From IMG/VR virus record IMGVR_UViG_3300035698_010569, positions 1 to 28,198 of that record: DNA of 28,198 nt. One strand, given 5' to 3'. This DNA is from a virus. Positions 1-28,198 of the stretch are shown here, in pieces. A model generated the notes under the pieces. The model worked only from the letters and a program-made list of their open reading frames with translations. It was not told the DNA's origin and searched no databases. How positions within the stretch are numbered: position 1 is the stretch's first letter; every line of letters starts with the position of its first letter. A program made the position numbers and the translations under genes.

Positions 1-90
1 AGCACCTCTAACAGAATTTTTTAAAAATTTTTGAGGGATCATTATTCTTTTATATAAATTATATAAATTTTGGTAGATAGTAGAGTATGG

Positions 91-103
91 AAAAGCTTAT
101 ATA
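91..103 (+). promoter_or_regulatory. Archaeal promoter of the 5' structured RNA
   Basis: A purine-rich BRE-like stretch (GGAAAAGC) precedes TTATATA at 97-103. The expected archaeal start, about 25 bases downstream of the TATA box, falls near 126-128, exactly where the first stem of RNA module 1 begins. A second TATA-like run (TTTTATATAAA, around 48-57) lies upstream and could serve either strand. Positions are seen; promoter activity is inferred. Confidence 0.6.
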
Positions 104-125
104 CTAGCGATTCTGATAAGAATAG

Positions 126-222
126 TAGGGATAACAACCCGGCAAGGGTTGTAAACTTGGCTGTTGAGCGAAACCCAGTTAAAAGCTGAAATTAGTAAAC
201 TCACCAATGTTGAATATCCCTA
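126..222 (+). ncRNA. Structured RNA module 1
   Basis: The closing stem TAGGGATA (126-133) pairs with TATCCCTA (215-222). Inside is a hairpin ACAACCC (134-140)/GGGTTGT (146-152) with loop GGCAA, then the conserved string CTTGGCTGTT (156-165), then a stem TGAG (165-168)/CTCA (200-203) enclosing a small CAG/CTG hairpin and the string GTAAAC (195-200). The same order of elements recurs in module 2 with different stem sequences. No open reading frame covers it. I do not recognise the RNA family. Confidence 0.6.
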
Positions 223-232
223 TCATATTCAA

Positions 233-356
233 AAGATAGCAACACGCCAAGATAGCAACACGCCAAGGGTGGGGTTGTAGACCTTGGCTGTTAGGTAGAA
301 AAGTAGGTGGACATCAAGACTCCACGAAAAGTAAACTTACCTTGGTCGCATATCTT
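233..356 (+). ncRNA. Structured RNA module 2, paralogue of module 1
   Basis: It repeats the plan of module 1: closing stem AAGATA (249-254)/TATCTT (351-356), hairpin GCAAC/GTTGT, CTTGGCTGTT (283-292), stem AGGTA (293-297)/TACCT (338-342), inner hairpin GTGGA (307-311)/TCCAC (321-325), and GTAAAC (331-336) just before the 3' strand. Stem sequences differ from module 1 but still pair, which favours RNA structure. A 16-base tandem duplication (235-266) doubles its 5' strand. Linkers containing ATATTCA follow module 1 (225-231) and module 2 (358-364). Confidence 0.6.
235..266 (+). repeat. 16-bp tandem duplication at the 5' strand of module 2
   Basis: GATAGCAACACGCCAA occurs twice in perfect tandem (235-250, 251-266). 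Either copy could provide the 5' strand for the TATCTT (351-356) and GTTGT partners, so the module has two alternative registers, or the copy is a recent slippage product. Confidence 0.9.
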
Positions 357-365
357 CATATTCAT

Positions 366-534
366 AGTCCAAGTGACTAGTTGTTGCGATGGGTTCAGGA
401 TTATCCTGTTTCAAAGTTAAGCCTTATCACTCCAACTTACTCGCCCTAAAAAGCCATTGGCTGTTGAACACATTAAGACATCACGAATTCAATTAATTGT
501 CTAATCGGTTCTTGTGTGTTTACCGATGTTGGAC
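366..534 (+). ncRNA. Structured RNA module 3 (divergent)
   Basis: The closing stem is GTCCAA (367-372)/TTGGAC (529-534). Inside are a hairpin CAGGA-TTA-TCCTG (396-408), the shared string TTGGCTGTTGAA (457-468), and a stem AACACA (467-472)/TGTGTT (515-520) that starts right after CTGTT as in modules 1 and 2. An inner stem pairs AGACA with TGTCT (about 476-480/499-503). It is longer and less similar than modules 1 and 2, so membership of the same family is less certain. Confidence 0.45.
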
Positions 535-545
535 ACTTTAACTAA

Positions 546-701
546 TGGGTAAGTTTGCCCGATTGCTGTGCTTTGATTTGTGGTACCAACATTGATAAGG
601 TTGGAATCATGTTTCCGATTGGATAGACTAAGTTGCTTCGATTGTTAGAAGGTACCAAATCTGGCTTTAGGGGAAGGTAGGTGCAAATCCTATGATGCCC
701 A
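546..701 (+). ncRNA. Module 4: tRNA-like element with an expanded central arm
   Basis: The 3' end has tRNA geometry: T-arm GTAGG (677-681)/CCTAT (689-693) with 7-base loop TGCAAAT, two bases, then TGCCC pairing with GGGTA (547-551), then A701 in the discriminator position. TT occupies positions 8-9 (554-555). The middle holds an 11-bp helix, GATTTG-TG-GTACC (575-587) with GGTACCAAATC (651-661). A local hairpin GGGTA-AGTT-TGCCC (547-560) competes with the acceptor-like stem. It could be a tRNA with an intron or a tRNA-like structure; no anticodon can be assigned. An ATATTCA linker follows (707-713). Confidence 0.4.
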
Positions 702-739
702 CGATTATATTCATAAAAACTAAAACGAGGAAATAAACA

Positions 740-874
740 ATGTATGAGAAAAGCCGTTATGATAAGACATACAACAATGATTATAAATGTGATGCAGATG
801 AAAAATTACTTCATGGAGTAATCTTTGAATTAGCTGCTGAATGCCCTTTAAGCTGGATACCTAAAGATGGATAA
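740..874 (+). CDS. Small hypothetical protein, 44 aa
   Basis: This ORF starts at ATG 740 after GAGG (727-730), about nine bases upstream, and ends inside the start region of the next gene (ATGGATAA overlap at 867-874), so translational coupling is likely. The product begins with a charged, Tyr-rich segment and continues with a helix-like stretch around DEKLLHGVIFELAAECP. It has no recognised domain. As the first gene of the cassette that includes a middle-component-like protein and an SMC-like ATPase, it may be a small partner of that system. Confidence 0.5.
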   Translation: MYEKSRYDKTYNNDYKCDADEKLLHGVIFELAAECPLSWIPKDG

Positions 875-1466
875 AGCAATAACTAATTTAATAGCCAAGA
901 TTAATAATAAAAATCTAAAACCTAAAATTAACCTAAATAGGCCCATCTACCTTCAACCAGAAGATAGAATTAGATATCGGGCAATCAGATTAATGATTAT
1001 ATTTGGTCAATTAAAAACAAAAAATGGATTGAGTAAAAAAGTTATAGCTTGTATTGATTTTTTATTAAGAAATACAGGTTTTCAGAAGAAATTCATAATT
1101 GAATATTTTAAAGATCAGAAGAATCTCATATCTAAACTTGATCAATATTGTCCGGAAGATAATATTGTGAATGATTTTAATATAATTCACTATAAAAGTG
1201 TACCCTGGGATTTAAGATACAATGATATGTTCTTGTATCTAAAAACAAGAGATTTAATTTCTTTTAAAGGTGAAAAAGATAAAATACGTTTTTTTTTAAC
1301 TTCAAAAGGGGAAGAAATATATAATATGTTAAAAGATACATTTCCAAATGAAGTTAATTTTTTAGAAATATTTGGTAAGCGAATGGATCAAGAAAAAATA
1401 ATAAATATAATTACAGATGTAATACCTAACACTTATTGGAGGGAAAATGAGAAACTTATCTGTTAA
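867..1466 (+). CDS. ABC-3C middle-component-like protein
   Basis: A 199-aa, Lys/Ile/Asn-rich soluble protein. The segment RPIYLQPEDRIRYRAIRL (about 25-42), followed by an IDFLLRNT motif (about 63-70), resembles what I know of middle components of ABC-three-component (ABC-3C) conflict systems, which couple an SMC-like ATPase to an effector. The C-terminal half (FLTSKGEEIYNMLKD) is helix-forming and winged-helix-like. It overlaps the ATPase gene by 20 bases and has the same very A+T-rich composition, so the two were probably inherited together. The family call rests on motif memory and gene order and could be wrong; a generic SMC-ATPase partner is the alternative. Confidence 0.5.
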   Translation: MDKAITNLIAKINNKNLKPKINLNRPIYLQPEDRIRYRAIRLMIIFGQLKTKNGLSKKVIACIDFLLRNTGFQKKFIIEYFKDQKNLISKLDQYCPEDNIVNDFNIIHYKSVPWDLRYNDMFLYLKTRDLISFKGEKDKIRFFLTSKGEEIYNMLKDTFPNEVNFLEIFGKRMDQEKIINIITDVIPNTYWRENEKLIC

Positions 1467-2961
1467 TGGACTAAAATACAAGATTAAATGCGAGGACAAA
1501 AGCACATATGGTGCGTTTGTTCCATTCAAGAAAGGTTTAAATATAATTTATGGACCTAATTCAGTTGGTAAAAGTAGTATAATTCTGGGATTGATTTATA
1601 GTATGGGTATGGAAAAAAGCATAGGCATATTTCAAAATAAACAAAATCCATTCAAGCCAGAGTTCTACGATAAAATTGATAATAAAAAAGTAATTGAATC
1701 TGAAGTATTTTTAGAGATTTCAAATGGTGATAAGGTTATTACACTTTCTAGACCTCTAATTGGTAAAACTGAGGTTTGTTGCATTAAAGAATGTAAATTG
1801 GAAGATTATGATAACTCCGAAGGAATAGATTTAATTGCCGAAGGTCAAGGGGTCATGAGCGATAATGGACTTCAGAAATACTTATTTGATTTTTTAGATT
1901 GGAATATAGTGGAAGTTCCAAGATATGAAGGAGAACCTTCAAAATTATACATAGAAAATCTTGCACCCTTATTTTATGTTGAACAAACTGCTGGTTGGTC
2001 ACAAATACAGGCGAGGCAGATTACGAGATATGGCGTTAAAGATATTAAAAAAATTGTATTTGAATATTTAATGGGACTTGATAAATTTGAAATTCATTTA
2101 GTAGAACTTAGGCAAAAAGAGCTTAGAGAAAAAATTAATTTCGAAGAATTAGATTTAGAAAACAAAGAAATGAATTTATTAGTACTAGGAAATGCTACTA
2201 CAGATGACGACCATAATTTATTTATTCAACACAATTCCTATGGAAAACTATTAATTACTGATTTAATTAGTCAATTATCTGAAAATGTATCTGAAAAAAT
2301 AGAAAAAATAAAAGATTTAAATAAAACAAAAGAAAATGCGGATTCTTTTGAAAATAGAGAAAGAAATCAATTAAGAGAAACTGCACACAAAAGACGAACG
2401 GTGGCAGATAAAGTTAATGCATTATTAAGAGAAATTTCAAGTTATAATAATTATATAAAGAATATTGAGACTAACAGACTTAAAAACTTACAATTAAGAA
2501 AGATAAATGAAACTTTATCAAATATAAATATAGATTCTTGTCCAATTTGTGAGTCTAAACTATCTAACACTGAAGAAGGATTTTGTCATTTATGTAAGGA
2601 AACTATGACTAAAATATCTTCTCCTGAAGAAAATATTGCTTTTCTCGAGGATGAACGTTCTTCTTTCATCATAATTCTTAAGAAAAAAAGTATAGAACTA
2701 GAAAAGGCAAAACAACAATTAAAAGATCTAAACGAATTGGAAAGAGAACAAATTGAAAAGTTAAATTTTCAATTAAAAACTTATTATGGTGCTGATCTTC
2801 AGAAAATTAGAGAGATTCAATCAGAAGCAGACCAAATTCAAAATGAAATTCAGAAATATAAAACAATCAATAATCAATGGGCGGATTTAGAGGCAATTAG
2901 GGGGAAAATAGGTGAATATATTAATGAAGAAAAGGGATTAAAAGATCGGTGGAAAAAATGA
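1447..2961 (+). CDS. SMC/Rad50-like ABC ATPase, lacking its C-terminal half
   Basis: A 504-aa protein with Walker A GPNSVGKSS (36-44) and a Q-loop-like FYVEQTAGW (177-184). It then has a long coiled coil (about 215-360), a zinc-hook-like CPIC (365-368) and CHLC (380-383), and a returning coiled coil (395-500). SMC-like ATPases normally continue with a second nucleotide-binding half (signature motif, Walker B, D-loop). None is present: the frame stops in the coiled coil exactly where the next gene starts (ATG 2958). Start ATG 1447 follows GGAGGG (1438-1443). With the upstream gene it fits an ABC-3C-like defence cassette. As it stands it could hydrolyse ATP only if the missing half is supplied in trans, so it may be a remnant. 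Confidence 0.75.
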   Translation: MRNLSVNGLKYKIKCEDKSTYGAFVPFKKGLNIIYGPNSVGKSSIILGLIYSMGMEKSIGIFQNKQNPFKPEFYDKIDNKKVIESEVFLEISNGDKVITLSRPLIGKTEVCCIKECKLEDYDNSEGIDLIAEGQGVMSDNGLQKYLFDFLDWNIVEVPRYEGEPSKLYIENLAPLFYVEQTAGWSQIQARQITRYGVKDIKKIVFEYLMGLDKFEIHLVELRQKELREKINFEELDLENKEMNLLVLGNATTDDDHNLFIQHNSYGKLLITDLISQLSENVSEKIEKIKDLNKTKENADSFENRERNQLRETAHKRRTVADKVNALLREISSYNNYIKNIETNRLKNLQLRKINETLSNINIDSCPICESKLSNTEEGFCHLCKETMTKISSPEENIAFLEDERSSFIIILKKKSIELEKAKQQLKDLNELEREQIEKLNFQLKTYYGADLQKIREIQSEADQIQNEIQKYKTINNQWADLEAIRGKIGEYINEEKGLKDRWKK

Positions 2962-3356
2962 TTACTGGAGAACATGTATTGGAAGCTATACGAGTATTAC
3001 AATCTAAAGATATAATGCTTGATAGATTAATCTGTTCATCCAAAGCAATCAATGACCTTCGAAACCATGACCAATTTATTAATCTTCCAAATTATAAGGG
3101 TGCTCAAGAAGTAGGAACCATCTTTGGTATGAAAGTTATCCGAGAAACACTTGTTCAAAATGATTCAATGTATGTCATGGGACCAGATGCTGCTTTGTGC
3201 ATTAATGCTGATGGGACAATGCAAGGGGCTTATGCACCGGGTGGAATTATTGATGCAATGACTAAAGAATTATTAGCTATACACGACCCAAAACCTTTCA
3301 AACCTAAGTGTGGAATTTGTGCAGTTTTAGGAAAATATTGTAAGAGGCATAAATGA
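2958..3356 (+). CDS. Capsid-protein P-domain fragment with Cys/His knuckle tail
   Basis: A 132-aa protein. Residues 30-61 match residues 191-228 of the major capsid protein encoded at 10379: NDLRN (32-36), a following Phe, and GTIFGMKVI (53-61), in order. The upstream helix (2-17) matches the capsid segment before its own MIVG strand. The N-arm and E-loop of an HK97-fold capsid protein are absent. The C-terminus is a CX2CX6CX2H knuckle (C118, C121, C128, H131) after HDPKPFKPK. ATG 2958 is preferred to GTG 2949 because GGTGG (2948-2952) lies just upstream. It may be a capsid-binding accessory, a minor vertex protein or a decoy; the function is unknown. Confidence 0.65.
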   Translation: MITGEHVLEAIRVLQSKDIMLDRLICSSKAINDLRNHDQFINLPNYKGAQEVGTIFGMKVIRETLVQNDSMYVMGPDAALCINADGTMQGAYAPGGIIDAMTKELLAIHDPKPFKPKCGICAVLGKYCKRHK

Positions 3357-3544
3357 CTAAGAAATTTACTCAAGAATATGGTATAGACTTTGCAACTAAA
3401 GGTGGAGATACCTCCATCACTATGACCCATATTAAAAATGCACTTGATACGATTAATGAAGAATCATCAACTATTCACGACCAAAAACCTTTCAAACCTA
3501 AATGTGGGATTTGTGCAGTGCTTGGTAAATATTGCAAGAAACAT
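3279..3544 (+). repeat. Duplicated zinc-knuckle cassette in adjacent genes
   Basis: The coding sequence for the Cys/His tail occurs at 3279-3350 (end of the capsid-fragment gene) and again at 3473-3544 (middle of the next gene). The 24 encoded residues differ at only two positions, and the DNA is also clearly alike (for example AAAACCTTTCAAACCTAA in both, differing at the next base). The two proteins differ outside this tag, which suggests duplication followed by divergence or deletion. Confidence 0.85.
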
Positions 3545-3691
3545 CAAGTTATTGAAGAAAAAAAGGATGGTTCAACTTATGTTAGGTGGAAAAGTAGTAG
3601 TAAATCCATAAGGACGGCTCAAAGATCAAGACAATGGGAGAAATCTATGCCTAGGATAAACAAGAGTGTAGGAGACATAACAACAAGATGA
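3353..3691 (+). CDS. Zinc-knuckle protein, probable reduced paralogue of the capsid fragment
   Basis: A 112-aa protein translated from an ATGA overlap with the preceding gene. It shares the CX2CX6CX2H knuckle (C51, C54, C61, H64). A short helix before it (SITMTHIKNALDTINEES, 21-38) aligns with the first helix of the preceding protein, but the intervening capsid-like strand region is missing. After the knuckle comes a basic tail rich in Arg, Lys and Ser (75-112) that could bind nucleic acid. It looks like a duplicate that lost the capsid-like core and kept the metal-binding tag. Function unknown. Confidence 0.6.
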   Translation: MTKKFTQEYGIDFATKGGDTSITMTHIKNALDTINEESSTIHDQKPFKPKCGICAVLGKYCKKHQVIEEKKDGSTYVRWKSSSKSIRTAQRSRQWEKSMPRINKSVGDITTR

Positions 3692-3936
3692 TAATAACAA
3701 CAGAAAAATATTCAATCCAGAGTGCTGGATTAACAAAGAATGCTAAACAAGCTAGAATTATATTCAGTTCTAGCACTAGGGACAAGATTGGATTGAAGTC
3801 CAAAATAGTAAATGTAATAATCTTAGAGGAAGGTGAAAGGGTTACTGCTGACGAACTTAACGAGAAGTTAGACAGGTTGGAAGAAATCAATGACCTGTAT
3901 AAGAAAGTGATTGATATGAAAGAGGATTTGAGATGA
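3688..3936 (+). CDS. Small hypothetical protein, 82 aa
   Basis: It starts at ATG 3688 in an ATGA overlap and ends in another. The N-terminal half is a mixed polar/beta-like segment (KNAKQARIIFSSSTRD); residues 50-82 form a charged amphipathic helix suited to a coiled coil (DELNEKLDRLEEINDLYKK). No family recognised. Its place in a tight operon leading to the terminase genes suggests an early-head or packaging accessory, which is inference from position only. Confidence 0.6.
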   Translation: MIITTEKYSIQSAGLTKNAKQARIIFSSSTRDKIGLKSKIVNVIILEEGERVTADELNEKLDRLEEINDLYKKVIDMKEDLR

Positions 3937-4175
3937 CCAAGAAAGATTTATATGAATACAAATTAGGGGAATTATGCCCAGAACCTATGATGAATGGATT
4001 GTTGGAAGCAAACAGTAAATTAGTAAAAGTTGCTTATACATTCCAAGATTCAGAAGGTACACAAATGACAACTGCACTATCTCATGAAGATTATGAAGAC
4101 GCAGATGAAGATTATGAAGACGCAGATGAAGATTATGAAGACGCAGATGAAGATGATGCAGGGTGGGACGAATGA
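3933..4175 (+). CDS. Acidic protein with DYEDADE repeats, 80 aa
   Basis: An ATGA-coupled ORF. The first 50 residues are ordinary; the C-terminus is three exact copies of DYEDADE followed by DDAGWDE, giving a very acidic tail like that of DNA-mimic or histone/DNA-binding-competing proteins. No domain recognised. The tail could bind basic proteins or metal. The exact DNA repeats indicate recent expansion, so repeat number may vary between related viruses. Confidence 0.6.
   Translation: MTKKDLYEYKLGELCPEPMMNGLLEANSKLVKVAYTFQDSEGTQMTTALSHEDYEDADEDYEDADEDYEDADEDDAGWDE
4089..4151 (+). repeat. Three tandem 21-bp repeats
   Basis: Three perfect, in-frame copies of a 21-base unit (4089-4109, 4110-4130, 4131-4151) encode DYEDADE each time. 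The lack of synonymous differences points to recent slippage or unequal recombination. Confidence 0.95.
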
Positions 4176-4351
4176 TGAGGTTCATAAGAAAACATTTAGC
4201 TATTTGGTTACTCTCTAGGATGACTCCATTCAATATGCCACTTACAGCTGAAGTTGCAAAGAGATGGAACCATTTGTATGGGGTCAAATTAACTAATGGG
4301 AAAATTAAAATAGATTGGGACATTGTATGGCAAGGAAGAAAAAAGCAGTAA
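4172..4351 (+). CDS. Small basic hypothetical protein, 59 aa
   Basis: ATG 4172 (overlapping the previous stop as ATGA) is preferred to the in-frame GTG at 4163. The product starts MMRFIRKHLAIWLLSR, a basic amphipathic/hydrophobic helix, and is Trp-rich for its size. It overlaps the start of the small terminase gene by 25 bases. No family recognised. Confidence 0.5.
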   Translation: MMRFIRKHLAIWLLSRMTPFNMPLTAEVAKRWNHLYGVKLTNGKIKIDWDIVWQGRKKQ

Positions 4352-4704
4352 CTACAGCAACAGGGAAATTACCAGGGAATGACCCTAAGATGTTTAAAGA
4401 GATATTTCAAATGATCTGTACTGATTATGATGTAAAATTGTCCACTGACCAACTGGTTGTGAATCGTATGGCATCAACAATCATGCACATAAGGAAATGT
4501 GAAGAAGTTATTGCCAAACATGGAATGTGCCTTACAGACGCAAATGATGAGATTAAGGTTAATCCTTTCTCAGTATATCTTACACAACTCAATGGAGAAT
4601 TGCGTTCATTCGTAAAAACATTGAAACCAATAAAAAGAGAAACAGAAGCAAGTCCAGGAGACTTTGCATCATTATTAGCACAAGCAAGGGGTAAAAAGAA
4701 ATGA
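4327..4704 (+). CDS. terS: Terminase small subunit, P27-like
   Basis: A 125-aa protein. A basic N-terminus (MARKKKAV) precedes a helical core, TDQLVVNRMASTIMHIRKCE (40-59) and GMCLTDANDEIKVNP (66-80), then YLTQLNGELRSFVKTL (84-99). This pattern, a helix, a 'gl...d..g....NP' turn and a second helix, is typical of the P27 terminase small-subunit family, which recognises viral DNA and regulates the large subunit. ATG 4327 is chosen over TTG 4315. It lies two small genes upstream of terL, as expected. I am fairly sure of the role and less sure of the exact family. Confidence 0.75.
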   Translation: MARKKKAVTTATGKLPGNDPKMFKEIFQMICTDYDVKLSTDQLVVNRMASTIMHIRKCEEVIAKHGMCLTDANDEIKVNPFSVYLTQLNGELRSFVKTLKPIKRETEASPGDFASLLAQARGKKK

Positions 4705-4832
4705 AAAGATTACAAATAATTAATGGAATAGAAACATTCAAACAAGATGGTGAAGAAACATTTGAAATTAATATGACTTATGTTACTGACAGAAAAGGAA
4801 TGTTAGAATTTTTGGATGAATACAATAAATGA
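4701..4832 (+). CDS. Small hypothetical protein, 43 aa
   Basis: An ATGA-overlapping ORF between terS and the next small gene, with overlaps at both ends. The sequence has regular amphipathic character (ETFEINMTYVTDRKGMLEFL) and coding-like codon use. No family recognised. The tight coupling on both sides is the main reason to accept it. Confidence 0.5.
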   Translation: MKRLQIINGIETFKQDGEETFEINMTYVTDRKGMLEFLDEYNK

Positions 4833-5059
4833 TGTCACCAGCAACATTGACTGATGTTCATCAGATTAAGAATGGTGAAACCCATTGGGTGGATTTTAAT
4901 GAATTAAAGTTAGTTATGAAAGAGTGGGAAGCATATTACAACAAATTGAGTGACGAGGGAAGATTGGGAGATAGACCGACCAGAGATGGTATTGCAGGAT
5001 TTATCAATTATTTTACACATAATGGCAAAGGCGAAACAAAAACAATTAGATCCGAATAA
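4829..5059 (+). CDS. Hypothetical protein upstream of terL, 76 aa
   Basis: It starts at ATG 4829, overlapping the previous stop, and its last 38 bases overlap the preferred terL start. The product contains FNELKLVMKEWEAYYNKLSD (about 25-44), a likely helix, and no recognised motif. It sits inside the terminase operon, so a packaging accessory is possible but not shown by sequence. Confidence 0.5.
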   Translation: MMSPATLTDVHQIKNGETHWVDFNELKLVMKEWEAYYNKLSDEGRLGDRPTRDGIAGFINYFTHNGKGETKTIRSE

Positions 5060-6482
5060 GATTTTGAACGATCCAGTATATTTTATTGAAGAAGTTATCG
5101 GCATGAAGTTGGTATCTTTTCAAGCACAATGGGTCAGAGACATCTTAAAATATCATAGGCTTACTTACATGGCGTTCAGGTCAAGTGGTAAGACTAGACA
5201 ACTGTTCGTAAACTTTTTCCTGTGGTGTGCAATCACTCGACCACAAACTCAATATTTAATAATTTCTAAGACTTTACCTCAAGCAATTGAAGTATTGAAA
5301 AGTATAAGGGTTACAATTCTTACTACTCCAATGTTAAAATCATTAGTACCATCTAATCGTTCACAATCATGGAGTCGTACTGAACTTGAACTTAACAATC
5401 AAAGTAGAATCTTGTCAAAAGCTTACAACGAGAATGTAAGGGGATACCATGTAGATGGTGTTGGTTGCGATGAGATGGGCGAGTATGAAGACCATGAAGT
5501 TTTGAAGAAAGCTGTATTACCAACTATCCGTGCAAAGAGAGGATTCTTTATCGGTGTTGGAACTCCAAAATCTGAATTAGACTTACTACATGAAATCGAA
5601 AGAGACCCTGGCTTCAAATCTATTCACTTTGATAGGTTTCCAGCTGAAGGAGAAAAAGGTGAGTTGTTTAAAGAAAGGTACCCAGACACTATTATCACAA
5701 GAGTTCCTGGTGCCGTTGAGATTCGTGACAAGAAAACTAATCAGATTTTGGAAACTTACAGTAACATGACTTGGGCGCAGGAGTTCTTATTACAACCTGT
5801 TTCTATGAAAGATAAATTGTTCCCAGACGTATTAATCAAAGCTTGTTTAGACCCAACATTATCTTTCCAACCAGCAGTAAAGAATATGTGTCAATATTTC
5901 ATGGGTGTGGACTTTGCAATGTCTGCACAGGCAGGGTCAGATTTTACAGTAATCACCATCTTGGAAAAACACCCTGGGTCTACTAAACTAAAAATTGTTT
6001 GGATGGAGCGTATGCGTGGCATGGATTATGTTATGCAGAAAAGTCGTATTCAAGAACTAGCAATCCAGTATCAAATCACTAAAGCATTAGGCGACGAGAA
6101 CACATTTGGTAAGACTTTCATTTACGATTTGAAAGCTATGGGTGTACCGATTGATGGATATAAGTTCACTTACCAATCCAGTTCCAAAGAAGAGTTAATC
6201 AGAGCATTGCGAGATCAATTTGATAAACAAGGTTTTATAATCCCTTATTCACAAGATGATGTAAAGACATATTCAGTAATCAAAACTATGATTGACGAAC
6301 TGACCAAATTTGGTATTGTGTTCGACATGAAAAAGAAGAAAGTGAGTTTTGAAGGAACTGGTAAACATGACGATTGTGTTATCAGTTTAGGATTGGCAAC
6401 ATTTATTGCAAGGAATATATCTATGGGATTGTTCAGTGCAATCAAAGGAAGTGGGAAACATAACCCATTCATGATGAAATAA
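5022..6482 (+). CDS. terL: Terminase large subunit (packaging ATPase-nuclease)
   Basis: A 486-aa motor protein that pumps DNA into the prohead and cuts it. ATPase domain: Walker A variant RSSGKT (53-58), Walker B VGCDE (147-151) and the coupling-type GVGTP (178-182). RNase H-fold nuclease: VDFA with D297, GDEN with D359 and HDDCVISL with D450/D451, the usual three acidic positions. ATG 5022 (MAKAKQKQLD) is preferred because an N-terminus of this type is usual for the family; an in-frame upstream start at 4950 (510 aa) is possible. Walker A has Ser rather than Gly/Pro residues before GKT, within family variation. Confidence 0.95.
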   Translation: MAKAKQKQLDPNKILNDPVYFIEEVIGMKLVSFQAQWVRDILKYHRLTYMAFRSSGKTRQLFVNFFLWCAITRPQTQYLIISKTLPQAIEVLKSIRVTILTTPMLKSLVPSNRSQSWSRTELELNNQSRILSKAYNENVRGYHVDGVGCDEMGEYEDHEVLKKAVLPTIRAKRGFFIGVGTPKSELDLLHEIERDPGFKSIHFDRFPAEGEKGELFKERYPDTIITRVPGAVEIRDKKTNQILETYSNMTWAQEFLLQPVSMKDKLFPDVLIKACLDPTLSFQPAVKNMCQYFMGVDFAMSAQAGSDFTVITILEKHPGSTKLKIVWMERMRGMDYVMQKSRIQELAIQYQITKALGDENTFGKTFIYDLKAMGVPIDGYKFTYQSSSKEELIRALRDQFDKQGFIIPYSQDDVKTYSVIKTMIDELTKFGIVFDMKKKKVSFEGTGKHDDCVISLGLATFIARNISMGLFSAIKGSGKHNPFMMK

Positions 6483-6483
6483 A

Positions 6484-6561
6484 ATGAAAGAAAAAATAAT
6501 ACTTTATGAAAGCGATATTAAAACAATGATTGTATTTAACATCCTTAAGAAATGTTTATAG
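6484..6561 (+). CDS. Possible 25-aa peptide after terL
   Basis: ATG 6484 opens a 25-codon frame one base after the terL stop, ending at TAG 6561. The product is Lys/Ile-rich. Its 3' end coincides with a TATA-like sequence. It may be a random frame; proximity to terL is the only support. Confidence 0.2.
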   Translation: MKEKIILYESDIKTMIVFNILKKCL

Positions 6562-6590
6562 AGTAATTGTCACTAATGACATTATTGTCA
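6549..6590 (+). promoter_or_regulatory. Candidate promoter plus 23-bp TGTCA-triplet element
   Basis: GAAATG followed by TTTATA (6555-6560) looks like BRE plus TATA box. At 6568-6590 lies TGTCA-CTAA-TGACA-TTAT-TGTCA, three half-sites in alternating orientation at a 9-bp period, where the transcription start would fall. The same arrangement occurs at 13354-13376 and 20978-21000. It may be an operator over the promoter of the downstream RNA. As RNA, either adjacent pair of half-sites forms a 5-bp hairpin. Confidence 0.45.
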
Positions 6591-6593
6591 TAC

Positions 6594-6672
6594 AGCGAGA
6601 TTGGTTGAGATATCACCTAGGGTAATGCGCAACTTAGGAAAGTCTTGTGGGGTTCGATTCCCTTCATCGCTA
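6594..6672 (+). ncRNA. tRNA-like cloverleaf (79 nt)
   Basis: The acceptor-like stem AGCGA (6594-6598)/TCGCT (6667-6671) is followed by discriminator-like A6672. TT fills positions 8-9 (6601-6602). D-like arm TGGT (6602-6605)/ATCA (6612-6615). Central arm CCTAG (6616-6620)/TTAGG (6634-6638) with a 13-base loop. T-arm GGGG/CCCT with canonical loop TTCGATT (6653-6659). Total length fits a tRNA, but the two inner acceptor pairs are mismatched and the central loop is too large for an anticodon loop. It is therefore a degenerate tRNA or a tRNA-like structure rather than an ordinary tRNA. Confidence 0.45.
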
Positions 6673-6674
6673 TT

Positions 6675-6772
6675 GCAAGGCAGGTATCGTTTTAGGCAAC
6701 GAAGCGAAAGGTAATATTACGGGTTATGAATTCTTGTTTTGATCTCCCACCTCCCTCTAAAACCTGTCTTGC
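6675..6772 (+). ncRNA. Structured RNA with a 16-bp long-range stem
   Basis: GCAAGGCAGG (6675-6684) pairs fully with CCTGTCTTGC (6763-6772), one G-U included. After a 5-base bulge, TTTTAG (6690-6695) pairs with CTAAAA (6757-6762). The enclosed 61 bases contain the dyad GTAATATTAC (6711-6720). It begins two bases after the tRNA-like element. No reading frame spans it. Its position between the terminase and portal genes invites comparison with packaging RNAs, but no homology to the phi29 pRNA is visible. Confidence 0.6.
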
Positions 6773-6775
6773 TCA

Positions 6776-6825
6776 TTTTCCTAGAATCAACTGCAAAGCT
6801 TAATTAGGAAAAAATCTTTGGATTC
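6776..6825 (+). ncRNA. Predicted H-type pseudoknot or two-state switch
   Basis: Stem 1 is TTTTCCTA (6776-6783)/TAGGAAAA (6805-6812). Stem 2 is GAATC (6784-6788) plus CAAAG (6794-6798) with CTTTGGATTC (6816-6825). The 5' strand of stem 2 lies in the loop of stem 1 and its 3' strand lies beyond, which is pseudoknot order; sterically they could instead be alternatives. All pairs are Watson-Crick. Bases 6826-6858 hold nothing I can name. Confidence 0.5.
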
Positions 6826-6858
6826 TCCTTAGGGACGGTTGGTGATTGCTTTTTCTTT

Positions 6859-6873
6859 AGATAGTGTTAAAAA
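6859..6873 (+). promoter_or_regulatory. Repeated 15-bp element upstream of portal
   Basis: AGATAGTGTTAAAAA is identical to 26813-26827 upstream of the lysis peptidase gene. In each case AGTGTTAAAAA lies 33 or 32 bases before the start codon. TTAAAAA is at a plausible TATA distance (about 25 bases) from the start codon, so this may be a late promoter or activator site. A partial copy, AGTGTTAAAAAGCCT, lies at 8885-8899. Confidence 0.45.
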
Positions 6874-6895
6874 GCCTAACTTCCTAGTTTAATGA

Positions 6896-8269
6896 ATGGT
6901 AGGCATTCTAGAGAGAGCAAAATCCTTTTTCTTTAAAGAAGGTGGAAAAGCATTCGTGCAAGTTCCAAAAGCAAGGTCATCTTCTTTAATCAGTGAAGAC
7001 CCAGAAGACAACGTAAGTCAAAGGGTTGAACAATTCAAAGTATTAAGACGAGCATATGACAGAGTTCCCTTAATTACTGCAATTATTGATGTTCAAGCAG
7101 ATCAAACTGTTCAAAAGTTCTTTTTTGTAGGTCCAAATGATAAAAAAATCACAGAATTTGCTGATAAAGTGAATTTAATGAGCTTTTTTCACAGAATGAC
7201 CAAATCTATGTTACTTTATGGCAATGCTTATGTAGAAGTTGTTAAAAGTAAGAAAGGCAAAGGTACTATTCAAGAACTCAAAATCATAAATCCTATCTGG
7301 ATGGATGTATGGAGGAAAAATACTGGTGATGTAATTGGATTCACACAAACAATCAAAGGTAAAGAGGCTGTCTTATGGGGTATGACTGGAAATCGTGAAG
7401 CAGATGCAAAATTCCCAAGAAGAATTAAATCTATTGATTCTATTGCACATTTCAAATATAATGTGTTAGGTTCAGAGAAATATGGGCGAAGTATCATAGC
7501 TCCAACTCTTGGACCTCTCCAAGCTAAGTTAGATGTAGAAATGGATCTAGCTAAAGTTATTCACAAATATGTAGCGCCACTTATCTGGGCAAAGGTTGGT
7601 AACGATTCGTTCCCAGCAAATTCAACAGCTGTTGGTGACATTTCAAATACACTTAACGATTTACAAGCTGAGTCTGAAGTTACAACTTCACATCTTGTTG
7701 ATTTACAAGTTCTAGATTTCAATTCTAAAGGTATGGATATTAAGACTCCAATTGAATATTTATCACAACAAATCATAACTGGTGGACAAACGCCTCCAGT
7801 ACTTCTAGGTATCGGTGGAGCTAACAAAGCAGATGCAGAAGTACAACTTAGAGCATTCGGTAGACATATCAAAGCTATTCAAAGAGAACTTAAATATGAA
7901 TTTGAAGATAACATTATTGTTAAACAAGGTTTAGGTACTGAGAAAGATAAACTGATATGGGAACGTTCAGAAGAAAGAGAATGGGAATCTGATGTAGATA
8001 TTCTTAGAGGTTTAGTTACTGATGGAGTTATCACTGCACAGAAAGCTAACGATTTGTTACCTGAAAGATTCAATGAGAAATTGCCAGAACCAGTAGACCC
8101 TATGGGAATGGATCCAAATGGTGTTCAAAAACCTAGACCCAACCAAATGAAAACTGATAAAGTTAAAGATAATCCAAAAGACCCAACTCTTACCACTAAA
8201 GATAAAAAAACTAATGGTGCTAGAGTCAATAAAACTGACAGGGAAATTCCTGTAATGAAGAAGAAATGA
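6896..8269 (+). CDS. Portal protein
   Basis: A 457-aa protein forming the dodecameric channel at the capsid vertex through which DNA passes. Typical portal features are seen: an N-terminal segment with YDRVPLITAIIDVQADQTVQ, a wing with LLYGNAYVEVVK, IINPIWMDVW and the HFKYN...YGRSIIAP region, and a central helix with GGQTPPVLLGIGG and a long following helix (KADAEVQLRAFGRHIKAIQ). The C-terminal 60 residues are Lys/Pro/Asp-rich and probably disordered. It follows the terminase genes, separated only by the structured-RNA locus, and is ATGA-coupled to the next gene. ATG 6896 is the only start that keeps the frame. Confidence 0.9.
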   Translation: MVGILERAKSFFFKEGGKAFVQVPKARSSSLISEDPEDNVSQRVEQFKVLRRAYDRVPLITAIIDVQADQTVQKFFFVGPNDKKITEFADKVNLMSFFHRMTKSMLLYGNAYVEVVKSKKGKGTIQELKIINPIWMDVWRKNTGDVIGFTQTIKGKEAVLWGMTGNREADAKFPRRIKSIDSIAHFKYNVLGSEKYGRSIIAPTLGPLQAKLDVEMDLAKVIHKYVAPLIWAKVGNDSFPANSTAVGDISNTLNDLQAESEVTTSHLVDLQVLDFNSKGMDIKTPIEYLSQQIITGGQTPPVLLGIGGANKADAEVQLRAFGRHIKAIQRELKYEFEDNIIVKQGLGTEKDKLIWERSEEREWESDVDILRGLVTDGVITAQKANDLLPERFNEKLPEPVDPMGMDPNGVQKPRPNQMKTDKVKDNPKDPTLTTKDKKTNGARVNKTDREIPVMKKK

Positions 8270-8466
8270 ACAATCTATTCAAAATTATAGTAGGAAGAGG
8301 TCACGAAGAACCCAAAGTTATGGAAATCGTAGACCAGAATGGTAATCATATTGGTGAGTATTGTGACAAGAGAGATTCACGAGACCATGAGAAACCATAT
8401 CATATAATTACTGAAGAGGCTAGAATTGATCCAGCAGGTCTTATCAATAGGGTGATGAAAAAATGA
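8266..8466 (+). CDS. Small hypothetical protein, 66 aa
   Basis: ATGA overlaps on both sides place it firmly in the portal operon. The sequence is polar, with several His and Cys residues, and a possible beta-hairpin (VMEIVDQNGNHIGEY). No recognised domain. A portal or packaging accessory is plausible from position alone. Confidence 0.55.
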   Translation: MNNLFKIIVGRGHEEPKVMEIVDQNGNHIGEYCDKRDSRDHEKPYHIITEEARIDPAGLINRVMKK

Positions 8467-8732
8467 TGATAAAATGTCCTATTTGTAAAGAGTATCATTC
8501 TGTTATGGATTATGATAAAGATGATTTTATATGTTCAAATTCTGGACCAACCCCTCATACTTTCAAAGGTGTTAAACCAACTGATATTCTTACAAGTGGT
8601 AATTATCCACAAAATTTTGCAAGTACAAGGGTTGATGAGATATTACCAGTTACACTTGTAGATTTGAAACCAGCTAGAAATAAAAGAGGAGACCCTGTAG
8701 GAAAAAGGATCAAGAAGTTACGAAGTATATGA
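8463..8732 (+). CDS. Zinc-ribbon-like small protein, possibly frameshift-extended
   Basis: An 89-aa protein with CPICKEYH (5-12) and a later Cys/His pair (C24, H32 region), probably one metal site. The C-terminus is basic (KPARNKRGDPVGKRIKKLR). The frame stops at 8730, but the +1 frame is open from 8701 to 8829 with coding-like composition, so the protein may be longer through a frameshift or sequence error. It lies between portal and protease, a usual place for small head genes. Confidence 0.55.
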   Translation: MMIKCPICKEYHSVMDYDKDDFICSNSGPTPHTFKGVKPTDILTSGNYPQNFASTRVDEILPVTLVDLKPARNKRGDPVGKRIKKLRSI

Positions 8733-8909
8733 TAATACTGTTGGTAGTGGTACATTAATAGCTGACACAGATGCTGTTAAAGTGCTTGGAACACAAGAAT
8801 TTGGAGCACCTTTCATGAAAACGACTTGAGAATCAGCAATGCAAAAGTAAGCGAATTGGATGGTAAGCTCCAGAAATTTTCGCAAGTGTTAAAAAGCCTG
8901 AAATCGTAG
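8701..8909 (+). other. Coding-like sequence without a start: frameshift extension or gene remnant
   Basis: The +1 frame relative to the zinc-ribbon gene reads 43 sense codons from 8701 to TGA 8827-8829, including SYEVYDNTVGSGTLIAD. Overlapping its end, a TTG at 8826 opens 27 codons to TAG 8907-8909 in the original frame (LRISNAKVSELDGKLQKFSQ), helix-like. Neither has an ATG start. This 219-base gap (8733-8951) thus looks like decayed or frameshifted coding DNA. Confidence 0.35.
8885..8899 (+). repeat. Third copy of the AGTGTTAAAAAG element
   Basis: AGTGTTAAAAAGCCT matches 6863-6877 exactly. Here it lies 67 bases before the protease start, farther than the 32-33 bases seen upstream of the portal and peptidase genes. 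It also falls inside the short TTG frame described above, so its role is uncertain. Confidence 0.4.
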
Positions 8910-8951
8910 ATTAGATATACCATTTACTTAGGCAAATAAAATAGGTGACAA

Positions 8952-9890
8952 ATGACAGACAGAATACTTGAAAACTTAGAATTTACATTTACTCCAGAAG
9001 TAATTGTAGAATCAGATAATTCTAAAGCTGGTTGGCTTAAAATCGGTGGAATTGCATTGAATGAATGCATTTCTAAAAATAATAATAAATATACTATTAA
9101 AAATATTCAAGAGAATGATGGTAGACAGTTCAAATGGTTGTTTGGTCATCCTAAAAAAGCTGAGAAACATGTTGTTGGTCTTGGTACTTTTAATGAAAAA
9201 GATAATATGCTTATTCACGAAGGAGAAATCCGTAACACTGCTGAACATCCAGATGTTGTTGAAGCAGTTAAAGATGGTTTCCTAAAACCTTCTATCCACG
9301 CAAGAGCAAGTAAAGTGCGTAGGAATAAAGAAGGTAATTATGAAATGGAAGGATTAAAAATAGATGGTGTTGGATTAGTAGCATTTCAAGGTGTTGGGAA
9401 AGCATCCATTGATTATGCAATAGCAGAATCTTTTAACAAGAAAATGAATGAATTGATTGAATCTTCTGAAGAAGGAGAAAACGAAGACAAACCAAAAGGT
9501 GATAATATGACAGAAGAAAAAAAACCAGAGGATGTTCAAGCAAAACCTTCTTCAGAAAAGAAGAAAGTAATGCCTGAAGAACCTAAAAAAGAAGAAAAGA
9601 AAGAAGTTAAAGAAGCTTCCGAACTTTCATTAGTTCTTGAAGAGATTAAATCTCTAAGAGCAGAAAACAAAGCTATCAAAGAATCAATTGAAACTAAAGC
9701 TGAAGCAAAACCCGTTCAGGAAGAAGCTAAAGATGAAGAAGAAGTTGCAGAATCTGTAGCAGTTGTTGAAGAAGGGAATGTTGAAAGTAAACAAGAAATT
9801 GTTGAACACGACAAACAGGGCTCATATGCTATTTCAGAATCAGCAGTGAGAGATTTTAATAAAGAGCTAAGAGACGCTCTTAGAGGATAG
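8952..9890 (+). CDS. Prohead maturation protease fused to scaffold region
   Basis: A 312-aa protein. The N-terminal domain resembles the T4 gp21-type prohead protease: a GHP motif with candidate catalytic His66, the serine-containing PSIHARAS (113-120; S114 or S120 the likely nucleophile), then LKIDGVGLVAFQGVGKASID (135-154). Residues 165-285 are highly charged, low-complexity helix rich in Glu and Lys, typical of an internal scaffold. It would cleave the scaffold and capsid N-termini during maturation. GGTGA (8944-8948) precedes ATG 8952. An internal start is annotated separately. Confidence 0.8.
   Translation: MTDRILENLEFTFTPEVIVESDNSKAGWLKIGGIALNECISKNNNKYTIKNIQENDGRQFKWLFGHPKKAEKHVVGLGTFNEKDNMLIHEGEIRNTAEHPDVVEAVKDGFLKPSIHARASKVRRNKEGNYEMEGLKIDGVGLVAFQGVGKASIDYAIAESFNKKMNELIESSEEGENEDKPKGDNMTEEKKPEDVQAKPSSEKKKVMPEEPKKEEKKEVKEASELSLVLEEIKSLRAENKAIKESIETKAEAKPVQEEAKDEEEVAESVAVVEEGNVESKQEIVEHDKQGSYAISESAVRDFNKELRDALRG
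9507..9890 (+). CDS. Nested scaffolding protein from an internal in-frame start
   Basis: Met186 of the protease gene (ATG 9507) is preceded by GGTGAT (9498-9503), the same GGTGA-type ribosome binding site and spacing used by several genes here (for example 8944, 9891, 12212). Initiation there would give a 127-aa product containing only the charged helical scaffold. Protease genes with nested scaffold genes are known from lambda (C/Nu3) and other tailed phages. Sequence supports the start; expression is inferred. Confidence 0.5.
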   Translation: MTEEKKPEDVQAKPSSEKKKVMPEEPKKEEKKEVKEASELSLVLEEIKSLRAENKAIKESIETKAEAKPVQEEAKDEEEVAESVAVVEEGNVESKQEIVEHDKQGSYAISESAVRDFNKELRDALRG

Positions 9891-9899
9891 GTGAAATAA

Positions 9900-10364
9900 A
9901 TGACACAAAACGCATTCGAACTATCTGATGAAGGAAGAACAATAACTATTCTGAATGATTCAGGTACAACTGCAATTTTAGCAGGAGACATAGTATACTC
10001 AGCAGCTAATGATGACGTACTAGGTGGAACTGCAGCATCAGCAAGAAACGCTTATGACGCAGGAGATATTAAAGGATTACCAATGAAATCTTTAGACACA
10101 GGTTACCAAAAGGTAATAGGTGTTGCATTACAAGACATTCCAGCAGATGGATATGGATCAATTGCAATGGAAGGGATTTTCATTACACCAACAGCAGAAA
10201 ACTCTGAAGCTGGAGACCCAGTTCAAGGTATGGAAGGTGCAGGTACAACTACAGTAATCGCAAACAAACTACAAGTTGCAGACAGTTTTGATCACAAAAT
10301 TGGACAAGCACTAACTGGTGGTTCAGCAGATGGTAAATATATCATCTGGAAATTAGCATTATAA
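9900..10364 (+). CDS. Capsid cement/decoration-like protein
   Basis: A 154-aa, Ala/Gly/Thr-rich beta protein with the repeating 'leave GD, get GVA' pattern of DUF2190-like capsid cement proteins: LAGDIVYSA (27-35), VIGVALQDIPADGYGSIAME (72-91), GDPV, and IGQALTGGSADGKYIIWKL near the end. These proteins bind the capsid surface or hinge points and stabilise it. It lies directly between protease and major capsid genes, as in many siphoviruses. GGTGA (9890-9894) precedes ATG 9900. Confidence 0.65.
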   Translation: MTQNAFELSDEGRTITILNDSGTTAILAGDIVYSAANDDVLGGTAASARNAYDAGDIKGLPMKSLDTGYQKVIGVALQDIPADGYGSIAMEGIFITPTAENSEAGDPVQGMEGAGTTTVIANKLQVADSFDHKIGQALTGGSADGKYIIWKLAL

Positions 10365-10378
10365 GGAGGATATGAAAA

Positions 10379-11257
10379 ATGCCAAGTCAAATACTAACAA
10401 GTGATAATGCAGATTTTGCAAGTGCAACAGCAGGTTCTGGTACTACATCACATCTAATCCCAAGAAAACTTCTGGGAGAAGTAATTAAAGCAGTAAGAAA
10501 GAAATTAGTACTTAGAGGATTATCAGCTAGATACTTCGGACCTTCAGCAATTCCAGGAAGAACATTAGTTATTCCTATGCAAAGTGAGATTACATCAGAC
10601 ACAGCTCTTCCAGTGGACAGAGTTGGAGAAGGTGGAGAAATCCCTATGGGACAAACTCAATTTGAAAACAAAACTCTAACACCTATCAAATACGGTGTAA
10701 GAATTGGTGTTTCACAAGAGATGCAAGAAGATGGAATCTTAGATTTACTATCTTACCACGCAGAACTTGCAGGATACGAATTTGCAGATAATGAGGAATC
10801 TCTTATTGTTTCACAACTAGACGCAGCAGCTACTGCTTCAGCTAACACTGTGTCAAACTCTAACGCAACACTTCCAATCTCCGACATTACTGCAAGTATG
10901 CAGCAATTAGAAGAAAAGAACTATATGCCAACACACATGATCGTTGGTGCAGAAGTTGCAAATGATTTAAGAAACATCGACACTTTTGTTGAAGCTGATA
11001 AATCAGGAGTTATGAACCCTACTAAAAGAATGATTGGAACTATTTTCGGTATGAAAGTAATTGTATCCAATAATGTTACAGCAACACTTGCTTACATTAT
11101 TGATGCTAACCACGCATTCATCATTGGGGAGAAAAGAGCTTTAACAACTAAGAAATATGCAGATGTTGCAAGAGATTCCGAGTATGTTGCTATTACTCAG
11201 AGATTTGCTACTGTTTATCTTAGAGCTGAAGCTGTTTCAGAAATCACAACAACTTAA
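10379..11257 (+). CDS. Major capsid protein, HK97 fold
   Basis: A 292-aa protein with HK97-family features: an N-arm and E-loop region (GRTLVIPMQSE, 60-70; EGGEIPMGQTQFE, 84-96), the spine helix region (SQEMQEDGILDLLSYHAEL, 112-130), and P/A-domain strands with MIVGAEVANDLRN (187-199), GTIFGMKVI (220-228) and IIDANHAFIIGEKR (240-253). No long prohead-core delta domain is present, consistent with a separate scaffold. A strong AAGGAGGA (10362-10370) precedes ATG 10379, the best ribosome binding site in the window. It is followed by a terminator hairpin, as expected for the most abundant product. A fragment paralogue lies at 2958. Confidence 0.9.
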   Translation: MPSQILTSDNADFASATAGSGTTSHLIPRKLLGEVIKAVRKKLVLRGLSARYFGPSAIPGRTLVIPMQSEITSDTALPVDRVGEGGEIPMGQTQFENKTLTPIKYGVRIGVSQEMQEDGILDLLSYHAELAGYEFADNEESLIVSQLDAAATASANTVSNSNATLPISDITASMQQLEEKNYMPTHMIVGAEVANDLRNIDTFVEADKSGVMNPTKRMIGTIFGMKVIVSNNVTATLAYIIDANHAFIIGEKRALTTKKYADVARDSEYVAITQRFATVYLRAEAVSEITTT

Positions 11258-11280
11258 GGTTGTTGCTTTTTTTATTTTTT
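11247..11280 (+). terminator. Hairpin plus poly-T terminator after the capsid gene
   Basis: CAACAAC (11247-11253) pairs with GTTGTTG (11259-11265) around loop TTAAG that contains the capsid stop codon. Then come C and T7-A-T runs. It resembles a bacterial intrinsic terminator; archaeal termination needs mainly the poly-T. A TATA-like TTTTAATATAATATAA (11284-11299) follows and may restart transcription. Confidence 0.65.
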
Positions 11281-11312
11281 TTATTTTAATATAATATAAC
11301 GGGTGAATAATA

Positions 11313-11525
11313 ATGGTTATGAATAATGGATGTAAAAACGGATTAAGTGGTGGACTTAGCGTAGACGGAGAAGCTTTCCCTGCAATTGAATCAGGTGTAG
11401 GAACTCCAGCACACTCAGCACCAAAAGGTACTGTTTATGTAGATTTGAACGCAACATTAGGAACTGCCTCTCATTTTAGAAATACTACTGGTGCTTCAGT
11501 TTGGGCAGCAATGAGTGATGATTAA
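11313..11525 (+). CDS. Small head-fibre-like protein, 70 aa
   Basis: A Gly/Ala/Thr-rich protein preceded by GGTGA (11302-11306). The stretch from GVGTPAHSAPKGTVYVDLNA onward, ending in FRNTTGASVWAAM, matches the short motif common in phage decoration and fibre proteins ('G.P.h.AP.GtlYv......yvnt.G..W'). It probably decorates the head or tail, given its place after the major capsid gene. It overlaps the next start. Confidence 0.55.
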   Translation: MVMNNGCKNGLSGGLSVDGEAFPAIESGVGTPAHSAPKGTVYVDLNATLGTASHFRNTTGASVWAAMSDD

Positions 11526-11820
11526 AGTGAAAGGTAAAGCACAATTGGAAGCTGATATTGCAAGATGGCAAGGTGTAAATAAATACATCGTTAAAGAAGC
11601 TAAACGGCAATTGAAAGAGTTGAAAGGCTCAAAACCAGTAAAGGAAAAAGGGAAGGTTAAGATTGAGAAATCTATACCTGTTCAAAAGAAAGATTATGAG
11701 AAGACTTTATTCGCAATGAATAAGGCAGAACAAGTTGATCTATTGAACGAATTAGGTGCAGAATCTATTCCTAAATGGGAAAAAGATAGAGTAAAGTTAA
11801 TAATCAAATTAATAAAATAA
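11518..11820 (+). CDS. Basic helical protein, 100 aa
   Basis: ATG 11518, overlapping the previous stop, is preferred to GTG 11515. The product is Lys-rich with a helical N-terminus and a central KPVKEKGKVKIEKSIP linker. Its C-terminal segment (LFAMNKAEQVDLLNELGAES) resembles a small helical (HeH/SAP-like) module often seen in phage head genes. A nucleic-acid-binding role is possible; no family is certain. Confidence 0.5.
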   Translation: MIKVKGKAQLEADIARWQGVNKYIVKEAKRQLKELKGSKPVKEKGKVKIEKSIPVQKKDYEKTLFAMNKAEQVDLLNELGAESIPKWEKDRVKLIIKLIK

Positions 11821-11842
11821 AAATAAAATACAGGTGTTTGAA

Positions 11843-12208
11843 ATGAATGATATGGTAGATATTACCCCTAGAGGGATTGACCCAAAAAGTACAGGTCAAG
11901 CTTTTATTAAAGCTGCAGTGTTTCAGGAAACTGAAATTAAACAAATCTTAGATAATCCAGCAGGATTAACAAAGGAAGGAATCAACGAAAAGATTGCTAT
12001 CTGGAAGAAATCTAATAATGGTCAGTGTAAGGCAAAGTATAATACTATGCTGAGAAAGTGTGCTAATATTAAGGAATCTGGTACTGAGATTGTTCCAATG
12101 AAAAGTGGAAGAAAAGTTAGATATATCATTCTCGCAAGAGATGCAAATGGTAAATCTACTTGGACTAAAGAAGATACTTCTTATGTTCTTAAGGAAGAAA
12201 AAAAATAA
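11843..12208 (+). CDS. Hypothetical protein, 121 aa
   Basis: ATG 11843 is preferred because GGTG (11833-11836) sits upstream; the in-frame GTG at 11834 would use the ribosome-binding bases as start. The protein is mixed alpha/beta and charged, with two Cys residues (around 57 and 68) and a C-terminal strand pair (GRKVRYIILARDANGKSTW). No family recognised. It is in the head-completion region. Confidence 0.55.
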   Translation: MNDMVDITPRGIDPKSTGQAFIKAAVFQETEIKQILDNPAGLTKEGINEKIAIWKKSNNGQCKAKYNTMLRKCANIKESGTEIVPMKSGRKVRYIILARDANGKSTWTKEDTSYVLKEEKK

Positions 12209-12222
12209 TAAGGTGATTAATT

Positions 12223-12369
12223 ATGGCAACAGGAGATGTAATTATTGTAGGTCCAACTACACCAGACAAATTAGATGCACTAATGGGTACTCAAGCAGTA
12301 GTTGCTGACAGTGTTACAATGTGTAGTATTTCTGGAAGTCAAGTATTGGTTATGATAATCAAAGCATAA
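12223..12369 (+). CDS. Small hypothetical protein, 48 aa
   Basis: A good GGTGAT (12212-12217) precedes ATG 12223. The product is hydrophobic/small-residue-rich (VIIVGPTTPDKLDALMGT and VLVMIIKA at the end). It is shorter than the usual ORF cutoff but has the same start signal as its neighbours. Function unknown; a head or neck accessory by position. Confidence 0.5.
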   Translation: MATGDVIIVGPTTPDKLDALMGTQAVVADSVTMCSISGSQVLVMIIKA

Positions 12370-12373
12370 GGGT

Positions 12374-12398
12374 TAGGCACTTTACGCCTACAATTTTT
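12374..12398 (+). terminator. Possible weak terminator hairpin
   Basis: TAGGC (12374-12378) pairs with GCCTA (12386-12390) around a 7-base loop, followed by CAA and five T residues. It lies between two genes of the same operon, so it may attenuate rather than end transcription. Confidence 0.3.
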
Positions 12399-12420
12399 GA
12401 TTGACAAGAGGTAGATTTGA

Positions 12421-12612
12421 ATGAAATGGATTCTAAATATTAAAAAAGGTACAACAGTAAATCATCCACTATTAGGTAAGATAGAAGGTGGAGTAGCTCA
12501 AGAAATAGATGAAGAGTATATACCCCAAGTAAAAAATCTAATCAACATTGTGGTATTTGATGAAGTTGTTCACAATAAAGAAAGTGTTAAAAAGGATATA
12601 ACCGAGGAATAG
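12421..12612 (+). CDS. Small hypothetical protein, 63 aa
   Basis: ATG 12421 follows GAGGT (12409-12413). The product reads as a small beta protein (MKWILNIKKGTTVNHPLLGK) with an acidic C-terminus, similar in character to phage proteins of the connector region that cap or decorate strands, but no family is recognised. Four bases separate it from the next start. Confidence 0.5.
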   Translation: MKWILNIKKGTTVNHPLLGKIEGGVAQEIDEEYIPQVKNLINIVVFDEVVHNKESVKKDITEE

Positions 12613-12615
12613 ATT

Positions 12616-12963
12616 ATGACAGTTACAATAGCACAGATTTCAGCAGATACAGGTGAGATTTATGATGCAGTTGATGGTGGAACTACAGCAGTGGCTTCAA
12701 TTATTACAAGGGCTACAGATTTTGCAACAGCAGCAGGTTCTGCAGAAGATACAATCGTTAGACCTTTAGCAGACGCAATGGTCGTTACACAAGTTATGGG
12801 TGGGGTTGATTCAGTAAACAAAACAATTGGATCACTTTCAGTTGGTCAGAAGGATATGAGGTCAATGCACAGTAACTTTATGGCTGAAGCAAAGAAATCA
12901 GCAATAATCAAGGGGATATCTCTTGACGGATATAAAATCCTGATGGATGATTCAGCACAATGA
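12616..12963 (+). CDS. Hypothetical head-tail region protein, 115 aa
   Basis: An Ala/Thr/Asp-rich protein, probably helical in the middle (AVASIITRATDFATAAGSAE) with a C-terminal helix (FMAEAKKSAIIKGISLDG). Its place just before the stopper-like and terminator-like genes corresponds to the adaptor (gp15/gp6-like) slot of siphoviruses, which is suggestive only. It ends in an ATGA overlap with the next gene. Confidence 0.5.
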   Translation: MTVTIAQISADTGEIYDAVDGGTTAVASIITRATDFATAAGSAEDTIVRPLADAMVVTQVMGGVDSVNKTIGSLSVGQKDMRSMHSNFMAEAKKSAIIKGISLDGYKILMDDSAQ

Positions 12964-13352
12964 CTGTAGGAACTTCATTGAGAAGTGCAGCTAGAAAACT
13001 TATTCAAGATTTCGGTAACAATGGTTCACTTTACACTTATTCAACAGCAACCAAAGCTAGTAATTATGAAGGTGATGTAACAGTTTCCAGTTGGGGAACA
13101 GCAACTGCAGTACTAATGGTTGATGGAGACCTTGTAAAAGATGTACTAACTTTATCTGATCAAGGTATTGAAACTTTAGGTTCAGATGTTAAAGCTGTAA
13201 GAGATGATACAACGATTGCAGTTAATGATAGATTAACTATGCATTCAGAAGATTTCAAAGTTACACAAGTTAAACCAATTTATATTAATCAAAATGTTCT
13301 GGTCGTCCAGTTCATTTCATTTGAAAAAGTGACAGATACAACCAATTGGTAA
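12960..13352 (+). CDS. Putative head-tail stopper
   Basis: A 130-aa, mainly beta protein starting in an ATGA overlap. An N-terminal helix (SLRSAARKLIQDFG) is followed by strands and a C-terminal 'KVTQVKPIYINQNVLVVQFI' pattern resembling the beta-barrel of SPP1 gp16-like connectors (Ala-rich helix, then 'd.l......y.V..v.p......vl..'). Such proteins close the head after packaging. Order (before tail terminator-like and gp10-like genes) agrees. The similarity is of pattern, not of clear motif. Confidence 0.5.
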   Translation: MTVGTSLRSAARKLIQDFGNNGSLYTYSTATKASNYEGDVTVSSWGTATAVLMVDGDLVKDVLTLSDQGIETLGSDVKAVRDDTTIAVNDRLTMHSEDFKVTQVKPIYINQNVLVVQFISFEKVTDTTNW

Positions 13353-13353
13353 A

Positions 13354-13376
13354 TGTCACTAATGACAATAATGTCA
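13354..13376 (+). promoter_or_regulatory. 23-bp TGTCA-triplet element, intergenic copy
   Basis: TGTCA-CTAA-TGACA-ATAA-TGTCA begins one base after the preceding stop codon. The first 14 bases are identical to the 6568 copy and the spacing is the same. It sits in the only gap of this gene run, 17 bases before the next start. It may be an operator, or an RNA element forming one of two alternative 5-bp hairpins. Confidence 0.5.
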
Positions 13377-13392
13377 CCAACGAAGGTGTAAT

Positions 13393-13824
13393 ATGACAGT
13401 AACAAGAGCAACTCTAAGAACAAGTGCATGGGATACAGTTTACACATATTTACAGACTACAAACCCTATTTCTACTAATAATATATTTTCAGCATGGAAC
13501 TCACAACTTGTAAAAGATAATGGTGGGTATCCAATAGTGATTATTTCACCACCTAAACCATCATTCAACAAATTGACGATGGCTGGTAATTACACTAACT
13601 CTGAAGTTGATATGTTTATTGAAGTTTATCATAATTCATCACAAAATTGTAAAGCGTTAGCAGATGAAGTTACTGCAAAGTTATTAGCAGGGAGAATCAC
13701 CTTTGCTGGTCAGAGGCTAAAGAATATGCAAATTGATGGTGGGGATGCAGATACTTGGCAAGAAGGTATCAAGAAAATCCACAAGATAAGTTTCAATATA
13801 ACATTCAGATATGTGAGTGAGTAA
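13393..13824 (+). CDS. Putative tail terminator / tail completion protein
   Basis: A 143-aa protein after GGTG (13384-13387). The layout is that of gp17/gpU-type tail terminators: an N-terminal helix (RTSAWDTVYTYLQT), a strand with YPIVIISPPKP, a strand SEVDMFIEVYH, a helix with CKALADEVTAKLLAG, and closing strands ending KIHKISFNITFRYVSE. These cap the tail tube and join it to the head. The order next to gp10-like and tube genes fits. Confidence 0.6.
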   Translation: MTVTRATLRTSAWDTVYTYLQTTNPISTNNIFSAWNSQLVKDNGGYPIVIISPPKPSFNKLTMAGNYTNSEVDMFIEVYHNSSQNCKALADEVTAKLLAGRITFAGQRLKNMQIDGGDADTWQEGIKKIHKISFNITFRYVSE

Positions 13825-14312
13825 TGGTAAGGTTAAAAACCAAAAACTGGAATATGACCATCAAGAAGATAAATATTGCAGCTAAAGGCATAAAATCTAA
13901 CTTGGCAGTATTCAACGCATCTAAAACTTTCAAAAGTTATGTTCGACAAAACATCACAGCTTTAGGGCATGACCCTGGTGGTAAAAACCACAATACACCA
14001 ACTCAATTGATCAGTTTATTACAAGGTCCAGAGAAAAGTGATAAGGGTTATGATGTTTCAATGAAGAAGTATATCACACAATCCAAATCCACTAACAAAT
14101 CTTACAATCTTGCACAGATTGTTGAGACTGGTACATACCAACATTTTATTCCTAAATATGTTAATGGTAATTTGGTTGGTGTTGCTAACCATCCAGGAAG
14201 TGTAGGAAGATGGTTCTGGAAAAGAGCTGTGAAAAGGTTCAACCAAGAATTTGATGATTTGATGAATGATGAAGTGTCTAAAGAGACGAAATTAAAATTT
14301 ACAAAAAAATAA
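13824..14312 (+). CDS. HK97 gp10-like tail/neck component
   Basis: A 162-aa basic protein whose start overlaps the preceding stop by one base. Family-like features are the N-terminal helix with basic residues, LAQIVETGTYQHF (95-107), a later HPGSVGRWFWKRAVKRF (123-139) and a C-terminal helix, matching the 'a..vE.GT......HPG....f...A' pattern of HK97-gp10-like neck/tail-completion proteins. The gene lies between terminator-like and tail tube genes, as usual for siphoviruses. Confidence 0.65.
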   Translation: MVRLKTKNWNMTIKKINIAAKGIKSNLAVFNASKTFKSYVRQNITALGHDPGGKNHNTPTQLISLLQGPEKSDKGYDVSMKKYITQSKSTNKSYNLAQIVETGTYQHFIPKYVNGNLVGVANHPGSVGRWFWKRAVKRFNQEFDDLMNDEVSKETKLKFTKK

Positions 14313-14327
14313 TACGGAGAAAATAAA

Positions 14328-15044
14328 ATGGTAACACATTATGAAGGTGAAGATGTAATAATTACATTTGAAAAAGAAGGAAGTGCGACTATCAGCAATG
14401 TTGATGGTAAAGTATTAAATTGGAATTTATCTGGTGGGTCTCAACCTACTGATGAAGTATTCGCTTTTGGAAATAAAACATTTAACATACAAAAACCAAG
14501 AGAGAAATTCCAAATTGAATTTGAAGTTATGATTAACAATACTGATTTTGATTTTATTCAGTTTGGTTCATACAAAGCAACAGATACATTATCCACTTCA
14601 AACAAGTTGATAATGAGTGATCAAGCAACATCTAGGTGGAGAGTAGTTTTCTGGTTCCAAGATGCACAGTATCATACAAAAACAGGTACAATAGTTGTCC
14701 CTTCAAAAGCTCAAAGCATATACCGAATGATTTGTGTAGATGTTAAATCAGTAACATTCGACAAAGAGTTTGCAGCAGACGAATATATGAAAGGTACTCT
14801 AACACTTGAGTTCTCTTCAACAGATGAACTTGGAAACCCTAACTTCATTGAACAGGAAGGAATCCATACAGGTGGAACTACTTCAACTCTTCTAGCTAGT
14901 ATGACTACAACTGCAGTTGATGCAGCAAGTAATGTAGGATTATTGGATAAAGCTAAAGGGTATCTTACTTGGACAGCAGCAGTAGGAACAACTGCAGCAG
15001 CATGGACAGCAGGAACTACAGCTACTAGATACAGGAAGGTCTAA
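14328..15044 (+). CDS. Major tail tube protein
   Basis: A 238-aa beta-rich protein. It has a tube-protein-like N-terminal half with strands and a C-terminal Ala/Thr-rich extension (TAAVGTTAAAWTAGTTATR). The position, after the completion proteins and before the chaperone/tape-measure genes, strongly suggests the tube subunit. No sheath gene follows, so the tail is probably non-contractile. GGAG (14315-14319 region) precedes ATG 14328. Confidence 0.65.
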   Translation: MVTHYEGEDVIITFEKEGSATISNVDGKVLNWNLSGGSQPTDEVFAFGNKTFNIQKPREKFQIEFEVMINNTDFDFIQFGSYKATDTLSTSNKLIMSDQATSRWRVVFWFQDAQYHTKTGTIVVPSKAQSIYRMICVDVKSVTFDKEFAADEYMKGTLTLEFSSTDELGNPNFIEQEGIHTGGTTSTLLASMTTTAVDAASNVGLLDKAKGYLTWTAAVGTTAAAWTAGTTATRYRKV

Positions 15045-15194
15045 ATGAAATCTGAACTTATATCCTACACTCGTAGAAAGGGTGATATGCTTATTGCAGG
15101 AAAGTATAAGTTAGAAGATTTTATTAAACGGTTTCCTGAAGAAGCAGCTAAAAGGGGTTTAATTAATAAACCCAAGAAAACTAAGAAAGATTAG
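15045..15194 (+). CDS. Small basic protein, 49 aa
   Basis: ATG 15045 follows the tube stop directly. The sequence has clear coding character: an N-terminal segment with GDMLIAGKYKLEDFIKRFPE and a Lys-rich tail (NKPKKTKKD). It is below usual ORF cutoffs. Function unknown; it belongs to the tube transcript and precedes a poly-T terminator. Confidence 0.55.
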   Translation: MKSELISYTRRKGDMLIAGKYKLEDFIKRFPEEAAKRGLINKPKKTKKD

Positions 15195-15219
15195 TTATTT
15201 TTTATTTTTTTTTAATTTT
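15195..15219 (+). terminator. Poly-T terminator after the tail tube genes
   Basis: Two near-continuous T runs (TTATTTTTTATTTTTTTTTAA) follow the stop at 15194 with no stable hairpin. Archaeal RNA polymerase terminates at such U-rich stretches. The highly expressed tube genes would be insulated from the glycosyltransferase genes. Confidence 0.55.
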
Positions 15220-15225
15220 GATTTG

Positions 15226-15828
15226 ATGGATGTGATAGATATGATATATGAAGAATATGGTCAATATAGCGATGTAAAAATTGCAATAGTTATTCCTTAC
15301 AGACCTGGGAATAGAGAAATAGCAACAAAAGCAGCAAAGTTATCCATTGCGAGAGCAGGAATGCATTGTAAAGTATATACAATACAAGATGCTAACAAAA
15401 AAGGCTGGGTAAATGCACAGAATTGGGCATTTAATAATCTGGAATTTGATTTCTACATTTATTCTTGTGACGATTATGTTCCTTGCAGGAACTTTTTATC
15501 AAGGGCATATGTTGCACATTTAGGTACCAATAAACAAGTTGTTGCTTTCAATGATGGCAAGTGGGATGGTGCAATGGCAACAGTCGCTCTTGTTAAAAAA
15601 GAATTTGCAGAGACTTTAGAAGATGGCAACTTATTCTGCAAAGGATACTTTGGAAATTATGGGGATCCAGAATTAACTGACCATGCAATGCATGCAGGAC
15701 AATATGCTTATTTAGCAGATGTACCTTTCATGGAAGTTGAATATGAAAAAGAAATCAACCCTCATGTGAATGCAAAAGATAGGACTACATATCTGGCAAG
15801 ACCTTATACTCACAAGAGGTTCTCCTAA
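15226..15828 (+). CDS. GT-A (family 2-like) glycosyltransferase
   Basis: A 200-aa enzyme. VKIAIVIPYRPGNR (17-30) is the nucleotide-binding start of a GT-A Rossmann-like fold; D55 (QDANKKGW) and the DXD-like CDDYV (81-85) fit the sugar-nucleotide and metal sites. ATG 15226 is preferred to TTG 15223; no clear ribosome binding site is seen after the poly-T run. The gene lies between the tail tube and chaperone genes and is followed by a second glycosyltransferase, an unusual insertion in a tail operon. Donor and acceptor sugars cannot be told. Confidence 0.7.
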   Translation: MDVIDMIYEEYGQYSDVKIAIVIPYRPGNREIATKAAKLSIARAGMHCKVYTIQDANKKGWVNAQNWAFNNLEFDFYIYSCDDYVPCRNFLSRAYVAHLGTNKQVVAFNDGKWDGAMATVALVKKEFAETLEDGNLFCKGYFGNYGDPELTDHAMHAGQYAYLADVPFMEVEYEKEINPHVNAKDRTTYLARPYTHKRFS

Positions 15829-15878
15829 TGGAATCAGATAGATTTAGTCCTTTAATCAAATTCGGAGCTAAGAAATGA
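15828..15878 (+). CDS. Possible 16-aa coupling peptide
   Basis: ATG 15828 overlaps the previous stop and the frame ends in an ATGA overlap with the next gene (ATG 15875). The peptide, MESDRFSPLIKFGAKK, may serve only to couple translation of the two glycosyltransferase genes. Confidence 0.25.
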   Translation: MESDRFSPLIKFGAKK

Positions 15879-16858
15879 AATTTTGTCATGCAATGATTGG
15901 AAGGGAAGTCCCTAAGAATATTAAAGATACATTAAACGAACAACCAGCTAGGTCTGGAATGTATAATTGGATATTTGCATTACAAGGTGGTATTGAACCT
16001 TTCTGGAAATTGAAAGAGCATGTAGATGATTATGATGTTATTCAAGTAAATATGTCTCCAAAGGATATGCCAATGATTCCTGAGTTAGAAAGATTAACTA
16101 GGAACAGTTCAACGCAACTTGTTTTGAATAATGATTATGTTTGTGAGTATTGGGGTAAATTCAATATCTCTCCACTACATTATCAACAAGTGCAGAGAAT
16201 GGGTGATATGGTATTCACTACTGAAAAACATCAAGCTAGTAATATGATTGATGGGACTTATCTTATGACTCATCCATCCGATACTCATGCTTTAAAGAAG
16301 TTAGGTACTAATCAGTCAAGAAATAGTCTTGGATTTGTTTATCATTGGTGGTCTGGACAAACATACTTACCTCATTTAATTATGGAAAAAGCTAAGAAGA
16401 AGTTTGGATTTGATCAGACTAATGTGTTAAGTTTCAACAATCACACTGCTGAAATGAGTAGTTGGTGTAGTACTATGTTTGATAAGATTGCACCCGTTAT
16501 GCCTTTCCCAGAATTTGCACAATTTATTCAAGGTGAGAGGTTGGTGTACGATCCGAATCAATATCATACTTATGGAAGGAATGGTGTAGAGTTAGCTTGT
16601 TGGAAGAAACCAGTTGTTGGAAGTAACAGAGTATTTTCTTACAATAAACTGTTCCCAGAATTAACAATTGACCCATTTGATAGGCATGATACTATGAATA
16701 AGATGGAAAAAGCATTAGGTGACACTGATGACATTGTTAATCAAGCATACAAAGATGTGGAATATTTCAATTACAAAAATTCAGTTAAAAGGTTCAAAGC
16801 GAACTTAGAAACTGCAACTGACCGTGGTGGTCGAGACTGGTACATGAAAAATGGATAA
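15875..16858 (+). CDS. GT-B-like glycosyltransferase
   Basis: A 327-aa protein. The C-terminal third contains FAQFIQGERLVYDP (214-227) and the motif GRNGVELACWKKPVVGS (234-250), matching the 'EA.a.g.PVv.s' donor-binding loop of GT4-like GT-B enzymes, with E239 as the conserved acid. The N-terminal half reads as a divergent acceptor domain (DYDVIQVNMSPKD). ATGA overlaps link it to its neighbours. Probably it works with the GT-A enzyme upstream on a viral or host-surface glycan. Confidence 0.6.
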   Translation: MKFCHAMIGREVPKNIKDTLNEQPARSGMYNWIFALQGGIEPFWKLKEHVDDYDVIQVNMSPKDMPMIPELERLTRNSSTQLVLNNDYVCEYWGKFNISPLHYQQVQRMGDMVFTTEKHQASNMIDGTYLMTHPSDTHALKKLGTNQSRNSLGFVYHWWSGQTYLPHLIMEKAKKKFGFDQTNVLSFNNHTAEMSSWCSTMFDKIAPVMPFPEFAQFIQGERLVYDPNQYHTYGRNGVELACWKKPVVGSNRVFSYNKLFPELTIDPFDRHDTMNKMEKALGDTDDIVNQAYKDVEYFNYKNSVKRFKANLETATDRGGRDWYMKNG

Positions 16859-17198
16859 AGATATAACAATTAACAAAACTATGATTGAACTTATGCAATG
16901 GATTACTAATAAGGCTAAGTGTAGAGAGATCGTTACCCCTGAACCTTATTTATGGTTGCCTAAGATGCCACCTATGAAAAAGGATTACAAGGTTACATTC
17001 ATTCATAATGTGAGTAAGGTTGAAGACATCCCTACAGATTGTGACACATCATTGTATGTCACATCTAAGGACATAACATTTTACCAATACTATGAACGAT
17101 TCAAGAATGTGATAGATGACTTTCTAATCTACAATGTTGGCGAATGGTTAGTGTTAGAAGTAAGTGTTAAAAAGGGCAAAGGACCTAAAATAGAATAG
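16851..17198 (+). CDS. Hypothetical protein, 115 aa
   Basis: It overlaps the second glycosyltransferase gene by 8 bases. An alpha/beta sequence with a Pro-rich middle (TPEPYLWLPKMPPMKK) and a FIHNVSKVEDIPTDCD segment, which could be part of a Rossmann-like strand/loop. No family recognised. It may be an accessory of the glycosylation genes or a tail gene. Confidence 0.55.
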   Translation: MDKDITINKTMIELMQWITNKAKCREIVTPEPYLWLPKMPPMKKDYKVTFIHNVSKVEDIPTDCDTSLYVTSKDITFYQYYERFKNVIDDFLIYNVGEWLVLEVSVKKGKGPKIE

Positions 17199-17210
17199 AG
17201 GTTATTGAAT

Positions 17211-17513
17211 ATGGTAGATGAAGAGATTAAGAAACGAGTTGAAGGAATTGCTACAATCAATTTTAGTATTTCTAAGTGTCCTGTAAAAGTATATGAAGAG
17301 TTTGTTCAGTTTTGTAAAGAAGAGACTGGCGATAACTATGCTTTTGGACTTAAAATGGCGTGTGAAGCGTTAAAAGGGAATGTTAAAGATGCAGTTTTGT
17401 TCCAGAATCATTTGGAACTGAAAGATCGAGTAATGGTTCTTGAAAACAAATTGAATGAAAGAAAAGTAGAAAGTGTGGACAAAATTGTCCCTAAGACTTT
17501 CGGGAGTAAATGA
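17211..17513 (+). CDS. Coiled-coil protein, 100 aa
   Basis: ATG 17211 is chosen over TTG 17205 because GAGGT (17197-17201) lies nine bases upstream. The N-terminal half contains CPVKVYEEFVQFCKEETGDN, resembling the start of a ribbon-helix-helix or small helical domain; the C-terminal half (ELKDRVMVLENKLNERK) is a coiled coil. It could be a small DNA-binding or assembly factor. It is ATGA-coupled to the tail chaperone gene. Confidence 0.55.
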   Translation: MVDEEIKKRVEGIATINFSISKCPVKVYEEFVQFCKEETGDNYAFGLKMACEALKGNVKDAVLFQNHLELKDRVMVLENKLNERKVESVDKIVPKTFGSK

Positions 17514-17938
17514 AAATGAATGATATGTTAGATAGGCACATAGTAAAAGGTTTCCAAGTTGAAATCGAAACAAATGGTGTTAAAGATACACTAATTTTAC
17601 AAACATTACCAACACTTTATCTTGCAGATTGTTTTTGGATTATGAATTCAATCAAAGCAACTAATGTTAAAGAAGCAGATTCTGACGAAGTTAAATTAGA
17701 GAAAATGAATAAAGCTTATACAGAGGAGTTTTTCATTAAAGGTTCTAGGATTGTTCATGATTGTTTGAAATTATCCATGCCTGAAAAAGACCCAGAGTCA
17801 ATTAAATTATTCGCTACTCAAAAGTTCTGGGAATTGTTAAATCCCATTATTGAAGGTTGTATGATGACTCCTGAACTAAGAAAGAAAGCTGAACATTTGC
17901 AAAAAGCTAGAGCAAAAGCAAATGAGCATAAAGAGTAG
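17510..17938 (+). CDS. Tail assembly chaperone (G-like)
   Basis: A 142-aa protein directly upstream of the tape measure pair. Strand-rich N-terminus (GFQVEIETNGVKDTLILQTL) and helical C-terminus, like siphovirus tail chaperones that coat the tape measure before tube assembly. Its end overlaps the next gene by 17 bases in the +1 frame; siphoviruses often link these two genes by ribosomal frameshifting (lambda G/GT). Confidence 0.6.
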   Translation: MKMNDMLDRHIVKGFQVEIETNGVKDTLILQTLPTLYLADCFWIMNSIKATNVKEADSDEVKLEKMNKAYTEEFFIKGSRIVHDCLKLSMPEKDPESIKLFATQKFWELLNPIIEGCMMTPELRKKAEHLQKARAKANEHKE

Positions 17939-18137
17939 GCTTGACAAGCTCAAAAAAGAAGATAAGAAAGATCCAATTGTTTATCTTTATTATACACTTG
18001 CTAAGGAATTTGGTTGGGATTACCATCAGGTAAATGCCTTACCTATTCCTTATGTTTTATCCATGGTTGGTGCTATAACGGACCAAGCTAATGAAGAACA
18101 AAAACAAATGAAAAAGAGTCAAAGAAGAAAACGATGA
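17922..18137 (+). CDS. Tail assembly chaperone (T-like)
   Basis: A 71-aa protein with LAKEFGWDYHQVNALPIPYV (27-46) and a basic, Gln/Lys-rich C-terminal helix. The 'GW....v..LP..yv' pattern is typical of the short second chaperone open frame in siphoviruses. It has its own ATG (17922) inside the previous gene, so either reinitiation or a +1 shift could produce it. It is followed at once by the tape measure gene. Confidence 0.65.
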   Translation: MSIKSRLDKLKKEDKKDPIVYLYYTLAKEFGWDYHQVNALPIPYVLSMVGAITDQANEEQKQMKKSQRRKR

Positions 18138-19942
18138 GCAACCAAGCAGATTTCAAAATCCTTTTTGGAGAACAAGGAGGAAAACAACTTGCAGCTACTA
18201 TGAGTATGGTAGCTAGAAATATGAAATCTGTTGGTGCAAATGTTAAATCTTTCGATAGATTAGCTTTGACTGCTAAAAAGGCAACTTCTAAATTAGACGC
18301 AACTAACAAAAAGATTACTGCACAATCTGCTGCACTGAGAACGGCTCAGATTGCTCAGATTGGTATGGCTAAATCTGAAAAGAATCTTTTCAAGGGCAAG
18401 AAAGAATCTATAGATAAGTTAATGCAAACTAGGATTAAAGACAGACAGTCTGTGAAGTCTGCTACTAATGCTATGAGGGAACAAGCTAAAGTAGTAAAGA
18501 AAAGTAGGCAAGGTGTTATAGACAATCAAGTTCTTGCAGCTTCTCAAGCTAAAGCTGTTAAATCAGGGATGGCACTTAAAGCAAAAGATTCTAAACTGTC
18601 TGATAAAATCCAAGGTCAAGAGTTAGCTGCTAATAGACACAGGGCAGAAACTGCTGGACCAGGTGGTTCAGGATTAGCTAAGCTAGGTGATGTAGCTACT
18701 ATGAATAGTGAACAGTTCAAAAGGTTCACATTATCTGGTGGTAAAACTTCTGGTATGATGGCTGGTATGGCTAGTAAAACAAGATTATTAACTCAAGGAT
18801 TAGGAAAATTTAGAATGGAACTCTTAGGAGTAATGTTCTTTGGTCAAGCAGTTGCAGGTATGATTGGGAAAATGGCAAGACCTGCAGCAGAGATGTTAGG
18901 CATATTCGATTTATTAAACATCACTTTAGGTATGTTATTTCTACCAATAATGCTGGAAATATTACCTTATGTTTTAAAATTTATGAATTATATATTAGGT
19001 ATAGATGAAGATACAAGAAAATGGATAGGTGGTCTCCTATTATTAGTAGGTGCGCTCTTCACAGTTTTAGCTGTTTTTGGAATGGTAGCACTAGGTATAG
19101 GTTCATTAATTACTTTGTTTACTGGAACTGGAGCGTTAGTTGGATTAACTGCTATTTTTGCAGGATTTGGTACAGCATTAATGACTGCAGCACCATGGAT
19201 TGCAGTATTGATAGCAGTTTGGATGACTGATTTAGGTGGATTCCAAGACTTTCTAATAAGTACATTTGATGTCATATTCATAACAATCAAAGAAGTATTT
19301 GGTGATTTATTCGAAGTAGTTACAGAGATGTTTGCAGGAATAGGTGCATTATTATCTGGAGACTTTGATGAAGCTACTAAACATTTTGAAACAGCTTTAG
19401 CAACATGGAAAGCTGTAGCATTAAAAGCATTTATGGGCATAGGTGCAGTATTATACAATGTGTTTGCTTGGGTAGTAAATGCAATCATGCAATTATTCTA
19501 TGTAGTTCTTGTGGGTGGAATACTTTTTGCAATGTCAGAATTAATGACTAAACTTCAAGAGATATTGATAAAGATTTCAGCAGCTGCTAAGAAAGTAGGT
19601 TTGAGTCAAATAGCTAGGGATACTTCAGACTATGCTAATTTATTAGGCACAGGTGCTGCAGGGTTAGATAGTGGAAGAGATTTCTTAAAAGGCGCTGCAG
19701 AAGATGCAGCTTTAGGATATTTAACAGGTGATGATATTAAAGCAGGTTTTGATGTAATTGATAAATTAGCAGCAGCTAAACCTAATGATTTTGTAGCACC
19801 TGATGATTTTGTAGGACCTCTAACAGCTGCACAAGGAACAGGACCTCAATTACCTAAAATAATTGTAGAAGTGAAAACTGCTGCAGATACAACCACTCAA
19901 GAAGTAAATAATAATACAGGATCGGTGACAGGCTCATGGTAA
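18134..19942 (+). CDS. Tape measure protein
   Basis: A 602-aa protein. Residues 1-200 are charged helix (many Lys, Ala, Gln, Ser; coiled-coil-like). Residues about 225-370 hold several hydrophobic, Gly-rich membrane-type segments (MLGIFDLLNITLGMLFLPIM; LLLLVGALFTVLAVFGMVAL), with another near 435-470. The C-terminus is polar. This is the usual profile of tape measure proteins, which set tail length and may enter the host membrane during DNA delivery. By the usual rule of about 0.15 nm per residue the tail would be near 90 nm. Confidence 0.85.
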   Translation: MSNQADFKILFGEQGGKQLAATMSMVARNMKSVGANVKSFDRLALTAKKATSKLDATNKKITAQSAALRTAQIAQIGMAKSEKNLFKGKKESIDKLMQTRIKDRQSVKSATNAMREQAKVVKKSRQGVIDNQVLAASQAKAVKSGMALKAKDSKLSDKIQGQELAANRHRAETAGPGGSGLAKLGDVATMNSEQFKRFTLSGGKTSGMMAGMASKTRLLTQGLGKFRMELLGVMFFGQAVAGMIGKMARPAAEMLGIFDLLNITLGMLFLPIMLEILPYVLKFMNYILGIDEDTRKWIGGLLLLVGALFTVLAVFGMVALGIGSLITLFTGTGALVGLTAIFAGFGTALMTAAPWIAVLIAVWMTDLGGFQDFLISTFDVIFITIKEVFGDLFEVVTEMFAGIGALLSGDFDEATKHFETALATWKAVALKAFMGIGAVLYNVFAWVVNAIMQLFYVVLVGGILFAMSELMTKLQEILIKISAAAKKVGLSQIARDTSDYANLLGTGAAGLDSGRDFLKGAAEDAALGYLTGDDIKAGFDVIDKLAAAKPNDFVAPDDFVGPLTAAQGTGPQLPKIIVEVKTAADTTTQEVNNNTGSVTGSW

Positions 19943-20442
19943 CTCAACCAAGTGAAGTAGTAACAATAACCAGGGATGGACAATCAGTAGACATATTACT
20001 AAAACCTAGTGGTGTAGCTTTTTCGATGGATAAACAATTGAAAGAGATTAATGTACCCAACAATGCTGAGGCACCCAACACATTATTAGTGGATATGGGG
20101 AAACTTAAACAGGCAATGACATTCAATGGATACATTCATAATCAACCTGATGATACAGGTTGGGATAAAAAATCTAGATTAAGAAAGATGCTTTCCTCAT
20201 CTGGTGCAATATCTTTGAAATGGGACGCTAATGACCCTGACCAATGGTCTGGTGGTTCAGTAGGTTCAGGTAATTGGACAGGTTTCGCAGGAAATTTAAT
20301 GAAAGCAGAAATCAAAGAAGTTAATGAGACTTTGTTTGGTTCAGGTCCTTTGTTAGATGTTAGTGGGAATATAGTATTCAAAGCATTCGAGATTCAAATA
20401 GTATTCGCAGTAGGGGACACAATTTCAATCAAATCAACATGA
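19936..20442 (+). CDS. Distal tail-like protein
   Basis: A 168-aa beta-rich protein starting within the end of the tape measure gene. Features: an N-terminal 'VVTITRDGQSVDILLKPSG' strand pair, LLVDMGKLKQAMTFNGYIH (50-68) and a C-terminal strand run (AFEIQIVFAVGDTISIK). The 'l.dlG....i.i.G....' pattern and position after the tape measure fit Dit-like or related proteins at the tail tip that anchor the hub. Confidence 0.55.
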   Translation: MVTQPSEVVTITRDGQSVDILLKPSGVAFSMDKQLKEINVPNNAEAPNTLLVDMGKLKQAMTFNGYIHNQPDDTGWDKKSRLRKMLSSSGAISLKWDANDPDQWSGGSVGSGNWTGFAGNLMKAEIKEVNETLFGSGPLLDVSGNIVFKAFEIQIVFAVGDTISIKST

Positions 20443-21419
20443 GATGGCAAGATGTTAGAGACTTAGGATTAGGTCTATTCAAGAAACAGAACAGATCAAG
20501 AACACTTTGGATAGGTGGCAGTACATCATTTTTAGGATTAATTGCAATGTTACTAATGTTATCTGGAACTTCTGAAGTACATACTGATAATGGGTGTGTT
20601 GGTGAATATGGTAACTATACTGTTTGTGAAGAATATCTTAATTTTACTACTACTTATTGGGCATTTAAGTTTGAAGATTCATTTGAATTGATACAAACTC
20701 AACCCAAGATACACTATGAAGTTTATGTTCCTGCTAGGGGCAAAGGTAATTGGAGATTATGGAACATTACCAAAGACGGAATTAAAAGGAACAATAAGAA
20801 TTATCCTACTAACAAATTCAAAATAGTATTTTACAAGGAAGCATGGCAAGAAGTTAAATGGTGGAGTGATTCACTTGGTGTACCTGATCCTATTTTGAAA
20901 GCTAAGAACTTTAAACTAAAGTCGCCTTGTATTGAGAATAAAACTGTTCAGCATTTGAACTTTACTACTTGTTGGAATGTCACTTATGACATTAATGTCA
21001 CTTGTTATCCAGATTGGAACACAACTTGTGAACATTGTGAAGTGTTTGCAAACAGTACACAACACTGCTGGAATGAAGAAAGTTATACAAGACAATATTG
21101 TAATTCTACTTATTATTATACAACTGAATGTGCAAAGAGAGATCCTAGACAATTCCTAAAATATGGAAACGAATATGTTTTGACTAAAGAAGAATTAAAC
21201 ATTTACTGTTCACAAGAAAAAGTGAGAATTATCTGTGACGAATGTCCTGATGAAACTGGTGAAAATGATGCTAACTGTGATGGTAAGATTCAACTTGGAG
21301 AAACTGGTGTTCAGTTTAGAAAGAATAAACCACCAAGAGAATTTGGTTTTAATGGTGAACGGGTAATTAAGAAGAAGATTGGAAAATATTTCGGATTGAA
21401 ATGGGGTAGTTTCAAATGA
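20439..21419 (+). CDS. Membrane-anchored, Cys-rich glycoprotein
   Basis: A 326-aa protein with a basic N-terminus and one membrane span (about 23-43, WIGGSTSFLGLIAMLLMLSG), so the rest should face outside. The ectodomain has many cysteines and about ten N-X-S/T sequons (NYT, NFT, NIT, NKT, NVT, NTT, NST), mostly in its middle. The C-terminus contains a short acidic loop (DETGENDANCDGKIQLGE), like a dockerin/EF-hand-type calcium motif. It is ATGA-coupled to the tail genes. It could act in host recognition, superinfection exclusion or egress; none is shown by sequence. Confidence 0.7.
   Translation: MRWQDVRDLGLGLFKKQNRSRTLWIGGSTSFLGLIAMLLMLSGTSEVHTDNGCVGEYGNYTVCEEYLNFTTTYWAFKFEDSFELIQTQPKIHYEVYVPARGKGNWRLWNITKDGIKRNNKNYPTNKFKIVFYKEAWQEVKWWSDSLGVPDPILKAKNFKLKSPCIENKTVQHLNFTTCWNVTYDINVTCYPDWNTTCEHCEVFANSTQHCWNEESYTRQYCNSTYYYTTECAKRDPRQFLKYGNEYVLTKEELNIYCSQEKVRIICDECPDETGENDANCDGKIQLGETGVQFRKNKPPREFGFNGERVIKKKIGKYFGLKWGSFK
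20978..21000 (+). repeat. 23-bp TGTCA-triplet element inside a gene
   Basis: TGTCA-CTTA-TGACA-TTAA-TGTCA, same spacing as 6568 and 13354. Here it is in frame with the repeated Asn-Val-Thr sequons of the glycoprotein gene, so coding constraint could explain it. Confidence 0.4.
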
Positions 21420-24400
21420 ACTGGAAATTATTATTAATGAGTTTAGCGTTAGTATTATGCTTTGTTAGTTTTGTAAGTGCTGCTGAAATATGTAGCTTTA
21501 TTTATGATGATGACCTTATTGGTATTGCTGATAAATTTAATAGAACACCTTCTGCTAACTTAGGAACTTCAAATACTGGTCAAGCATGGACAGAACAATC
21601 TGGAGATAGTATAGCTTCAGAATCCTGGACTTTTGTTAGTAGTGGTGCACTGTCTTATATTACAGATGCTATTTTTGACAATTCAGGGGTATATACTATA
21701 GGTATGCAATTAAATATGACTTTAAATTCATCAGGTGCTTATGGTTTTAATATGGGTGGTGCTTCTGGTGACCCCTTAGGTGAAATATTAGATTACGATA
21801 ATAGGGTGGCAGATAAAATAAGAGTATGTGCCGATGCTGGTGCGGGTGCAACTACTGTTAATACTTACATTGGCGATTATATCATTAAAGCTTTCTGGGG
21901 TAATGGTGATGTTTTAGTTCAAACATTCGATTCTTTTGGTACATTCATAGAAAGTATCACTTCAAGTGTAGCTGGATGTTTCGATGGAGATAGAATGAAC
22001 AGAGGATATTCTTATGGTGCCGGTAATTCAGTTCATGAGATGATAATATTCAACACAACTGGTGATACCGATTTCTGTCCAATTCCTAATTATCCAACCA
22101 CTTTCACTAACAACGATTCAACATCTTACAATACCTCTCACATTAATGCTACAATTACTATTTCAGATGATAATGGTATTGATAAATATTATACACAAGT
22201 TTGGAACGGTACTTCTGTAGGTTGGCAAAATAACACATCATCTATAGAAGTTAATTATTACTCTGGCAACTCAGAAACTTTAATCAATGCAACTGATTTA
22301 GTTGCTAAGACTTGGGACATTTATCAATGGTGTGCAGAAGATGATACAGGAACAACAACTTGTTCAGGAAACATTTCAACAGTAACCTCATTTCCAGGAG
22401 ATGTTAATATCTTAGACAGTTCTGTTTATTATACTTCAGTTGGTAATCAATCAATTGGACGACAAACTAATGGTACTTATTTAACTCTTACTGCTGGAGA
22501 TTCTACTCCAACTTTCAATGCAGTTACTAATGGGAGTGCAACTTGTTCATTGAATGGAACTGAGTGTGGGACTACTGGTGAAACACTTCAAGTATGTACT
22601 TATCCGACAGCATTACCTGATGGATTAAACCCAATAGATTTCGTATGTGTAGCAGGAGATTATTCTAACAAGGGTACTGGTGCAAACACTTTAAACATTA
22701 CAATAGATACCACTGGTCCAGAGATTATTGGGCTTAATGCAACAGATACAAGCACAGCACCAATTTTATCATGGACATGTAATGAAGGCTGTAATTATTC
22801 TATGAATGTTTATAATGATAGTGGATTAACAGCTTTGGCTTATTCAAATGAGAATAATACTTTTGCATTAGCTTTTAATGATCTAGGTTCAAATGTTGTT
22901 CCAGGGAATACTTATTATTCAGAATTAACTGTATGGGACATCCTAAGCAATTCAAACACTAACAATACTTATTCATTCACAATTGACCCTTGTGTAGTTA
23001 CTCTATTACTTGACGGATTAGATGCTTCTAGAAAGTATGAGTTAGGAACAACTGCTAACTTATCAATGTCTAATAATTGTGCAGGATTTTCTAACTGTTT
23101 ATCAATTGACCATCAAGGTTATGGTGACAATTATGTTTGTAACACAACTGATTCATGGATGTATAATTTGAAGATTAATAACATTTCATACACTAACTTA
23201 TATGATGGTTCATTATGGGTAAATACCACTAACAATAGTGTGGTTGATTTCACTAACTTTGTTGATGAGTTAGCTTTGTACCAATTCCAATTGAAAGGTT
23301 ATAATACAACTACTACTTACCCAGAGAATGTGGTTATGGATATATATTCAGATGGAATTGATGATGTAGTTTATCCTGGGTTTATGAACGCAACTCATGT
23401 GTATGATACAAGATTCACTAATGGATTGAGTGGTGAAGAGATTTTCTTTACAGTTGGTGAAGTCAAAACAAGATACATCAATTATACAACTAACAATGAT
23501 AACACTTATAACAATGTTACATTCCAAGTGAGAGGATTCCAATCTGGATCATTCAAGTTTAATCATGAAGATAATTTCTTGAACACAACTAACATCAGTT
23601 CAACTACTAATGGGATTTTATCTATTCCTTATGATGATTTCAGTGTTGGAGATACAATTTCCAGATGGAGTGGAGATTATACTGTAACTCAAGATGTTGA
23701 AGTGTATGGTGTAGCAACATCAACTTCATCTGTCGGTGGGACTTGTGTACTTATCCAAGGTTCAGATTCTAACAATTTCCAATCAGCTAAACTTGATCTG
23801 GAAAATGCTAATGAATGGGATTTTATAGTTAATATGGCGTCATATTATTCTAGGCAAAGTTCATGTTATGTTTCTCATACTTGTAGTGGTAGTTCTAATA
23901 TAGGAATAAAAGATATAACTTCTGGTGTATATACACCTATTGAAACTCAAGGAGATTTTGGTGCGTCCGTGACTTATACTATAAATATCCAGAAAGTTGG
24001 TACTAACTTCAAATGGTATCGTAATGGTGCCTTCCGACAAAATATACCTTATGATTCAACACACGAATATGAGTTGTATGCAGAACAAAATGCAAATTCT
24101 TGGGCAAAGTTAGATGGTTTTGGTAATCCCTACACTTGTGGTGGTTCAGCTTATACAAGAATTAAACCATTAAACTTTACAGGATTCACAACCTTATACA
24201 ATAATGGAAGTATGAGTTGGAATACAACCAAAGAAGCTGAACTAATCAGTGTAGGATTTATTGTGGCACAGAACATTACAAGGGCTAAACTTACAACTAC
24301 TAGTCTAAACACTAATGGTGGGAGTTATGAGCTGTATCTTTCAAACAATAATGGGAGTGATTGGGAATCAGTTAATGATGATGCATTCCATGTGTTCACA

Positions 24401-25354
24401 AGTGTGGGTGATATATTGAGAGCTAAGATTAATCTTACAGTTACTGATACTGATGAACCTTTAACATTAATCAGTTACGCATTAGAAATCAGTGATGGGA
24501 CTATCAATAACTTGAAAGTATATTTGGTTTCAACAGATGGGACTATTGTATTCAATTCAACAGGTGTGTTAAATGAAACAAATTCGCCACAAACTGTAAA
24601 CATTGCAGGTTCAGATATTAAAGCAGCTTTGGATAAAAGTGAGAGTTCATATGCAATCCCTATCATATTCACTTCAGATTCAGCAGGTAAGTTGAATTAT
24701 AGTGATTTGAGTTACTCAATGGATTTAGATGCAACAGACATTACCCTTGTAGTCAATTCAAGCTCAGAATTCAATGCAACTATAACTTTTGATGGAGATG
24801 GAAAGGTTGAATTAAATAGCCTTAATATGCAGTATTATGGGAATAAGAATATCAATATAACTTATACACAATTGAGTGGAACAACTCAAAATGATATGAT
24901 TATGAGGTATTCACCATTCAACATTACTTATCCTAACAAAATCTACTGGTGGGACTTTTTCCCAACAGCAAGAAATCAAAGTAACATTTCAGCTTATGGA
25001 CAAACTTCAAATCAAGGTATTTGGAATTTCACTGCAAATGCTGTGACTCACACTGAGGGTGTAGATATTTATGCAAAATACCAACAGGATATGAGTGATA
25101 CTTGTTTGACCAGACTTGAAGTTGTTGGTTGGAACAATACTAACAATGGTTCAATATCCTCAGACTTAAGCTTAAACACTTCACAATTAATTGATAATGC
25201 TAATTCAACAACTGAAAATTATGGTTGGACTTATGCAAGTATTGATTGTAACGAGACACAAACAGTGGTTATACCTTATGTGTGTATATTCAGTTTGTGT
25301 GAAGGTTGTGTAAAAACCCAAGATTGGGAGGACGATTGCGATTTCGTAGAATAA
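21416..25354 (+). CDS. Very large secreted adhesin-like glycoprotein
   Basis: A 1312-aa protein with an N-terminal signal peptide (LLLMSLALVLCFVSFVSA, likely cut after VSA-22). Residues about 39-220 resemble a concanavalin-like fibre domain (FNRTPSANLGTSNTGQAW). Around 440-525 lies an Ig/fibronectin-like unit (LSWTCNEGCNYSMNVYNDSG), and near 720-915 a second jelly-roll-like domain (FSVGDTISRWSGDYTV; FKWYRNGAFR). Dozens of N-X-S/T sequons occur throughout. No C-terminal anchor is seen; the end is Cys-rich and acidic (EGCVKTQDWEDDCDF). The signal peptide means the protein is exported, unlike ordinary tail fibres. It is probably a surface adhesin. Confidence 0.75.
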   Translation: MNWKLLLMSLALVLCFVSFVSAAEICSFIYDDDLIGIADKFNRTPSANLGTSNTGQAWTEQSGDSIASESWTFVSSGALSYITDAIFDNSGVYTIGMQLNMTLNSSGAYGFNMGGASGDPLGEILDYDNRVADKIRVCADAGAGATTVNTYIGDYIIKAFWGNGDVLVQTFDSFGTFIESITSSVAGCFDGDRMNRGYSYGAGNSVHEMIIFNTTGDTDFCPIPNYPTTFTNNDSTSYNTSHINATITISDDNGIDKYYTQVWNGTSVGWQNNTSSIEVNYYSGNSETLINATDLVAKTWDIYQWCAEDDTGTTTCSGNISTVTSFPGDVNILDSSVYYTSVGNQSIGRQTNGTYLTLTAGDSTPTFNAVTNGSATCSLNGTECGTTGETLQVCTYPTALPDGLNPIDFVCVAGDYSNKGTGANTLNITIDTTGPEIIGLNATDTSTAPILSWTCNEGCNYSMNVYNDSGLTALAYSNENNTFALAFNDLGSNVVPGNTYYSELTVWDILSNSNTNNTYSFTIDPCVVTLLLDGLDASRKYELGTTANLSMSNNCAGFSNCLSIDHQGYGDNYVCNTTDSWMYNLKINNISYTNLYDGSLWVNTTNNSVVDFTNFVDELALYQFQLKGYNTTTTYPENVVMDIYSDGIDDVVYPGFMNATHVYDTRFTNGLSGEEIFFTVGEVKTRYINYTTNNDNTYNNVTFQVRGFQSGSFKFNHEDNFLNTTNISSTTNGILSIPYDDFSVGDTISRWSGDYTVTQDVEVYGVATSTSSVGGTCVLIQGSDSNNFQSAKLDLENANEWDFIVNMASYYSRQSSCYVSHTCSGSSNIGIKDITSGVYTPIETQGDFGASVTYTINIQKVGTNFKWYRNGAFRQNIPYDSTHEYELYAEQNANSWAKLDGFGNPYTCGGSAYTRIKPLNFTGFTTLYNNGSMSWNTTKEAELISVGFIVAQNITRAKLTTTSLNTNGGSYELYLSNNNGSDWESVNDDAFHVFTSVGDILRAKINLTVTDTDEPLTLISYALEISDGTINNLKVYLVSTDGTIVFNSTGVLNETNSPQTVNIAGSDIKAALDKSESSYAIPIIFTSDSAGKLNYSDLSYSMDLDATDITLVVNSSSEFNATITFDGDGKVELNSLNMQYYGNKNINITYTQLSGTTQNDMIMRYSPFNITYPNKIYWWDFFPTARNQSNISAYGQTSNQGIWNFTANAVTHTEGVDIYAKYQQDMSDTCLTRLEVVGWNNTNNGSISSDLSLNTSQLIDNANSTTENYGWTYASIDCNETQTVVIPYVCIFSLCEGCVKTQDWEDDCDFVE

Positions 25355-25355
25355 A

Positions 25356-26813
25356 ATGCCAAGAAGACCATCAAGACCAGAAAAGGGATTCATTTGGGTT
25401 CCAAGATTAAAAGGCGCTAAAGTAGTTATAACTATCAATGGTGTAAATGTTACTGGAAGAATATTGAACAGTAAATTTGTTAAAAATGTATGCCCTTCTG
25501 TGCCTTATTGTGACATAGAATTGATTAATACTGATGGATTATATACTGGCTTGTTCAAACAAACTCAAATTGTTAATTTTTATGCAGACTTTACAGATGG
25601 GACTAATTTAGAATGGTCTGGTGAAATCAATTCTTTGAAAGAGAAATTGGATCCAGATTTAGGTTACACTCTAAAAATTGGTGCAGTTATCCCTTTGAAT
25701 GATGTAACTGTATCCAAAGCATACACTGGTGATACAACTTGTGATATTATATTCAAAGAATTAGTTGCTGAATATTTGCCTAATTACACATTTAATAATG
25801 TTTTACCTAGTATTACTAAACCAATCATAACTTGGGACAACAAACCTTTCTGGAATTGTATAGAAGATTTAGTTAAATTAGCAAGAAGTGAAGTTGGTAG
25901 TATTAAAGGATATGATTCTTATTGTGATGAAGATAAGGGTTTGCATTTTTTTGAGAGAGGTTCAATAACTAATACTTCAGATGCAGCAGTATTTAACAAT
26001 ACTATGATTGGAAGTGAGGGTTTAGGCACAGAAGTTGGTCAAATTAAAAATAAAGTTGTTGTTTATGGTGAAGACGATTCAGGATTACCTGTTATTTCAA
26101 CAGCTCATAATTTAACTTCTCAAGCAGAATATGGTATCAAAGAAGATATTGTTACAGATACAAGTGTTGGATCGGCTTCTTTTGCTGCAGAAACTGCAAC
26201 TTCAAGAGTAGAAAAGACTGGAGAGGTTGATGTAGAAGGGAAAGTTAATTGTTTAATGTTACCCTCTTTAGAAGCTGGTGAAAGGTTGTGGGTAATAAAT
26301 CCACCATCAAAGATTCATGCAGCGTACAGAGTATTTGAAATCACACATAGTTATCCTAATATAACTACTAAATGTAAAATAAACAGAGATATTAGTCTTG
26401 CTACTATCTTTCAAAAAAGGGTGGAAGCAGAGATTGCTAATAGGAAAATTACTAATCCTAACAATATGGATACATCTATCAATTATCCATTTAATTCTTC
26501 AGCAGAAATATCTGCTAAGGAATCTAATGTGCAGGTTGCAGAAGGCATTGTATCGCTTTCAAGTGGAACTCAAGGAACCTTCACAACTACTACCACCACT
26601 GTTACTAGCATAACTCAAGCAGAGATCAGAATCGCAGGTAGTGTTCTATCCAAAGTTGTAATAGAAATCAGTGTAGATGGTGGGAACAATTATGAAACAA
26701 TCTTAACCAACACACTTCATACTTTAGCAAATTCTGGGACAAGTGTATTGTTGAGAGTAACTTTGAACAATTCTAATGCAGAAGTCGATAGTATAGCAAT
26801 ATTGTACAAATAA
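25356..26813 (+). CDS. Baseplate hub / tail tip protein
   Basis: A 485-aa protein starting one base after the preceding stop. Features fit gp27/gpD-type hubs: N-terminal strand with VVITINGVNVTGRILNSKF (28-46), SGEINSLKEKLDPDLGYTL (88-106), a domain with FWNCIEDLVKLARSE, FERGSI, and the later 'QIKNKVVVYGEDDSG' motif common in such hubs. The C-terminal 100 residues form a separate Thr/Ser-rich beta domain, perhaps the receptor-binding or spike part. It probably follows the distal tail protein in the particle although the glycoprotein genes intervene. Confidence 0.7.
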   Translation: MPRRPSRPEKGFIWVPRLKGAKVVITINGVNVTGRILNSKFVKNVCPSVPYCDIELINTDGLYTGLFKQTQIVNFYADFTDGTNLEWSGEINSLKEKLDPDLGYTLKIGAVIPLNDVTVSKAYTGDTTCDIIFKELVAEYLPNYTFNNVLPSITKPIITWDNKPFWNCIEDLVKLARSEVGSIKGYDSYCDEDKGLHFFERGSITNTSDAAVFNNTMIGSEGLGTEVGQIKNKVVVYGEDDSGLPVISTAHNLTSQAEYGIKEDIVTDTSVGSASFAAETATSRVEKTGEVDVEGKVNCLMLPSLEAGERLWVINPPSKIHAAYRVFEITHSYPNITTKCKINRDISLATIFQKRVEAEIANRKITNPNNMDTSINYPFNSSAEISAKESNVQVAEGIVSLSSGTQGTFTTTTTTVTSITQAEIRIAGSVLSKVVIEISVDGGNNYETILTNTLHTLANSGTSVLLRVTLNNSNAEVDSIAILYK

Positions 26814-26827
26814 GATAGTGTTAAAAA
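26813..26827 (+). promoter_or_regulatory. Repeated 15-bp element upstream of the lysis peptidase
   Basis: AGATAGTGTTAAAAA, identical to 6859-6873. It starts on the last base of the hub stop codon and AGTGTTAAAAA lies 32 bases before ATG 26849; a good AGGAGAT follows at 26835-26841. It may be the promoter of the lysis genes. Confidence 0.45.
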
Positions 26828-26848
26828 TAGCAAAAGGAGATATTTACT

Positions 26849-27517
26849 ATGATAAGGAAGTTATTTTCTAATTTATTCATGGACAAATACTTCAAACAGC
26901 TTAAGCAATACAGGGGTGAGATTCTTGGTCTCCACAAAAGCAAAATTATCTTTTATTATTTGGATGGAAGGTCGTATTCAGATGTTCGGTCAGTTTTTAA
27001 GCAAAGTTCTAAGGAAGATTCTACTTTAATTAAATATTATCAACCATTCTGGGATTTAGGCACTAGTAGGTGGGAGAGTATCAAACTCGTTACTGACGCT
27101 GTCAATCGAAGGTTGAAGTATGTTCCAGACATTACGAATTATAATAAATGGGAATATTGGGCAAGACCTATTGAAGTTCATAATAGTCGAAGGGATGATT
27201 GTGATGGATACGCAGTATTATTGTGTAAAGTTCTAAGGCTTATGGGTGTTGGTGAATATGATGTGTTTGTTAGAGTCGGTGGAACCAAACGATTGAATGG
27301 ATCTAAAGGTGAGAAACACGCAAATGTTTTGGTTAGAGAACCTAATAGCTTATTATTATTCCCTGTGGAAGGTAGTTGGTATCCTAATTTAACAATGTTG
27401 GAATTCTCAATGCACAAAAAACCTTTCTATAGACATCCAAGGTATCATAAGTCTGAGTGGCTTACTAATGATAAATTTTCATTTGCAAATACAAGGTGGT
27501 TTAAATTAGTAAAGTGA
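26849..27517 (+). CDS. Transglutaminase-like cysteine peptidase, probable endolysin
   Basis: A 222-aa protein with the transglutaminase-like catalytic set: RDDCDGYAVLLCKVLRLMG (115-133) with nucleophile C118, KHANVLV with H157, and PVEGSWY with E174 in the third position (often Asp). Such enzymes include archaeal pseudomurein endoisopeptidases and BTLCP peptidases. The next two genes are holin-like, so this is probably the lysin, cutting a cell-wall or S-layer crosslink. No wall-binding repeat is present. AGGAGAT (26835-26841) precedes ATG 26849. Confidence 0.75.
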   Translation: MIRKLFSNLFMDKYFKQLKQYRGEILGLHKSKIIFYYLDGRSYSDVRSVFKQSSKEDSTLIKYYQPFWDLGTSRWESIKLVTDAVNRRLKYVPDITNYNKWEYWARPIEVHNSRRDDCDGYAVLLCKVLRLMGVGEYDVFVRVGGTKRLNGSKGEKHANVLVREPNSLLLFPVEGSWYPNLTMLEFSMHKKPFYRHPRYHKSEWLTNDKFSFANTRWFKLVK

Positions 27518-27747
27518 TACATAGTTGTAACAAAGAAGTAGAGATTGCAGAAATGCACAAAGATATTAAATATATTCGTAAGGCTCTGGAAGGTAATGGA
27601 GTCAAAGGATTAATAGGGCATGTAGAAGATAACACCAATTTTAGAATTGGTAGTCAAGCAAAGGGTAACTTAATCAAGTATTTTGTTGGTAGTGGTTGGC
27701 TCATAACAATTGTTGTTGTAGTTTTCCAATTTTTCAAACAAATTTAG
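27514..27747 (+). CDS. XhlA-like holin accessory protein
   Basis: A 77-aa protein with GTG start (27514) in a GTGA overlap. A charged N-terminal helix (VEIAEMHKDIKYIRKALEG) is followed by a single C-terminal membrane span (55-74, KYFVGSGWLITIVVVVFQFF). This is the build of haemolysin XhlA-like proteins, which associate with the membrane and assist holin-driven lysis. Its position between lysin and holin-like genes agrees. Confidence 0.65.
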   Translation: MIHSCNKEVEIAEMHKDIKYIRKALEGNGVKGLIGHVEDNTNFRIGSQAKGNLIKYFVGSGWLITIVVVVFQFFKQI

Positions 27748-27755
27748 AGGTTCAA

Positions 27756-27995
27756 ATGACTAAAAAAGAAATTAAACAGAAATTTAGTATCGTGATTAGT
27801 TTATTGAAGACAGCAACATATTCAGCATTAGGAATTGCTGGTACTGCAATAGTACAAGCTGTTCAAGGTGGTATGAATATTAAACAGGCTTTAATCTCTG
27901 GTGTTTGCATCGGAATCATGGCAGGTTTGAAGAATGTTGTTAAACACGCATTCGATACTGATATAGATTTCACTTATTTACTGAAAAAAAAATGA
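27756..27995 (+). CDS. Holin-like membrane protein
   Basis: A 79-aa protein from ATG 27756, preceded by GAGGT (27747-27751); a longer frame upstream is not needed. Two hydrophobic segments (about 12-36 and 45-63) flank a short Gly/Asn turn, and the C-terminus is charged (FDTDIDFTYLLKKK). Size, topology and place after peptidase and XhlA-like genes point to the pore-forming holin. Confidence 0.65.
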   Translation: MTKKEIKQKFSIVISLLKTATYSALGIAGTAIVQAVQGGMNIKQALISGVCIGIMAGLKNVVKHAFDTDIDFTYLLKKK

Positions 27996-28078
27996 GTGAC
28001 CATTGTGATCATTTAGAAGAGATATTATCTGCAGAAACTGCAATCATTCAAAGGCATATTGATGCTCATCACTCATAA
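27992..28078 (+). CDS. His-rich peptide, 28 aa
   Basis: ATGA overlap with the holin-like gene; the short product (MSDHCDHLEE... HIDAHHS) is rich in His with one Cys and one amphipathic helix. It could bind metal or be the last peptide of the lysis operon. Short length makes it tentative. Confidence 0.4.
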   Translation: MSDHCDHLEEILSAETAIIQRHIDAHHS

Positions 28079-28092
28079 GTATGATAAAAATC

Positions 28093-28110
28093 TCATTCTT
28101 TTTGTTTTTA
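28093..28110 (+). terminator. Poly-T terminator of the lysis operon
   Basis: The run CATTCTTTTTGTTTTTAA follows the last stop by about 15 bases and precedes a new promoter. No stable hairpin is needed for archaeal termination. Confidence 0.5.
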
Positions 28111-28114
28111 AAAA

Positions 28115-28129
28115 CGAAACGTTTATATA
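28115..28129 (+). promoter_or_regulatory. Strong archaeal promoter for the next gene
   Basis: CGAAACG (BRE-like) followed by TTTATATA (28122-28129), close to the archaeal consensus. The start site would be near 28150-28156. The last three bases of the window (28196-28198) are ATG, probably the start codon of the gene it drives. Confidence 0.7.
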
Positions 28130-28154
28130 GAATTTATGCTTTTTAACTCTTATA

Positions 28155-28173
28155 TTTGTGACAAAATCACAAA
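28155..28173 (+). promoter_or_regulatory. Operator-like palindrome at the transcription start
   Basis: TTTGTGA (28155-28161) and TCACAAA (28167-28173) form a perfect 7-bp inverted repeat around CAAAA. It overlaps the predicted start of the 28122 promoter, where a bound repressor would block initiation. As RNA it would be a 5'-leader hairpin. Confidence 0.5.
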
Positions 28174-28198
28174 AAAGGGATTAAAATCTCTTAAAATG

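What the first reader, a model, noticed from the sequence alone, without database searches (positions are those of the whole stretch)
126..701. Tandem modular structured RNA driven by its own promoter
About 600 bases without a gene hold modules of shared plan. Modules 1 and 2 both have closing stem, first hairpin, CTTGGCTGTT, a stem opening right after it, an inner hairpin, and GTAAAC before the 3' strand. Paired positions change together (TGAG/CTCA versus AGGTA/TACCT; TAGGGATA/TATCCCTA versus AAGATA/TATCTT). Module 3 keeps TTGGCTGTT plus a following stem, and ATATTCA linkers separate the units. The first stem begins where the TATA box predicts transcription start. I know no RNA family of this form.
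Basis: partly seen in the sequence, partly recalled or inferred. Interest (0 to 1): 0.8.

Follow-up and report, generated by a model that had tools for sequence, protein, structure and literature searches.

The report
Modular viral RNA before gutted Lamassu
A tailed virus, probably of archaea, carries about 600 bases of repeated, folded, non-coding RNA just behind its first promoter and in front of what looks like a stripped-down copy of a microbial antivirus system (Lamassu); no relative or known RNA family matches it, so it is a good candidate for a new RNA whose function still has to be tested.

Summary
Bases 126-715 hold no gene and are the most G+C-rich 576-base stretch of the record. They lie behind a left-end TATA promoter that relatives share. 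Modules 1 and 2 are true tandem relatives (0 of 2000 shuffles) with compensatory changes in the closing stem and in a helix carrying an invariant CUGU bulge. Module 3 shares the bulged helix but is weaker, and the tail (657-715) may be a fourth, eroded copy. RNAalifold finds the bulged helix unaided (3 of 500 shuffles). Against this, all covariation comes from three copies in one genome. A model of modules 1+2 does not recover module 3, energy models prefer another fold for module 2, and no homolog turned up in Rfam, relatives or the collections searched. New context: a Lamassu-like operon without its weapon follows. A 44-aa ORF resembles the LmuA C-terminal tail, LmuC follows, and LmuB lacks its C-terminal lobe. 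The RNA stands where the LmuA effector would be coded. Relatives lack both RNA and operon, so this is variable cargo. My best reading is a structured leader or non-coding RNA whose repeated bulged helices are protein-binding sites. The structured RNA is likely; the mechanism is a guess.

The parts
1..40 (.). Left end of the linear genome, a terminus shared by relatives (context)
   Evidence: Contigs L002, L010, L014, L015, L018, L022 and L024 begin at the same sequence (GACACCTC...CATAATTTT...GAAAATT); L027 begins with a diverged version
90..107 (+). Archaeal-type left-end promoter GAAAAGCTTATATACTAG (BRE/TATA)
   Evidence: Aligned with L022, L024, L027, L015; predicted start about 122-128
126..222 (+). 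Module 1: P1 126-133/215-222, P2 hairpin 134-152, P3 154-160 + CUGU bulge 161-164 + 165-168 / 200-211, inner hairpin about 176-188
   Evidence: z -3.58 for 120-229
224..231 (+). Linker CATATTCA after module 1
   Evidence: family D8
235..266 (+). 16-nt tandem duplication GATAGCAACACGCCAA x2; the first copy can pair with the conserved CUUGGCUGUU of module 2 (alternative fold)
249..356 (+). Module 2: P1 AAGATA/TATCTT, P2 hairpin, P3 GACC..GG + CUGU bulge 288-291 + TAGGT 292-296 / ACTTA 335-339 CC, inner hairpin 307-310/322-325
357..364 (+). Linker CATATTCA after module 2
415..543 (+). Module 3 (diverged): P1 415-420/538-543, TTGG 457-460 + CUGU 461-464 + TGAACACA 465-472 / TGTGTTTA 515-522 CCGA
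   Evidence: not recovered by a model of M1+M2
657..715 (+). Possible eroded fourth module (CTGGCTTTAGG..GGTAGGTGCAAATC..CCCACGA..ATATTCAT)
   Evidence: Aligns with module 2: 5 to 28 of 2000 shuffles by gap cost; 2 of 198 genome segments
740..874 (+). 44-aa ORF resembling only the C-terminal tail of LmuA (G-x-I-x-E-...-C-P-L)
   Evidence: 6 of 7 motif positions shared by nine LmuA proteins; 53 of 300000 shuffles, 3 of 36471 control ORFs; no HMM hit
867..1466 (+). LmuC-like middle component
   Evidence: PADLOC LmuC PDLC03869, E 5e-9
1447..2961 (+). LmuB-like SMC/Rad50-type ATPase with Walker A and zinc hook but no C-terminal lobe (504 aa against 674)
   Evidence: PADLOC LmuB PDLC03863, E 1e-48, profile 16-440 of 610; 25% identity to a Mesorhizobium LmuB over residues 19-463 of 674

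Best explanation
Bases 126-715 are transcribed from the left-end promoter as a structured non-coding RNA of about 590 nt. It consists of tandem modules (two clear, one diverged, one eroded). Each clear module can form a closing stem, a side hairpin and a long helix with an invariant 4-nt CUGU bulge set between G-C pairs and a U-A pair. The RNA is the first element of a cargo cassette behind the promoter, in the place where a Lamassu operon would code its LmuA effector; the operon behind it keeps only an LmuA-like tail, LmuC and a LmuB without C-terminal lobe. Most likely mechanism (inferred, not shown): the bulged helices are repeated binding sites for one protein, viral or host, either in trans as a decoy or scaffold, or in cis to control expression of the disarmed Lamassu proteins. 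Shown by sequence: promoter homology, module homology, absence of coding capacity, operon identity. Inferred: transcription, folding, binding, control.
For: Module homology M1/M2 0 of 2000 shuffles and M2/M3 2-50 of 2000 by gap cost. Triple 9-mer 0 of 1000. RNAalifold on the unaided MAFFT alignment of three modules finds the helix with the CUGU bulge, z -3.6, 3 of 500 column shuffles. For the named structure 83% of cells pair against 31-45% for slid versions, 5 pairs change on both sides, and the P3 core is 100% paired. G+C peak, rank 1 of 1382. Promoter shared with relatives, in most of which the first ORF starts 27-50 bases after the TATA element against 644 here. No coding similarity in the region. 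Lamassu context. Relatives carry other genes at the left end and no LmuB, so the segment is cargo.
Against: Only one genome has it; the covariation comes from paralogs of that genome. Leave-one-out recovery of module 3 fails. The energy model prefers other folds: M1 by 2.3 kcal/mol; M2 by 2.7 kcal/mol for 248-364, and for 232-358 an alternative fold of -33.8 kcal/mol uses the duplicated 16-nt copy and hides the motif. The whole region is not unusually stable (z -1.05). No expression data, no binding partner, no processing site known.
Confidence: 0.4

Rival explanations
1. Cis-acting leader: the tandem modules are a ligand- or protein-sensing 5' UTR (riboswitch-like or attenuator-like) that controls translation of the 44-aa ORF, LmuC and LmuB. 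The duplicated 16-nt copy in module 2 makes it bistable.
For: The RNA ends about 25 bases before the first ORF, with no terminator-like site in 1-900. GAGG precedes the ATG at 740. Module 2 has two competing folds, one hiding CUUGGCUGUU. Relative L015 also has a stable leader behind the same promoter (z -3.0).
Against: No known riboswitch matches. Little sequence outside GGCUGUU, GAAA, AGUAAAC and ACC is invariant between M1 and M2 single-stranded parts, less than typical for a ligand pocket. The modules lie far from the start codon.
Confidence: 0.25
2. Functional remnant or degenerate sequence: an older duplicated element (cargo in decay, like the truncated lmuA and lmuB beside it), with structure kept only by recent shared ancestry of the copies.
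For: The neighbouring operon is truncated at both the effector and LmuB. The copies diverge from M1/M2 to M3 to the tail. The leave-one-out model fails on M3.
Against: Compensatory changes in P1 and P3 are not expected from neutral drift. The lmuC and lmuB frames are still open and overlapping. The region has the highest G+C in the genome.
Confidence: 0.2
3. Packaging or genome-end RNA: an RNA made at the left terminus that works with the terminase, like the pRNA of phi29.
For: It lies next to the genome terminus, and module 1 can form a three-way junction.
Against: Relatives with about 70% identical terminase and the same terminus lack it. No Rfam match.
Confidence: 0.03
4. A large ornate phage RNA of the GOLLD/ROOL kind that self-assembles.
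For: Similar length, viral location, and a tRNA-like stretch elsewhere in the genome (6594-6671). GOLLD and ROOL lie near tRNA islands (PMC12286853).
Against: No match to any Rfam family in 126-715 even at E up to 10. Tandem modules of one plan are not the published architecture.
Confidence: 0.08

Closest known systems
GOLLD and ROOL RNAs (phage and prophage ornate RNAs, PMC12286853)
   Same: Viral origin, several hundred nt, several helices, function unknown
   Different: No Rfam match; tandem modules with one repeated plan; virus with archaeal-type promoters; sits at the genome terminus and in front of a defence-like operon
phi29 packaging RNA (pRNA)
   Same: Encoded near the left genome end; contains a three-way junction with a bulged helix (pRNA facts from general knowledge)
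   Different: Several modules in one transcript; absent in close relatives with the same terminase; no Rfam match
Lamassu (ABC-3C) defence operon, PMC10586767
   Same: LmuC-like and LmuB-like genes in the usual order with overlapping frames; an LmuA-like C-terminal tail upstream
   Different: No effector domain, LmuB lacks its C-terminal lobe, and about 600 nt of structured RNA stand where the effector is normally coded
Tandem riboswitch leaders (e.g. tandem glycine type)
   Same: Repeated aptamer-like modules in a leader
   Different: No family match; few invariant positions; spacer to the start codon taken up by further structured RNA

Membership tests
Any Rfam family, GOLLD, ROOL and riboswitches included | Covariance-model score at or above the gathering threshold | tested here: not met
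   No hit at the gathering threshold in the window; in 1-900 up to E 10 only two sub-threshold hits, neither in 126-715
GOLLD/ROOL-like ornate RNA | Homo-oligomeric assembly through kissing loops and A-minor contacts | not testable with these tools
   Needs native gel or cryo-EM
phi29-type pRNA | Needed by the packaging motor, hence kept with the terminase | tested here: not met
   No modules in relatives with about 70% identical terminase
Lamassu operon | SMC-like LmuB | tested here: met
   PDLC03863, E 1e-48
Lamassu operon | Complete LmuB with C-terminal ATPase lobe | tested here: not met
   504 aa; match ends at 440 of 610 of the profile and at residue 463 of a 674-aa LmuB
Lamassu operon | Middle component LmuC | tested here: met
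   PDLC03869, E 5e-9; pairwise comparison with one bacterial LmuC is weak
Lamassu operon | LmuA effector with enzymatic domain | tested here: not met
   Only a 44-aa ORF with the C-terminal motif (6 of 7 positions); no LmuA similarity in 126-739 in any frame
tRNA or tmRNA | Cloverleaf or tmRNA fold | tested here: not met
   ARAGORN finds none in the window; relaxed settings on 1-900 and 6401-7000 give no credible gene

The most novel reading that the evidence does not exclude
A structured RNA has taken the place of the protein effector in a Lamassu-derived cassette: the virus carries an RNA-armed or RNA-guided LmuC/LmuB complex, or a decoy cassette in which RNA and truncated Lamassu proteins together block the host's Lamassu.
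Probability: 0.07. Interest if true: 0.88.

Novelty: new variant of a known kind. Interest (0 to 1): 0.52.

Why it matters
Few structured non-coding RNAs are described from archaeal viruses (the one literature search tried found only two general papers). This one has an internal control (diverging tandem copies that keep pairing) and a telling neighbourhood: a Lamassu-like operon that seems to have lost its weapon but kept the docking tail and part of the sensor. If the RNA works together with those proteins it would be a new way for a virus to use or block an SMC-type defence. If it does not, it is still a well-bounded candidate for a new RNA family at a defined genome terminus.

Tried and rejected
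Antisense pairing of CTTGGCTGTT with the lmuC start (889-899): four equally good sites in 28 kb, so chance. Kink-turn, hammerhead, box C/D and H/ACA readings, by eye only: defining bases absent. IMG/VR pattern scans for the modules: the hits I read lie in coding-like regions or fail the covariance model; the best (L205, L207, L227, 22.9 bits) is in a region without long plus-strand ORFs that I judged antisense to a coding strand without translating it. Left-terminus scan: the contigs that begin at the motif are members already known. blastn and nhmmer against relatives, blastn against phage and plasmid records, covariance model R1 against relatives, pattern loci and bacterial Lamassu loci: nothing. 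Host by terminase in GTDB genomes: only distant hits of 22-28%, mostly Patescibacteria. Decayed LmuA gene inside the RNA region: no similarity.

Full report
What the window is. The record is 28,198 bases and classed as a virus. It codes a large terminase, a portal and an HK97-type capsid protein. Distant matches include the terminase of an Altiarchaeum virus (21%) and the capsid protein of Halogranum tailed virus 1 (22.5%). Promoters at the left end (GAAAAGCTTATATA) and the right end (CGAAACGTTTATATA) are of archaeal TATA/BRE type, so I take it as a tailed virus of an archaeon; the host was not identified. Relatives with about 70% identical terminase or capsid protein were fetched. The contigs of L002, L010, L014, L015, L018, L022 and L024 begin with the same sequence as base 1 of the window, and L027 with a diverged form, so base 1 is most likely a physical, conserved genome end.

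The promoter is supported by comparison. GAAAAG[C/T]TTATATACTAG in the window aligns with the left-end promoters of L022, L027, L015 and L024. In L002, L010, L018, L022, L024 and L027 the first ORF starts about 27-50 bases after the TATA element (for L022 taking the ATG at 87). In the window 644 bases separate the two, and in L015 about 130, the latter also occupied by stable hairpins.

The modules. M1 (126-222) and M2 (249-356) are homologous over their whole length (0 of 2000 shuffles at three gap costs). M3 (415-543) shares TTGGCTGTT, the stretch ACATyAAGACnyCACGAA with M2, and ACCnATGTTG with M1; it is significant against M2 (11, 2 and 50 of 2000 shuffles at the three gap costs) and not against M1. 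The tail at 657-715 aligns with M2 (5, 28 and 16 of 2000; 2 of 198 control segments of the genome) and may be an eroded fourth copy. TTGGCTGTT occurs three times; none of 1000 shuffles had any 9-mer three times.

The fold. On an unaided MAFFT alignment of the three modules RNAalifold returns one long helix with a 4-nt bulge, CUGU, on its 5' side (z -3.6, 3 of 500 column shuffles; a second alignment gives z -3.0, 6 of 500). M1 and M2 alone, in the MAFFT alignment, give only z -1.55. Counting pairs for that helix plus the closing stem: 83% of cells pair against 31-45% when the partners are slid, and five pairs change on both sides. In the same register the core reads TGAG/CTCA, TAGG/CTTA and TGAA/TTTA in M1, M2 and M3. 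The closing stem changes GG/CC to AA/TT. M1 and M2 can both be drawn as a three-way junction with the same short linkers, and both have GAA opposite AGUA between P3 and the inner hairpin, the consensus of a loop-E (bulged-G) motif; that last point is a sequence resemblance only. M1 is far more stable than shuffles (z -3.58). Energy models do not prefer the shared fold: M1 -28.1 against -30.4, M2 -25.9 against -28.6, M3 -21.2 against -22.2 kcal/mol. For M2 with its duplicated 16-nt piece, a fold of -33.8 pairs the first copy with CUUGGCUGUU. M2 may therefore be bistable, or the shared fold may be wrong for M2. The constrained values for M2 used a misplaced closing stem and are not used.

Is it non-coding? 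No frame is open beyond 39 aa before base 740. The region has the highest G+C of all 576-base windows, a known signature of structured RNA in A+T-rich genomes. No LmuA similarity is detectable in it.

The neighbour operon. ORF 867-1466 matches LmuC and ORF 1447-2961 matches LmuB of PADLOC. Bacterial homologs found by tblastn lie in lmuA-lmuC-lmuB operons. The window's LmuB keeps Walker A and a CPxC zinc hook but stops at 504 aa; the C-terminal lobe is missing. The 44-aa ORF at 740-874, which overlaps the lmuC start, ends ...GVIFELAAECPLSWIPKDG. Nine bacterial LmuA proteins all end in a motif [IV]-x-[EDST]-W-x-x-x-C-[PN]-[LI]-x-[FYL]; the ORF has 6 of 7 positions (53 of 300000 shuffles; 3 of 36471 control ORFs), although the motif was chosen after seeing the sequences and a general HMM gives no significant score. 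I read this as the LmuA docking tail without effector. The RNA thus stands where the effector would be coded. None of the 14 virus records tested has LmuB, and the left-end genes differ from virus to virus, so RNA plus operon are cargo.

Search for homologs. Nothing in Rfam, phage or plasmid records by blastn, relatives, IMG/VR pattern scans filtered by a covariance model, or the bacterial Lamassu loci.

Verdict. That a structured RNA is encoded here I hold at about 0.75; that its modules act as repeated protein-binding sites, in trans or in cis, at about 0.4 together with the rest of the statement; a cis-regulatory leader is the main rival. It is not assigned to any known family.

Noticed in passing
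window 1-40; starts of L002, L010, L014, L015, L018, L022, L024: Conserved left genome terminus GACACCTC...; contigs of this virus group start exactly there, so they are probably linear with a fixed end.
   Followed up: partly
window 6483-6895: Second ORF-free gap, between terminase and portal (absent in L002), with a tRNA-like stretch 6594-6671 (AGCGA...GGGGTTCGATTCCC...TCGCT) not called by ARAGORN, then an interrupted 16-bp stem and another hairpin; the whole does not fold better than shuffles.
   Followed up: partly
window 674-702: T-arm-like GTAGG-TGCAAAT-CCTAT followed by GATGCCCA at the end of the RNA region; no matching acceptor strand seen.
   Followed up: no
window 2949-3691: Two neighbouring ORFs share a cysteine motif (KPFKPKCGICAVLGKYCKxH); the first carries a stretch resembling the C-terminal part of the major capsid protein (NDLRN...GTIFGMKVI).
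   Followed up: no
window 1447-2961: LmuB-like protein ends naturally (ATGA overlap with the next ORF) without the C-terminal ATPase lobe.
   Followed up: partly
L015 90-180: Another relative has a short, very stable unrelated leader (z -3.0) between the left-end promoter and its first ORF.
   Followed up: partly
window 20439-25354: Two proteins very rich in N-x-S/T sites, as in surface proteins of archaeal viruses.
   Followed up: no
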